A stretch of 64,000 nucleotides of DNA. Origin: Nitzschia sp. pyKryTriq1. Its lineage: Eukaryota; Bacillariophyta; Bacillariophyceae; Bacillariales; Bacillariaceae. The notes below the pieces were generated by a model that was given only the letters and a program-made list of their open reading frames with translations, made no database searches and was not told the DNA's origin. Made by a program: the position numbers and the translations under genes. Shown here piece after piece: positions 1 to 64,000 of the stretch (the stretch's first letter is position 1; each line of letters opens with the position of its first letter). The stretch is from contig OY101115.1 of the NCBI GenBank assembly GCA_956465555.1, forward strand, positions 4,192,120-4,256,119, read 5' to 3'.

Positions 1-1
1 C

Positions 2-568
2 TTGGCTGACAGTGAAAACAGCCGCAGGCTAGAACAAGCGGCGGCCGCGGCTGGGAAGCCACAAAAGAAGAGGAAACGAGCATCTACTGGAACACTCACG
101 GTCCAATCTACCGGATCTTCTCTTAGCAGTAATACCTTTCCTGCTCCTGTAGCAGCAGATGATCCTCCCGAGGATGAGGTCACACCACCACCACCACCAT
201 CAGCAGCAGCAGCAGCAAGACGACAACCCTCTCCTGAGCCAGCAACATTCATCATGGGGGAACCAGCAACAGAACCTGAGATGAATGGCAATCATCATCC
301 TACATTATCACAGTCGACAAAATCGGTCGATGCCTTGTTGGCATTGACAGAAAAACAATTCAAAATAATGGGGAAATCAATGAAGAGATTGAGACGTGAG
401 ATTAAAAAGAATCGAGATGAGATTCGTGAGGAAGTGAGAGCGGAGCTGATGGAAGAATACGGATTGCTACGACGTCGCGACGACGATGATGATGATGACG
501 ACGACGAGGACAGTGATCCCCCAAGGACGAGTTCGACAAAGAAGAAAAGAAGGAATGGGAGAAAGTAG
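2..568 (+). CDS. C-terminal part of an acidic coiled-coil protein (5' end outside window)
   Basis: The frame is open from the left edge of the window to a TAG at 566-568 and has no ATG at its visible beginning, so the gene's 5' part probably lies outside. The visible 188 residues carry a basic stretch (KKRKRAS) near residue 22 that could be a nuclear localisation signal, a Pro/Ala-rich disordered part, a charged helix around residues 110-150 (SMKRLRREIKKNRDEIREE) likely to form a coiled coil, then a run of nine Asp and a Lys/Arg-rich tail (KKKRRNGRK). A basic head, acidic tract and basic tail suggest a nuclear or nucleic-acid-associated protein, but no domain family is recognisable. Function unknown. 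Confidence 0.6.
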   Translation: MADSENSRRLEQAAAAAGKPQKKRKRASTGTLTVQSTGSSLSSNTFPAPVAADDPPEDEVTPPPPPSAAAAARRQPSPEPATFIMGEPATEPEMNGNHHPTLSQSTKSVDALLALTEKQFKIMGKSMKRLRREIKKNRDEIREEVRAELMEEYGLLRRRDDDDDDDDDEDSDPPRTSSTKKKRRNGRK

Positions 569-985
569 TACTTGTACTCGTACTGTATCGTACTGTACAA
601 GTAGTTGTTGCAAATAGACAAGAAGTAGTAGAATGGTTCTACGAACCAGTACGTACTTTAGTCTACAAGTACAGAAGAAGAGTCATCGGTGCAAGTGGGG
701 ACCCCACCAGCAGAGGTATCAGGGCTGGGGCTGTTCGTACCGGTAGTAGTTTATTTGTGCGTTTTTGAATTTGCTGTATTTAGTCAAAGGAGTCAAAGCC
801 TGTTTTTCGGCACGGCAGGCAGGCCTGCACGCGCATTTGAGCTTTTGCCATTCTCATCATCGCGCTTTTTTATTATTTGCTTCTTGCATGATCTGGTGGA
901 CATCGCGCTGTTTGCTTCTTGTATTCTCGCGGACGATGGAAGAAATGCCACAGTTGACGACAATGACACATCTTGTTACACAAAG
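569..985. other. Intergenic region with GTAC-rich tract
   Basis: No gene is supported here. About the first 110 bases (570-680) contain repeated GTAC and TACTCGTAC/ACTGTAC motifs, an early example of the palindromic tracts found throughout the window. The part from 689 onward is open in the frame of the downstream glycosyltransferase, but the first in-frame ATG is at 986, so this open stretch is treated as 5' leader. Confidence 0.6.
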
Positions 986-3678
986 ATGGCACACGCGGCG
1001 CCTAATCGTAGTCGGAAGTCTCTACGAACAGTATTAGGAAGCGCTATCAGTCAACGATCTAGGCGCCACACGGCCACAAAGGGGGTGTCTTTGCGTCTAG
1101 CCTTTACCGTCATTGCCAGCTTTGTCTTGCTCCCTGTTTTGTATTTGCAATATCATCTAGTCAAAATCCCTCCTCACTCGCATCCGCACAAGATTCGAGA
1201 CGATCTGCAACACTTTCAGCGGCGACAAAGCCGTGACCGAAGCCGTCATGGTTCTCCATCGGCATCATCATCGACATCGTTACCCTCGCTGGGGGGCAGC
1301 ACACCACCACGAATCTTGACGGCGTATTTGGAACCCCCTTCGACGCTGACTTACAAAAGTGGTAACATGCCTCAATTCTCCCGCAAAACTACGGCCGCCT
1401 CATTGACCAAGTTGGAATTCCCGCAAGTCGGATGGTGTGATCCCACTCATCGTGTTTTGCCCGATCTTCCCATTGACGAATATCCAGAAGATGATCCCTT
1501 TTTGCCTTGGATCCATGACTATTTTGTGTCGGAAGATGCGCGATTTGTTCGATTTGTCAGTCAGAACAAACGCCGATGTGATACGGGAGAACATCACAAG
1601 GATACCATGTCATTCTGGGAGCCACAGGTGACGTTGTTCCAATCCATTCCTATAGTAGAAGTGGAACCCGACAGAGGTACGAGTACTGGCAAGGGCCCTA
1701 AGGCTCGGTTGGCGAGCTCGATGGAGGAGGCGACTCATCCCGCCACTCGGTTCCAGTGTCGTTTCTTTCGGCGGGCGACGAATGAGACGATCACGACTTG
1801 GTCCATCTTCAAGTTTGACTACGAATACGTCACTTGGAGGAAGCTACGACGTCCCATGATGGATCGAGAGGGTGGAAAGGATACTGCCATGTTTTGGCTA
1901 TCGACTCTACTTTTTTCGTGTCCTGTTCCTGACGAATGGCAATCCTTACTGATAATGGACGACACCTCTTCCTTGGAACGTAGTAGAAGTCTGCCGGACT
2001 TGTATTTGGATTTGATCCCGATACGGACTCCGATTCGTGAATATCATTTGCTTTTGACTGTCAACCATACGGGACCTGAAGAATTTGCCAAACTTCAATC
2101 TCAACTCTATCCTTTGGAAAGTGTCTTTGGGATGAAGCAGTTTTTACCGTTTTACGAGGATGCTGGGCGTTGGGCCAACCTTCCCATCTGCCCACGTCCC
2201 CCAGAGGAACATGTAAGGCGTCGTGCCATGGCACCCGCTGCTGGATCGACGACGATAACTGCAGGTATCGACAAGGAGGGTAGTGTCTCTACAAGCGAAA
2301 TGAGTGTGGAAACTGCATCAAAGGTCCCCTTCCAGTTTGTCGCTTGTACTTGGACTGCCGCATCGTACACACGAAGAGGGGATGTCATTCGAGTGTCCGA
2401 TTCGGCAGCTCGTTTGCGCGAATGGATCGTATTTCATTTGATGGTAGGCGTCGAACATGTCTACATTTACGACAACACAGACATCACCAACAGTACTACT
2501 GCTTCTCAATTGTGGCATGTAACACAAGAGTTTCCAGAGGAGCAAGTCACGTACCATGCCTGGCCTTGTAAAATTTGCAACAACAATCGACCCGCACATC
2601 CAAATCCGGGAGAGCGATCCTCGCAATATTCCGCAGAAAATAGTTGTCGAGAACGATATGGACCACTCACGGAATGGATGACATTTATTGATGTTGACGA
2701 ATACCTCATTCCCATGAAGGCAGTGGCTAATGTTGCGGCGGAGAAGGGACTACACTATGACTGGCGTCCCATCCTCGACGAGATGAAGGCCAAGGGTGTT
2801 CCGATTCTACAGTTTCTGTCTAGCCGCGCCAGACCAAGAGTGGATCTGATGGAGTAAGTCAATTGTTGTGAACGAAACCAGAGAGTGCAACGATTGTTTG
2901 GAACTCTTCCTCATCTTTGTTTTTTCCAACTTCAATGTACGTACGTAACCGAATAGAGATCTAGAGGACCAATCAATGTGCAAGGATCCCACCGGACAGA
3001 AAAATAACAAATACCCAAATACGGATAGTTGCATTGGACCCAAAAAGGAAGAAACATTTTTGAATACTTACAACTGTGACTACATTCGCCCCCCGAAACC
3101 CCAGCGGTTTGATCGAGCACGGAAGCAAATTTATCAAACCAGTTATGTTTGGAGTCATTTTGTCCATTGTAAGTTGACAAGCCAAGCGAAGAAAAGGTGC
3201 GGCAGAGCCAAAAGACAGAAAATAATGATTCTCACACTTTCTTTGCGCCTTAGACTCAACCGTGACAGCAGACTACGCTGAAACGTATTCGGAATTCCAG
3301 GAAAAACATAACGATGGATCGGGGGGCAAATTTCTCTCAAAGGCCAGTGGACCTTCCTGGACAAGCCAGTATCCAGAAGTATTTGTTGATGAATTGGCAA
3401 CTGGAGCTTTGATCCATGCCAGAAGCGTCATGCCACACGAAACGCGTCGTCGATCTGCCGAATGTAGTCTGGGTTCCAGAGTGGCTTGCATGGTAGGCTA
3501 TCTCTGTGAGGATACAGTCGAATTCATCGACGAAAAGCATCAGGCGAACGTTTTCAACAATTCGGATGGATCATACTGCAATTGTTGGGAGAATGCCGTG
3601 GTAACTCAAAGTTTAGTACCTCGATTGGTGGAACGCATGCAAGAACACACAACTCAAAACGTAGTATCAAAGAACTAA
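986..3678 (+). CDS. Glycosyltransferase family 92 (DUF23) type II membrane protein, copy A
   Basis: Model of three exons, 986-2853, 2957-3168 and 3254-3678 (834 aa), with GT-AG introns of 103 and 85 bp. The frames join exactly and match the paralog at 10131-12919 across the second junction (FVH|YSTVT). The ATG at 986 gives a short basic cytosolic tail, one membrane helix at about residues 36-59 (LAFTVIASFVLLPVLYL) and a large luminal domain, the topology of Golgi glycosyltransferases. The C-terminal half has the family-92 hallmarks: VACTWTAASYTRRGD, REWIVFHLMVGVEHVYIYDN, ERSSQYSAENSCRERYG and the metal/nucleotide-sugar DxD motif in FIDVDEYLIP (about residue 569). Family-92 enzymes include beta-galactosyltransferases; donor and acceptor here are unknown. 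The N-terminal 350 residues resemble only the paralog. Confidence 0.82.
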
Positions 3679-3814
3679 ATACTTCGCGGTGACATCTAGT
3701 CAATGTCTACTCCAGTAATTACATCTATTAGATTCAGGATGGGGAAGCTTTGTTATGAACTTTGAGATTGTAAGATGATATTGAGCTTCCTAGTAGCTTT
3801 TCCCACCATCGTCG

Positions 3815-6296
3815 TTAGTTGCTCAGGGAGGGCAGCGCCAAATAGTCTTCGGAGAGTTCTTCCGCATCGTCGGGATCAGAAGATTCTTCTACGCTCTTGT
3901 TATCAGGAAAGTCAATCGCTCTTGGCTTTAAATTTTCCGGTTCAAACCATCCTCGACCACAAAAGCCCAACACTTGTGGCCACAAATCCACAAACACGAC
4001 ACCTTCCTGCTCCAGTCTCTTTCCAACGCGCAAAAGTTCCATGATGGCCTTGCGATCCTGAGGCGTAAAGAGGAGGTGTCGATCGGGGGACCAACTTTGC
4101 TCGGCCTTGGAAATTAAATCCTTGCACTCGTCAATGGCACTTTGCGTCAGACAATTCCACGGCTTTGAGGAATTGATGGGTTCTTGAGGAATCATGGAGC
4201 GGAGTACTGGTGAAGTCACAGGAGAGGTGCTCGACGAACGGGATCGAATTCGATTCCGGTTGGGAGTCTCTGGAGCTTCCGGTGATGGGGGTCGCCTGGC
4301 CCTGGGCGTATCAGGAAGTGCAAAAAAGGCATTGGGACCGCCGCTTACTCGAGGACTGCCGCTATCTGTGCCGTTGTTCGGTCGAAGATCAATGCGCGCT
4401 CCAGCATGGAGCAATTCCCGAAGAACGTCGCTGCTCCCACGTGCTACGGCTACATGGATCGGCAAACGCCCACTCAAGTCGGGAGTCTCCATTGCGGCCT
4501 TGGACATGAGGTGTCCCAAAAGAACGTGTGAGGCCTTGTGGGCATTGTAGTGAGCACAGTAGTGCAGCGGAGTGTAACCACTGAAACGAGAATGGGGGTG
4601 GATTGAGGCTGCACCATGACCATCTTCCTGAGGTGCTCCAGCACATCGGGCAGTCAAGTCGGCACCTTTCTTCAATAGCAAATGGGCGGCATCCGAAGCG
4701 TCCTCCTGCGCTGCGAAGCAAAGAGGCGTGGCCCCGCTGTTAGCACGAGCGTCCACTCTCGCTCCCTTGTCCACGAGGAGTTCGATAGACTCGGAAGAGT
4801 TACTATATGCCGCATCGTGCAATGGTGTCCAACCAGAAGGGTGGGCACGTGCGTTGGGGTTTGCGTCATACTCCAACAACAACGAAACACATTCCGTTTC
4901 ATTTTTGAAGGCAGCCCAGTGAAGCGGAGTGTTGCCATGCCCATCGGCGGACCCATGAGGTCGAAGGAAGGTCCTTGATGAGAATCCATCATGTTTGAAT
5001 GCGCATGATCGAATCAAAGAAGATTGGGTGCTTTCTGGCAGAATGGTATTTTCCAGCAAGGCCCTTGCGGCGTCCAACTGCTTCATCTCCCCAGTCCGAA
5101 CGCGTTGAGACAATTCCCTGAATTGACGCAACAAAGCAACGTAGTCTCCCTTTGGGATCACTGGTCGGCTACTTTCTCGTCTAAAATGGCGCACATTCAA
5201 GGTAATCGGTGGGAATGAGCCCGCGGGTTCAGAGCTGGCTCCTGTGAACAGACTCGAAGGACGCAGTGACAGAGTCTCCGGAAAGAAGGGGGCGCCAGCT
5301 GATGCACTTCTGCCTCGTTCCTTTTCCATATTTTGAGAGCACTTCTTTCCGATTTCCAGCAAAAGCGTCAAACATCCAATTGAACCATTGCAAGCAGCCT
5401 CGTGAACCATGAGGCGGCGAAAGGCAGTGTGCGAAGCTCGTCCATCAGCACCCATACTCAATAGAAACGCTAACACCAAGGGCAAGTCCATTGCACACGC
5501 CAAATGTAGGATTGTTCCCGCTCCGCCGGATGCACCCGCAGAAGACCCTCCTAGTGGTGGTGGGGTTGCATTGGCGACCGAGCCATCAAAGATAGGAGGG
5601 ATATGCTCGTTTCCGTCGGGCGGAGTAGTGTCTCCGGCTTTATTGTATACGCATAGGTCGGCTGGAGGCCGCGAGTCACTGAGAGCATTAGCGGTTTCCC
5701 AGAGTAGCAGAGCTGCCTCCCTCGGAACCCTTGACGGATTAAGCGATGTTGCATCTACCGATGCCTTATTTTCTTCCGTCCCCATGAGTCCTGACAACTC
5801 CTGAAGCAAATGCAAAAACGCGGCGTCATCTTCACTTCGCGCCACAGAACTTGGACCCGAGAAATCATTCGGCTGCTGAGAAAATTCATCCAGTTTCTCC
5901 TCTGTTCGTTTCCCGGGATCGACATAGACAGTTCAAAAAACAAATTGAGTACGCATATCACACGTGATACAAGAGATCATTTGACACCAGCATGAGAACA
6001 GCACAATAGTGCCGAGGAAAACAGGGAAAAAGGATACGGTCCGCACGCTTCCATCACCAATACTCGTGGCCAAGCTTTTCCAAGTTATCGCCCCACGAAA
6101 TTCAAAATAAATCCTTACCGGCTTTTGTGTAGAACTCTTGTTGCTGGGCCCACCGACTTTTCATCGACATGTAGGAGGCCAAAGAATTTCTGGCGTTCGC
6201 CGCATAAAGCTTCACCAAAGCCTCATGGTCGTTGGCCACAACTGCATCAAATAGCATCGTCCCTGGGTGCCCCACAACAGGGGACGAAGTTTCCAT
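3815..6296 (-). CDS. Ankyrin-repeat protein (two exons)
   Basis: Exon 1 runs from the ATG at 6296 down to 6119, exon 2 from 5901 down to the stop at 3815 (754 aa). The intron has a good GTAAGG donor; the AG used at 5903-5902 is the one that keeps frame but has a modest pyrimidine tract, so that boundary is less certain. Exon 1 already encodes an ankyrin-like helix pair (TMLFDAVVANDHEALVKLY). The body has clear ankyrin units such as TILHLACAMDLPLVLAFLL, GNTPLHWAAFKNETECVSLL, GWTPLHDAAYSNSSESIELL, GATPLCFAAQEDASDAAHLL, GYTPLHYCAHYNAHKASHVL and GRLPIHVAVARGSSDVLREL, followed by a Ser/Pro/Arg-rich linker and an acidic tail. No enzymatic or membrane domain is seen, so a protein-binding scaffold is the likely role. 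Its 3' end is only 136 bp from that of glycosyltransferase A. Confidence 0.78.
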
Positions 6297-7696
6297 GGTT
6301 GGTGGTTGAACGAATAATTTGTGAGCCTTATTCAAACAGTAATCCACACACAAACTGTGTCTAAAGTAAGGGATCGGTCGGTGATGACAGCCAGTGTGGA
6401 TCGAATTCTTCTCTGCTTCCGTTCAATGTTCCTGCTCAAAATTTTGCCTGCGTGTGTGTTCGTCGTGATGTCGATCTCGCTCCCTTTTCTCACTACTCGA
6501 ATACGTCTCGCGCGTTCCCACATGAAACCTCGTTCGTTTCAACGCAAATGACTCGATCAGGTCCAACGCGAATTCGCAGCGCCCGAGATACACGGGGCAC
6601 AACCCGGGATCTAAATTATTCTATCCCGAGACGGCTTTCTCCGGTTGGCCATTCACTATGGGTGAGATCGTGCCTGTACGACATGCTATTTTTTAAGTAA
6701 ATTTATACAGGTATTAAAATCTGAATAAGATCATTGAATTTTATTATGTGCCCCACTTGTTGTCACAATGGCGCCTCAACGCTCCCAACGGAGTTCAACC
6801 AGCATAATAAAAACTAGTTCCCGCCAAATCTCCGGCGCCCTTATGCCAGCCAACGGTCGAATAAATAAGCATGTTGAATCGGTGGGACTTGTCATCCTCG
6901 CAAGGCGCACTCCTGAAAGTATGTTTTTCATGTTTGAGGGGCACGATGATACCAAGACAACCAGGGTGGGATCAGCTACACATCCCGGAGTGGGACTTGC
7001 ATCTCAAGAGTAGACCTAGCAGTAGTAGCAGTAGTACTAAGCTACGAGTAGAGGTAAAGATAGAGAAACGGCAACTACTACTAGTAGTACCGCTTGGTAG
7101 GGCCTCTATTTAGGCCACCAAGACTACTAAACACATCAACCGTGACTTAAAAAGATCTAGAAGATATGGATCGGCATGGGCTAAGACGCCCTTCCGATGC
7201 GTAAACGACTCAACAAGAGAACGAAAGAAGCACATCAGAAAAAGGAGAAGGTTCCGATGATGATGATTCGATGATTCTTCTTCTTCGGCATGCATGAGAA
7301 ACTTCGCATCAACATCGTGACACCACGCACGTGTTCGGTGTTCTGCCGTTCGGGAACATACAAGGTACTGTACTTGTACGGTACACCTGGAACATAGTGC
7401 GGTACAGTAATGGTACCAGGTACCGTGAAGATATGATACCGCCCGGTATCCCTCTCCAAAGATTCGAACGGGTCCCGCTGACAGTGCTATCATCTGATAC
7501 TGTACCCTACCTCCTGGCACCTATCCTTGGTATTACCGACCAGAAACTACTAACTACTTCTTTTCAATATGAGGAGTCTCTGCCAACTAGATCCGGCTCC
7601 AGCACTGAAAGTGTCTACAATTCTAGTAGCTTTGCTCTACTCTACAAAGTAACGATATGCTAACGTTGGCCTGGTTTCGTAGTCGAGTTCACGGCC
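6297..7696. other. 1.4-kb intergenic region, no supported gene
   Basis: This lies between the ankyrin gene start and the 3' end of the unknown protein gene at 7697. It holds only short, unconvincing open frames (one begins at an ATG at 6768 and ends at 7013). At about 7014-7110 there is TAGTAG/CTACTA-rich sequence, and at about 7365-7510 a GTAC tract with GGTACC and TGGTACCAGG elements. No tRNA or known repeat family was recognised. Confidence 0.5.
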
Positions 7697-9346
7697 TCAA
7701 ATACGAAGTTCCTTGTTTTTCTTTTGGGTTTGCTGCTTGACCTTTCGCTGATTTCTTCGTTGTTGCCGTTGCTGGTGCTTACGAAACGACTTGGTAGCCA
7801 CATCTGGGCTGTACATCAAAGCGTCGCTCATGACGGCCGTCTCCAGTAGTGTTTCCACGCGGCGCATATTTCCTTCTCTTTGCGCTGGTACGAGTTCTTC
7901 CAGCCACTCTCGCAACAGTTGACGATCTTCTCCAAAGTGTATCGAGTACGTTTCGCGTGGATATTCTTGCAAAAATGGCAAGAGTAGATCCAACAAGAAA
8001 CGCTTGGAATGATGAATCATCGATGATGATGCTGCCATCTCGCCAGCATCGACTTGAAGACTGCCTTGATGGTCGGGCTCCTCAAAGTCAAGCATACCAA
8101 AGAGGATACAACAAAGGTCAATGTGCAACAATGCCGGACTGTACTGGACTTCCCCGTCATTCTCTTCGTGGACCAGGTCATCTACCGCAGTTTCCTTCTT
8201 GTGTCGATGGACGGCATGATCGTCTTCATTGTTACCACCACTGGTAGTTTTACAGGAGTCGTTTGTTGGTTCTTCGGGGATACCAATCGCGAAGGCAAAC
8301 ATGCGAGGTCCCTTTGCCGGTGGACCGGCATGAACATGGTTGGCACCTCCCGCAATCAATGTCGTCCCTGGATCGCACTCTTGGAGAAAAAGAGAATGCG
8401 AGACTGGCTGATATAACCTTCCGAAGTTGGCCAAGTGCGCGTTGAGAGTTTGCCAAGCCTTGCTGAAATATTTGGCATATGGCTTGGTTGATAAAACAAC
8501 ATCACCCATGGTCGTCAAGAGAGTTTGGATTGGAAATGGTACATGGGCCCGTTCCCCACTACTACAGCCTGTCGTTGTTGCCTCCCAGTGATGCAACAAA
8601 TCCAAACAACTGTCAATACTGGTACCAGTAGGGTCGTCGTCGTCGTCGTCCTTCTCCGTGGCGTAAATAATAGTACTCGGGCAGTGATTTGACATGTACA
8701 AGCAAATTTGAAGATTCGGATTCATGTGATCAATATGTCTTACTTGTCCATGGACGGGTCCAAACGATAGGATGAACATGAGATTGCCGAGTCGATGGTA
8801 GGTGCGATCTTCAATGACAGTCTTTTTAGTCAATGGATCCTCATTGTCGTCGTCGCACCATTGCCGTTTTTCGCTTCGTTTGTTACACATGGTGAGCATA
8901 TATTGTTGCAATTTCTCCACTGTCAATGATATTTGTGGGTACTTGACAGAAAATGCTTCCATCAGTGCCTCTGCCGCTCCCTGTTTTGCTGACGACTGCG
9001 GTTTTTGCGGTTGCGGTTCCTCTGCTTCTTCTTCTTGTCGTTGCTGTATAGAAACCCGATAGATAGAGTGTTCATCGTTTCCCCCTTGTAAAACCCCCAC
9101 TGAATCATCATTATTATTATTGTTTGGAGACGACGATAAATATTGCTCCAACAAGGCTTGTGTTTGCTCGGGCTGTTCGAGCAAAGCAAATTGCGCAAAG
9201 GCTTCCAAGGCACGGGCGAAGGATTCTTCCTTGGGCGTTTCGGGCTCTTCCACGGTGACACCCAAGCGAAGGAGCTCCTCTACAATCTGTTCCTTGGTCG
9301 TTGCAGTACGCATAACAGAAGCCTCTCTTATCTTCTTCGTCGTCAT
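7697..9346 (-). CDS. Unknown 549-aa protein with a possible 2OG-Fe(II) oxygenase/cupin pattern
   Basis: Single exon from an ATG at 9346. The family is not recognised with confidence. N-terminal helices (about residues 10-70) are followed by low-complexity Asn and Glu/Gln segments. Residues from about 190 look like a folded domain: HRLGNLMFILSFGPVHGQVRHIDHMNPNLQ, quoted here only in part as GQVRHIDHMNPNLQICLYMS, then later TTLIAGGANHVHAGPPAKGP and RMFAFAIGIPEE. The order HxD, then a distal His about 130 residues later, then Arg is that of double-stranded beta-helix 2-oxoglutarate dioxygenases, but this is inference from spacing only. The C-terminus is a strongly basic Gln/Arg/Lys tail. An acidic insert (seven-residue Asp run) separates the two halves. 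Confidence 0.65.
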   Translation of the reverse strand: MTTKKIREASVMRTATTKEQIVEELLRLGVTVEEPETPKEESFARALEAFAQFALLEQPEQTQALLEQYLSSSPNNNNNDDSVGVLQGGNDEHSIYRVSIQQRQEEEAEEPQPQKPQSSAKQGAAEALMEAFSVKYPQISLTVEKLQQYMLTMCNKRSEKRQWCDDDNEDPLTKKTVIEDRTYHRLGNLMFILSFGPVHGQVRHIDHMNPNLQICLYMSNHCPSTIIYATEKDDDDDDPTGTSIDSCLDLLHHWEATTTGCSSGERAHVPFPIQTLLTTMGDVVLSTKPYAKYFSKAWQTLNAHLANFGRLYQPVSHSLFLQECDPGTTLIAGGANHVHAGPPAKGPRMFAFAIGIPEEPTNDSCKTTSGGNNEDDHAVHRHKKETAVDDLVHEENDGEVQYSPALLHIDLCCILFGMLDFEEPDHQGSLQVDAGEMAASSSMIHHSKRFLLDLLLPFLQEYPRETYSIHFGEDRQLLREWLEELVPAQREGNMRRVETLLETAVMSDALMYSPDVATKSFRKHQQRQQRRNQRKVKQQTQKKNKELRI

Positions 9347-10130
9347 GCTGTAGGACGACGATTCGATGATTCTTGACGCTTGACGACGCCCCTTTCATGA
9401 GCAGGCGGCACTCAATCTCATCGTTGCCATCCTTTATTGCACTCTTTCTGAATCAATTCTTGCCGTTGTCAATGCTTGTGACGTTATCAGTACTCTTGTT
9501 CTCTCCACTCTACTATCTACTATATACCATCTACCATCTACCATCTACTAGAGCTGGAGCTAGAGCTGCAAGCTCTCTACTCTAGAGAGAGAGTTTGCAC
9601 AAAGATAGCCGAGCACGATCAAAGAGCGAGGACCGAGGATGATCGATTTTTATGTTTTTGGACTTGTGGCTTGTGGATGATGGATGTGGATGAAATAAAT
9701 ATGAAATAGCATTCGGAGCACAGGACAGACGCTAAAATAGGAGTTGATGATGATTTTTTACGTTCGAATGCATGCATTGTGTTTCAAATGTTTCGACTCA
9801 TTGGAGTCCCCTTTTTTTAATTTTTTTGTTTTGTGTGCTGGGGGGGACGGCTCAGGAAAATGACGATGACGACGAATGACGACGACGAACGATGGTGCAA
9901 AAAAATAATGGCAAACGTCCTGCTTCTATTTTATTTACAGAATTATTGCAGTAATTCTTGCTCATTGCTTCAGTGTCATGGAATGAGCACCGGCATTACA
10001 GTACAGCACGTACAAGTATCATCACACACCATACATCATAAATCATACCGATACCCAACCAAGACAGACATCGTAGTACTACCTACTACAGGTACAGTAG
10101 TACTGTAATCGATCGACAATCGACATCATC
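9347..10130. other. Head-to-head intergenic region
   Basis: A 784-bp region between two divergent starts (the unknown protein on minus and glycosyltransferase B on plus). It contains a CTAC/ACCATC-rich patch with a CTAGAGCTGG-type imperfect palindrome (about 9520-9595), T-rich runs (about 9810-9835) and, just before the ATG at 10131, a short GTAC-rich stretch (about 10070-10110). It must hold both promoters, but no specific element can be named. Confidence 0.5.
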
Positions 10131-12919
10131 ATGGAGCTACGAATATTAGCCCGAAAGCCTTCGCCGCAACGGCAACGTCGCCTGAAATCGTGTGGACAGC
10201 TTCCCATTCTCTTTGGCTTGCTCGTAGTCGTGTGGTTGATCTACTTGTTCAATGTGCTTTCCATGGCCGTGGGTGTCCACAAGTTGGACCCTGCAATGTC
10301 CATAGTGGCTACTACTATGGAGGCGACTTCTTCTCAAAACAAAACCAGCACTGATGCTTCCAGTACAGGTACCAGGAGTACCACTACTACTATTAGCAGA
10401 GACTTGATGAGCTTGCACCATGTCGCCAATACCAGTCCGCAAGAAGTTCCAGTGCATACCGGTACTACGAGTATTATTGGCACCACTACCACGACCACTA
10501 CCACTACCACCAAGAAGGTCGAGACGACGGCGCTGCAGCACTCTTCCTCGGTGGGGGACTGGAGAAAGGAATTGCCGACCGAAGCGTTAGCTCTCATAGA
10601 ACATGCGGCAGGGCACAAGAACGATGCTCCCATGAAAAAACGACGTCCTGGATTTCAAGCCAATCCATTTGGACACATGGTGGAACCGGAAAACTTTCTC
10701 GGGGAAACGGCGACGGCGACGACTGACAAAGAACGCGAGCAACCACTGCCACAACAACACCATCAATCAAGTGGGGTGACACCACCAAAAGATCAAATCT
10801 TGACTGCTTACCTTGAGCCCATTTATCGAGGTGCCTGGAAGAAAGAACCGCTCATGACTCGAACCACTACAGCAAAGGAATTGACACCGCGTCAGTATCC
10901 GAAACTCAATTCCTGCAGCCGCTTGCCTGAACAATGGCCCGTTGATGACTATCCGGAAGACGATCCCTTTTTACCTTGGATTCATGACGTTTTCCCGACC
11001 CACGATGGAAAGCATATTCAGTTCATCGCGCAAAACAAAAGACGATGTCGGACGGGAACAACTCCTGACGAAGAGGCTATTTTAGATCACATGGCGCCCC
11101 AAGTATCTCTCTTTCAGCATGTGCCCTTGAAAAAAGTCGCCGACCTCTCCACTCCCACCAGTCCGCGGTTTCGATTGGCGTCTCACGACGAAGCGGATCC
11201 GGAAAGCATGTCCACTCGATTCATTTGCCGATTCAAACCTTCGGGAGAAATTACCTTTTCCGAATTTAACAATGATTACGAGTGGGCAGGCTTTCGGAAA
11301 CGTCTCCGCCAAATGTTTAGAGAAGATGGGCGTGATAATAAACAAATCCATACCTCTCAGCTGCTGTTCAAATGCCCCATTCCGCCTTCGTTGGTGGACA
11401 GTGTCAAGACGGGAGCCTCCGTGGTGGACGACTGGGCAACACTCTTTGTCGATCTCATTCCAGTAAGAACACCTCCCCGCTACGGTCCACCGGAAGAGTT
11501 CTTAGTCCCCAAATATGCCGACGACCCATCTTTGAAGGAAGGCAACCGCAATATGGGCATATTTGATCCGTTAAAAGCCTGGGGGCGAAACCACATTTTA
11601 CCGGCGTTGGAAGATTCGGGACGCTGGGAGAATATACCCATCTGCAAGCCCAGTTTGTTGACCTATGGCAAGCAAAAGGAAGATGATTCTTCTTCCCAGA
11701 CCATGCAAGCGTCAGCACCACAAGTCCGTTCCACGACGGACCATGCTCCCGCCAAACAGCATAATTTGGTATCCTGTCTTTGGACAAGCACAGGATATAC
11801 GACCCGTGGTAACCGATACGCCATTAACGATGGCCAGCGTCGCTTGGTGGAATGGATCACGTTCAACAAAATTTTGGGATTTGACCATTTTTACATTTAC
11901 GACAACAGTGGAGCCTTTTCCGCGGAGTCTTCGTTGCAGCCCGTGGCAAACTTGTTTCCCGACGATGTGACACTGATTCGTTGGCCGAGCCGAGTCTGTA
12001 ACAACAATCCAAACAATGTGGACAGCGTGGGAGAACGAAGTTCGCAGTATGCTGCAGAATCTTCTTGCCGATTACGATTTGGACCTCATGTCAATTGGAT
12101 TGGACAGTTCGATGTTGATGAGTATCTCGTGCCCAGTAAGTAATGTCATGGAGTTGGTGAGTCGGGACTTGACATGAATCTAATTTGTTTGGTCTTTCCC
12201 ATTTTTGCTTGCTTGCTTGCTTGTTTGTTTGATTACTTTTAGTGGGAAATTACACAAGCATATTGCCCTTGCTGGACAAGCTTGACCAAGAAAATACCAA
12301 AATCATTTCGTTTGCCTCTTGGAGAGCTTGGCCTCGCATCACGCATATCAACCCACCTGTTCCTATCCACGACAAGACTCTCTGTGGACGGAGCGACCCA
12401 TGCTTTGAACTCTCTATTCGCAAAAACACTACCTTCATGGAAGGATACAATTGCGATCGACAACAGCCGGGCAAAAAGAACAAAGTCATGCCTGCGGAAA
12501 AGCAAATATATCGAGCTGATTACGTCACGCAACACTTCATTCACTACTCAACGGTAACTCAAGCTACTAACTTGAAAAATTCAGACTTTAAAGAGCGATT
12601 CGGACGCAAACGTCCCTTCCCGGACCCTCTGTCTCGATTTGGCGACGAAGTCCATGAAGCCCTCATGTTGCACAGCAAGGCGGTGGCACGACAAGACACG
12701 GCAGGCTGGGAGAGGAATTGCCATATGAATTACACGCACAGCAGCTTTGACCAGTGTCGCCTGGGGATCCCATGGCCCGACGGGGAGGACGAAGCCAACC
12801 ACAAGAGCCTACATAACGAGGATGGCTGGCTCTACGACTGCTACGTCAACAAACGTGTTGATAATTTTTGGGGACCCAAGCTTCGTGCTCATCTGAAAGA
12901 AAGAGGCCTTCTGGGGTAG
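10131..12919 (+). CDS. Glycosyltransferase family 92 (DUF23) type II membrane protein, copy B
   Basis: Two exons, 10131-12135 and 12243-12919 (893 aa), with one 107-bp GT-AG intron that falls just after DEYLVP and completes a Met codon, aligning with DEYLIPM of copy A. A basic tail is followed by a membrane helix at about residues 24-47 (LPILFGLLVVVWLIYLFNVL), a long Ser/Thr-rich stem, then the conserved domain: LVSCLWTSTGYTTRGN, VEWITFNKILGFDHFYIYDN, GERSSQYAAESSCRLRFG and FDVDEYLVP with the DxD motif at about residues 661-663. The last part (YNCDRQQPGKKNKVMPAEKQ, YVTQHFIHYSTVT) matches copy A. The stem also shares the block DYPEDDPFLPWIHD with copy A, so both are products of a local duplication about 7 kb apart. 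Golgi localisation is inferred. Confidence 0.85.
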
Positions 12920-13186
12920 TCTAGAATGATGTTCCTAGTAGCGTCTACTTCGTACAGTACGAGTGGATGCTAGGTCAACACATCATAGCATTCAGTACTG
13001 GTAGACTTGCTATTGCGCTGTCACAAAACTCTTCCAAGTGGCGGTGTACCGGTAGCCTGCTTCGTACGCAGTACTCTCTCTAGTGGAGAGTACTCGTGCT
13101 GGTATCGTACCAGAAGATGTTTGGCTCTCAGCATGATGCAAAATAAACACATAGTAGTTTCAAGTGCAACCTAATCTCTATGGCGC

Positions 13187-15162
13187 TTACTTGCGCATTA
13201 CTCTAGACACGAAACCACCGAAGAAGCCCCTGATACCTCTTCTCTTCTGCGGAGTCGATGGAAGAGGAGTTGTGTCTTCGACTGCCTCCTTGTTGCTTTC
13301 GAGAGAAGGGGAAACAAAGTCTTGGGAAGCGCTTGTTGCGACTTGAGGTGAGATTGTTTGGGTGCTCATTGGTTGGGGTCGAATATTTGTTGTTGTTGTC
13401 GCCGTCCTTGTCGGTCCAGTATAGGTATTGTGATTGTTCAGGACGACTGTCTTTCTGGGTGCCTTCTTCTCAGGAACACTCACAGCCTTTTTCTGTCTCA
13501 TTTCCGGAATGGAAAAACACACATATAGGTCCCCTGCTGGACCACCATTGGGACCAGCATCGCCTTGACCTGGGATTCTCATGGTAAACCCATCATTGAC
13601 GTCTTTCGGGATAACTATTTGTACAGACTTGATGGCTTCTTCCAAACCCAATCCACCACAAGAATCGCAAGGGTTGCTCGTGATTCGACCTGTGCCTAAA
13701 CAAGTGCTGCATGTCTCCCTCTTCTGAGACGCATTCATGGTATGCCCGGATCCTCCGCATTTTGGGCACTGGGATACTTTGCATCGGCTTGGATCTTTGG
13801 TTCCAACACCTTGACATTTGGTGCACTTTTCCATATGTCGGACTTCAATCCATTTCTTTCCGCCAGAGTTGGCAGTTTTCACATCGATCTCCACGTCCAT
13901 CAAAACATCTCGTCCAAACTTGGGTCCGCGTCCAAAGAAAGCTTCTCCACTCGTAAACGCAACTCCATCTTGCGGAATGAACATACTACTGTCCGAGTAT
14001 CCACTTCCTGATTGGGCATGTACAGTACCCATATCGCCATAGTAGGCAGTGCTGTCGTTGGGTTTGGGGCCAGTTTGGAACTCTTGACTGCTGGTGGTGC
14101 TTGCCCGCTGACGGGTGCTACCTGATGGCCGCGTGCTGGAACGCGCAGTGCTTTCGAAAATCGATTTGTCCACACGAAATGTATCATGATCGGAAAAGTT
14201 GGGTCCATTGGTTCCTGGGGTAGTTCTTTTGGGGCCTGCGGATTGACTTCTCACGCCGCCCACTGGACTGGGATCAGACACTCGAGCTCGTCCGGATGAA
14301 GACGATGGTCCACTACTGCGACTTGCGGATGTACTCCCAGCTGCTCCCGCCGTAGTATCGACGGATGCGGATCTCGTCCCCTGCGGCCCGCTATTTTGTG
14401 CGAACGGAGACCTACTTTCGGTTCCAGAAGGCCAACCACTTCCAACATCGGGATTTCCAGAATAATAATTGTAGTTCGTGCTGCTGCTTCTGCTGCTACT
14501 CCCAGTCCAAGCCGGATTCGGTGGACGATTATTATTCGGGGTCGGCCGCCGTTGACTTCGAGCCTGTTCTCGTTTTAGATTGTCCACATCACTGGACGCC
14601 GATGTACCGATGCCCTTGCTTCCAAATACATCATAGGATTTCTTTAATTTGGGATCTTTCAACACCTCATACGCTCTGTTTAACATTTGAAATTGCTCCG
14701 TGGTGTCTCGGTCCGGATTGGCGTCTAGAAGGCGTTTAGGGATTGATACGATACAAGTGTACATGTTGATATGAGATAGTGTCGAGGCAGCAAGCAGAAC
14801 GAATTGAAGAGTCAACGATTGAGTCGTCATTGCTTACCTGGATGGTACACTTTGGCTAATCTTCGAAAGGCTTGTTTGATGTCCGATTCAGTGGCATCAC
14901 GAGGGACGCCCAAAACCGCATAAAAATCGACCGAAGTTCCCGCGTCTGGTCGGTGAAGATAATGCAACGAAGTTTTAGGTTGTCGATAGGCAAAGTTCCG
15001 TCGTCGCGATGCCGTTGAAAGAGAGTCCACGAAGGATGATTGGCCCTCGTTATTATTGCTCTTGTTAACACGAGGTATTGTCGATGCCGGAAGTATGAAC
15101 GCACTGGATCGGTAGCCGGCTAGTAGCAATGCTACGGCAACCTTGGATATCGACGACAGCAT
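13187..15162 (-). CDS. Plastid-targeted DnaJ-type co-chaperone, copy A
   Basis: Exon 1 runs 15162-14838 and exon 2 14724-13187 (620 aa, 113-bp intron). The ATG at 15162 gives a signal peptide ending ...[12 protein letters not shown], a plastid-type presequence. A J domain follows ([34 protein letters not shown]); the HPD Asp codon is split by the intron. Next come a long Ser/Gly/Pro-rich linker, four CxxCxG zinc repeats (CTKCQG, CPKCGG, CSTCLG, CDSCGG) and the start of the C-terminal substrate domain ([19 protein letters not shown]). After that point a bacterial DnaJ would continue for well over 100 residues with its second beta domain; here it is replaced by a low-complexity basic tail. It would recruit stromal Hsp70. 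Confidence 0.85.
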
Positions 15163-17204
15163 CGCTAGAACAGAGAGTCGGAAAGGTGCTTGTATCTGCC
15201 GAGTGTTTGACGACAAGTGGTCCGTCGATCAAAATGAATTGGTCGTTTACAACTATTGGGTCTGGTCAAGGAAAAAACTCGAAGGAGAAAACGCTATCGC
15301 CGGAAATCGGAAATACCAACAAATAAGGAGTAAGGAGTACCGGTAGTTTATTACTGTAGCCACTCGTTGTTCTGCTCACATCAACCTGCGTTCCGAATTT
15401 CAAAAAGAGAAACAGGGGGGGGGGGCGTTTCTTCGCCGCACTTTGTCCGACAAGCTACAGTACTGTGCAGGTACCGGCGTACAGTAGAAAGCATACGCTA
15501 CCGGTACCGTACCGGTACGTGAACGGGTAGACGTCATCAAAAGCCGTTCGTTCCGAGCCCAACCAACCTTGCATATCCATCTTTGAATACTTATATTCTT
15601 TTAATTACACTAATGACACACATGAAAGGAACCGATGATGATTCTTCGGAAGTCAAAGTGGTCGTCTCACGGTAATACCCACATGGCGAAACCGTTCGTA
15701 CCGGTAGAAACCTTGCCTTTTCGTACCGTAGCCCTGTTACTGAAACCCTTTCCGCGCGTTTTCATCCAATCATAACGCACGATCATTGATATTCGGAACA
15801 CCACACGACGCAGTCATTCTTAGCATGCACAAATCGGACATTGATAACAAATATCATACTGTCAAAGTATATGGTATTTATAATAACACAAAATGTGCAC
15901 TTGGTGGGGATTACGTGTAGTTCGAATGTGAACGCCAATTCTGGTAGCTTCAGGGATTCCGGTCCATGGTCCTCCTGGGTTGAGGGTGTCCATGGGGGCG
16001 CCGTTGTGGTCGAGTATCATCAGTGCCCTGATTTTGTAACATTCGTTTTTGTAATCGTCGAGGTCTTTGATCACAGTGTCGGTGATTACTACTGTGCAGC
16101 TCGTGTAGACTGATCGGACTCGTCATGGACTTGGCTAGTCCTTCTGCTCTCACATTACGGAGAGACAAGTCTAAGCAAGTCAGATGAAGACAAGCTCAGA
16201 GCCAATCCTGCCGATTCTGTGCCTCTGATGTTGCTTTACGTTTCTTTTCTTTGGATGACAATTTGCGTTTCCTTTCCCAGTCGTCATTAGAATGACTCCA
16301 CGTGTGTGCGATTGTGTAACATACTATGTACTGCTGCTACGGGTACAACCCAGTATTGGCATCACTTCATTTTATCACTACACAGATGATACATTAGAGA
16401 ATGAGCGAACCTCTTCGATGATGGTACATAATAATAATGATGGATAATCTCGGCGCGGCGTCGAAGAATCTTCGCAATCAAAGCATGCAGTTAATGTCTG
16501 TGCGAGCAGCACAACAACTTTTTACAACCTTCAAGTAAAATAATGGTGCGTCCGAGGAAAATAAAGTCATAAGTTCCTGAAGCGAACTCTAAAAGGTCAT
16601 CGTGGAATGTTCGCACTCCGTCCGAAGCAATAGAGTACTTGTACTTACTCGTAGATTTGACTGCGCAGAAGTAGATAGATGATGAGGTCTCATTAAATAT
16701 TACGGCATGATGCGCTCTTCGCTCTTCAACATTATGTCCTTTGATGATAAGCCATTGTTCTTCTGCGAACCCCATTCTTCGTCTTCCCATATATATCCAT
16801 TAATCGGGAAAGGGATTCTTCAACAGGCCCATTAATATCCACCGGATAAATAATGGACCTCCCTTCAAGACTTACAAGTATTGTCCTATAGTGCGTGCAG
16901 TAGTTGGTGTGGCTTGCACGCATCATTTGAGCGGCATGCTTTGCACGTTCAAGGGCCTGTCGTCGGGGAAAAGAAACCGCTCCTCACCAGATTTCGATAA
17001 GAGTACGTACGAGGAGTACCAGGTACCAGTACATTGTACAGCAGTTCTGTGCTCGTACACACTGTCAACAGCTCAACCGGTAGCGCAGCTAGCGCTAATA
17101 ATGAATTACAGGCGAATTTGCACTTTCGGCTGCCGCCAAAGCGCTTAATTTCGCACAGAAACTCTGCAGCACTCTGCCATAAATTTTAACATTACGCAGA
17201 GACC
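15163..17204. other. 2-kb intergenic region with GTAC tract and possible gene remnants
   Basis: At 15415-15430 there is a G run, and at about 15460-15525 a GTAC/TACCGGTA tract (CTACCGGTACCGTACCGGTA). Two minus-strand patches read like protein but are short: about 15862-16110 (ends at the left; contains DLDDYKNECYKIRALMILDH and LNPGGPWTGIPEATRIG) and about 16491-16926 in two overlapping frames (RTILVSLEGRSIIYPVDING; NVEERRAHHAVIFNETSSSI). Neither has a convincing start, splice sites or a recognised family. They may be decayed genes or chance open frames. The sequence before the ATG at 17205 is unremarkable. Confidence 0.4.
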
Positions 17205-18395
17205 ATGGTACCAGGACTTGAACGAACAAAGAATCTTCGGATGACGATGATTGACCACGATGATGATTCCAGCGTAGAGAGTGAGTACATCTCTGACAAG
17301 GGCAACGAATCAGTTCCTTGCTTGGACGACATTAGCGTATCATCTTTCAGGGGAAGCAACTTTCCGAGAAATGGAAGTACTGAAAGTATGTTCTCACAAT
17401 CTTCAGTTGAAATCGATTTGGCTCCGCTAACATGCGGAGGCGGAGGCAAGAAGAATCATAGATTTAATATGGTGTCGAATGTCCCTGACGCTTTCGTGCA
17501 GGTGAGCGATGCACCAAGTGGTCTAAGGCGAGATAATTCATTGAGTGGCTCCTGTAATTCGATCAAGGAACAGCTTCATTTTGGTGCAATCAATGAGCAT
17601 GCGGACTATGAATCTCTTGCCTCATCTGATGAAGAGTCTTCGTCCGACGACGACGACGACGACTCTGATGTGGAGGACAAACCCTTGCCCCAGAGCAAGC
17701 CCAAGAAGTACACTCCGCCGGTTTTCAAACAATACATCGGAGCTGGATCAGATGATGACACCTCCGATGCCGAGTCTTCAGTGGATGACAATATCATCAA
17801 TACTATCCTTCGGAAAACGGATAGCAGGGAGCAAATGCGTGGGGCGCAGCGAACAGTACGTACTGCCAAGTATACCAAGAGAAACACAAAAACGCCAGGA
17901 AAGGTGAAAGATGTCACCAGCGATCCACTTTTGAACCGATTTTTTGTAAATCGGCGCGAACAAGGCACTCCGCAGCCTGCTGCCGTTGCCAAGCCTGTAA
18001 AACCGGTCGCTTCTAGGCGGCCAGTAGAGCAGGTGGAGCAATCCAAGGACAGAGACGAGGTACTTGACTCTATCATGAACAAGACAGATAGTCTCATTCA
18101 CGTTAGCAAGATAGGTCGACGGGTGGTAAAGACAGCAAAGAAAGACCCACGTCATCTAGAAAAGAAGACCGCCCCACGCCGGTCTTCTCTCGGCTGTTCG
18201 GATGAGCTCATGGAGCGCTTCCTTTCGTCAAAAGCGAAAGAGGGTCCCAGCACCTCAAGGCGCTCGTCCATTGGCACGACGGATCCAACCTTGGACTCCG
18301 GGTGCAATAAAACGTTCACCTCGTGTGATAGCTTGAATCGAGTCCAAGGCAAAGGCCAGCGAGTGGTAAAGACCCGATCTTCCCCTCCACCTTAG
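17205..18395 (+). CDS. Acidic/basic repeat protein of unknown function
   Basis: Single exon, 396 aa, from an ATG in good context (ACCATGG). No family recognised. The N-terminal half is acidic and Ser-rich (SSSDDDDDDSDVEDKPLPQS). The C-terminal half carries a repeated module seen three times: ILRKTDSREQMRGAQRTVRT, then IMNKTDSLIHVSKIGRRVVK, then a diverged CNKTFTSCDSLNRV plus GQRVVKTRSS. Each has a (R/N)KT-S core followed 12-15 residues later by R-x-V-(K/R)-T. Two of the modules are joined by SSLGCSDELMERFLSSKAKE, and DPLLNRFFVNRREQG is a similar spacer. The basic modules and many Ser residues suggest a phosphorylated scaffold or cytoskeleton-associated protein, which is only a guess. Confidence 0.7.
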   Translation: MVPGLERTKNLRMTMIDHDDDSSVESEYISDKGNESVPCLDDISVSSFRGSNFPRNGSTESMFSQSSVEIDLAPLTCGGGGKKNHRFNMVSNVPDAFVQVSDAPSGLRRDNSLSGSCNSIKEQLHFGAINEHADYESLASSDEESSSDDDDDDSDVEDKPLPQSKPKKYTPPVFKQYIGAGSDDDTSDAESSVDDNIINTILRKTDSREQMRGAQRTVRTAKYTKRNTKTPGKVKDVTSDPLLNRFFVNRREQGTPQPAAVAKPVKPVASRRPVEQVEQSKDRDEVLDSIMNKTDSLIHVSKIGRRVVKTAKKDPRHLEKKTAPRRSSLGCSDELMERFLSSKAKEGPSTSRRSSIGTTDPTLDSGCNKTFTSCDSLNRVQGKGQRVVKTRSSPPP

Positions 18396-18571
18396 TAGCA
18401 CTATGTGAGACTACTGCGCTACTTTCCAACACGGCCAATGCAAATAGAAAAATATTAATGCGGCTTTACTAGAGATCAATATCTGATAAGCATATACGAA
18501 TACAGCATTGTACTCTGAAAACATAAGTATGCCTGCCGCCTGCCGACAATTCTCCATCATTTGTTTTAAGA

Positions 18572-19525
18572 TTAATCATCTTCCGTCTTTTGTCTTTTGG
18601 CTCCTGGTGGAACCATTTCGGACGACATATCTTGAAAGGCATCTTGGTGCTTTGTATGATCAATATGGTCATGGTATGGACCACTAGATGGAATGCGTTC
18701 ACACTTGGAGCCCGAATTATTGGGTTGGCCGGTGATTGGATCGGGCGTGACGGCCAGCGCGGGAAAGTTGGTTTCAATCGCCTTGAGTAGGTGTTCCAAA
18801 ACAATATCGTGGCCCGCTTTGCTAAAGTGAAGTCCATCGTAAAAGAACTTTCCAAAATCATCTACAGCTTCTTGCATGATTGTGTACAAATCCAGTACGG
18901 GCAGCTCGACTTCTTCAGCCACCGTCTTGCAAGCCTCCGCGTATTGACCCGCCGATTCCAGAGTCCTCTCCAGAACGCCAGTAGCCTGGTCCCCGTATCG
19001 TTCCTTTTGAAAGACGAATCGTTGCTCGTGATGAACGGGTGGTGGAGTGATCAGCAGAATCTGACTTTCGGGGAAATATTCTTGAGTGGTCGACACAATT
19101 GTCTTTAAATTGGCTTTGTACTCCTCCAGTGGCACGTGGTGGTGAGGGTTGTGCTCAGCCAAGCTGGCATCGTTGGCTCCAAAAAAGATGGTCGTCAGAG
19201 CGATCTTTCCAGGTTCGTACCAGACACCCCCATGCTTGGCATACTCAATGAACCATCGTGTGTTATATCCACTCATGCCTCGATTCAGCACATCGGCTCG
19301 GCGCTGGTAGATATGGGCCAGGCCTCCACCCCAACCCTCAAACGATGTCTGGGTGAGGGAATCTCCCAGCAACAACAGCTTTGGTCGCTCCAGTGCAGTA
19401 GTACTCATACCTTCAGTGTTCGTGCCGGTACCTTTGGGAGAGATATTGTTCCGAAGGATCGCTACGCACACACAAGCAAGTTTCAAAATGTGACTTAGCT
19501 GCTTGCTGGTTATTTTATCTGCCAT
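18572..19525 (-). CDS. IAH1: SGNH/GDSL esterase, isoamyl acetate esterase (IAH1)-like
   Basis: Single exon from ATG at 19525 (317 aa). All SGNH blocks are visible: block I RPKLLLLGDSLTQTSFEGWG with the nucleophile Ser56, block II Gly in NRGMSGYNTRWF, block III Asn in IFFGANDASL, and the block V Asp/His pair in DGLHFSKAGHDIV. The GDSLTQ-x(4)-GWG opening and the N-R-G-x-S-G-Y-N-T block are typical of the IAH1 family, which hydrolyses short acyl esters such as isoamyl acetate. An extra C-terminal tail of about 40 residues ends in KRQKTEDD, which could act as a nuclear signal or be disordered. The N-terminus (LSHILKLACVCVAIL) is mildly hydrophobic. It is divergent from PCIF1 with 589 bp between the starts. 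Confidence 0.85.
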   Translation of the reverse strand: MADKITSKQLSHILKLACVCVAILRNNISPKGTGTNTEGMSTTALERPKLLLLGDSLTQTSFEGWGGGLAHIYQRRADVLNRGMSGYNTRWFIEYAKHGGVWYEPGKIALTTIFFGANDASLAEHNPHHHVPLEEYKANLKTIVSTTQEYFPESQILLITPPPVHHEQRFVFQKERYGDQATGVLERTLESAGQYAEACKTVAEEVELPVLDLYTIMQEAVDDFGKFFYDGLHFSKAGHDIVLEHLLKAIETNFPALAVTPDPITGQPNNSGSKCERIPSSGPYHDHIDHTKHQDAFQDMSSEMVPPGAKRQKTEDD

Positions 19526-20114
19526 CGTCGATCGTTGTCGTCATCCCATCTTCCTACGGTACTCTTTCATCCCTTCTATCTGCCTCGATATCTCCAAGCA
19601 GGCCTGCTCCGATCAATTTTTTTCATCGAAGATCGAAGGACGACGACGCGAGCTTTTTGGGCTTCGCTCCGATATTTACCGGTACCAGGTACCGTACTGG
19701 TACTCGATCGTACTGTAGCGGTCAGGGTCAGGGAGGTCCCTGGTACCAGTACCGGGTACCTGGTACCGGTACCATCCATATCCCGGCTCGCGTGTGCACC
19801 CCCTGCGCGCGATATTAGCTGGAGACGACCCATACGACCAACGCAACGGCTCCCACATTATCCACATCTCCCGATCTCCACCGAACTTCCAGACCTATTA
19901 TTTTCCAATCGTTCGTATTCTTGTCCCCATTCTTCTCTGACGACTGACGATGATGGCTTTTCCGAATACACTCAGCAGTCAAAAGTGAAGATTCTTCATT
20001 CGAGCAGGATACCCAGCTGTGCCAGTTTCGTTGGGTTCGATCGCCGACCTTTTATACCGGTAGCGTCGTCGCATTCAAGAAAGCTTATTTCTTTCAGACT
20101 CCAAGAATAATATT
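19526..20114. other. Divergent promoter region with dense GTAC tract
   Basis: 589 bp between the IAH1-like gene and the PCIF1 gene, which are transcribed away from each other. At about 19675-19785 it carries overlapping GGTACC, CCGGTACC, TGGTACCAG and CCTGGTACC elements, one of the clearest tracts in the window. No coding sequence is supported. Confidence 0.55.
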
Positions 20115-21926
20115 ATGCAGTCAGACGATGCGATTGCTGCGCTAATGGACGAGATGCGGGCACAGCAAGGATATGATGCCCCGCCTGGTCCCAAGATGAG
20201 TGAATCACAAAAAGTCGCAGCGAAATCATCATCATCACCAGCTGCTTCACATCTCAATTCTTCTTATAAACGACTTCTGCCAGAGCTCGATAGTTATCCT
20301 GATGAAGAACATTTAGGAGGCAATCAGTCCATCTGGAACGCCTATATTGGTGTGGCACCACACGAGCCGTCATTATCCTCCACGGGTTCTGGAAATCAGA
20401 GTAACAACAACAACAACAACAACAACAACAACGACATCACCTATGATCTCCCTACAAATCCACAGGTAGAGGTTGTCAGGAGGCGTGCTTTCGAGAAGTT
20501 CAAGCAAGAATGTACCGAAGTTTTGCAGCAGATACAAGATAAATGGGGTATCAAACTACCGATCCCTTCCATGCTTGAAAAATGGCACATGGATGCCAAG
20601 CTTGTCGAATGGCAGAAACGAAAACAAGGAGAAAAAGAAGGCGGCAATAGTAAACGCTCGAGTGCTGAATTATTATTTGCTGATGGTGATGATCTACCCC
20701 TCATGGCGTCCACAGAAGATATATATCGCTTTGCCATTGCTGTCACCCAAAAACATTCCACTTCATATTTTCGAGAACCCATTTTGCTGAGCAAGACTTC
20801 TTCTTCGCTCTTCCGATCTACATTAGAACCAGAAGTGAGAAAGGCTTGGGCTGCCAAATTGTCAGCACACACATCCACCACGAACAGTATCAAGGTATCA
20901 TCGCCGCTCCCGCCTAAATTCACAAAGAAAGCGGAGCAAGTTCAGAAAGCACTATATCGTTGCATCTGTCAGGCTTTGGAACATTTCCAACAGCAACTGA
21001 GTCAAGCAGTGAAGCTTGAGAACCAGCAAACTCAAGTCCAGCACTACAAGAAGCGAAGAAAACTCCCGAAGATAACCCGCGACGAAGAAATGGATCAGTA
21101 TCGGGTTACACATGCCGGAATCAGTCTAAAGGTTCACGCCGCCTATTTTGAAAAGCTACAGCGACTTTATGATCGCGCCCAGATCGCTGCTCACTCGCAG
21201 GAAGAATTCGTGTTTGAAGAGGCATTGTTTTGCTTGCTGTGCCGGTACGACATGCTGCAAGGAGCTGGCCTCCAGGCGGGTGTACCGGGGCGGGTAATGG
21301 ATACTTTGTTGAAACACTTTGATTGTCGGATGGAATGCTTTGCGTCTCCGTTGAATTGTCGATACGAGCGTTTCGCCTCTGCGTTCGATGTCGATCGAGC
21401 GTTTGGAAGTCGTGGCAGCTTCTTTGAGTTGAACGACGAGTTCTTTGCGTCGGGAGGTTTTTTCCAAGCGAATCCACCGTTTTGCGAGGGGGTAATTAAT
21501 GCCATGAATCGTCGTATCCATGATCTTTTGAAAGCCACCACAGGTATTACTACAACTAAGCCACTCTCATTTGCGGTCTTTGTGCCGGCATGGAAAGATT
21601 CCAAGGCCTACCAAGATCTCCTTGAAAACTCCTGCTTGGTGAAGCATTTGCTCTTGCCAAATGGCAAACACTTCTATGCTGAGGGTACACAACATCGGCG
21701 CAAAGGATCCTTTAGACCAGCTTCCTTCGACACGAGTATTCTGTTTTATCAGAATGCTGCGGGCAAATCACAATGTCCCATACCCGATGTAGCTTTGGAC
21801 GATCTTCGAGGAGCATTTTGTGACGACCCCGGTAGTATGGAAAAGGCTTCAAATGGTATCAAAAGGAAACACACGACGTCATCAACCCTGCAGCAGTCCA
21901 AATCCAAAAGTAAAAAGAGAAAGTAA
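20115..21926 (+). CDS. PCIF1: PCIF1/CAPAM-type cap-adjacent adenosine N6-methyltransferase
   Basis: Single exon, 603 aa, ATG at 20115. In animals PCIF1 methylates N6 of the 2'-O-methyladenosine next to the mRNA cap, using S-adenosylmethionine, in the nucleus. The C-terminal half matches the family clearly: FDCRMECFASPLNCRYERFA, SAFDVDRAFGSRGSFFE, the catalytic NPPF in GGFFQANPPFCEGVINAMN (about residues 453-456), PLSFAVFVPAWKDSKAYQDL, LLLPNGKHFYAEGTQ and SFRPASFDTSILFYQN. The helical middle region (RAFEKFKQECTEVLQQIQDK) also fits the family. The N-terminal WW domain of animal PCIF1, which binds the RNA polymerase II CTD, is not seen; the N-terminus is low complexity with an Asn run. The C-terminus is a basic nuclear signal (KSKSKKRK). 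Confidence 0.88.
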   Translation: MQSDDAIAALMDEMRAQQGYDAPPGPKMSESQKVAAKSSSSPAASHLNSSYKRLLPELDSYPDEEHLGGNQSIWNAYIGVAPHEPSLSSTGSGNQSNNNNNNNNNNDITYDLPTNPQVEVVRRRAFEKFKQECTEVLQQIQDKWGIKLPIPSMLEKWHMDAKLVEWQKRKQGEKEGGNSKRSSAELLFADGDDLPLMASTEDIYRFAIAVTQKHSTSYFREPILLSKTSSSLFRSTLEPEVRKAWAAKLSAHTSTTNSIKVSSPLPPKFTKKAEQVQKALYRCICQALEHFQQQLSQAVKLENQQTQVQHYKKRRKLPKITRDEEMDQYRVTHAGISLKVHAAYFEKLQRLYDRAQIAAHSQEEFVFEEALFCLLCRYDMLQGAGLQAGVPGRVMDTLLKHFDCRMECFASPLNCRYERFASAFDVDRAFGSRGSFFELNDEFFASGGFFQANPPFCEGVINAMNRRIHDLLKATTGITTTKPLSFAVFVPAWKDSKAYQDLLENSCLVKHLLLPNGKHFYAEGTQHRRKGSFRPASFDTSILFYQNAAGKSQCPIPDVALDDLRGAFCDDPGSMEKASNGIKRKHTTSSTLQQSKSKSKKRK

Positions 21927-23046
21927 CAAATAATACGCAGTCCCCAGCCGTTTGGTACCGTAAGTAGACGATTGCAAGTAGGAGTATAGTCGTCGTCGGC
22001 ACATGCATGATGTTGCTGCGAGGGATCGATCGGTCAAGTTTGCTGATCATCAGTCCTCGAAACGAGGAGCTCCTTCCCATGGGGAACGGGTCGTCTTTTC
22101 GGTATTTGCCAGACGTACGTGGGCCCAGCAAGAAGGTCGTCGTCGTGGTCTGTTGTGTGCTTGACATGCACTCCTCGTCGTACACGGTGTGGAGGATCGC
22201 ACCTACATGGGGGGAGGGTCTACGAAACTCGAAACCAAATATGTGCGAAAATCCAAACCCTAATACGAAACTCGAAACCCAAAACGAAAATCCAGTCCAT
22301 GTACAGGAATAGGGGGCCTGTGCGAAACAACGAAGCATATAATGTAGAGCCGATAATTGCCCTATATTGAAATCGATTTGAAAATACGTTTCATATTATA
22401 ACAGGATATCAACCTCTTAGCGCCGCTTTCTGATGTACTGCTAGTAATACTATGATGATACTAACTCGTCCTCCTGCTGGTAGTAGTAGGAGGAGCAGTC
22501 AGGAGCAAAGACAACAACAACAACAACAACAACAACAAAGCTACTACAGCAGCAGTATGATAGTGTACAGCAAACTCCAACTCATCGAACCGCCCCCCTG
22601 CCTCAATCCTCACCCGCCCCCTCTTTTTCAAAAATAATAGTACAGTACAGTACTGTAGTTCAAGCATTATCGTCCCCGGATAGTAAGATAGTAGTACTAC
22701 TACTGGTACTCTACTAGTAGACTCTAGTAGTAGAGAGACTACTGACTGTAGTATGTACCGGTAGTACTTTTTGGATACCGGTACCGGTACAGTTAGGTGA
22801 CGTACGGGCGTCTTGCCATCAACCCAGTACAGTACCCAGTGAAACGCTTCCCCCTATTTTTTCCCTCCTCTGTGAAGACGATCCCCTAAAACTCATGCCA
22901 GCGCGATCCGAGCGAGATGTGAAATAATACGAAGTAAGATACTCGCGGCCCCCGATGGCCGATTTTGTCGTTGCTGTTTGCGCCGTGTTCCGTGTTATTT
23001 CATTCCATAGTAGAGCAAATAAAAATAAGAATGTGCAAATACTAGA
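21927..23046. other. 1.1-kb intergenic region with short repeats and GTAC tract
   Basis: No gene is supported. Visible features are a 16-base motif TACGAAACTCGAAACC present twice 45 bases apart (about 22217 and 22262), a CAA microsatellite at about 22511-22538, CTAGTAG-rich inverted sequence (about 22680-22745) and a GTAC tract (about 22745-22835) with TACCGGTACCGGTAC. Confidence 0.5.
22511..22538. repeat. CAA microsatellite
   Basis: About nine tandem CAA units in an intergenic region. A simple-sequence repeat; similar CAA/CAG runs occur at 35815-35850 and 36715-36743. Confidence 0.85.
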
Positions 23047-23772
23047 ATGGCAGCTTCATCCTTTGCACAGAAATTAGCTGCCATTCCAGCGACGTCCTGG
23101 GCTTCGGCTGTGGCATCGGTCCCAATCTTGCTGTGGGCGAATGATTCCCTCTTTTCGTTGTATCGAGTATCTGGATCTTCCATGGAACCTTCCTTGAAAC
23201 AAGGCGATATAGTGGTTGTTCGTAAATCGGATGGCATCTGGCAGAAGCAAACTCGCAAGGAAGAAGATCCCGTACTTACCTTTCAGCGACAGCAGCAAAT
23301 CGACTTGGAGAGAACTCATTGCCATTCCAACGGAGTCAGCTGGCTGATCCACAAGCCACCAATCCCAGTCGTCAATGACATTATCATATACAAGGATCCT
23401 ACAGAATACCCGTGGAGACATTGTATCAAGCGCGTTGTTGGGTTGGGTCAGCAAATCGTGATGATGCCAAGCAATCGCTACAAGCCGGCCTCCAAGTATC
23501 AGATGGACAATAGTACTGGTACGGGGACACACGAGATGTTTTCGTCGATGCGAGTTGCCTCGCCATGTGTTCCATCCTATAGTATGTGGGTAGAAGGCGA
23601 CAATATTGCCAACTCGAAGGATTCGTCAACTAGCCATGGTGCAATTTCCAAGAAACTTCTCGTCGGCGTCGCCGAGTATCGAATATGGCCTCCAACTCGG
23701 ATAGGGAAACTAGGGTCGTCCACCGATTTGAGAGGGGAGCCAAAGCCATACTCGTACTGGCCGCAAATGTGA
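23047..23772 (+). CDS. IMP2: Mitochondrial inner membrane protease subunit 2-like (signal peptidase I family S26)
   Basis: Single exon, 241 aa, ATG at 23047. The order of signal-peptidase boxes is clear: an N-terminal membrane segment (ASAVASVPILLWANDSLF), the Ser-nucleophile box VSGSSMEPSLKQGDIVVV with Ser45, the general-base Lys box HCIKRVVGLGQQ with Lys128, WVEGDN, and the ending YRIWPPTRIGKLGS, which matches the IMP2/IMMP2L signature ILWPPERW. Imp2 cleaves presequences of intermembrane-space proteins. Compared with the roughly 175-residue human protein there is an insertion of some 40 residues between the Ser and Lys boxes and another between the Lys box and WVEGDN. A plastid or thylakoid peptidase is the alternative, but no bipartite presequence is present. 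Confidence 0.82.
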   Translation: MAASSFAQKLAAIPATSWASAVASVPILLWANDSLFSLYRVSGSSMEPSLKQGDIVVVRKSDGIWQKQTRKEEDPVLTFQRQQQIDLERTHCHSNGVSWLIHKPPIPVVNDIIIYKDPTEYPWRHCIKRVVGLGQQIVMMPSNRYKPASKYQMDNSTGTGTHEMFSSMRVASPCVPSYSMWVEGDNIANSKDSSTSHGAISKKLLVGVAEYRIWPPTRIGKLGSSTDLRGEPKPYSYWPQM

Positions 23773-24002
23773 CCATTACCATGAATCGGCAAAATATAAT
23801 GTTTTAATGTACGAATCTACATAGTCTACCAGTAGCAATGAAGAGGAGTAGGACTTATGTACTGTACAATTTCAGGAGCTAGTTATGAATTTTATGTGGC
23901 GAGCGTTTGGTCTATGAGTGGAAGGTGCTCACCGGGTGATAGAATGATGAAATAGCCGTGTGTGTAAGAGTGCAAGTGCGCGGCTTATCAGAATCGCGCT
24001 GA

Positions 24003-25482
24003 TCAAGGCATCCGTATGTGTTCTGTGTTTCCTTTTCTGATGGTCAAGAAAATAAAGAGATCCCCAGCTGGCCCCCCCATCGGCCCAGCATCGCCTTCTC
24101 CCTTGAGACGAAGTTTTGCGCCTTCCCCAACTCCGCGTGGGATAAGTACCGTGATGTCTTTGGAAGCTTCTTTGACCCCTTTTCCGTGGCACGTCATACA
24201 ATTTTCAGGAACTATTTGACCAGTACCTCTGCAATGGCGACATATTTCTTGTTTGGAATAGTTTTCGGTTGGAGAAAAGCCAGAGGGTGCCGATTTGGGG
24301 AGCACGGCTCCAGTGCCACGACAATGCTCGCAAGTCTTTACCTCAACGCCAGGTTGGATACCGTTTCCAGTACAGGTTGTACAGGAATCTAGATGTTTGA
24401 TGCGAATTTTTTCCTCCCCTCCCTCAAGGGCAGTTTGTAAGTCAATTTCCATTTCTATACTGAGATCGCCTCCAACCCATCGTCGCCGAGTACTAGATCC
24501 GCCGGTCGTTGGTCGCGTAGAGGTAAAATCCATATGATCCGCCATGGATCGACGTGATGGGCCACCCACAGTCCCCATGTGAATGTGTTGAGCACCAAAG
24601 CCAACACCGTTATCAACAAATCTGGAATCGCCATAAATATCCTGCTGCTGAGGCTGATAGCCTTCACTTTCCATCCGTGAGTTGTAAAGATCTGCAAACG
24701 GCGACTTCCATGGATCCCAGGCAGATCCAAATGGACTATCACCTGTAAAACGAGAATCTGGTCTTTGCGCTCTTGGACCAGAATGGGAACCCGCCTGACG
24801 CCGACGAGCGTTGGGATTGGATTGCGCATCGAACGGTGACTGCTCGTAGGCTGGACGACGGGGTGGTGGGGGCTGCGGTTCATGTGGCCAATCGTAAAAG
24901 GGATTCCTGCCTCTATTTACGGTTGTGGGGCGTTTGACGTTCCGAGAAGTAGCAGCCTTGTCACTGCAAGCAGAAGTTCCGAGACCTTCGCTCCCGAAGA
25001 TATCGAACTGGTTCCTTAGCTCTTTGTCCTTTAACACTTCATACGCCCTGTTCAGCTGTTGAAAGATAGACGTAGTGTCCATATCAGGATTTGCATCTAT
25101 TGTTCAGGCACGCAACACAAAGAGTGAGAACGACGGGGATTTCATCGCCACGAGTATTCCGCAGCATTCATATTTACGCACCCGGATGAAACCGCTTTGC
25201 CAAATTGCGATAAGCCCGTTTGATTTCAGCATCATTGGCAGTACGAGGAACCCCAAGAATATTGTAGTAGTCGACCGAAGTATCATGGGGAGAATTTCTG
25301 TACCGCAAAATTGTCGCCTCGGATCGTCGAGATGCCCATGATAATAGATTCGTCGTCACTGCCGCACCTCTTCTCGCGAAAAATAGCAACTCATCTGTTG
25401 ACCGCGGCCCAGTGTTGAGTCCGAATCCCTCCACCCGAGCCACACCAAGCAGAACGATAGCTCTCAGCAACTGAAACTTCAT
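24003..25482 (-). CDS. Plastid-targeted DnaJ-type co-chaperone, copy B
   Basis: Exon 1 runs 25482-25182 and exon 2 25096-24003 (464 aa, 85-bp intron with GTGCGT donor). The ATG at 25482 gives a signal peptide [19 protein letters not shown] followed by Phe20, again a plastid-type presequence. The J domain ([32 protein letters not shown]) is interrupted by the intron inside the Asp codon of HPD, the same site as in copy A. After a Pro/Arg/Gln-rich linker come four zinc repeats (CTTCTG, CEHCRG, CRHCRG, CMTCHG) and the first substrate-domain block ([20 protein letters not shown]), after which the protein ends within 16 residues. Thus, like copy A, it lacks the second C-terminal beta domain and dimerisation region of bacterial DnaJ. 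The shared order and intron indicate a duplication. Confidence 0.85.
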
Positions 25483-26198
25483 CTTGGATGTGAGACGGCT
25501 TTTTACACAACTGATAAAGGTAAAAAGTCTCGCCGTTGGAAGTTGGCAAAAGTTGTAAAAAGTGATGGGTCGAGAAGAAAACGGTGAATGGTCGGCATGA
25601 CGCGCGAAATTTCGAAAAGACAGCTGTTCTTGGGTCTGGAAATCCAATCAAAATTTTGAATTCGATGTGCGACAATCGAAAGGACATTCCAGGCTTATCT
25701 AATGTGGTTCGGGATGGCTGGCGCGCACTAGCGATCGTTGATTGGCCAAAGTGGAATTGAAAATAACGATCAAATGGCGGGAATGCGTTCGCGACTCCAG
25801 ATAGAAGAGGGAAGAGGAGAGAGGAGTCTTGGCTTACGGCGGGCAGACGTTGCTCCACCCAAGAACAAAAAAATGTGAAAAGCATCAAAGATCATCCCAT
25901 AATTCATCGCCAACTTCCGACCATCGATCATGATGCGTCATCCGTGACCCCCTCTGCTGACTCCTCCTGAGGAGTCCTGATGCCTTTCCAATGCACATAT
26001 CCAAACACAATCACCGGCAGTCTACTCGTAAAACATCAAGACTACTAGTCTACGGTACTTGTACAGGTAAGAAGGTGGTCAACCCCTCGTCGCCGCACCA
26101 AGAATAAGAAAGATCAAAGGTCCACCCTCCCGGCACTTCACATCAGAAAGAATAATCCTCGACCCTCCACACAACCAAACACAACGCGCGCATATAGC
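25483..26198. other. Divergent intergenic region
   Basis: 716 bp between the DnaJ-B start and the PDZ gene start. Open frames in the first 400 bases are extensions of the DnaJ exon without ATG support. A short GTAC-containing stretch lies near 26040-26070. Nothing else is recognised. Confidence 0.5.
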
Positions 26199-26825
26199 AT
26201 GCCTACTATTATCTTCAAAAAGATCTTCAAAAGCAAGAGCAATAGCTTTCCAAATGAAAAAGGATTGGTGTTCCACGGGACGTCGGTGACACGGGCGCTC
26301 ATTGACCATGTGAATGATGCCATGGGCACCATCCGTCTTTCGGGACCTGATGCCCTAGCACCTGTGTTTCGTTGGAAGGATGGGCACTATTACGCCTCTA
26401 TGAATCATAACTTTCAAAAGAGGCACGAAGAAGACGCAGTTGCGGAAATTTTGGACGTTATGGAGTCAATGGGGTGGGATTTCAAATTCCAGTACGATAC
26501 TAGTTTCTCATCAGAGAAAGTCTTTAGCGAGTCCGAAACCTCCAACGAATTGTGGATTTTCCACAAGGAACCAACTCTATATCAAATCTACAAAGAATCC
26601 GTGGAAACAAGGGTCGGCATCATTCTGGCCGAGTCCGGCGAAGGCGACCCGGGAAAGATATATGTCAAGAGAGTGGACGCGGGTAGCCTCTTTGAAGCTT
26701 CGGGTGTTCCAGTAGGTGCTGTAGTCATGAGTATCAACGGCGTCCCATGTAAAGGAAAATCGGCCAAAGAGGCTATCATGCTGATTACCAGCAAACAGGG
26801 AGCTGTCAAACTGTTGACTTACTAG
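26199..26825 (+). CDS. Small protein with C-terminal PDZ domain
   Basis: Single exon, 208 aa, ATG at 26199. Residues from about 140 read as a PDZ domain: VGIILAESGEGDPGKIYVKR, VDAGSLFEASGVPVGAVVMS, INGVPCKGKSAKEAIMLI, with the usual order of beta strands and the G-D/A-x-V-x-x-I-N-G element. The N-terminal 130 residues have no recognised domain (VFRWKDGHYYASMNHNFQKR; EILDVMESMGWDFKFQYDTS); this part resembles small globular domains but is not assigned. The N-terminus MPTIIFKKIFKSKSN is basic and lacks a convincing signal peptide, so a cytosolic adaptor is likely. Confidence 0.75.
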   Translation: MPTIIFKKIFKSKSNSFPNEKGLVFHGTSVTRALIDHVNDAMGTIRLSGPDALAPVFRWKDGHYYASMNHNFQKRHEEDAVAEILDVMESMGWDFKFQYDTSFSSEKVFSESETSNELWIFHKEPTLYQIYKESVETRVGIILAESGEGDPGKIYVKRVDAGSLFEASGVPVGAVVMSINGVPCKGKSAKEAIMLITSKQGAVKLLTY

Positions 26826-27147
26826 ACTCCTCACTACGGAAGAGACTCACGACTGGTAGTGTCTGCAATAGTTGTCAATAAAACCAACCATTCTATACTG
26901 ATTGTTAATTTTTAAAACAAGATTTCATTGTTTTCTTTCAATAGTTATCATCATCATCATCATTGTCGCGTGTGGAGAAAAGTTGTGTTCGTGTGAAGTG
27001 TGGTGTAATTGTTGACAATGTGTGACGACGACGACAACTTGTGCTAGTGTGCTGTGTCAGATGAATGGAAATGTTGCGAGGATCTCTTGGAGTGCAAAAC
27101 CATAGCGCCGTTGTTTTGTTTTGTTATGTTTTGTTCGTTCTGTTTGA
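26826..27147. other. Convergent 3' intergenic region
   Basis: 322 bp between two converging genes (PDZ and AlgH-like). It contains an ATC triplet run near 26948-26962. No gene or defined terminator is seen. Confidence 0.5.
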
Positions 27148-28459
27148 TTACGGCATCATTCGTCGGTCGCCTCGTCCGGGATGTTGTCGGGCAATCTCAT
27201 CAAATTCTCCGCCCATGCACCGCAGAATATCGCTCCACAAATCATGAGCATCATCTTCTGGTGTGATAAGAGCACCGGCATACCTCAATACGAAATCGGA
27301 ACTTGCCGAGCAAGTGTACCAGACTCCCTTTTGGATTTCACGTTCCAATTGTCCCGGAACCCACGCAGCATGGCCCTTGATGAAGAGGGCCTTGCTAGGA
27401 TCAAAACGATTTATCCGCACTTCGTTCATGAGTTCTTCGGACCCTCCAATGAAGACTCCCGGCGCCAACTTTTTGCTTCCGTCGACTTGACCGAATCCGT
27501 GCAAGACGGCAAACTCTTCCGTCAAGACAGGACCGCCGTAGGAGACGGGCGACTTTGCAAAGGCCAATTTGAGAGAAAGATCCAAATTGGTCTCTTGTTC
27601 GGTCGCAATCTTGTTCAAGTCTCCAGAGAGGGGACTATGAGAGAAATCACGAACAACAGGCGTGATGTGATGAGAAAATAGGCAAAACGACAATACGTTA
27701 CAGCCAGTGCAAATATACGCGCGGTGCTTACCGATTGATGACGACACCAGTCGTTCCCGATTTGTCATGGTGATCGACAATCAAGACGACAGTTTGATGA
27801 AAGACACCACCCAACTTTTCGTTCGCCACCAAAATACATCCTTGTTCGATATGCGAAATCGGATGCGCCCATCTGTGAGCGCTAATGTTGGAGACGCCCT
27901 TAGGTTTCATGTGAATCGGCAATTCGGCCGCACTGACAAAGGGATCTTGATACAAGAGATCTTCCGTCTGCGGAATTCCAATCGAGTTGCCGCGCAACAA
28001 GGATGCGACAGAGGTCTTCTTGTGGTCTCCATTTCCGCCGAAAATACTGGAAATGGCGGCGCCAAACAAGTCGCCAAGCTGTCCCTGCTTGTCCAACGAA
28101 GTATCCTCCTCGGCGTTCTGTGGCTCGTTGTTCTGGCCAGCCGCCTGCTTCTTTTCGGCCTTATTGTGAGTGGTGGCACTGCTGCTGTTGCTGCCCTCCT
28201 TATTTTTGAGGTTCTTTCGGAGCTCTTCCTCCTTTTCTTGGGCTACCAGCTTGGCACGGAATAGACGCCAGTCATCTCCCATGGCCTTTTCCAGTTCTCG
28301 TTCCATCCGAGCACGATCGGAATTCTTCGAGTGCAGCACCATCGAGCGGATGTTGCGGACGAGGGGAGATGTCGACACGGGAGCAAACGCTTGTACCCCG
28401 GTGGTCATCAGCCAAAGGGCGCCCAATAGGAGCGTCAATGATGATGTCGAAACTGTCAT
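27148..28459 (-). CDS. Plastid-targeted AlgH/UPF0301 (DUF179) family protein
   Basis: Exon 1 28459-27732 and exon 2 27634-27148 (404 aa, 97-bp intron). The junction gives [16 protein letters not shown], matching the family motif. The ATG at 28459 gives a textbook diatom plastid presequence: signal peptide to A24, then FAP (GVQA|FAPVS). A charged linker of about 110 residues precedes the UPF0301 domain ([74 protein letters not shown]). The domain is of bacterial or cyanobacterial type (YqgE/AlgH); its biochemical role is not established, though plant and algal plastid homologs exist. The gene is divergent from the UBA/ZnF-UBP gene. Confidence 0.87.
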
Positions 28460-29435
28460 GATGATCTGCAAACAATGATACGAACGAGAATAATCAAGCA
28501 ATAATCTTCAGAAGGACCGCAATCAAAATAAAATGACCACACAAGAATTCTGAGAGGTGTTGGATGCTGAAAGCAAGGATACTGTAAACCTACAGTAGTC
28601 GATGTCTGTCGTTGTCGTCGTGAGCGAGTGAGCGAGTGTTCTCGTTGTTATGATCCAAAGGCGGATCGATCGTCGGGCGGGTCGTTGCGATGGATGGGTG
28701 GGTGGATGGATGGGTGGGTGGATGCGCTAGTAGGTCTAGCTTGGCGAAGAAGAAGATGATGATGATGGGATGCTTCTTCGTTGACATGCATGCATGCATA
28801 GGCGAGCAGAACTCTGGCCCAGCCGGACCGCGAGGAACAAAAAGAAGAGCTGCACGCGCCGACACACACATCAGCGATCTTTTTCGCCAACAGAACTCTC
28901 GCGCAGATTTTTTATTTTCTGTTCGCGATTTTCGGGATGAGAGCCCGCGCGTGCGTGCGTACAGCCACCGACAACAGTCCCCTTGACGTCCGAGCAGCTG
29001 GTGGGGTGCCTGGCATTCTGATATCTCCATGCACGTAGATAGGATAAAGTACATAATGACGTCTGTGGATGGTTAAATAAAAGTCTGGTTGTGTCGCAGT
29101 ATGACGCATGACTTCGACATAAAGAATGCGTAAGGAACGTTGGTGCGACATGAGGATGGATCGGAACAGCTGTGCACCCGGTACGTAAAGGTACTGTACC
29201 TGTAGTACCTGTGATCGATGATCCAAAACAGTCGTCTTTGTCTTTCTTCTCCATCCATCGTTCGTTGTTGTGATTGAAAAGATACCATCCCAACGCACCG
29301 AACGACCGACGACCGACCGATCATGTAGTACAGACAGACATTTTTTGTTCTCCGAGCCAGAGAGTTGAAGCCCAGCTTCTTGCCAACCCATTCTTCTTCT
29401 TCTTCTTCTCTACTTCGTACTTCGAAAGAGGAGAA
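28460..29435. other. Divergent intergenic region with minisatellite
   Basis: 976 bp between the AlgH-like and UBA/ZnF-UBP gene starts. GAGCGAGT repeats occur near 28620-28640, and a GGAT/GGGT minisatellite at about 28690-28730. ATGCATGCATG lies near 28787-28798, and a small GTAC cluster near 29180-29215. Open frames across it are low complexity and unconvincing. Confidence 0.5.
28690..28730. repeat. GGATGGGT-type minisatellite
   Basis: Tandem GATGGATGGGTGGGTG units in two nearly identical copies, in the leader region between divergent genes. A simple repeat, no function inferred. Confidence 0.75.
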
Positions 29436-30221
29436 ATGTCCAAGAAAGGGGAAGAAAGCAACCACGACGAGGACGACAATGGCAACAACACTCCACCAGC
29501 AGCGACCGCCGCCGCCAAGCCTGCCGTAGCCTCATCGTCGATCGCCGAAGCATTGTACGCTGTCGAAACATTGGTGCAAGTCTTTGGATTTTCGGTTGAA
29601 GCAGCGAATCAGGCCGTCAATGAGGTTGGGACGGATGTGTCTCACTGTTACAATTTTATTTTGGATCAAGGGTTGGGAAAAGATACCGGCGGGGCCGTGT
29701 ATCCGATTGATAACTGCCCACACATTCATACTCATGTCACGACGACGACGACGACCACGACGAAGGATCAAATATTATTAGGGCCAGGAGTCTTTCAAGA
29801 AGAGTGTCAATATCATTCTGGTGATTCCAGCAACAACTTCTCTTTTTTGGAAAAGACTGGAAATCTAAAAGAAGATGTAGTTCTTGGAGACCAATCACTG
29901 TCGTCTTGTCCCAAAGGAGAGAATTGGTTGTGTTTGACATGCAGTCGGGTTTTTTGCTCCCGTTACGTCAATGGTCACGGCTTGCAGCATTGGAAGGATA
30001 CCTGTGCTGCTGCTGCTGCTGGGCAGCAGCAACAAGAAGAAGAAGAAGAAGATACCGGTACAGCAGTAGGACATTGCGTGGCTTTATCCCTTGCGGATCT
30101 GAGCGTTTGGTGCCACGTGTGTGGTGCATATCTGGTTCACGACGAGAAGGTTCTCAAGCCAATTGTGAAGTATCTAGAACAATTAAAATTCGCCGATGAA
30201 CAAGAAGACGGATCTGGATGA
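29436..30221 (+). CDS. UBA plus UBP-type zinc-finger protein (ubiquitin binding)
   Basis: Single exon from the first in-frame ATG at 29436 (261 aa). Residues about 32-80 form a UBA-like domain (SIAEALYAVETLVQVFGFSV, GTDVSHCYNFILDQG). From CPHIHTHV onwards the protein is a ZnF-UBP/BUZ domain: ENWLCLTCSRVFCSRYVNGH, LQHWKDTC, HCVALSLADLSVWCHVCGAY, KYLEQLKF. This strongly recalls the zinc fingers of HDAC6, USP5 and BRAP, which bind the free C-terminal GG of ubiquitin through the Arg/Trp/Tyr pocket (here SRYVNGH and SVWC). A low-complexity insertion (Ala, Gln, Glu runs) sits between LQHWKDTC and HCVAL. There is no protease or deacetylase domain, so it is a ubiquitin receptor or adaptor. Confidence 0.85.
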   Translation: MSKKGEESNHDEDDNGNNTPPAATAAAKPAVASSSIAEALYAVETLVQVFGFSVEAANQAVNEVGTDVSHCYNFILDQGLGKDTGGAVYPIDNCPHIHTHVTTTTTTTTKDQILLGPGVFQEECQYHSGDSSNNFSFLEKTGNLKEDVVLGDQSLSSCPKGENWLCLTCSRVFCSRYVNGHGLQHWKDTCAAAAAGQQQQEEEEEDTGTAVGHCVALSLADLSVWCHVCGAYLVHDEKVLKPIVKYLEQLKFADEQEDGSG

Positions 30222-30869
30222 ACATTATTTGCTTGTTTCAAAAATAGTACAAAAAATGGACTCGTGTGGCCCGCCTCCTTGCCGCGAGACCCTTCGACGG
30301 ACATTCCTTTGCGGCGAGGAAAGCATCGTCAAGAGCTTCCGCTGGCACTACTGCACAACACTGCAAGTATTGGTGAACGTGGTTTGTGCAAGTTTACTAT
30401 GCTTCCGTCGCCTTGCAGACTACTCCTAATCATACTGGTATTTACATGCTGTGCTGGGTAGCTACGAGCCAATTGATACCGTTGGTACCGCATTCCTACA
30501 ATAGTACTGATTGCTCAGATAGAGAAGTTTGTAGTGTAGTTGAACAATGAAAAAATTGAACTCTATTTATTACCGGCAGGAAGAGGGGTAGACTTCCAAC
30601 CCGGCCTTGCGGCGCTCTCCTGGAACGTCGCGAGGTAATCGGGGTCCTTGGACCTATCTATGTGGTTAGGGTGAGGTGTGGGAGGGGTTGGTGGATTGTG
30701 TAGTTGAACAATGATAATGTTCGACCATGGTGGAGTCGCTTGAGTGCATGCCAGTATGATTTATTCCTTCTTTGTCGGGGCCAGCCATCGTCAGCAATAG
30801 CGATTCAGTTGACAGGTGTCGTGTTGTTGTATTCGAAAAAAGTGTAAGCAGCGGATCTTAGCCTGACGT
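30222..30869. other. Convergent intergenic region
   Basis: 648 bp without a gene. A 17-base motif GTGTAGTTGAACAATGA occurs twice about 165 bases apart (near 30534 and 30699). Near 30475-30495 there is a short TACCGTTGGTACCG stretch. Nothing else is recognised. Confidence 0.5.
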
Positions 30870-31976
30870 TTAGGCTTTCGGGATAAAATGCGATGCATCG
30901 ATATGGAGTTCGTAGTGCCCGTCTTCCTTACCCAGAAAGAGTGGGAAATCCAAAGAAGCTCGCATTGCTTGGCGGGCAGCCTCGACGGCCAGAGGACCAT
31001 TTGACATGTGCAAGGGGCCACACGTTGGTAGATTTTGAATCGTGATTGACAATAACTCAGTAGCATTGACCCCCTTGGGCAGTTGGGAGGGTCCAGGAGC
31101 CCCGGCACCCAAAAAGTCACCCACAACCATGTTGATGACTCGTCGTGGTGGCATTTTTGTGCCGTCTTGGTCATGCTGCTCTGGTTGTCGTCGTCTATTT
31201 CTAGGTGGGCCGTGTAATGCTGCTAGACCGGCCACTCCGGACATATCCGCGATGCCACCATCCACAAAGAGGTAATTCTCCTCTCCATCGACCCACCCCA
31301 CAGGTTGAAAGAGAAAAGGAAAACACGCCGATGCTCTTGCCGCTCTTGCCATACTTCCACGTCGCAAAAGTCGCCCTTCCATTCGCTGAATATCAAAGCC
31401 CGAAACTGCCACTGGGATCTGAGCATCCATAAGGTCCAAGCTTGAATCTGGACGCTCAGACTTCATAAAGTCATGCATGATCTTCTCAAATTTGTTGCCA
31501 CGAAAGACTGTCAAGAGCCCTGGGAAGTCGGCAAAGTCGGGCAAGTCGATCGTCGTGCAAAATTCGGCGGCTCGCCGTGGTGGAATACCTGCTGCCAATA
31601 GAATGGCTGCCATGGCACCCGCAGAGGCACCCGCCACACCGTTGATGTTGTCCTGTAGCACATCAAAGGTGGAATTAGAGAGTTCGTCCTCCCATGCCGC
31701 CAATGCGCCGAAATAGCCGTAGAAGCCAAAAAATGCGGGCGCCATTCCCAGGTAGTAGCCCGAAGATTCCAGCAAGAAGTCTCGCAGAGTCTTGTCAGTT
31801 TGTTGATCGGATCCAGATTTCTTTTGTATTATATGTGGCGCAGTTTCAACGAAAGAGGGTGTGCGCAGGGATGCCACCGACGAAACAGAGAGCCAACACC
31901 CCAATGCAATCCCAACGAGAACAAAGGGAATGCGACCACTCGTGAACTGATTCTTCAAATCTGAGCCACCCAGCAT
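30870..31976 (-). CDS. Patatin-like phospholipase/acyl hydrolase
   Basis: The first in-frame ATG is at 31976 (368 aa). The frame stays open upstream for 19 more codons encoding a hydrophobic segment (SFTLAAVVTFLLVFKM), and a possible AG acceptor lies there, so an upstream exon could exist. The catalytic features of patatins are present: an oxyanion-type region with many Gly/Phe (GFYGYFGAL), the nucleophile elbow GVAGASAGAMAA (GxSxG, Ser about 118), PRRAAEFCTTIDLPDFADFP, and the dyad Asp in LFVDGGIADMSG. A membrane helix at about residues 15-33 (IPFVLVGIALGCWLSV) anchors the protein. It would hydrolyse acyl chains of membrane or storage lipids; substrate unknown. Confidence 0.8.
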   Translation of the reverse strand: MLGGSDLKNQFTSGRIPFVLVGIALGCWLSVSSVASLRTPSFVETAPHIIQKKSGSDQQTDKTLRDFLLESSGYYLGMAPAFFGFYGYFGALAAWEDELSNSTFDVLQDNINGVAGASAGAMAAILLAAGIPPRRAAEFCTTIDLPDFADFPGLLTVFRGNKFEKIMHDFMKSERPDSSLDLMDAQIPVAVSGFDIQRMEGRLLRRGSMARAARASACFPFLFQPVGWVDGEENYLFVDGGIADMSGVAGLAALHGPPRNRRRQPEQHDQDGTKMPPRRVINMVVGDFLGAGAPGPSQLPKGVNATELLSITIQNLPTCGPLHMSNGPLAVEAARQAMRASLDFPLFLGKEDGHYELHIDASHFIPKA

Positions 31977-32464
31977 TTTAAAAACGAGCAAGAACGTCAC
32001 GACGGCTGCTAGGGTAAAACTGTAATGGTGCAAGTATCGGAAAAGATGTGTAAGCTATTGACCACATGCCCCATTAGGAAAGGAAACGCCGTCCCCATTG
32101 CTACGGTATCTCCTCTTCTTCCTTCTTTTCGTGTTCTTGATCTTTGGTTCGGCGGCAATACGTACATTTTCCTGAGCGACGTCAGTGCGTGGCGATGGCG
32201 TTGCTTGCTGTTTTGTTTGGCGCGGCAAAAAAAATAATATCCGACGTATAAGCTACACGTGTCATGTTCTCCGCGTCGTGGCCACGTTCGGATCGTTGTC
32301 GATCGATCGACAGACGGTTGGATCTGAGTCACGGATTGTGACTGAATAGAAGAGCACCACGCTTCGCTTATTGTCGAACATAGGAACCTAGTATTATAAG
32401 TACAACGGTAGCACTTCTCTTCTACCTGCTGGACGAATTGACAGCAGATAGAGGACGATTGGGA
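31977..32464. other. Intergenic/leader region
   Basis: 488 bp between the patatin-like gene start and the 3' end of the TMEM144-like gene. A minus-strand frame with an ATG (MGTAFPFLMGHVVNSLHIF) lies at about 32025-32110 and could belong to an upstream exon of the patatin gene, but no clear donor was found. A GATCGATCGAT run lies near 32298-32310. Confidence 0.4.
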
Positions 32465-33899
32465 CTAATCAAAATTACCTAGTAGCAGAGAGAGCAACGC
32501 TCGATGAACGGGCGTGCCTTCATGCTGATACGATAGCCAGATGATTCCGATGATCGTGACGCTGGCGCTTGCAAACCACTTAGAAATCGTTTCCTGCCCC
32601 TTGATTTCGCCAAAATAAAAGACACCCCATAAGCCACTAATCAAAAGTTGCCCTTGGCAGAAGGAAAAGCCGACACCTTGTCCAAGATACGTCACGGCAA
32701 GAATACTACAAAAATTGCCAATGGAATAAAAGATCCCAGCCATAGCACCTGGAAATCCCAATTCTTGCACGTGCCAGGCTGGTAACTGATCGACTGCTTC
32801 GCGCCACTGATAGTCACGATTGACCAAATGATACAAAAAGAGGCCAGCCCAGATCAATATGCAGACCAGCATACTTCCACTCGCATAGGAAATGAGATAT
32901 CCTGCACCACTCAACCCTTGATCCCGCTGAGCGTAGTGCAACGGAATCAGGTTCAATCCACCCCACACACCATTGACTACCGCACCGAGTAGGCCCATCT
33001 GTCGGCGCGGAAGAGCAATACGCCCCCCGAATAAGACGACGCGATCTTTTGACAGACCCTTCTTATCCTCTTCAATCAACGGTTCGAGAGACACTGTGCT
33101 GTCTTCGAGTTCTAGGGGCACCATAGAACTTGGAGTACTGCCCATATGGGCAATTGACGTGCCGCCAACATTGTCAGCACCAGTTTCGAAAACATTCGGA
33201 GCTTTGACCGGGGATTCCAAGGATTTGGGGTTACTATTCTTTCCTTTGAGAGTATGCCGTTTCGGTATGGGCGAGGCAACAACGCTAGGTGCCGGCGATA
33301 GGACAACTGTTTCTGACATTGCAACTGGTTCGTAGTCACCTCCTCCAGCTGAAGACGGCTTCGTTTTGGGTGCCTCTGAATACACGCTCATTCCTACCAA
33401 CCCAACCATCAATATCATGAATGCCAGCATAGTTTGTTGCAAGGACTTGACATTCTCTTGGAAAATAATGATTCCGAATACAAAGCTCGTTGAGACTTGA
33501 ATGGCACTCCACGTTCCTACGGCAACGGCTACTCCCGCATTTCGGATTCCTGTTGAAAAAGGTGTAAGCGACCCAAAACAAATCATTTCCTGCAATAAGA
33601 AACGCTTCTTGATTCATGCCGGTCTTCTTCGTACCATAGATTCCACATGCAGCTCCGGGGACCCAGAACAACCCACTCACTATCCCCCATGATGTAAACC
33701 GCACTGGCTCACCAAGTAGCACGACTAACCAAGAGGTCAAAAAGCACACGATCGTCTTATAAGACTGCATCACGAAGAAATTAACTTCCACATTCGTATT
33801 CACTTTCAGTGGAACTCCAAAAGTTCCCCAACTGAAGACAGCGATAATGGCGGCAGTCCAACCACAACCCTCCCCACAACCATCCAACAGCGAAACCAT
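32465..33899 (-). CDS. TMEM144-family multi-pass transporter-like protein
   Basis: Exon 1 33899-33635 and exon 2 33549-32465 (449 aa, 85-bp intron). The splice joins ACGIYG to IRNAGVAVAVGTW, matching the family's continuous helix. Ten hydrophobic segments fit the TMEM144/DUF1632 branch of the drug/metabolite-transporter superfamily: WTAAIIAVFSWGTFGVPLKV at the start, LAFMILMVGLVGMSVYSE, a long polar Ser/Pro-rich cytosolic loop, then GAVVNGVWGGLNLIPLHYAQ, GAMAGIFYSIGNFCSILAV and FCQGQLLISGLWGVFYFGEI. The family is thought to carry sugars or similar solutes, but substrates are mostly unknown. The two halves look like the usual internal five-helix duplication. Confidence 0.8.
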
Positions 33900-34548
33900 C
33901 CTACAAGTTTGTAGTGGTGTTTCAGGGATACAAAAATAATATGATGATGTCTCAACAAACAAGAGGGTGTGTGGGGTGAAAGCAGGTAAATGCGGGGCAA
34001 GAGGCAAGAGATGCGATGCATGCCGAATGCGATTACTCCGTTCTGTTATTCTCCTGGTGCGTCCAGTCACTCACTCCTTTCACGCTCGGGTCTTTTTTTT
34101 AAAAAAACGTACACATGCCAAACTTATTTAACGCCCCATACTCTACTCTACGAGTGCAGTACCAGTACTGTACATACAGTACAGTACCGGTAGAGTAGGC
34201 CACCGGCTGGCGCGGCGCGGACGGCCAGCCAGATGTCCCGGTACCAGGTACAGCAGAAGCAAGGGTTATCATAAGATAAAAGAAAAAAACCTCTAGTAGA
34301 GAGCGACCGTTGCGTCACTCACCGCTCGGCGGGCCTGCATTTTGAAAATACGAGTACCGGTATCCATACTGTATCTATTTCATACCTGTACCGTGTACCG
34401 TACCGGTACCGTACAAGTACTGGTAAATATCCAGCACGACGACGTGCGTGGCTCGCAACTCGGAACAAGGAAGATGACGAATGATCACTATCTTTCCATT
34501 CTTTCCATACTACAGCACCGGTATTGCAGAAGTGAAAGTAAGCCCAAG
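33900..34548. other. Divergent intergenic region with GTAC tracts
   Basis: 649 bp between the TMEM144-like and the mitochondrial-type gene starts. Two GTAC clusters are present, about 34145-34255 (CAGTACCAGTACTGTAC) and about 34350-34430 (GTACCGTACCGGTACC). No gene. Confidence 0.55.
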
Positions 34549-35292
34549 ATGATATCGCCCCGTACTCCCTCCCTTTTGAAGTCGTTTCAGCGATGGAGCC
34601 AACTTTCCGTTGCAAGAGCAGCGCCAGCAGCCCGCAATTTCACCTCGCCTGCTGTGAAGCGGTTTCGACAGAAGCAACTTGGTGGTGTATCTGCGACTAA
34701 TGACCCCCGAGATGTGCCTCACTCGTTCGAGGAAATGGACACCAATACTCTCCTTACCGTCGCCGCCCTTGAAAACCACGAAGCAAGAATCGAAGTTCTC
34801 AAGCGTCATATCATGTCTGTGGACAAATGCTCCCACGCGGAAGCTACCGAAGTGTTCAAGAAGATCGCGACAAAGAATCGTGAAGGAATGGCGATGGCCG
34901 CTTTGCCGTACCAGTTGGGCATTTTGGCGGGTGCTATGGCTGCGTTGGGATCGATGCCTATGGTGTTTGATCTCAGCACGACTCTCTGGTTTAACGAGTA
35001 CTTTGTTACGACCGAAGTGCCCGGGAAAGAAGATTTAGAAACCCCTCTTGAGGTCGGATCCTGGGCTTGGAACTGGATGGAGCCGCCGCTTGGAACCCTC
35101 AGCTTTTTACTTCTGTCGCTACAATTCTCCCGTGCTCAAATGGACAACCTGGGTATCAAACCGTACACTTCAACACTGAAGAAAATGAGAGGAAGAAGCC
35201 TGGCGAAATCGTTCCCTCGATATCATCCGAAACTCATTATGGATTTTAGCGAGACTGATCCGTTGATGAAGATCGGGAAGAAAGTTCTTTAA
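34549..35292 (+). CDS. Unknown membrane protein, probably mitochondrial
   Basis: Single exon from ATG at 34549 (247 aa); upstream in-frame codons lack another ATG in good context. The N-terminus is rich in Arg, Ser and Ala with no acidic residues for over 45 positions (MISPRTPSLLKSFQRWSQLS), typical of a mitochondrial transit peptide. Two hydrophobic segments follow: about residues 121-145 (LPYQLGILAGAMAALGSMPM) and about 184-202 (WMEPPLGTLSFLLLSLQFS). A helix with an EARIEVLKRHIMSVDKCSHA sequence precedes them. The conserved-looking ends (YTSTLKKMRGRSLAKSFPRY, HPKLIMDFSETDPL) suggest a real family, but I do not recognise it. Confidence 0.68.
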   Translation: MISPRTPSLLKSFQRWSQLSVARAAPAARNFTSPAVKRFRQKQLGGVSATNDPRDVPHSFEEMDTNTLLTVAALENHEARIEVLKRHIMSVDKCSHAEATEVFKKIATKNREGMAMAALPYQLGILAGAMAALGSMPMVFDLSTTLWFNEYFVTTEVPGKEDLETPLEVGSWAWNWMEPPLGTLSFLLLSLQFSRAQMDNLGIKPYTSTLKKMRGRSLAKSFPRYHPKLIMDFSETDPLMKIGKKVL

Positions 35293-35564
35293 AAAGGGGG
35301 GTCGCAAAGAAATAAGCGTGGCTGGGGTTCGTTTGCAATTTGACGATTTGGTGAACTGTTCCCTCGCTAGCTGGTTGGGAAATCCAAAATGTGAATTTAG
35401 TACAAACTTGCTGTCTCAGCGACACTATTATCGTCTATCGTCCTACTGTAGCAACAGTGAGTGAATCAAGAAAGAACATCACCTAATAGTAGATGGACCG
35501 GAATGCTCAGAATAATAGATTTCATTTCATTTCATTAACCTCTTCTCATCAAAACAATACAGTG
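35293..35564. other. Convergent 3' region
   Basis: Short region between the mitochondrial-type gene and the proposed last exon of the phosphodiesterase gene. TTTCATTTCATTTCATT repeats lie near 35519-35535. Nothing else is seen. Confidence 0.45.
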
Positions 35565-38361
35565 CTATAGTAGCGACAGCGAACCAAGGAAGGACGCTGC
35601 TGCCACAATCCATTTCAATCTAAATCCTTGGGGATGAATTCTGGTTTCGCTAGCATCCGAAGATGATGCGGATGACTGTATAGGATTGAAGACAGGAGAA
35701 GAGGGCATGGTGGGTGTCAACCGAATCTACGCACCACAGACAGACGACTCACAAATTGAATCATGCGCGAGTCATCATCCGACGAACATTCAAAAGGAAT
35801 GAGAAGCTTTTGCAACAACAACAGCAACAGCAACAGCAACAACAACAATCTAAAATAGCTCACTCTTTTCACCGCACCTCTACTTTACTATTGTATTGTA
35901 TCGGTACTGAAAGGACCACGACAGGTTACGACCCCAACAACTATTCCTCAACTCAGCGAAACGGATTTGCCTAAGGGTATCTACGACACCCGCTGTACTT
36001 GATCGATATTTGCTGAGAGCGCAATTTTTAGTCCCCAATCTTCCAACAACGACAATGACCTTCTCAACGATCACCGATGTCTTCATCGTCTTCCAGCCGC
36101 ATCCCCATGATCCGAAAGCGCATATTCATTTGAACAACGTCTATTCGGACTGCATCACTGACCCAGGTCGTCTCTACGTCGATCCAACCACGCAGGATGA
36201 AGTCAAAGACACTGCTGCTTTACTCTCGGAACTTCGTCGGATCATCACCTTCGAGATCATCGCGCCCAATGCCACAATGACCGCGAATGCCAACACCGAT
36301 ATCGAAGCCAAGATCAATCAAGCTGCGTTGTTTGTGACAAGCGGAAACAACCAAAGTCGGCTGAACAAAGCATCACTCACCCGAGCTCTAAACGCGGCTG
36401 TCTCTACTGGCAAAGACAACATCGAAATTCGAGTCTCACTCGCCCACGTATACTTCGATACCAGCGGCGGCCCGCTGAACTACCTCGACTGGAGCCTTCT
36501 TACAACATCCGTGATCCCTGTCGCTACACCGCCCGCACCTGCAACTGCCGCGGATATCGCCCTAGCGGTCGCTTCATCGATGCCTTTGCCTCTTCACACC
36601 TCTCCAAATCACCATCCGGAGAGTGTGCCTGCCCGTTGCCCCATGGCAGTCATGCATCCGATCGCTGACGAGCAGCATCCGACGAACATTCAAAAGGAAT
36701 GAGAAGCTTTTGCAACAACAACAGCAACAGCAACAACAACAATCTAAAATAGCTCACTCTTTTCACCGCACCTCTACTTTACTATTGTATTGTATCGGTA
36801 CTGAAAGGACCACGACAGTGGGTGCAGCGAGTAGGTCGGGGTTCTCGCTAGTGCTGGCGCTAGTTGGTGACGAAGACGAGGAGGAGTCGTCGTGTTCGCA
36901 TGAAGAAATAGGATCTTCGAGTGGATCCTCTGGGACTTGACAAGTACATATTTTGGATACCGATCCAGCATCCACGTACTCGATAGTCTCGTTATGCTTA
37001 GCGCAGTACAATATAGGTGCTCCCGTTTCTGGATCCTGACTTGGGAATCCACAATAGGGGCATTCAATCTGCCCTGGCAAATCAGGGTTACAAAAGCATG
37101 GAAACTTCTCAGGGTTGGAACAACTCGTACCCAAGGCATCACCATACGATTCACCATATGAGAGAACGACACTATCGCCAGCGGATGTGTTAAAGGTACA
37201 GAAATCAGTTGTCGCATTGGACGTTGGAGAGACTGTGGAGTTCCAAGAGTCGTCTTCTATCGGAGTGGACTCCGAGGAATCGGGTATCACGGGCGACGAC
37301 GACCCCACAAGCAATGCATTTCGCTGCTCCATCAACGTCGGAAGATTTCCTTCCGACCAGAAATCTACAGAGAACACTGTTGCTGGAAACCCATGAGCAG
37401 CATAACAGGCATCCAAAATCTTCCCGGCCCACTCGACGGTGTTTATTTGTTGGGCCGCTTCTTGACTCGGTTGAAATTGGAGTCCAAACAGGGACTTTTC
37501 CGTCACAAATGCCTCCACCATGAAAAAATCTCCAGTCGACGAGCTGGTTCCTCCTTGAGTAATGGGACAGTCTGGCAAGAGCGTAGATTCCAGTTCGGCC
37601 ACCGATTCCCATTGCCACCAGGTCGCCAGTGCGAAATCCTCCCAATAATTGAGGCCAGGCACGTGGTCTCCAGCTCCTTCGGGGCCTTTGAAATAGAAAA
37701 ATAGAACTTGCTGATTGGTTTCAATGAGTTCCCCCAGGGTCGGCCACGATGATGATGCTGGTGATGATTCAACTGATGCTGGCCCATGATCGTAGAGTCG
37801 GTCGATGAATCCACCAGGAACTTGTTGGAGTAGTTGTTGAATCATTTCTAACGAAATGGGTCCGCCGGCATTCTCGTTGATTTCCAGCGAAATCATAATG
37901 ACATTGTTTGGGTTTGCAACGATCCAGTTGTTGATCTCCGTGAATGCTTGCATCGGATCGACCCGTCCTACTCCACATCCCACCATATCATTTCCGTGAC
38001 ATAATTGGAGACTTCCGTCGCAGTTGCAGATATCCACATTGAGTCCTCGATAGCCGGCATCAAGAGCCTCAGTAATCGGATCTTGTATGTGATTGGCAGC
38101 AATGGAAAACCCATTTTCGACCGCTGCCATGGCATTGTGCACCATGGCAAAATACGTATCCGCCACGCTGACGGTACATAAATTACTCAGTCCATTGCAA
38201 GAATCATCGATCGGCGCGGCCGCAACTTGGTATGGTGGAAATGGTATAGAAGCAAATGCAATGAGTGCTGATAGTAATATCAGAGAAGAACAGGAATATA
38301 ATTTTTTCCTGCTGATGGCCAGAACAGCGGAAAGAATGGGGGGAAGAGCAAGGAGCAGCAT
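35565..38361 (-). CDS. Secreted/anchored PLC-like phosphodiesterase (TIM-barrel PLC-X type)
   Basis: The main exon runs from the ATG at 38361 down to about 36772 and encodes a signal peptide or anchor, an N-terminal PLC-like fold (DTYFAMVHNAMAAVENGFSI with catalytic-type HNAM, LDAGYRGLNVDICNCDG, LQLCHGND), FTEINNWIVANPNNVIMISL, a catalytic-domain end near TVFSVDFWSEGNLPTL, then a Cys-rich tail and Ser-rich linker. Read straight on, the frame stops at 36763 inside a repeat copy. I propose a last intron (donor GTGCGG at 36771, acceptor at 35727; about 1045 bp) to an exon 35726-35565 whose product ends FRLKWIVAAASFLGSLSLL, a GPI-signal or membrane tail after a Ser-rich stretch. That makes 583 aa; without it 532 aa. 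Confidence in the enzyme assignment is higher than in the last exon. Substrate unknown. Confidence 0.65.
35776..35924. repeat. 149-bp direct repeat, left copy
   Basis: Begins CATCCGACGAACATTCAAAA and ends AAAGGACCACGACAG, with an internal CAA/CAG run. It is the same sequence as 36676-36818 apart from one extra CAGCAA-type 6-bp unit in the run. The near identity points to a recent duplication or insertion. Confidence 0.92.
35925..36675. mobile_element. Inserted unit between direct repeats (possible non-autonomous element)
   Basis: 751 bp of unique sequence lying between the two direct repeats; with one repeat copy it makes a 900-bp unit. It is richer in G+C than the surrounding intron-like sequence and carries an ORF on the plus strand, opposite to the gene in whose proposed intron it lies. 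The repeats do not begin TG or end CA, and no matching short target duplication is visible outside them, so a standard LTR structure is not supported. A segmental duplication or an unusual insertion is possible. Confidence 0.45.
36055..36702 (+). CDS. ORF inside the inserted unit, unknown (possibly Gag-like)
   Basis: 215 codons from the first ATG at 36055; the last eight codons lie in the right repeat copy. The product looks protein-like: MTFSTITDVFIVFQPHPHDP, DTAALLSELRRIITFEIIAP, NANTDIEAKINQAALFVTSG, LNYLDWSLLTTSVIPVATPP, ending in a Pro/His-rich tail. I do not recognise it. The position in a recently inserted segment and the size make an N-terminal Gag-like fragment of an LTR retroelement one option, without direct evidence; a captured host fragment is the other. 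Confidence 0.4.
   Translation: MTFSTITDVFIVFQPHPHDPKAHIHLNNVYSDCITDPGRLYVDPTTQDEVKDTAALLSELRRIITFEIIAPNATMTANANTDIEAKINQAALFVTSGNNQSRLNKASLTRALNAAVSTGKDNIEIRVSLAHVYFDTSGGPLNYLDWSLLTTSVIPVATPPAPATAADIALAVASSMPLPLHTSPNHHPESVPARCPMAVMHPIADEQHPTNIQKE
36676..36818. repeat. 143-bp direct repeat, right copy
   Basis: Second copy of the repeat at 35776-35924, shorter by one 6-bp unit in the CAA/CAG run. On the minus strand it supplies the last in-frame codons of the phosphodiesterase main exon (VVVLSVPIQYNSKVE) and the proposed splice donor. Confidence 0.92.
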
Positions 38362-39061
38362 GGCGGATGCCTCCTCCGCCACACTTCCCAATTCAAAGTG
38401 GCTACTGACCGAAATGCTTATTTTGGAGAATATGGAAATGGATTTGGGTCGCTACTCAGTGTTTGGTGTTTGGTGTTTACGAGATTGCCGGTACGACCAA
38501 CTCCCAACAACTCGCGAGAGATGAGATGAGAGATAGGCAAGATTAGATACACACCACCACCACCACCACCACCGACAACAACACAAGAAAGAACAAACAC
38601 GACCGACTATCATACAGTATTCAATAGTGGTACTGTATTGCCGTTGCGCATCATCGATCGCGATCACCGATGACTTTTTTGCCGAACTGCTTCCCCCGAA
38701 TTTCGAGCAAAAGCGCGGAGAAAAGGAGCAAATATTAGGGGGAAGTGGCACAAAAGGTGCGTGGAGTGCCGGTCAGGCAGTGATCTCCGGGAGGGTGGGG
38801 GGCGGACAGACACTATAACACACGCAAAAAATGACAATAACGAACTGATGAAAGGAAGAGCTGGACTTGTATTTACTGTACCATTACGGTGCGGTACCGG
38901 TACAGTTATGCTTCTTCAAAAGCAACGACAACGACGATGACGAAGGGCTAGAGTAGCGAGTGCCCATACTGTACAAGTACATACTGAAGTCTGCCTGGAA
39001 CTTTTATTTCTATCCGACTATTGCAGACAGTATCACAATACGTACTGTACTGAAATAGAAG
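38362..39061. other. Divergent intergenic region
   Basis: 700 bp between the phosphodiesterase start and the long low-complexity gene. It contains a CCA/CAC triplet run at about 38553-38575 and sparse GTAC motifs at about 38880-39050 (TGCGGTACCGGTACAG). Open frames here lack support. Confidence 0.5.
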
Positions 39062-41206
39062 ATGGGCCGCTCACAAGTGCTTTATAATCGCACCAAAGGC
39101 CGATACCGCAACCGCAACAACGCCGCTGGACGAGGCAACGACAACAACAACAACAATGAACGACCCGACGTTGCTGCCACTGCCACTGCCGTGCCACCGG
39201 GCCGAGGAGGAAAGAGTGCACAGGCATCGCAAGTTCCTGCTCCCCCACCACAACCGACACCACCTCCAACAGCAACTGCAAGATCCTCCCGTCGCCCCAA
39301 AATTGATGAGAGCATTTTGTTGGCCGATCCACCCACGACATTTCAGTATCATTCTAGTAAACATCATCATCATCTTCTTGCAGAGCAGGAGGAAGATCTC
39401 ATGTTTGCATCAGGAGCATCAGAAACAGGAGGAGGAGTAATTGATATTGCTAGCATGGCGGCGACCTTGACTTCTTCCCTGTCACTATCGCAACGACTCC
39501 GAATTCCTTCTCATGTGGCACATCAACTACTACATCCTCAGAACATGCTGGACGTCGTCGTGGCCCCAAAGCACCACCACCAGTCCTCTAATAACAGTAG
39601 AAATTATACTCGTAAAGAAGAAGAAGGAGCTAGTGGTGAGGAGGAGGATAGCGGGGATGAAGGAAATGGGGAAACAATGGCACAGGACGATGCTAGCTAT
39701 TCGGTCGCTCATAATACACGGATACGCGTCGGTGCGGATGGTCAAGTCGAGGCTCGTCCTCAACCAGGTCTCTACAATCCTCTACCGGCAGTAGCGGTTC
39801 TAGATTCGTCATCGAACTCGTCATATAGAGAGGATGGAAAACATGATGACGATGAGGATGGCCAGGAGGAGGAGGAGGAGGAGGAGGAAATGACGACAGG
39901 AGGAGGGACCTCATCTTCTACTCGAAATAGAAAGCCACAGTCGCCCAATACAAACAATAGTAATGGTCGACACAACAAAACTGGTGGAGGAAGCATCCTG
40001 CCGACATTTGAGGAGGGGGAGGAGGAGGAAGAATCGGTGGAACCTTCGACTCGATATATTCGGCGTGCCGGTGGTTATGATGATGATGATGATGACGACG
40101 ATGATGATGACGTCCGCAACCTGAGTGAAGATCGATATCTTGCCCTGGCGGATTCCAAAGAGGACGAGGACTACGAGGATGGACAAACATCCTCCAAGGG
40201 GCAACCTCTTCCATCCACTACTTCGGTGACGACATACGATGAGAGTGGAGCCTCATCTCTTCCTCCCCAGCCATCAACACCAGGAACATCCTCGGCGTCG
40301 GCCTCGGCCTCCACCATCAAAGACAACCCAGCAAATACACTTCAGCGGCACCATCAGCAACAGCCAACAGCCACTGCAGCCACTACCAAACTACCCTCGA
40401 ACATTGATACCAGGGACAACAATCGATACACGTCTACGGCAGCGCTCACACCCAAACATGCTAATGAAACAAGGCAGCAGCAGCAGCAAGTCGCCACGGT
40501 GCCCTCTGCCTCCTCTACTACTGCCGGAGGCGAAAGTTTGGAAGGATGGCTGGATCAAGCCATGGTGGTGGAACCAGTCAAAAGTATAACTACACAGCAG
40601 AAGAAGCACCTACCTGTCTACCACATACCAGTCGACCCGGTCATGGTAGTAGGAAGTCAGGACGATGATGATGACGATGATTACTCGAATCTGACCGACT
40701 TGCTGCCAGTGCAGGATGATGGTAGTAGTAGTATGAGCACTCTGACCATGACGAAACGACTCGGTGGCCGTTCTTCCGGCGATCCATCGTTTATGGCAGT
40801 ACATGTACGACCCTTACTAGAAGAAGACGACAACGACGATGACGAAGAAACGGACAATAATGATGATCTCATCTATCGATCCCTCCGTGGTATTAGTAGC
40901 AGTGGAAGCAGCAGTGAGGGTGCAGGGAGCACTACCATGAATAGTCGAGGGCGGATGCATGAAGACGATGGGTCCATACAACCACAAACGACTCGGACGA
41001 CGAAACAACAGCAGCCACAAATAGAAAGAAGAATGCAGCAACCACAGCATCACCATTCTAGTACTTCTGCAAAGCAACAACCGAAACAACAAAAGTCACG
41101 ACAGTCCTCGAATACTACCAAGAAGAAGCATAGTGGACCATCCTCTGGAGGTGCTGCCGCCGGTGGAGAGGACTTGGATGCGTGGTTGGACAGTGTTATT
41201 TCCTAA
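39062..41206 (+). CDS. Long low-complexity protein with two ExLxxWLD motifs
   Basis: Single exon, 714 aa, ATG at 39062. Most of the protein is disordered: Asn/Arg-rich start (RTKGRYRNRNNAAGRGN), Pro-rich, then many Asp/Glu runs and Gln/His-rich parts. Two short motifs stand out, GESLEGWLDQAMV at about residue 493 and GEDLDAWLDSVIS at the very C-terminus; their shared G-E-x-L-x-x-W-L-D is probably a peptide-binding motif, and the second being terminal suggests that it matters. A hydrophobic block (IDIASMAATLTSSLSLSQRL, then RIPSHVAHQLLHPQNMLDVV) could be a small folded helix. No known family. Antisense open frames across the Asp/Glu repeats are artefacts. Confidence 0.68.
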   Translation: MGRSQVLYNRTKGRYRNRNNAAGRGNDNNNNNERPDVAATATAVPPGRGGKSAQASQVPAPPPQPTPPPTATARSSRRPKIDESILLADPPTTFQYHSSKHHHHLLAEQEEDLMFASGASETGGGVIDIASMAATLTSSLSLSQRLRIPSHVAHQLLHPQNMLDVVVAPKHHHQSSNNSRNYTRKEEEGASGEEEDSGDEGNGETMAQDDASYSVAHNTRIRVGADGQVEARPQPGLYNPLPAVAVLDSSSNSSYREDGKHDDDEDGQEEEEEEEEMTTGGGTSSSTRNRKPQSPNTNNSNGRHNKTGGGSILPTFEEGEEEEESVEPSTRYIRRAGGYDDDDDDDDDDDVRNLSEDRYLALADSKEDEDYEDGQTSSKGQPLPSTTSVTTYDESGASSLPPQPSTPGTSSASASASTIKDNPANTLQRHHQQQPTATAATTKLPSNIDTRDNNRYTSTAALTPKHANETRQQQQQVATVPSASSTTAGGESLEGWLDQAMVVEPVKSITTQQKKHLPVYHIPVDPVMVVGSQDDDDDDDYSNLTDLLPVQDDGSSSMSTLTMTKRLGGRSSGDPSFMAVHVRPLLEEDDNDDDEETDNNDDLIYRSLRGISSSGSSSEGAGSTTMNSRGRMHEDDGSIQPQTTRTTKQQQPQIERRMQQPQHHHSSTSAKQQPKQQKSRQSSNTTKKKHSGPSSGGAAAGGEDLDAWLDSVIS

Positions 41207-41764
41207 ATCAAGAAGAAACTAGAGTAGGCTACAGTTTTTTCATGATAATACTGCGTTCAAATGTGCACACATTTGATCTCATGTCCTCCGCTGGTGGTAG
41301 CAGCACTAGCTTGCACGACAGGAGGAGGAGCGAGTATGGATACGGCAGAGAATGAAGAGGGACCACCAGCACTACAGCAGTAGTACTTCCTACCACTATG
41401 TCATGACCCCGATGATGATTCTTCATCATTCCTCTACTACTTGCTCCTTGTCCTTGCCAACCGCAGCGTCGTCACTTCACCTCTAGACTACTGTAAGAGG
41501 AGTTCTTCGTCGTCCTTGTACTAGCTAGCACATCGAATACCGGTAGGACCACCTGCCCCACTACTACTACAGGTCGCAGTCTCAATAGTTGCATTCGCCC
41601 GTACTCGTACTCGTACCGACCAGCGAAGACTTGTGATATTTGTTTCCTCCATGGTTTTGGGGTAACAAACATCAAGATGACGCTTCAACTACGACGTAGG
41701 AGAACGACGTAAAGATCTAAGTAATTTTAGTCGTATTTGTCGAAATAGGGTTGACTACAGTATC

Positions 41765-41870
41765 ACGATCATAAAAGATCTCTCACGAACTCGGGTACAG
41801 TAAGAGTACAGTACTCCAGACGTTTACGATCATAAAAGATCTCTCACGAACTCGTACAGTACTCCAGACC
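41765..41870. repeat. Imperfect 61-bp tandem duplication
   Basis: The 29-base block starting ACGATCATAAAAGATCTCTC occurs at 41765 and 41826, each followed by a copy of TACAGTACTCCAGAC. The first copy has 12 extra bases (GGTACAGTAAGA) before it. The second block ends at about 41870. Confidence 0.85.
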
Positions 41871-42419
41871 TTTAACAGGGTCCTGTTTGAATACAAGTAG
41901 ATGTAGGTACATCTGCATACTTATCGCGTTTCTGGGCAATGAATTCAACATGTCAATGTGAACCATTTCTTGTCATGGCACGGGGAGTCGGATTCGCCAA
42001 GAAGATCCCCCCGCAGGACAGCCGAAAATAGTTCTTTCGAGACACTCATTGGCTTGATTTTGGTACCTTTTTCAACAAATGCGTTCTGAGATGTATGATG
42101 AGCTGAAATGTTTAATAAGGTAGAAAAAGTATTCAGTAGAGATGAAGTGGATGCTATGATTCTATCACACAGTCGTCGGTGGGAGTTTGTTGTCATCGTC
42201 GTGATGACGATCGCGGAAGAAATTCTTTCAAAATGATGGCGCGGCAGGACTCGTGTTCGTGATTCGGGTGTTTGTACCGGCGCCACGTGGACCTACTACA
42301 GTTTTCTTTCGCGCAACTCGTCTACCGGTACCGCGGTGGTACCGGGGCGTGCGTACTACCGGTACTGTGTACGTACCGGTAGGTACGTCACGATACCGTC
42401 AGTGCGGCAGTCGTGGGTG

Positions 42420-42441
42420 CCAGAGAACCATGGTTCTCTGG
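42420..42441. repeat. Perfect 22-bp palindrome flanked by 8-bp direct repeats
   Basis: The central 20 bases CAGAGAACCATGGTTCTCTG are a perfect palindrome and are bordered on both sides by GTGGGTGC in direct orientation; the adjoining bases extend the palindrome to 22 bp. It lies in a GTAC tract. It could be a protein-binding site, a hairpin, or the footprint of a tiny insertion. Confidence 0.85.
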
Positions 42442-42984
42442 TGGGTGCGTCCACATACATTCCGCATACACACGTACCAGGTGTACCGGTACCGTACCGG
42501 TACAGTACATGCACTGCTTGTACTGACCGTACACCAACCGATCCTTTTTTGGAACACTCGCGACGACTCGAGGCCTATTTCTTTCAAAATTCCGATCGAT
42601 TTGACGGAAGCAGGAAGAAGCCAGAACAGAACTCAGAACTCTCTCCTTTTTTATCAACGTCATCCGATATTTAATGATTTCGAATCCGATTGGAACGGCT
42701 ATTTATGCTACTGTCGTGATATTTCGAATTATTATCCTTCAACCTTCTCCTCATCTTGCTTGTCTTTCGATCATATATACAACCTCAGTCACGCACGGGT
42801 TTCGAATTCATGTATTGTTAAATGAACGATGGAGGCAAGGAACAGCCAAGAATTTGATGTGCCTTGCGAATTCTACCCTCTACTGTACGAGTACTGTACT
42901 CGGGTACCGGTACCTGTACCAGGTACTCAACAGTGTTATTGTACCGAACCGTACGAGTAGTCTACCCTGAGTCTACCCGCTACT

Positions 42985-43230
42985 ATGAGTGCACAAGAAA
43001 GTTCTTCGCTTCACGATCTGGAAAGTCTCAATCGAGCGTCAGAACTTTGCCTAAGACTACAAAACTCCCAAGAAAAACTACGAAGATCTCTTCCAGGTCA
43101 TCTGAAATTTCAAAACGAGCTACTTCTGGGAGATAGGCTTAGGGAATGGTGGATCCCACATGGTTTACACTTATGGAATCGTAAAGTCGAAGAGTTCCGG
43201 ATATCCACATTCCACATCACCCCCAGTTGA
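42985..43230 (+). CDS. Possible small protein, unknown
   Basis: 81 codons from an ATG. The product (MSAQESSSLHDLESLNRASE, LCLRLQNSQEKLRRSLPGHL, FQNELLLGDRLREWWIPHGL) has a helical, amphipathic look and ordinary composition, and the frame starts 20 bp after a GTAC tract. No family, no partner exon. It may be a small gene or a chance frame. Confidence 0.25.
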   Translation: MSAQESSSLHDLESLNRASELCLRLQNSQEKLRRSLPGHLKFQNELLLGDRLREWWIPHGLHLWNRKVEEFRISTFHITPS

Positions 43231-43500
43231 AGAACCCTCCTCAAAAGCCATTTACTCTACGTGTAACAAAACACAGCGTTGTGCTTTGGCTTGCTCTACA
43301 GTAGTACAAGTACAGTAGCCGTAGCTTGTTGTTGGCCACTTTGTACATTGTTTACCTACTATTTTCAAGCGTCTTTTCGCTCATATTTTATCATCACTCA
43401 TCCTTTGGTGTTGTGTGTCTTCGGACGAAAGGAAAACCATTCTTTCCTCTCATTATTTCTTTGAACGATTGCTCTGCAAGTCCAAGAACTAATTAATACA

Positions 43501-44626
43501 ATGGTTCCAGAGTTTCCAACTTCCCACGCGTTTGGGCGCCCCCCATCCAAAGGACGGAAGCCGCTTGTTGATAAGAGTGACTCCACTCTTCCGTTTCCTT
43601 TCAAGTTGCACCAACTCCTCGAAGAGGCAGATGAGTATGGTACTGATCACATCATATCTTGGTTACCAAGCGGCGAGGCGTTCAAGGTACGTGATAAAAA
43701 TGTTACTTCAGCTAGGATGATGATTTTCGTTTGGTTCTCTAACAGAAAATGATTCGTTCTTCCGTTTCCGACAATCAAACAAACAGATTCACGATCCCAA
43801 AGTATTTGAGACCTCGGTGATGACCATGTATTTCAAACAAAGCAAGCTCAAGTCATTCACCCGGCAACTTTACATATATGGCTTTACCAAGATCTCCAAG
43901 GGCCGAAATATGGGAGGGTTCTTCCACCCTGACTTCCGGAGAGAAGATCAAAAGGCTTGCATGACTTTGTCCCGAAGAGAAAACAAGGAAGATAGACGTG
44001 TTAAAAAGAACAGGCCACAGATGCTCGAAGATCTTCAAAGAAGTTTGGCTAAAGGCCGTACTTCCAGCTTCGCTCTCCCAGTGAAGAAAAATGGCCTGGA
44101 GCTTGGAACAGTGCCCGCAGTAAGAAACACAACGATTCCGCAATCCCTTCTTGCTAGTTTCCCCACCTCAATCCCTCGGGGAGCAACTGTTGAGAACAAA
44201 GAAGAGCGCGCCAAGAAGAACGCTTTGACCTTGTTTGATCAAACCTTCGGTGATGATCTGGATATGGATGACTTCCTCGGGGGGACCACTTCCCTCGGAC
44301 CCATTTCAGCCATGGAGACCAAGGCCCTCCCAGCACCCCCTTGCGCGTTGCCTTTGGATTTTCAAAAGCAATCACTCCCCCGGTCTATATTTCAAGGCTT
44401 CCCCGACCTACAGAAGAGCACATCAGTGCTCTCTTATGGGGTACCTCAGCAGCAGCAGGAAGTAACCACCCCTGCTAGCGATGTGTTTCACATGGAGCCC
44501 CGATCCATCGAGGAAATGTTGGATGCGTTTGTGGAAGAAGATGATATGATCCCCTTCGCCGCAAACTCTTTCTTTGGCGCCGAACACTTTACTGAGAACC
44601 ATAATTTCATGATGATGGAAACCTAA
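43501..44626 (+). CDS. Heat-shock-factor-type transcription factor
   Basis: Exons 43501-43686 and 43787-44626 (341 aa, 100-bp GT-AG intron inside the DNA-binding domain; the splice joins GEAFK to IHDPKVFETSV). The HSF winged helix-turn-helix covers about residues 31-125: LPFPFKLHQLLEEADEYGTD, HIISWLPSGEAFK, the recognition helix region YFKQSKLKSFTRQLYIYGFT and GGFFHPDFRRED. The SF-x-RQLY-x-YGF core is diagnostic. No heptad oligomerisation array is obvious after it; the C-terminal part is acidic with aromatic clusters (SIEEMLDAFVEEDDMIPFAA), a likely activation region. Diatoms have a large HSF family and this is one member; its targets cannot be read from the sequence. Confidence 0.9.
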
Positions 44627-44835
44627 TAATAATCCAGATCAAAACTCAGGACGAGACGTGCTTGCACACAATCAGTGATGACTCGGGGCCGCGAATCATC
44701 ATCTTCCTCGAATGAATGCCCCTTCAACAGGCATGTACTATCTTTCGATAATACTCCCATGTTGTATGAATAACTATATAAATAATGTATCATTCCAATA
44801 TCTTTTCATTATCTATTATATGGAAGTCTGTTAGT

Positions 44836-46125
44836 CTATTCTAGCTGTAACGCATATCTGTCAGACATCGTTGTCTTGTACAAAGGAGGTGCATCTTGTT
44901 GCTTCCTCAGTGTCTCCGGGTAAAAGTCAAAGCATGCATCACCGGAACAACTTTTCATGGATACCTTCGCAACGGTTCCTTTGCTGAACATGGGGGAAAT
45001 CAACTTCCAGGCCAAGGAGAACACCTTCGATGGTCGGAGGAGGGTGATACTCTGGGCTGTTTCAGGGTAGTTGGATTGCGTCATGTGGATCCACGGCTTG
45101 AGAATATGCGATACAAACGTGGGAGAGAACTGCGATAGACTCATTCCATTCAAGTCGCAAGTCTCCTCGACAAAAACCATTTGCTTTGTTCGCAAGCTCT
45201 CCTGATAGAGATGCAAGTGGAGAGCTTCCAGTAGGTAGGTCCAGTACGCAAAGAATGCCCGTATTGAAAGTTTCTTTTGAAGAATGAGTTTCGAAATGCC
45301 CTGAGTATCCCACTGGCCCAATCGTAGTACGACTGGCATCAGACCATTGTAGCTTTTTATAGGTTTGATGTCACATGGTAAGTAGTCGTTAACAACTTTC
45401 CAATCTTCGGGTGGCCGGAAAGCATCGTTGTCTCCAGCGCGTAACCGTTCGTCAATCAGCAACCGAATTTCGTCTACCCGGTTTTCATCTCGCCATTGCA
45501 GGAACTCACGATATTGCACTGCAGCAGTCACGGGGTCTTGAATCTTGTCCTTGCGCAAGAAGCGCAGCAGTCGAAGATCACCATAGACATCTGGGAATGC
45601 TTCTACGACTTTGACAGTCTGTCCATTTTGCCTGGTGATTGTCTTCATTTGTAGCTTTTGTAGATCCCTTTCCAGGACTATTTTCATTGCCGCCAAGTGT
45701 CGCTCTTCGTTCGCGTCTTTGCAAGCCCACGAAGGAAGATTCATGTGCGATTGAGTTTTCTGGACCCCCCAAGGGTCCACGTCCACCATACTTATTATCG
45801 AGGACGGCGGTATTGCTGAGAGAGGAGTCGTTCGTTTGCTGCTTGTCTTTCGGAGTGAGCGTAGCTTCCGAGCCCTTCTGTTCCTTTGCTGTTGCGTGAA
45901 ACCTCGAGTTATCGGAGAAACTATCGATCTTGCTCCCACCGACGACTCAGGAACTGCAACTGCAGTTGGAAGAAGTGCTTCCGGGCCGATGGGACGCCGC
46001 GTGTTTGTAGCCGTCTCTACTAGTTGCAAACCGACAGCTAGCAAAGGAAACCAGCATAAAAGGAGGAATAATATTGACATCATGTTTTCTTGTTTTATTG
46101 CTATCGTAAATTTGTTTTGTGACAT
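44836..46125 (-). CDS. CRAL-TRIO (Sec14-like) lipid-binding protein with N-terminal hydrophobic leader
   Basis: Single exon, 429 aa from ATG at 46125; a second Met 14 codons later (MMSILFLLLCWFPLLAVGLQ) would begin right at the hydrophobic leader. The mid part has the CRAL-TRIO N-helix (DLRLLRFLRKDKIQDPVTAA, YREFLQWRDENRVDEI) and the lipid-binding fold (YNGLMPVVLRLGQWDTQGIS, VFVEETCDLNGMSLSQF, SNYPETAQSITLLRPSKVFS, LAWKLISPMFSKGTVAKVSM). The order and P-E-T/S motif in the TRIO part are standard. A hydrophobic leader is unusual for Sec14 proteins and, with a basic Ser/Thr-rich stretch after it, could mean secretory or plastid import; no Phe follows a predicted cleavage site, so this is unclear. 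Divergent from the plastid PDZ gene. Confidence 0.82.
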   Translation of the reverse strand: MSQNKFTIAIKQENMMSILFLLLCWFPLLAVGLQLVETATNTRRPIGPEALLPTAVAVPESSVGARSIVSPITRGFTQQQRNRRARKLRSLRKTSSKRTTPLSAIPPSSIISMVDVDPWGVQKTQSHMNLPSWACKDANEERHLAAMKIVLERDLQKLQMKTITRQNGQTVKVVEAFPDVYGDLRLLRFLRKDKIQDPVTAAVQYREFLQWRDENRVDEIRLLIDERLRAGDNDAFRPPEDWKVVNDYLPCDIKPIKSYNGLMPVVLRLGQWDTQGISKLILQKKLSIRAFFAYWTYLLEALHLHLYQESLRTKQMVFVEETCDLNGMSLSQFSPTFVSHILKPWIHMTQSNYPETAQSITLLRPSKVFSLAWKLISPMFSKGTVAKVSMKSCSGDACFDFYPETLRKQQDAPPLYKTTMSDRYALQLE

Positions 46126-46721
46126 GAAGCATCATCGACGTTCATGCGTTCCTGTCTTATGCTGGAAGCTGTTCTTGTTGTTTACACGAAGAACGAAGAA
46201 CAAGAGATCGGCGGTTTCGTGTGATTGCTTTGTTCCGGAGGAGGCTCGTCGTCGAGGTCGGAGAGGGGGTGAGTGAGCGAGCCAGGCAAGATGCCGATGA
46301 CACGTCACTTCAAATGTGACACTTTTCGATCACTCTGAACCCGACGAACTGCGAAGAACAACGACAAGCGTTTCTCTTTTGGCGCTATCATAGGCCCTAC
46401 AGGTATCATTGAAGTTGGAGTTCGTGAATGCGTTCACGACCGCGTCAAGCGTCACACTCCTGACTGTCGGCCAGACGTCCACGTCACTTTTGAAAAAGTG
46501 GCAAGCTGGCTCGAGAGCGAGGAGAAAGAACGCTTTGCTTTGTTGCTTGTTGCATGTAGCAAGGGAAAATGAATGACCATGGTGGCTTGGGTTGACGAAT
46601 AATAACTGCTGTGCCCGCCCGTTCGCTGCAAAGTATTGCTCATCACACACGTTGGCGTCCTTGGCCAGAAATTGGACCACCCCCGCCGTTCTCGAGCTTT
46701 GTTTTCAAGCAATTTTCAAAA
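46126..46721. other. Divergent intergenic region
   Basis: 596 bp between the Sec14-like and plastid PDZ gene starts. No GTAC tract of note, no repeats and no supported ORF; open frames present are without ATG context or low quality. Confidence 0.5.
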
Positions 46722-47689
46722 ATGAGAAGTCGAAACAAGACCTTGGTCGTTTTTGCCTCGTTTGGGGCAGTAGTAGTAGCATTCGCGTTCACGCCCACTA
46801 TTCCATTATCCCGAAGGTCCACTTTATGCTCGATAAATGGATTTTTCTCGAAGACTCGCCTCTACGAATCTGTCGAGAAAGAATCGGGGCAACTATCCGA
46901 GATTACTAGTAATAATGCCACCGTTGTGGCTGTTCAAGAAGCATATATCAATGCCAAGATTACGACCATGAAACTGGAGGAACATAGGCCCTTAGGGTGT
47001 ACCGTCGAGGAGAGTGTGGATACCATAAATGATCCTTCAGTTGTGTTTATCAGCAAGATCGTCGAAGGGGGGCATGCCGAGAAAGCTGGATTGGAAGTGG
47101 GCGATGTGCTAATTGGCGTGACGGGATTCTTTGGAGACATGACGCCAGTATGGCAATCGGGCGTGGAAATGATGTAAGTGGGAGAAAGGAGGCTGCTGCT
47201 TGCTCCTTGTATCTCAGGTCTCATGGCTGTTTTTGATCACACTAAACCTTGTTCGTCTTCAGCAAAATATTGGTGGCGGCAGTGGCGGACGAGGAGCCGT
47301 TGATGTTACAAATAGCTCGGGGAACAGGTGTTATGGAGCGACACGAGGCATCCATTGTAGATTTATGTCAAACACCAGGCGCTAGCGATAAGCAAGTGGA
47401 AGACTGCGTGGTCGAATTCTTGGCATCTGGCTATGACACTTCCGTGAGTGAGGAGGAGGAGAATGGCGAGGAATGCAGCCTAGAGGACGATGAGGCGGAT
47501 TGCATGATTGACAGCATGCTTAATTTGTGGGCGGATGAACTTCCGCCACCTCCAACGACATCGGGTATCACCGATACAAGTGGTGAAAATGCACAGTCAA
47601 AACCAAAACCTTGGAGCTCGCGGTCGTCCCCATCCGGTACCTTTGTTCGCGATCCCGTGACGGGAGAAATGCGAAACATCGACGCGTAA
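46722..47689 (+). CDS. Plastid-targeted PDZ-domain protein
   Basis: Exons 46722-47173 and 47263-47689 (292 aa, 89-bp intron; splice restores SGVEMIKILVAAV). The presequence has a signal peptide ending VVVAFA and then FTPTIPLSRR, the Phe+1 plastid motif. Residues about 80-170 form a PDZ-like domain: LGCTVEESVDTINDPSVVFI, KIVEGGHAEKAGLEVGDVLI, GVTG, and after the intron KILVAAVADEEPLMLQIARG. An acidic middle part (SEEEENGEECSLEDDEADC) and a Pro/Ser-rich tail ending GTFVRDPVTGEMRNIDA follow. There is no protease domain, unlike plastid Deg or CtpA. It is likely an adaptor at a plastid membrane or in the stroma. Confidence 0.78.
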
Positions 47690-47925
47690 CGAGTACGCGC
47701 CGAAACACCATCGGGTACGTGCTACCTTTTTGCAAATTGAAGCACTCTGGCGTTGAGAAGTGGTCTTTTGGCTATTAGTAGCTCAAGCATAAGTCGCATC
47801 TGCTAGTATAGCCCGGTGTCATCTTCGTCATCTCGCGGTATGAACAGCTGTTGCTGCTGCTGCTGGTCTACTCGTATATGGGGTGGGATACGGACAGAGA
47901 TAGTACAGGTAATTTTTATTCACAG

Positions 47926-49642
47926 TTACAGTTCATTTTTCGATGAATCATCACGAGTATCGTCCTCTTTCTTTTTGGAAGGTTGCTCCGATGTATCCGT
48001 CGCTGAGGTCGTTCGAGCTGTATCTTCCTTGACCAAAATTTTGTGCGTCATAATATCATAGTTTGGGCAAAAGTGATAGTTGGTCGTGAATTCATCCAGT
48101 TCTGGAACGTCCAAACTACGATGTATCGCCATGACCATTAGATTGGGTTGTCGATTGATATGAACGCCCGCGTCGGGAAAATTGATTCCACCTAACTTTG
48201 AAGCCTCGTCTTGATCACAAAACAGAAAGACAGTCGCCACTTGATTGGGTTTCTCTACCACAAAGTGTTTCGTGGTGACTCTCGCATGGGTCGCACCAGG
48301 TAATCGACAACTAGCGGGCATTTTCTTTTTGGGATCATCTTTGATGATTCCTTCCAGTTCTTCCTGGGTACAGGTTGGCAAGACAGTGACTCCAGTAGTG
48401 TCCTTGTGAATGTCCAACAGTTCTTCCCCGTGGTTAGTGTATTGACTTTGGAATTCTAAATCGTTCCATCCCAAGGCGAATCGAGCCATTTCATAGAATT
48501 TACTCGCCAGGGAATGGACCAAAATTCCCTGCTTGGTTCGATCGTTGACTGTGGAAAAGGGGATATGGGCTCCTTCAGGAGAAGGAAAGTATTTCAGCGC
48601 TCGACATTCTTCCGGCGTCGTAAAGTTGGGCACTTGGAAAATACTGGAGGTAGGGCGCTCATGGAAGATCTGCATTAGAAATGGTCGATATTCTTCACCA
48701 GGGACTTCCTGGAAGTTCCAGCTGCGATTTTGCACTTCGATGGAAGTATCAAAGTCGACATCCCCACAGGCATAGGGTACTAATTCATTGGCCATTTGAT
48801 GTCGTATCTGCGATTGAAAGTTTCGTTCTTCCTCTTGTTTGGCGAGAGTCTCATTGACCTTTTGTTCCATGCACTCGGTCATGGCGTCCACCAGCTGCAA
48901 TGGATCTAAAGATTTTTCTTTAACTTGTGCTTCGCAGGCATCCAATAATGCATCCGCTTGGGCTTGGGCAATTGTTCGATCGTCTTCATGCTTGACATTA
49001 AAGTCTTTGTCAATCGTAAGCTCTACAAATAACGGATAAGACAATCAAAGCAAAGCAAAGCAAAGACAAAAAAGACAAGTGCGTACAAGAGTGAGGTTTT
49101 AGTGAGTGCGCCCAGCCAAGCCATTCTCGATAGTAGTTATTTAGTTTTCACTTACGTTGTCCTTCTTGTTCATTGACTTGAAAGTATCCTTTTTTACAAT
49201 CGCCCGGGATTCGGCACTCTCCCGTCTTTTTACTGGGCATTTCTCGGACTTCAAATTCATGTCCGATGTAGGAATTGATCCCCTGCTGCGCTCCATAGGG
49301 ATATCCTTCTCCGCTTTCACTGTTGCTAATAAATGTGTTGGGTTGAACCGACCGATTGATCCACAAGACATCCACCCGACGGCCCGATTGGTTGTGGAGC
49401 TGGATAGTTCGTTGATTGGGCGTTTCTCGTCGCTCCTTGCCCAAGGCTGCGGCATTCACAGTACCAGTAGTAGAAAGTTGAAGAATCAGCATCAATGCGG
49501 AAAGCGCCAGCAGTCGTCGTTGTTGTCCATTCTTCCAGAGAGATCGGCTTTTGCTTTTGCTGCTCCAGTTGTTCGGGTTGTTGTCATTGTGAAGGACCGA
49601 AGCATAATCATCATGAAGGTACCGGTAGGATAAAATCTTCAT
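47926..49642 (-). CDS. VHL-beta-like domain fused to a prolyl-4-hydroxylase-like 2OG-Fe(II) oxygenase
   Basis: Exon 1 49642-49156 and exon 2 49022-47926 (527 aa, 133-bp intron). An N-terminal signal anchor (LLALSALMLILQLSTTGTVN, about residues 44-63) suggests the ER or secretory pathway. Residues about 78-163 resemble the beta domain of pVHL: TIQLHNQSGRRVDVLWINRS and GINSYIGHEFEVREM correspond to pVHL's N-R-S...V-x-W and H-S-Y-x-G-H-x-W blocks. A helical linker follows. The C-terminal half reads as a P4H-like double-stranded beta helix: iron ligands H368 and D370 in LLDIHKDTTG, GGINFPDAG, the distal His479 in NYHFCPNYD, and Lys490 (THKILV) for 2-oxoglutarate. Typical P4Hs hydroxylate proline in collagen-like or cell-wall proteins. 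The fusion puts a hydroxyproline-reader fold next to a writer fold. Confidence 0.75.
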
Positions 49643-50276
49643 GCTGTTGAATGTTGGATACCGCGTGATGGTATCAAGAAGGGCAGAATGATAGGAGTAA
49701 TATCACAAGGTACAAGTAGTTAGAAGGTGTGATCGGACGTGTTATTTTACACTACTAATAGTAGTAATTGTGTCATTTCCGTCATGGTCCATGGTCATTG
49801 CATCGCATGCTGTTCCCGGTTCCCGCAGACACCACGACAATGAAAGGTACCAGTACCGGTAGTGGAAGGCGGATGCGAAGTCTGCGATGGGTCATGGGAA
49901 TCCAATCCCGAACCTTCGGATTTAGGCCCAAACCGGGTCACATAACAATAGTGAAGTTTCGAAATTCCAGATTCTAAATTCCTAAAAATCTAGGGCAGAA
50001 GTAGCCGTTTGGAGTGGAGCGCGCCGGCAGAGACTACGTTTTTGCGATATTTTTGGCGCGCCTTTTATCGTGTTGTGTGTTCTGTGTTTGGCAACTTTTA
50101 GTGGCAAGTGGCAAGAACAAACATCGATCATCGCACATCTCATCGCACTTCCTTTTTCTTTCCTTTCCCATCGATCGTTGACCACGAGAGATATCGAAGA
50201 ATTGTTGCATTCATTCAATCACTTCAGTTGTTGTTGTTTTCATCGCTTTCCGCCGGTTTCCATTCATTCAATCATT
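49643..50276. other. Divergent intergenic region
   Basis: 634 bp between the VHL/P4H-like gene and the coiled-coil gene. A short GGTACCAGTACCGGTAGT element is at about 49847-49864. The frame of the downstream gene is open from about 50070 but has no ATG before 50277, so that part is leader. Confidence 0.5.
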
Positions 50277-51647
50277 ATGAGTATCGATTTCGAAGGTGGT
50301 ACCGTGGTGTTGGCCCACGACGAGGAGTTTGAAACAATGTCGTCGAAGCAGCAAAGGGATTCTCCTCCTCCCTTTTCCTCGACGTTGTCTCCCCTTGTGG
50401 CGGCGAGTGTTGCATCGCCTTCTCCCTACAAGAAGAAAAATTCCAGCATGATCACCACTCGTCGTGCTAGGCCCACTACTCCCATGATGATGGATGACTC
50501 CTCCTCACAGGGTGGTGGACGAGCTCTCCTTGGCTTGTCGTCGTCGTCCACGTCTTCTTCGTCGAACAAGATGACTCCGGAAGCCAAGAGACTCAAATTT
50601 CATTCGTCGACTGATGCTGCTGCTACTTCTACTTCTACTACTAGTACCGCTGCGCCTCGAGAGGAGGTAACCTTCCGCATCGAATATCCTGCTAGCGATA
50701 CGATTCATGCTCCATCAAAATCGATGTTGAAGGCCTTGTTGGAACAAGTTTTGAACAACAACAACGACAGTAATTGTGGTACTACTGCTACTACTACTAC
50801 TTGCGGAGAAGAAGCGCTTGAGAACGATCAAGCTCATCTCCAGCCGGCAGGAATTTTGAGCTTGGAGCAGGTTTTGTTGCCTGCCGTTGCTTTGCAGGAA
50901 GAAACCGCACTCAAACGGGTACAGGCCAAGATTCAGCGCGATGCTCCTGCCTACAAGTCCACCATTGAAGATAGTCGTCGTCTCATTCGAACCAGCATTC
51001 GCAAGGCCATCGAAGCGGTCCAAGTGTCTCGTCAGCAACGACTCGAGCAGCAAGTGGTTCGACGTCAAGAGACTGCCGAACTGGCTCGTCAGGAACGACT
51101 GAAGAAACAGCAAGAACGAGCTCGTCTACGACAACTTGACGCAGACCAAAGACGTCAAGAAGTGCAGCAAGCCCGTGAACGACGTTTTACAGCCTTGAAA
51201 CGTCAGCGCAACAAGAGTTTGTACCAAGAAATTTTTGTTTTGCATCGCAGCATGACACGATTGGAAAAGGAGCAACGGATGTGGAAGCAAGCACAGGAGC
51301 AGCAGGAAGAATGGAAACAAAAGATGCAGTCTAATGATGTACCGGTAGTACCATGCGACTCGGGCGCTCCTGCTGCTGGCGGCTCCACGGAAGAACAAGA
51401 ATCGTCCGACTCGTCCACGAACAAAGTGCAGGTCTTGCGGGATCGTACTGAAACGACCATGCATGACATGGTATTGGCATCTAAACGGATTCAACAAGGG
51501 TTGGCTCAAGTCTTGACCATTTTGAAGGATTCTGAACAAACACGTCAACAGCTATACAAGGATTATCATCGTAACCATCACTTTGAGGGATACCAAGGAG
51601 TTCGCAATCCGAGGGGTCTTATTCGTTTCTTGAGTCAAGAAGACTAG
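50277..51647 (+). CDS. Coiled-coil protein of unknown function
   Basis: Single exon from ATG at 50277 (456 aa). The N-terminal 150 residues are Ser/Thr-rich and disordered. Residues about 220-370 are an almost continuous Arg/Gln/Glu helix (ALKRVQAKIQRDAPAYKSTI, EDSRRLIRTSIRKAIEAVQV, RQERLKKQQERARLRQLDAD) predicted to be a long coiled coil. The C-terminal part is another helix (MHDMVLASKRIQQGLAQVLT) with a short tail ending GLIRFLSQED. No signal peptide or known domain. A structural, cytoskeletal or nuclear role is likely, not determinable. Confidence 0.7.
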   Translation: MSIDFEGGTVVLAHDEEFETMSSKQQRDSPPPFSSTLSPLVAASVASPSPYKKKNSSMITTRRARPTTPMMMDDSSSQGGGRALLGLSSSSTSSSSNKMTPEAKRLKFHSSTDAAATSTSTTSTAAPREEVTFRIEYPASDTIHAPSKSMLKALLEQVLNNNNDSNCGTTATTTTCGEEALENDQAHLQPAGILSLEQVLLPAVALQEETALKRVQAKIQRDAPAYKSTIEDSRRLIRTSIRKAIEAVQVSRQQRLEQQVVRRQETAELARQERLKKQQERARLRQLDADQRRQEVQQARERRFTALKRQRNKSLYQEIFVLHRSMTRLEKEQRMWKQAQEQQEEWKQKMQSNDVPVVPCDSGAPAAGGSTEEQESSDSSTNKVQVLRDRTETTMHDMVLASKRIQQGLAQVLTILKDSEQTRQQLYKDYHRNHHFEGYQGVRNPRGLIRFLSQED

Positions 51648-51973
51648 TGCATAATGATATGGTCGTTTGGGCGACGAAAAGGGGACGAAAAAACGAACGC
51701 ACGAACGATGCAAGAGTCTCGACAAAGGCACCAACACAAAACCAACAAATACTTCCAGTAGGAAATGACTACTCGTAAATAGTATCGAGATTCATTGAAT
51801 CCATCAAGCTTTCCTTTCTTCTAATTATTATTACAGTCTGGTCAGACTAGTCTAGCACAGCAAACTCAGAGCAGAGTGACATGGGTAAAATTTGTGTCAC
51901 CATTTCCAACGCTTTTATGCTGGGCTGTCAAGTCCTTGGTCGTAAGTGAATTGAAAGCAGTCTGCTATGACTA
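51648..51973. other. Convergent 3' intergenic region
   Basis: 326 bp between two converging genes. Nothing is recognised apart from a direct AACGAACGCACGAACGA motif near 51692-51708. Confidence 0.45.
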
Positions 51974-52738
51974 CTAGAGCTCGATGTTTTCATTGTCCTC
52001 CGAGTCGGAATCGCTGTCGATTTCTTCGTCGCCTTCTTCAACCGTTTCTGTCCCCGACGACGACGACGACGACGACGACTCAGTATCAACTTTAATCTTG
52101 TCAAACATGGTTTTCATTGGATCGTCTTTCTTTACAATAGAATCTGGATACTTAAGCAGAAGCTTTACAAAAAGACCCGCCAGCTTGCTCGGCGTATCAG
52201 CCTTTGCTGCCAGTGACTTGGATTTTTCCACATTCTCAGGAGCATATTTCTTGTAAAAGTAGCGAATCGCAGCTTCTCTCTTCTGGGAAGCTTGATCCGA
52301 AGGCGTACACTCGCATGCTTGGTATTGCGATTCATCGAATTTCTTGCATCCGCCCAACTTCATCATCATCGTGCTCAATTCCACATCCTTGGTACATTTC
52401 TCATCGTCATCTCCACACGTTTCCTTGGCACAGGCATCGAAGGTCGAGTCGCACGTCTTTTTCGAGACTCCGCAAATCTGATAGCACGCGTGCCACTGGT
52501 GGCAACAACTCTCATAGGGTTTTTCACCAGTCTCACCCATATTCATCATTACGGCGCCACCACCCATACTCGAGCAGCCAGTCGATTCAAACTTGGTGCG
52601 AGATTTGGGAGCGGGTGTATGACCCGAGCTACACCGAAAGTTCGGGCAGTTCTGGTTCATCATGTTGTTAAAGTCAAAATTTTGACCTCGACCACGGGCG
52701 ACAAGAAACACAAAGGTAAATAGAAATAACATCTTCAT
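51974..52738 (-). CDS. Secreted group-XII-like phospholipase A2 homolog, probably inactive
   Basis: Single exon from ATG at 52738 (254 aa). A signal peptide (MKMLFLFTFVFLVARGRG) is followed by a Cys-rich domain whose spacing matches PLA2 group XII: STGCSSMGGGAVMMN, SCCHQWHACYQICGVSKKTC, DACAKETCG and LGGCKKFDESQYQACEC. In active PLA2s the helix reads CCxxHDxCY, with His as base and Asp as calcium ligand. Here it reads C78-C79-H-Q-W82-H83-A-C85-Y86, so Trp is at the His position and His at the Asp position. By analogy with vertebrate PLA2G12B, which also lost its His, this is likely a lipid-binding, non-catalytic protein. A long acidic Ser/Asp/Glu tail follows. Low catalytic activity is inferred, not shown. 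Confidence 0.8.
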   Translation of the reverse strand: MKMLFLFTFVFLVARGRGQNFDFNNMMNQNCPNFRCSSGHTPAPKSRTKFESTGCSSMGGGAVMMNMGETGEKPYESCCHQWHACYQICGVSKKTCDSTFDACAKETCGDDDEKCTKDVELSTMMMKLGGCKKFDESQYQACECTPSDQASQKREAAIRYFYKKYAPENVEKSKSLAAKADTPSKLAGLFVKLLLKYPDSIVKKDDPMKTMFDKIKVDTESSSSSSSSGTETVEEGDEEIDSDSDSEDNENIEL

Positions 52739-55137
52739 GATAGCGTATAGCAAAACCTATTCGAGTTGTCTGATAGGAGTAGTACCGGTGGATGTATGCA
52801 ATGCCGATGTCGCCTTTCGCCTTGACAGTGCGAGTAAGAAAAAAAGGATGAGGTGCAGAGAGTGGAGACTACTCTACCGGTACTACAGCAGTGCTTGTAG
52901 AGCCGATAGCCGCGAAACCAAAAGAAAACGTGGGGCTCTCGCTCTATTCCGTCGCATTCTTGAAGGCCTTGGAAGTCGGCAGGAATCGAACGAGTCAGAT
53001 GTGCGAGTACGTGCGTAGGTACTACGAACCGGTATCGGAAGTCACAGATCAAAGTGCCGATGCCGACATCAGTTGGGAGAATGAAAATGGTACAGCGACG
53101 AAAGGCACACAAGTGTACGAATTGACGGCTCGAGAGATCCAATTAGATAGCTTACCATGGTAAGCTTCCAGTAGTTTTTAAAGCCTTCCCCTCTACTCCC
53201 ACGTTAAGAAAATGGACCCTTGGTTGCGCCTCTTTGCGGACGTTGGGGGACTGCTCACCAGGACGAACCAGTGGAAGTGGAAAAGAAGGATTTTGTAAAT
53301 GACCCCAATCTCCGAGCCGACTGGATCAAAGCCTTGACCAACATGCCGACCTTGTTCCTGCTCATCCCTAATTTGTCGAAACTCATTTCGATAGTCGACT
53401 CATTGTAAAGACAGTAGATGATCAACAGTGATCATAGGGATCAAAGCAAGGGCTCAGTGGGCAGGCACTGCTGCTAGTTCTTCTTGATGGTGCTACTAGT
53501 ACTAACAGGGAGAATAACACTGTCAGGTGTGGATGTGCCTCTACCCTCTGGTAGAGAGGCAGTAGTTGGCAATAGCCTACGAATATAACTACAGTACTAC
53601 GTAATAGTAATTGATATTGAATTGAATGCGTCATCATCGACGGACCGAAACGAGAATGACGCGTTGGCTAGCTGACGCACTTCAGCTCCCTCGAAATCAA
53701 CGTGAAGAAGTGCAACTGGCGGATGTGTATGACGCTGGCAGCGATTTAATGACCTTATGTAAAACAAGGAGCGCGTTGAATTTGAACCTTTCGTCGTTAT
53801 GTATTTTTAATTAATTAGAATCATCATCCAATCGAATGTGCGTCAAATTGAAAATCCAGAAGCAGAACAACGACAGCTGCTCCCATCTGCATGCACCCAC
53901 GCACGGCAGGGTAGGAGTAAAACCGGTACCTGGTACAAGCAGAGTAAAGTAGTAGTAGTACCTGGTAGTACAGAAGTACAGTACCGGTACTCGTACCGGT
54001 ACGGATCCACAGGAGCTCGAAATCTTTTCCCGCCATTATTATGTTGTAATTCTTTTTCTCGTCGTTGTCATCGTCTTTTATGTTTACCCTCGCAACATCA
54101 GTGTTATTGAGCAATTGAAACACCCATCTTCATCGCATCGATCGTATTATCGGCGAAGCCGAGATCTATTTTGAATCGGCAAGATAAAATTCAATATCAG
54201 GTATGTGAGTCTGGTAATGTCGAGAAAACTGGGACTGGAGATTTGGATTGGCACAGATCATGTACTGTACCACCACTTCCTTGCAACTCATTTGCATCGG
54301 CATTGGTGGCATCTCGTCCTAGTAGTAATCTTCCAAACTGAGCCTCTCGAATTCGTCGACCATGTGTTGTTGTTCTCCCTGACCATGGATCCTTCGTCCT
54401 CGTTGTTTGCAGTTGGATTCCCTCGATTTGCCTGGCCGGTTTTTATTCTTCTTTGTCTTCCGGCTAAACATGCCAAACATGATGGCTCTTTTGGACGCAA
54501 TGGAAAAATCATGTTGCGTCGGGATCACGGGCTGCTTTGACCAACATATTAGCGAGGCGTAAGCTCATCCGAGCATCGTATTTCCTGGAGGCACGAAGTT
54601 GCATTCGTCGTAATCCGACCGGAAGTAGAGAGGCAGGGCCATCTCCCACCCTTTTCGTCATGGTCGTCTTCGTCGAAGAACGAAAGACGCAAAGCGATGG
54701 GGTCGAGATGACGAAAGAGCCACCGCAAAAGCCAGCACACCGGACAACTGGAAGTGAACTGGCTCTTCCAATGAGATCCCACCATTGCCGAATTTGCGCT
54801 TTGCTGCGTCACGCAAAAGCTGTTCATGTGGTGCGTCACGGTTTGGCTCGCGCACATTCGTCTAATTGAGTTGGATGAGGTCTCCAACCGAAAATGTCCA
54901 AGCTACATTTTTATCCGTAATGAAATTACTCGTTCCCTCCAATTCGTTTTTACATAGCAGAATTCAGACATTTCAAGTTTGAAGTTGCCGTGCGGATATT
55001 CTCTTGCGTTTTTGTGTTGATTTTCGTCTTCCGTCACGATAGACACCAACTATAATATTGTTGTGTGTTGGATTAAAACAAGATCTTTGAAACGAATCTA
55101 AACCTCTAACTTAGCCTTTCGTGTAAAGACTGCAGGA
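52739..55137. other. 2.4-kb intergenic region with GTAC tract and one weak gene candidate
   Basis: Open frames on plus at about 52890-53163 and 53220-53408 are readable but start without ATG or family support. A GTAC tract (about 53925-54010; TACAGTACCGGTACTCGTAC) lies in the middle. A minus-strand candidate at 54166-54480 is listed separately. No other gene is supported. Confidence 0.45.
54166..54480 (-). CDS. Possible small basic protein with an in-frame TAG
   Basis: From an ATG at 54480 the frame encodes MFGMFSRKTKKNKNRPGKSR and goes on to LSLEDYY, a TAG (54319-54321), then DEMPPMPMQMSCKEVVVQYM and a stop at 54166. The sequence after the TAG has protein-like composition in the same frame, so the whole could be one small gene with a stop inside, a read-through case, a missed short intron or a chance frame. 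No family is recognised and no second line of support exists. Confidence 0.25.
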
Positions 55138-56734
55138 ATGAATACGCCAAACAATAACCAGGCATCGCTGTCTCCCGATAGAGATTCCTTGGTAGCGTTG
55201 GATGCGCTTCTGCGGATTCGAGAATCACAAGCCCGCGACTCTGCAATGTCCAACAGCAACAGTGGATCGACCACCAATGGTACGTGCTTTACATTCTCGC
55301 AAGACGCATGTTGCAGGGAAGCATCCATTTTCTCACTCTCGCCCAGCATTGTCTTCTTTGTCAAATTCTTTTGCTGCAAGCTTGAACTCTCTACTTCCCG
55401 GTATGAATGCTGCTAGTATGGCCATGCTCATGAATTCCAGCCAAAACCACCACGCGGCTAGTATGGCAGCTAGCACAGCGCATTATCGCTTGGCAGCGGC
55501 TCAGGCCGCAGCTGCCACTAGCTGGGTGGCTGCAAATGCTCCTCCTATTCTTTCCGCAACTGTCACCACGGCAGACTCCGTGAGTGCTCCTCCAATATCT
55601 GCAAGTGCAGCAAGGGAACGAGACCAAAACCAAGAACATCCCGATGGAAAGAAAGGAGTATCCACCAAAGCTTCAATCAGACGAGAAAAGGTCGAGGAAG
55701 CACTTCGTTCTAAATCTCAACGCGGGAGGAAGCGAGACGATTTAAGTGAGAAAGAACGGCTCGAGTTGACCAGGACCCGCAACCGAGAACACGCCAAGAG
55801 CACAAGGTAAGAGAGAGGAGGAGGACCAGGTACTGCTGTAGAGATTGTCATGATGACATCGCGAGCCATGCTTCGCAGACACGTTTCTAACAGCCCCCAT
55901 TCTTCTATTAGAGTTCGAAAGAAGGCCCGTTACCAGGAGTTGTTGGATCGCGAAGAGAGATACCTCCAACTGCAGGAGCAAGAGGACCTCGAGGATGAGA
56001 GACGAGAATGCATTCAAGACTTCTTCCAGATGCGCCAGAGCATGCTTCTAGATCAAGTTCAACGTCTACCGGACGATCAAAAGTTGGGTGGGGGATCCTC
56101 TCAACCAAACAAGCCTGAGTCGTCCTCTTCAAAACTTGCAGAACTCGTGGACGGTACAATGCCATTTGAATTTGATTCCTTTCTTCCAGGCGGCGCTAAC
56201 GCTGATAGTGATGATGCTTTCGCCAAAATGCTGGAATGGGATGAAGCTTTACTGAGACGAATGAAGTCCAGTTTCGTCGAAAGCGCCACGACCGTTTTCT
56301 CCACGCTCACGTACGAAATCGAATCTGGTCCTTCCAGTATCGCCTTGAATAAGAACGACGACGCATTCTGCCGAGTTGGACTGTTCGTGAACATTCTTCC
56401 TTCGTCCTCCAACGCCGCCACAACGAGCAATCAAGCTTCTGGCAAGAAAAAATTGGTATTGTCGGGTATTTGTGCTTTCAGATTCGGTCCAGAACAATCA
56501 AGTCGTTTGGCGTCTTTGAAATGGACGACTTTGCAGGACGAATCATGTTCTGCTGGTGGAGTCACCCCCCCCTCTTGGGCCGGTGGCGAGACGGACAGCA
56601 ATAGCAGCCAGCCATCGCGCGAGACCTTGGGAAGTCAGTTGGTCCACCCAAGTGTGGTTTCATTGGATCACGTCAGACACTCACAACATGTGGATCTGGA
56701 TGATAGCCACGGGGGACCTGGGATGAACATTTGA
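55138..56734 (+). CDS. bZIP transcription factor
   Basis: Exons 55138-55279, 55347-55806 and 55912-56734 (474 aa; introns 67 and 105 bp). Splicing joins AKSTR to VRKKARYQ, completing the bZIP basic region N-R-E-H-A-K-S-T-R (about residues 193-202; consensus N-x7-R/K). The leucine-zipper heptads follow (QELLDREERYLQLQEQEDLE). The N-terminal half is Ala/Ser/His-rich and disordered; upstream of the basic region is KSQRGRKRDDLSEKERLELT. The C-terminal 230 residues look partly folded (AFAKMLEWDEALLRRMKSSF, VESATTVFSTLTYEIESG, KKLVLSGICAFRFGPEQSSR), resembling a small alpha+beta domain found with bZIPs in some stramenopiles, not assigned here. Nuclear regulator; targets unknown. Confidence 0.85.
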
Positions 56735-57315
56735 AAATATCCTACTTGGGATTCTTGAGCGCCCAGCAACTCTGGGACCGATCCCAAAATATTTATATGT
56801 TTGTCTGTACATGTCCATATATGTGAAGCCATTAGAAGTGTCATTAGTAGTCTTTTCCCTGGACATTCCCTTTGCTTTCGTTCTTGATAAATAGGTTCGG
56901 AGCTTGCGTCGTTTGTCCTGAGTGATGATTTTGATAGGTCTGTGTCAAGTTATTTTTTATAATAGTACGTGAACTAGCAAGAGCTGAAAAATAACAAATT
57001 CAATAAAATTTTGATGGTAGATCGAGAAGTCCAAAAGGGGGACGACTTCTTCGATTGATTCCGTCCCCATTTGACTCGGGCGATCGACCGGACGTGCTCC
57101 AAGAATCATCATCATCCAACAGAATCGAAAGCCGCGTGCGGTGCGGTGGAGAAAAAAAGAAGAATGAGATGAGAGGAGTGGAGAGCGGAGCATGCAGCGA
57201 GACACGATGGGTGTTTTGTTTGTCCACATCGAACAACGAAGTGCTCCTTCATTGCATGTAGGCCTGCATAGTAGTACGAGTACAGTGTTATTATACCAAT
57301 CTACCGTAAAGTATC
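56735..57315. other. Intergenic region between tandem genes
   Basis: 581 bp between the bZIP and UBL/PUB genes on the same strand. AT-rich in the first half; a few GTAC sites near 57272-57290. No gene. Confidence 0.5.
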
Positions 57316-58739
57316 ATGTCGCCATCGCCCTCATCCATCAATGTGTACTGCACCATCACTGCCTCGAATGGAGAACGAGTGCCTCTGGAATTGAGCACAG
57401 ACAGCACGGCAACACATTTGCGACAAAAAGTATCGCAAGTTACAAAGATTCCTTTGGATCAGCTCCGCCTCATATTTCGTGGGAAAATGATCAAGGACGA
57501 CGATGCTGCCACTGCCGTCGAGACCTACAAACTCGAGCCAGATTGTGTCTTGCATTGTATGGGAAAACCCGTGCTGGATAACTTGTCGTCGACGACAACC
57601 ACGACTCCTGCTTCGACTGCCACTGCCACTGCCACTGCCACTACGAGTACCACAACGGCCGCTGCGGTCCCCAGCATTCCAACGACCACAGCAACATCGG
57701 CAACAGCAGCAGCGTCTATCACCGTGGATCCACTTTCTAGTGCCCTCCAGACGCTTCGCACATCCAGTCCTCCCGCCGTCTACAGTACCGCAGTTTCCAC
57801 CTTGGGAAAAATTCTAGCCAATATTGTCGCGCATCCCTTGGAAGAAAAGTACCGCAAAGTCAAAAAGGAAAATGTTGCGTTCCAAAAAAAGTTGGGTGGA
57901 TTGCCGGGAGGCGATGCTGCCATGCGGGCCGTAGGATTTCTTGTAGTACCAGATGAGGGCGGCGTTCCCGTGTACCAACTGCAAGCGTCGCCCGAAGCTT
58001 GGAATCAACTCTTGGCGCACAAGGCCACGATTGATGCGGCAGTGACACAAGCGCAACGATTGGTGAATACTCCTGTGGCGTCAGCAGCAGCGTCAGCAGC
58101 AGCATCAGGCACTGCCAACCCATTCCTAGGAGGAGGCATGATACCCCGTATGCCAGGAGGAATGCCGGGCATGCCTTCTGGGGCGGCCATGGACAATCCC
58201 ATGGTGCAATCCGCCATGGCAGAAATGATGAGCAACCCAGAAGCGATGCGGAATATGCTACAAGTAAGTACACGACTGGGAACGCAATCATTCGTTGATT
58301 GACTACAGTCGATACATTACTCTCACTACTTTCACTCCCAAAACACGACTTCGTTCTTCGTACATACATACGTCCTCCGTTCACCTTTTAGAATCCAATG
58401 GTCCAGCAAATGATTCAAAATGATCCAAATGTCTCTCCTATGCTTCGAAATAGTATGCAACAGCTCGCAAGCAATCCTGCCATGCTCAATCAATTGTCTC
58501 AAATGATGAGTGATCCAGCCATGCGGTCGCGAATGCAATCGATGATGGCAGCCGGGGGTGGTGGTATGCCTGGCATGGGGGGAATGGGAATGGGCGGTAT
58601 GCCCGGTATGGCTCCTCCAGCGCCAAGTAATCCCATCAACAACAATAATAACAACAATAGCAATGGAGGCAACGATCAAGACCAAACAGAAGAGGAAATG
58701 ATTGCGGAAGCCATTCGAAGGTCACTGGAAGAAACCTAA
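57316..58739 (+). CDS. Ubiquitin-receptor protein with UBL, PUB, STI1-like and UIM domains
   Basis: Exons 57316-58263 and 58392-58739 (431 aa, 128-bp intron; splice joins NMLQ to NPMVQQM). In order: a ubiquitin-like domain at about residues 9-84 (VPLELSTDSTATHLRQKVSQ, IPLDQLRLIFRGKMIKDDDA), a Thr/Ala-rich linker, a PUB domain at about 141-247 (ALQTLRTSSPPAVYSTAVST, LGKILANIVAHPLEEKYRKV, AVGFLVV), STI1-like NP-repeats (DNPMVQSAMAEMMSNPEAMR, SNPAMLNQLSQMMSDPAMRS) as in ubiquilin, a Gly/Met-rich stretch, and a terminal UIM (EEEMIAEAIRRSLEET). PUB domains bind the p97/CDC48 C-terminus; UBL binds the proteasome. It likely shuttles CDC48 clients to the proteasome. Confidence 0.88.
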
Positions 58740-58943
58740 CGCAAGTGCAATATATGCTGGAATACAGTCAGCATAGGTACTTGTACGAACGTAAAGCAAT
58801 ACACATTACAGACAGTACGAGGTATAGACTATACTACCTGTGCGCTACGAGAGAAATTCTTGCAAGGAGATCTTTGGCTTTCTCTAGTAAGAGAGACTAT
58901 AGCGTAGACGAAATTGCAAGGACTGCTGTATGTATAGTAAAAT

Positions 58944-59726
58944 TTATCCTAGAGGATCAAATATAGCGGGCGTTTCCCACAATCCTGGAAGGGCATTAGG
59001 AAATTCTTCAATGGTTGCCAAACTCAAGTCGACAGAAGGATCGTTTGCCTCAGGTCGATCTCCAGGCAAGATGCGGCCCTCTTCTGACTTGCCAGTGATC
59101 AATACCGTCTTCATTCCTAAATTCTTGGCTTGGCGAATATTCTTCATGGAATCTTCCACCATTATACACGATTCTGGAGAGGGATGACCAATGCTCTTAA
59201 ATATTGTCTCAAAAGCGGCCGCTTCAGGTTTGCAATGGGGCAAGACATCGTCGACAGCATACAATCGTTCTTCCCCAAACAACTCGAACAATCCTAGTGT
59301 TTCCAGGACTCTTTTCACATAAGCTCGTGGTCCATTCGAAAAGGCGACCAATATCAGTGGACACGTTTGTAATTTCTCCTTTAACTCTTTCTTGGGAGCA
59401 CCCAGTTTGGAATAATCCAAATTTGTCGCCCAATACTCGTCGAGATGTTTCGTATCAAATGTGGGAGCTCCTTCTGGGAAACGACCTTCTTGTTGCGCCA
59501 CGGTGAGTGCTTTGGCGGTCGCATGATATCGTTCAAAGTATTCGTCTCGGATTGCCTTGGCGTGCGCCAGGGAATCAAATTTTAGGTGATCCACCATGTA
59601 CTGTTGGACGATCTCGCCATTGCGATGGGCAGTGAATCCCGTGCCGACGTCGTACAACGTATCGTCCACGTCAAAAATCAATGTCGTGACGACTGCTCGT
59701 CCATTGTTACTGTTTGGTTCGGGCAT
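58944..59726 (-). CDS. HAD-superfamily pyrimidine 5'-nucleotidase-like (SDT1/PHM8 type)
   Basis: Single exon, 260 aa from ATG at 59726. All four HAD motifs are visible: motif I FDVDDTLYD (nucleophile Asp19), motif II FSNGPRAYVKRVL, motif III Lys in HCKPEAAAFETIF, motif IV CIMVEDSMKNIRQAKNLG. DVDDTLY plus SNG and a four-helix cap (YMVDHLKFDSLAHAKAIRDE) are typical of the yeast Sdt1/Phm8 pyrimidine-nucleotidase group, which dephosphorylates UMP/CMP and related nucleotides. No targeting peptide is clear. The gene overlaps nothing and lies tail-to-tail with the UBL/PUB gene (204 bp). Confidence 0.83.
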   Translation of the reverse strand: MPEPNSNNGRAVVTTLIFDVDDTLYDVGTGFTAHRNGEIVQQYMVDHLKFDSLAHAKAIRDEYFERYHATAKALTVAQQEGRFPEGAPTFDTKHLDEYWATNLDYSKLGAPKKELKEKLQTCPLILVAFSNGPRAYVKRVLETLGLFELFGEERLYAVDDVLPHCKPEAAAFETIFKSIGHPSPESCIMVEDSMKNIRQAKNLGMKTVLITGKSEEGRILPGDRPEANDPSVDLSLATIEEFPNALPGLWETPAIFDPLG

Positions 59727-60349
59727 TTGTGCGTATCATATTATGTAGTAAAGACGTTCGTCCCGATGAATGAATAAAAGAAAATAGTGGAAGAAGAATC
59801 TTCATCATCACCTCGTCATCTCATCTCCGTCATCATCGTCGATCTTCATCTTTCGTCGTCATCATTCTTCGTCTGTACGGTCGGTCCCGGGACTTGTACT
59901 GTACCTGGTGCGGTACCGGTACACGGTACACGGTACGCAGTACCGGTACGGTATGGTAGGGTACAAGTAGGTACGGTAGATGCATAGCAGTGATCCGAGC
60001 ACGGACTACTTCGATCTTACTCCAAAATCTCGAATGAGATACATAGGGTTCGTGCATTATTAATTGTGACACCCGTTATTAGCAAGTTCAAAACATAAAA
60101 AACATACGTCACGAAGGTTGTAATGGCTCTGCGGCCGCGCATCTTGCAACCAAACTGATAGCTGTGCATCGTGAGAACACGTGTCATTATGAGGAAAAGT
60201 TGCAGTTTATTTATGTTGTGGTGACGGCCGTCTCGCACTACAAGTACGAGTACCAGTACTACACGAAAAAGAAGAACCTTTCTACCGGTCCATCACTATT
60301 TCAACAACCCCGAACATAACAGTACGAGTACCGGTGTATCGATCGATCG

Positions 60350-60381
<32 letters not shown>

Positions 60382-60672
60382 CCCTCGTCATCGCAAAAGA
60401 TAATACTCCCATCATCGTCTCCATTGCGTTGTGTTTACTGACATTCAAAATTCCTTTTGGATCGTTCATCGAACCTTCCGGCGCTGACTGCTGTCTACTA
60501 GAAACCTTCCGCTACTGAAACTTCCAAAGGCAGAGATCATCGTCCGAGATATTTTTTAACGACACGGCCTGCCTTTCAATCTTTCCTGCATTCGAAGCTC
60601 GAACTCCTGTGTTAAACCTCTCCTGCTGCTTGTGACATAGAATAATTTCGCTTATCATAATCTACTACCGGT
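59727..60672. other. Divergent intergenic region with GTAC tracts and ATCA microsatellite
   Basis: 946 bp between the HAD gene start and the next plus gene. GTAC tracts at about 59885-59975 (GGTGCGGTACCGGTACACGG) and 60235-60335; GATC and TCAA microsatellite at about 60339-60382. No supported gene. Confidence 0.55.
60339..60382. repeat. GATC/TCAA microsatellite
   Basis: About four GATC units grade into about eight TCAA units. Simple repeat in the intergenic region. Confidence 0.85.
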
Positions 60673-61311
60673 ATGGGAAATCAACCGCCGTCGTCGCCTT
60701 GTTTCGACGATCAAGTCTACACGACTTTATCCTGGGCCGATGCACAAGGAAGCTGCCGAAATCTATGCAACGCGACTACCAACAAGAGAAAGGAAAAGGA
60801 TTCTTCTCCGATAGAGTTTGTGCGCAAAACTCCTGCTCGCCCGCCCAAGCCTGAGCAGCGCCAAGATGATATATCCGAGACACTATCGAGCACCTTGACT
60901 CCGAAATACCACGACCCTCTACCAGCTCTGACGGACAATTTGTCGAGCTCCGACCCGGAGGAGGAAGAGGATCGGAATAATCCTCAGCATCGCTTTCGCT
61001 CACATACAAGGCCGCGCTTCAATGCAGCAGCACCTCTGGGTACGGAAGGCAATGCGATTCAGCTTCATAATCAGCCCCTGAGTCTAAGTCTATCACACAG
61101 TGCCGAGTACTATCTCGGCGTGGGGGCAGCGTCTTCCAACGACCACACGAATACGACTAGTGGTAGCCTGGAACGAGATGCACGAGTAGATTTAGGAACA
61201 TCCAGGGGAAGTAGTGGTGGAAGAGAAGATGTGGACGAATACTATTTTGATATCAGCGAAGAACGATTATTGCATGATCATCATCAGCATGGCGAGGAAC
61301 GAGACGAATAG
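60673..61311 (+). CDS. Unknown protein, possibly N-myristoylated
   Basis: Single exon, 212 aa, ATG at 60673. It begins MGNQPPSSPC, with Gly2 followed by Asn and a Ser at position 7, close to an N-myristoylation pattern, and Cys10 as a possible palmitoylation site. The rest is polar and mostly disordered (RKTPARPPKPEQRQDDISET, SSSDPEEEEDRNNPQHRFRS), ending with VDEYYFDISEERLLHDHHQH. No recognised domain. A membrane-associated regulatory protein is plausible but unproven. Confidence 0.6.
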   Translation: MGNQPPSSPCFDDQVYTTLSWADAQGSCRNLCNATTNKRKEKDSSPIEFVRKTPARPPKPEQRQDDISETLSSTLTPKYHDPLPALTDNLSSSDPEEEEDRNNPQHRFRSHTRPRFNAAAPLGTEGNAIQLHNQPLSLSLSHSAEYYLGVGAASSNDHTNTTSGSLERDARVDLGTSRGSSGGREDVDEYYFDISEERLLHDHHQHGEERDE

Positions 61312-62738
61312 TCGACATTCAGTGATACAATTTTGAGCGCTCCGTCCGTGGGCCATCCGCTTCTACACTTATCGTTTCATAAGCTAGGTGCTGTTGTCTG
61401 CACCTGTGTATTCGGGCTGCACAGATTTCAGCCAGTTGGTGATGTCAGCATCATAGCATTGTTGTTTGATGATGATGATTCTTCATTCTCTACCGGTAGC
61501 TAGAGAGGAGTATGCGAGTAGACGACAGTACCGGTACATAATACACGAGCGCGTGAGCAATGTATTGAAACATTCACTAAGTAGAGTACTACCGAGTACC
61601 TGGTAGTCTGTACCCGATACCGGTAGACTACTCCTCTGGGTAGAGTACTAGTACTAGTAGAGAGTGGAGTCCTCCTCGAACTGTTGGTACGTAGACTTAG
61701 CTACCCCCTAGTCAATCTCTGGTGCTATTGTCGTTCCGGCGCAAGAGAGATTCATTGATCTCGAGGAGCGTCAAGGCGTGGTACAGAAGTACTGTCTAAA
61801 TTAGACAGTGCACTTTTTCGATGCTTTACTAGTACGAGGATATAATATGGTACCCGTGGCACAGTTCGAGTACCCCCTGTTACAGAGTACTTGTATTCGT
61901 ATTGTACCTGGTGCAAGAAGTAGTCTACTCGTCGTACCAGCAGAGGTACCTTCTTGTACTGTAGACTTGTAGACCACCTGCTGGTACCAGTTACACGGTA
62001 CCTGGTACAGTACCGGTATGTACTACTACTACTGCTTAGTCTTGCGTCTCGCAAGAAATTGTTGTTCCCGAGCGTGACTGGTCTGGGATCCACGAACCAC
62101 GTCATCAGTCAAAATCGCGCTATGCGCGCGCTCGCCGCCCCTCTTTTCGGAAAATCGGGGCACATTCTTCAACAGCCAGCGTTCGTGTAAGGTACAGTAC
62201 AGTAAGTACTGTACGTACCAGTACAGTGCTCAGTCTACTGGTACTTTACGACACAGGCTACATGTGTGCGGTACGTACGGTACCGGTACGTAGGCATTCT
62301 ACCACCACGTGTGTCCAATCTACCGTACGGACAAACGCAATCGAGGGTCCGTAAAACAAAGGATGGTAAAACCAATGCTCCCCTTGTACGGTACCGTACA
62401 GTACCAGGTACCGCACCGGAACAGTACCTGTACCAGGTACAGGTACAGGTACTGTATGTACCTGTACTACTGTACGTCTTCTCAGTACAACCGGTATGTA
62501 CAACCTGCTGGTACAGTGTACCGGTACAGTACGTGAAAATTGTACAGTAGCCTGGTACTGTTCGTGCTCAGTTTTAGCCCTCCGACGACCCAGCACGACG
62601 ACCCCCTCATCATTCCTCTCGTCACTTATTTCCCGTTTCTTCCTCTCGTCGGCATCTCGTCGTAACAAGAACGACGACGAAGACACAATTTTAACAAACC
62701 GGTAATAATAGCCTATCCTTCGAGTACTCTTTAATCCC
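61312..62738. other. 1.4-kb intergenic region with the densest GTAC tracts
   Basis: Between two plus-strand genes. GTAC-centred palindromes occur almost continuously at about 61495-61645, 61780-62035 and 62190-62560. In 62191-62245 there are at least seven GTAC sites in about 55 bases, and in 62401-62480 about ten in 80 bases. Forms include GGTACC, CCGGTACC, AGTACT and TACCAGGTA. The open frames that cross it (for example on the minus strand 62258-62755) have unnatural Val/Pro/Tyr/Arg/Thr-rich translations produced by the motif and are not genes. Confidence 0.7.
62190..62560. repeat. Dense GTAC/TACCGGTA palindrome tract
   Basis: The best example of the tract class: short inverted and direct combinations of GTAC with A/C/G/T spacers (CAGGTACAGGTACAGGTACT, CCGTACAGTACCAGGTACCG). 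The arrangement is not a clean tandem repeat; unit order varies. Both strands read similarly because the core is self-complementary. Confidence 0.85.
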
Positions 62739-64000
62739 ATGACCATGACCGCCACTTCCGATCGTCACGAAGAGTCTGCTCTAGGCAGCGGAGACGCAAG
62801 TCCCTCTTCTTTTACCAAGGTAAGACCAACCAGAGACTCTGGAGGTGAGGATTGGTTATTCTGTTTAGTTTCAGCGCCTGTTGTGCTAACGTGAATGCAC
62901 ATCATATTATTTTTATTCTCGTCGAAAGATCTTCAACAAGTCGACACAGTACACCGAGGAGGCGATTCAAACGTTCGAACACACCTTCGGCAAGCATTAC
63001 ATGTCGGCGGGAGGAGAAGCCATGACGGGTTTGATGATGGGAGCCTTGCAGGCACCCAAGGGCTGCTCCATGCTCGACATTGGCTTTGGCATCGGCGGTG
63101 CCGCTTATGCATTTGCCGAGACCTTGGATGCGACAGTCCGTGGGATCGATGTCGGTGTTCAAGGATGCGAATTGGCCAAGGCGGAGCTAGTTCGACGCAA
63201 CGAGGAACGTGTGGCCGCTGGACTCACTCCACTTAAAATTACTTTTGAGCTGGAAGACTGCACCCAGGCTGATTACGCGCCAGAATCGTTCGATGTTATT
63301 TATTCGCGAGACACTTTTGTTCATTTGTCTGCCGAGAGCAAGGAAAAGGTATTTGCCAACTGTTTCAAATGGCTCAAGCCGGGTGGAAAGATCTGCATCG
63401 CCGACTATTCCCTCGGACGCAATTCCGACGCGTCGGGACAACCGACGCCAGCATTTGCCCAGTATTTGCAGGCTCGAGACTACCATATGTACACTGCTAA
63501 GCAATATTCGGTGGCCCTGGAAACACCGGGATTCACCGATGTCAATGCGAGAGATATGGCGCATTGGTACTGTGTCACCTGCCAGACCGAATTGGATCGA
63601 GTAGCCCAACCTGGACCCAGTCGCGAAAAGTGTCTGGAAGAACAGGGAGCAGAACAAGTGGCCAAGCTGGAGCAAACCTACGAAAACAAAATTCAAATGA
63701 CCTTGCGGGGAGATCGTTCTTATGTTTTGATTACAGGTGTCAAGGCTGATGGTGAGGCTGAATCGTCGGCGTCGCTCCAAAAAGAAGTCCAAGAAGCCTA
63801 TCTGAAGCTTTACAACAAAGGATGGGTCATGAGTTGCGACGGAAACTTGTCGGCACGGGTGGCTCCAGGATCGCCTGACTTTTTCGTGACACCCACGGGC
63901 ATTGATGCTACCCAGATTGAACCCTCACAAATTGTTCGTTGCAATGGCAACGGCAAGACCGATGGTGCTATCAAACCGACTTCGGAAGTGGATTTGCACA
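62739..64000 (+). CDS. SAM-dependent methyltransferase (PMT-like) fused to class II aldolase domain, 3' end outside window
   Basis: Exon 1 62739-62819, intron of 109 bp, exon 2 from 62929 and open to the window end. The first domain is close to phosphoethanolamine/phosphobase N-methyltransferases: YMSAGGEAMTGLMMGALQAP, SAM motif I MLDIGFGIGG (about residues 76-84), FELEDCTQADYAPESFDVIY, SRDTFVHLSAESKEKVFANC, FKWLKPGGKICIADYSLG. At about residue 312 a class II aldolase/adducin-type domain begins: AYLKLYNKGWVMSCDGNLSA, FFVTPTGIDATQIEPSQIV and IKPTSEVDLH, matching the family's N-x-S, T-P-S/T-G and KPSSE motifs. Such domains retro-aldol-cleave sugar phosphates or dehydrate methylthioribulose-phosphate. 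Joining the two in one polypeptide is unusual; the substrate link is unknown. No presequence is clear, so a cytosolic protein is likely. Confidence 0.82.

What the first reader, a model, noticed from the sequence alone, without database searches (positions are those of the whole stretch)
47926..49642. VHL-beta-like domain and P4H-like oxygenase in one secretory protein
Seen: exon 1 encodes a signal anchor plus a domain with pVHL-like blocks (HNQSGRRVDVLW, INSYIGHEFEVRE), and exon 2 encodes a 2OG-Fe(II) domain with HxD, GG-x-FP, distal His and Lys in the P4H order. Known: animal pVHL reads hydroxyproline made by PHD-type prolyl hydroxylases, as separate cytosolic proteins. Inference: here a reader and a writer of hydroxyproline are fused and probably face the ER lumen, which could make a processive hydroxylase for cell-wall or frustule proteins.
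Basis: partly seen in the sequence, partly recalled or inferred. Interest (0 to 1): 0.75.

Follow-up and report, generated by a model that had tools for sequence, protein, structure and literature searches.

The report
VHL-like domain fused to ER hydroxylase
An algal-type gene appears to join, in one protein of the secretory pathway, a domain resembling the human VHL reader of hydroxyproline and a domain resembling the enzymes that make hydroxyproline; the join looks real, but what each half does here is untested.

Summary
The N-terminal domain resembles the VHL beta domain: PF01847 is its only listed Pfam match, though below the cut-off (14.7 against 21 bits), and it outscores 5000 shuffles against a VHL profile. 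A model made with bacterial VHL relatives matches pVHL entries first in the PDB; that help makes it non-independent. Equivalents of pVHL Ser111 and His115 are kept. The C-terminal domain resembles prolyl 4-hydroxylases weakly: no Pfam match, a P4H-profile match at the EEC segment, HxD and GGxxFP in order. A VHL/selenoprotein M fusion in an alga is in print (PMC7539508), so algal VHL fusions are not new; my searches found no description of this pairing. Best reading: an ER oxygenase with a VHL-like substrate-docking module; whether it reads hydroxyproline is open.

The parts
49156..49642 (-). exon 1 (residues 1-162 and first base of codon 163)
   Evidence: positive codon score in frame
49023..49155 (-). 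intron, 133 bases, GTAAGT...TTTGTAG, phase 1; if retained, translation stops after two more codons and gives a 164-residue protein without the oxygenase
47926..49022 (-). exon 2 (rest of codon 163 to residue 527, stop included)
49448..49516 (-). hydrophobic signal segment, residues 43-65, after a basic stretch; either a type II anchor or cleaved near VNAAA
   Evidence: hydropathy maximum at residues 44-62; the type is inferred
49157..49423 (-). VHL-beta-like domain, exon 1 part, residues 74-162; W94, I122, S124, Y125, H128 and F130 align with pVHL Trp88, Ile109, Ser111, Tyr112, His115 and Trp117
   Evidence: pocket residues from PMC9528729 and PMC6650433 (passages)
48994..49022 (-). probable last strand of the VHL-like domain, residues 163-172, encoded in exon 2
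   Evidence: inferred from the sequence; not in the model, which covers exon 1 only
48775..48984 (-). helix-like charged linker, residues 176-245
   Evidence: inferred from sequence; not modelled
48028..48672 (-). P4H-like 2OG-Fe(II) domain, residues 280-494
   Evidence: no Pfam match
48598..48645 (-). P4H-type segment around NFTTPEEC, residues 289-304
   Evidence: hhalign P 3e-4, 0 of 300 shuffles as high
48400..48408 (-). candidate iron ligands H368-K-D370
   Evidence: sequence; only H-x-D/E after the EEC segment; not paired with the P4H HxD by the global profile alignment
48175..48192 (-). GGINFP, residues 440-445, over the P4H GG..P motif
   Evidence: P445 falls on the P4H Pro, the GG is shifted by one column
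48073..48075 (-). candidate distal iron ligand H479
   Evidence: order and spacing by eye; one search did not align it
47929..47940 (-). C-terminal KNEL, residues 524-527, KDEL-like ER retention signal
   Evidence: the pattern [KRHQSA][DENQ]EL is recalled

Best explanation
The gene encodes an ER-lumenal 2OG-Fe(II) oxygenase of the prolyl-4-hydroxylase type with an N-terminal VHL-beta-like module. The module most likely docks proline-rich substrate, as the separate peptide-substrate-binding domain of collagen P4H does (recalled), and quite possibly prefers hydroxylated proline. Shown by sequence: one spliced frame, signal segment, KNEL end, VHL-beta similarity above shuffles, the Ser/His pair that in pVHL contacts the hydroxyl, and P4H-type motifs in order. 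Inferred: that the oxygenase is active, that its target is prolyl, that the module binds peptide, and that it reads hydroxyproline.
For: One gene: GT-AG intron, open phase-1 join, in-frame codon preference. ER: signal segment and KNEL. VHL-like: only Pfam family listed for the domain, BLASTP E 2e-4, first of 5953 targets and local hhalign P 2e-4, and the 50 listed PDB structure matches, of 789 at E up to 10, are entries of pVHL complexes at probability 1.00. Pocket: W94, I122, S124, Y125 and H128 identical to pVHL; pocket defined in passages. P4H-like: EEC segment P 3e-4, 0 of 300 shuffles as high; global profile score 20.5 against a best of 14.6 in 100 shuffles.
Against: PF01847 score below the curated cut-off, nothing for the full-length protein, no pVHL found by phmmer in PDB sequences, and only 1.7% probability (P 0.011) in global hhalign. 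The model without relatives failed (pLDDT 37); the better one (74.9) used an alignment with 32 bacterial VHL domains, so its match to pVHL is not independent; no match reached E 0.001 (best 2.9e-3), query TM 0.43-0.57. No Pfam, NCBIfam or PDB-sequence match for the oxygenase. The profile alignment did not pair H368/D370 or H479 with the P4H iron ligands. The equivalent of pVHL Phe91 is Arg97. No eukaryotic relative could be searched for, so conservation of the fusion is untested.
Confidence: 0.5

Rival explanations
1. The VHL-like module is a general peptide-docking or structural beta-sandwich and does not read hydroxyproline; it only positions unmodified substrate for the oxygenase.
For: VHL-beta domains occur away from hydroxyproline signalling: on DPP-IV/S9 peptidases in bacteria (four of eight proteins scanned; 24 of 57 VHL loci by similarity) and on selenoprotein M in Aureococcus (passages). 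Trp117 is Phe and Tyr98 is uncertain here.
Against: The two residues that contact the hydroxyl in pVHL are both kept (S124, H128), as are W94, I122 and Y125; in 36 of 37 non-redundant bacterial domains Ser111 is Thr, so Ser is not simply inherited background.
Confidence: 0.4
2. The oxygenase half is catalytically dead or hydroxylates something other than proline.
For: No lysine at the P4H 2OG position can be assigned; by eye the last strand fits best with Asp485 there. About 50 residues separate D370 from the next P4H-like strand. Profile support is marginal.
Against: HxD, GG-x-x-FP and a later His remain in order; K490 could serve if the loop has an insertion.
Confidence: 0.3
3. The N-terminal domain is another secreted beta-sandwich, thaumatin-like for instance, with VHL resemblance by convergence.
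For: Sub-threshold Pfam score; no PDB sequence match; two thaumatin-named viral proteins among the 50 listed BFVD matches.
Against: First of 5953 targets against a VHL profile; PF01847 the only Pfam family listed at E up to 10; the 50 listed PDB matches are pVHL complexes, though the model was made with VHL relatives.
Confidence: 0.12
4. Two separate genes, wrongly joined.
For: Exon 2 is open for 372 codons on its own. No RNA data were available.
Against: Exon 2 has no Met before residue 210 and no signal segment, yet ends in KNEL; exon 1 read through the intron stops after two codons; canonical splice sites restore the frame.
Confidence: 0.05

Closest known systems
pVHL beta domain (PF01847)
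   Same: N-x-S, W88, I109, S111, Y112, G114 and H115 equivalents; pVHL-like strands in the assisted model
   Different: Below the family cut-off; no alpha domain (VHL box, PF17211) found; secretory rather than cytosolic; longer stretch between W94 and S124 (30 against 23 residues); F130 for Trp117; two Cys (143, 149) in a later loop
ER prolyl 4-hydroxylases (collagen P4H alpha subunit, Chlamydomonas P4H-1)
   Same: nF-x-x-x-EEC segment, HxD, GG..P, later His in order; ER signals
   Different: No Pfam match, long insert after HxD, 2OG lysine unassigned; N-terminal module VHL-like instead of the collagen enzyme's peptide-binding domain (recalled)
Aureococcus selenoprotein M-pVHL fusion (PMC7539508, passages read)
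   Same: VHL-beta domain fused to another protein in an alga; selenoprotein M is recalled to be ER-resident
   Different: Partner is a selenoprotein, not an oxygenase
Bacterial VHL-beta on DPP-IV/S9 prolyl peptidases
   Same: VHL-beta module joined to an enzyme concerned with proline
   Different: Peptidase, not hydroxylase; in the 37 non-redundant bacterial VHL domains, with or without peptidase, mostly Thr at Ser111 (36) and Gln at Ile109 (32)

Membership tests
VHL beta domain, PF01847 | score above the curated cut-off of 21 bits | tested here: not met
   14.7 and 15.3 bits for two cuts of the domain
VHL beta domain, PF01847 | hydroxyproline pocket Trp88, Tyr98, Ile109, Ser111, His115, Trp117 | tested here: inconclusive
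   four identical (W94, I122, S124, H128), Trp117 is F130, Tyr98 is F104 or Y116
VHL beta domain, PF01847 | VHL beta-sandwich fold | tested here: inconclusive
   pVHL first in PDB, but the model used VHL relatives; single-sequence model failed
pVHL E3 substrate receptor | VHL box (PF17211) binding elongin C | tested here: not met
   no match in the full-length protein at E up to 1; human control matches
Prolyl 4-hydroxylase | match to a 2OG-Fe(II)/P4H family model | tested here: not met
   no Pfam match, no NCBIfam match
Prolyl 4-hydroxylase | iron ligands HxD...H | tested here: inconclusive
   H368, D370, H479 present in order but not paired by profile alignment
Prolyl 4-hydroxylase | 2OG-binding lysine after the distal His | tested here: inconclusive
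   K490 is eleven residues after H479 and not aligned; by eye D485 fits the strand better
Prolyl 4-hydroxylase | hydroxylates peptidyl proline | not testable with these tools
   needs enzyme assay
ER-lumenal soluble protein | signal segment plus KDEL-like C-terminus | tested here: met
   hydrophobic segment 44-62 and C-terminal KNEL; pattern recalled, no dedicated signal predictor was run

The most novel reading that the evidence does not exclude
A hydroxyproline writer and a VHL-type hydroxyproline reader are fused in one ER protein, so that binding to a first hydroxyproline keeps the enzyme on a proline-rich chain; this would place VHL-type reading of hydroxyproline in the secretory pathway of an alga, apart from ubiquitin and hypoxia signalling.
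Probability: 0.27. Interest if true: 0.78.

Novelty: new variant of a known kind. Interest (0 to 1): 0.52.

Why it matters
In animals the making and the reading of hydroxyproline are done by separate proteins and feed oxygen sensing. A single ER protein holding both folds would suggest that the VHL beta domain began as a proline or hydroxyproline docking module for secreted or processing enzymes, a view that the bacterial peptidase fusions found here also suggest. It makes a testable prediction: the isolated N-terminal domain should bind hydroxyproline peptides.

Tried and rejected
Relatives: the oxygenase and the VHL-like domain alone found nothing in viral contigs, nor did A1 in genome contigs and viral contigs or A2 in viral contigs. 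A2 in genome contigs found 28 bacterial VHL loci. phmmer of either half against PDB sequences found nothing. tblastn: no match for the oxygenase in phages; one chance match (E 9) for the VHL-like domain in plasmids. No eukaryote genomes are held, so conservation of the fusion in other algae could not be tested. No second copy in the window at E up to 1.

Single-sequence structure prediction of exon 1 failed.

The ordered-motif test gave 14 of 100000 shuffles and 1 of 182 window frames (this gene), but I wrote the pattern after seeing the gene and only 5 of 25 P4H-type sequences match it, so I give it little weight. No P4H-profile match at E up to 0.01 lies in the 57 bacterial VHL loci, so no second reader-writer fusion was found there. 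Plastid targeting considered and set aside: no Phe follows the AAA site and the C-terminus is KDEL-like (recalled rules, no predictor run).

Full report
What is there. On the minus strand, exon 1 (49642-49156) and exon 2 (49022-47926, stop included) join across a 133-base GTAAGT...TTTGTAG intron in phase 1 to give 527 residues. Sixteen GT-AG pairs in the scanned stretch keep the frame open; this one joins the only GTAAGT donor among them to the TTGTAG acceptor. A codon model trained on ten other window frames is positive in frame for exon 1 (0.075) and exon 2 (0.133) and negative for the three forward frames of the intron. Exon 2 alone has no Met before residue 210 and no signal segment, so a separate second gene is unlikely.

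Location. A basic stretch precedes a hydrophobic segment (44-62), and the protein ends in KNEL. By the recalled rule for KDEL-like signals this fits the ER lumen. There are six N-x-S/T sites, five of them after the segment. No dedicated signal-peptide program was available.

The N-terminal domain. PF01847 (VHL beta domain) is the only Pfam family listed for the isolated domain at E up to 10 (HMMER's filters drop most weak matches), at 14.7 bits (15.3 for the shorter cut) against a cut-off of 21. The full protein gives no Pfam match at E up to 1, and phmmer of the domain finds no PDB sequence at E up to 10, although pVHL chains are in that set. BLASTP with human pVHL: 15 of 51 identical, E 2e-4 for the single comparison. 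I gathered 57 bacterial VHL loci (28, 4, 25; four genes occur twice) and built a profile from 37 of them (those under 80% alike) plus human pVHL. The window's exon-1 frame and the spliced protein, which hold the same domain, rank first and second of 5953 targets (5000 shuffles, 952 window frames, and the spliced protein); the next, a shuffle, scores 7.5 bits. The scores are low in absolute terms (12.8 and 10.0 bits; E 0.031 and 0.23). hhalign gives P 2e-4 and 46.8% probability locally, but P 0.011 and 1.7% in global mode.

Structure. Alone, the domain folded poorly (pLDDT 37). With 32 bacterial VHL rows, chosen from the 37, it reached pLDDT 74.9 and pTM 0.65. The 50 listed PDB matches, of 789 at E up to 10, are all entries of pVHL complexes, probability 1.00, best E 2.9e-3, query TM 0.43-0.57; none reaches E 0.001. 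Because the alignment was of VHL domains, this is support, not proof. The model lacks the probable last strand, which exon 2 encodes.

The pocket. Two papers (passages read) give Trp88, Tyr98, Ser111, His115 and Trp117, with Ile109 or His110, as the hydroxyproline pocket; Ser111 and His115 bond to the hydroxyl. Here W94, I122, S124 and H128 are identical, N123 stands at His110, F130 at Trp117, and Tyr98 is F104 or Y116. The 37 bacterial domains all keep Trp88, Tyr98, His115 and Trp117, but 36 of 37 have Thr at Ser111 and none has Ile at Ile109 among the residues counted. The window protein is thus more like pVHL at Ser111 and Ile109 than the bacterial domains are, and less so at Trp117.

The oxygenase. 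No Pfam, NCBIfam or PDB-sequence match; PHROGs lists one chance-level match (E 0.16) at residues 210-230. A profile of eight P4H-type sequences aligns over 36 columns at the EEC segment with P 3e-4; none of 300 shuffles reaches its score (32.5 against a best of 22.4). With a profile of 25 sequences the local score is 31.2 against 18.7, and the global score 20.5 against 14.6, in 100 shuffles each. The two local alignments cover different parts: the EEC segment, the stretch from GGINFP onwards. In one search P445 falls on the P4H Pro with the GG shifted by one column, and H368/D370 and H479 are not paired with the iron ligands.

How it may work. The simplest mechanism is a docking module plus an oxygenase on one ER protein. 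Reading of hydroxyproline is the bolder form, favoured by the Ser/His pair. It is weakened by the wider use of VHL-beta domains: they sit on DPP-IV/S9 peptidases in the bacterial set (four of eight proteins scanned by Pfam; 24 of 57 loci by similarity, L028 and L031 being the same gene) and on selenoprotein M in Aureococcus (PMC7539508, passages read). None of the 57 bacterial loci holds a P4H-profile match. The association with prolyl peptidases may mean that proline binding is the older role; that is inference.

Novelty. Nine searches of the held library on VHL with prolyl hydroxylase, algae, diatoms, protists or bacteria showed no description of this pairing in their listings; apart from the passages cited, those papers were seen as listings only, and the library lacks most subscription journals. 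Bacterial proteins with a VHL domain are already in print (PMC9002001, listing only). Databases of predicted proteins were not available, and such fusions may already be listed there.

Noticed in passing
L028 765-811 aa, L033, L041, L043 and other loci: VHL-beta domains are joined to DPP-IV/S9 prolyl peptidases: four of eight bacterial proteins scanned and 24 of 57 loci by similarity, L028 and L031 being the same gene. PF01847 matched in 63 of 291 genomes of the phylum of G001.
   Followed up: partly
L001-L027: Micromonospora and Verrucosispora contigs encode a VHL-beta domain; the L001 protein (285 aa, domain near its C-terminus) has no other Pfam match.
   Followed up: partly
62890-63999: One open frame holds a methyltransferase domain followed by the start of a class II aldolase domain, cut by the window end.
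   Followed up: no
662-2854 and 10101-12140: Two frames with a GT92 glycosyltransferase domain at nearly the same position in the frame.
   Followed up: no
13190-14833 and 24006-25103: Two DnaJ-type frames with central CXXCXGXG and C-terminal domains, both on the minus strand.
   Followed up: no
51977-52756: Group XII secretory phospholipase A2-like frame near the finding.
   Followed up: no
model m16f890bd6ca5 (window 49157-49435) against BFVD: Best viral structure match is uncharacterised M686L of Paramecium bursaria Chlorella virus MT325 (E 2.5e-3, 14% identity).
   Followed up: no
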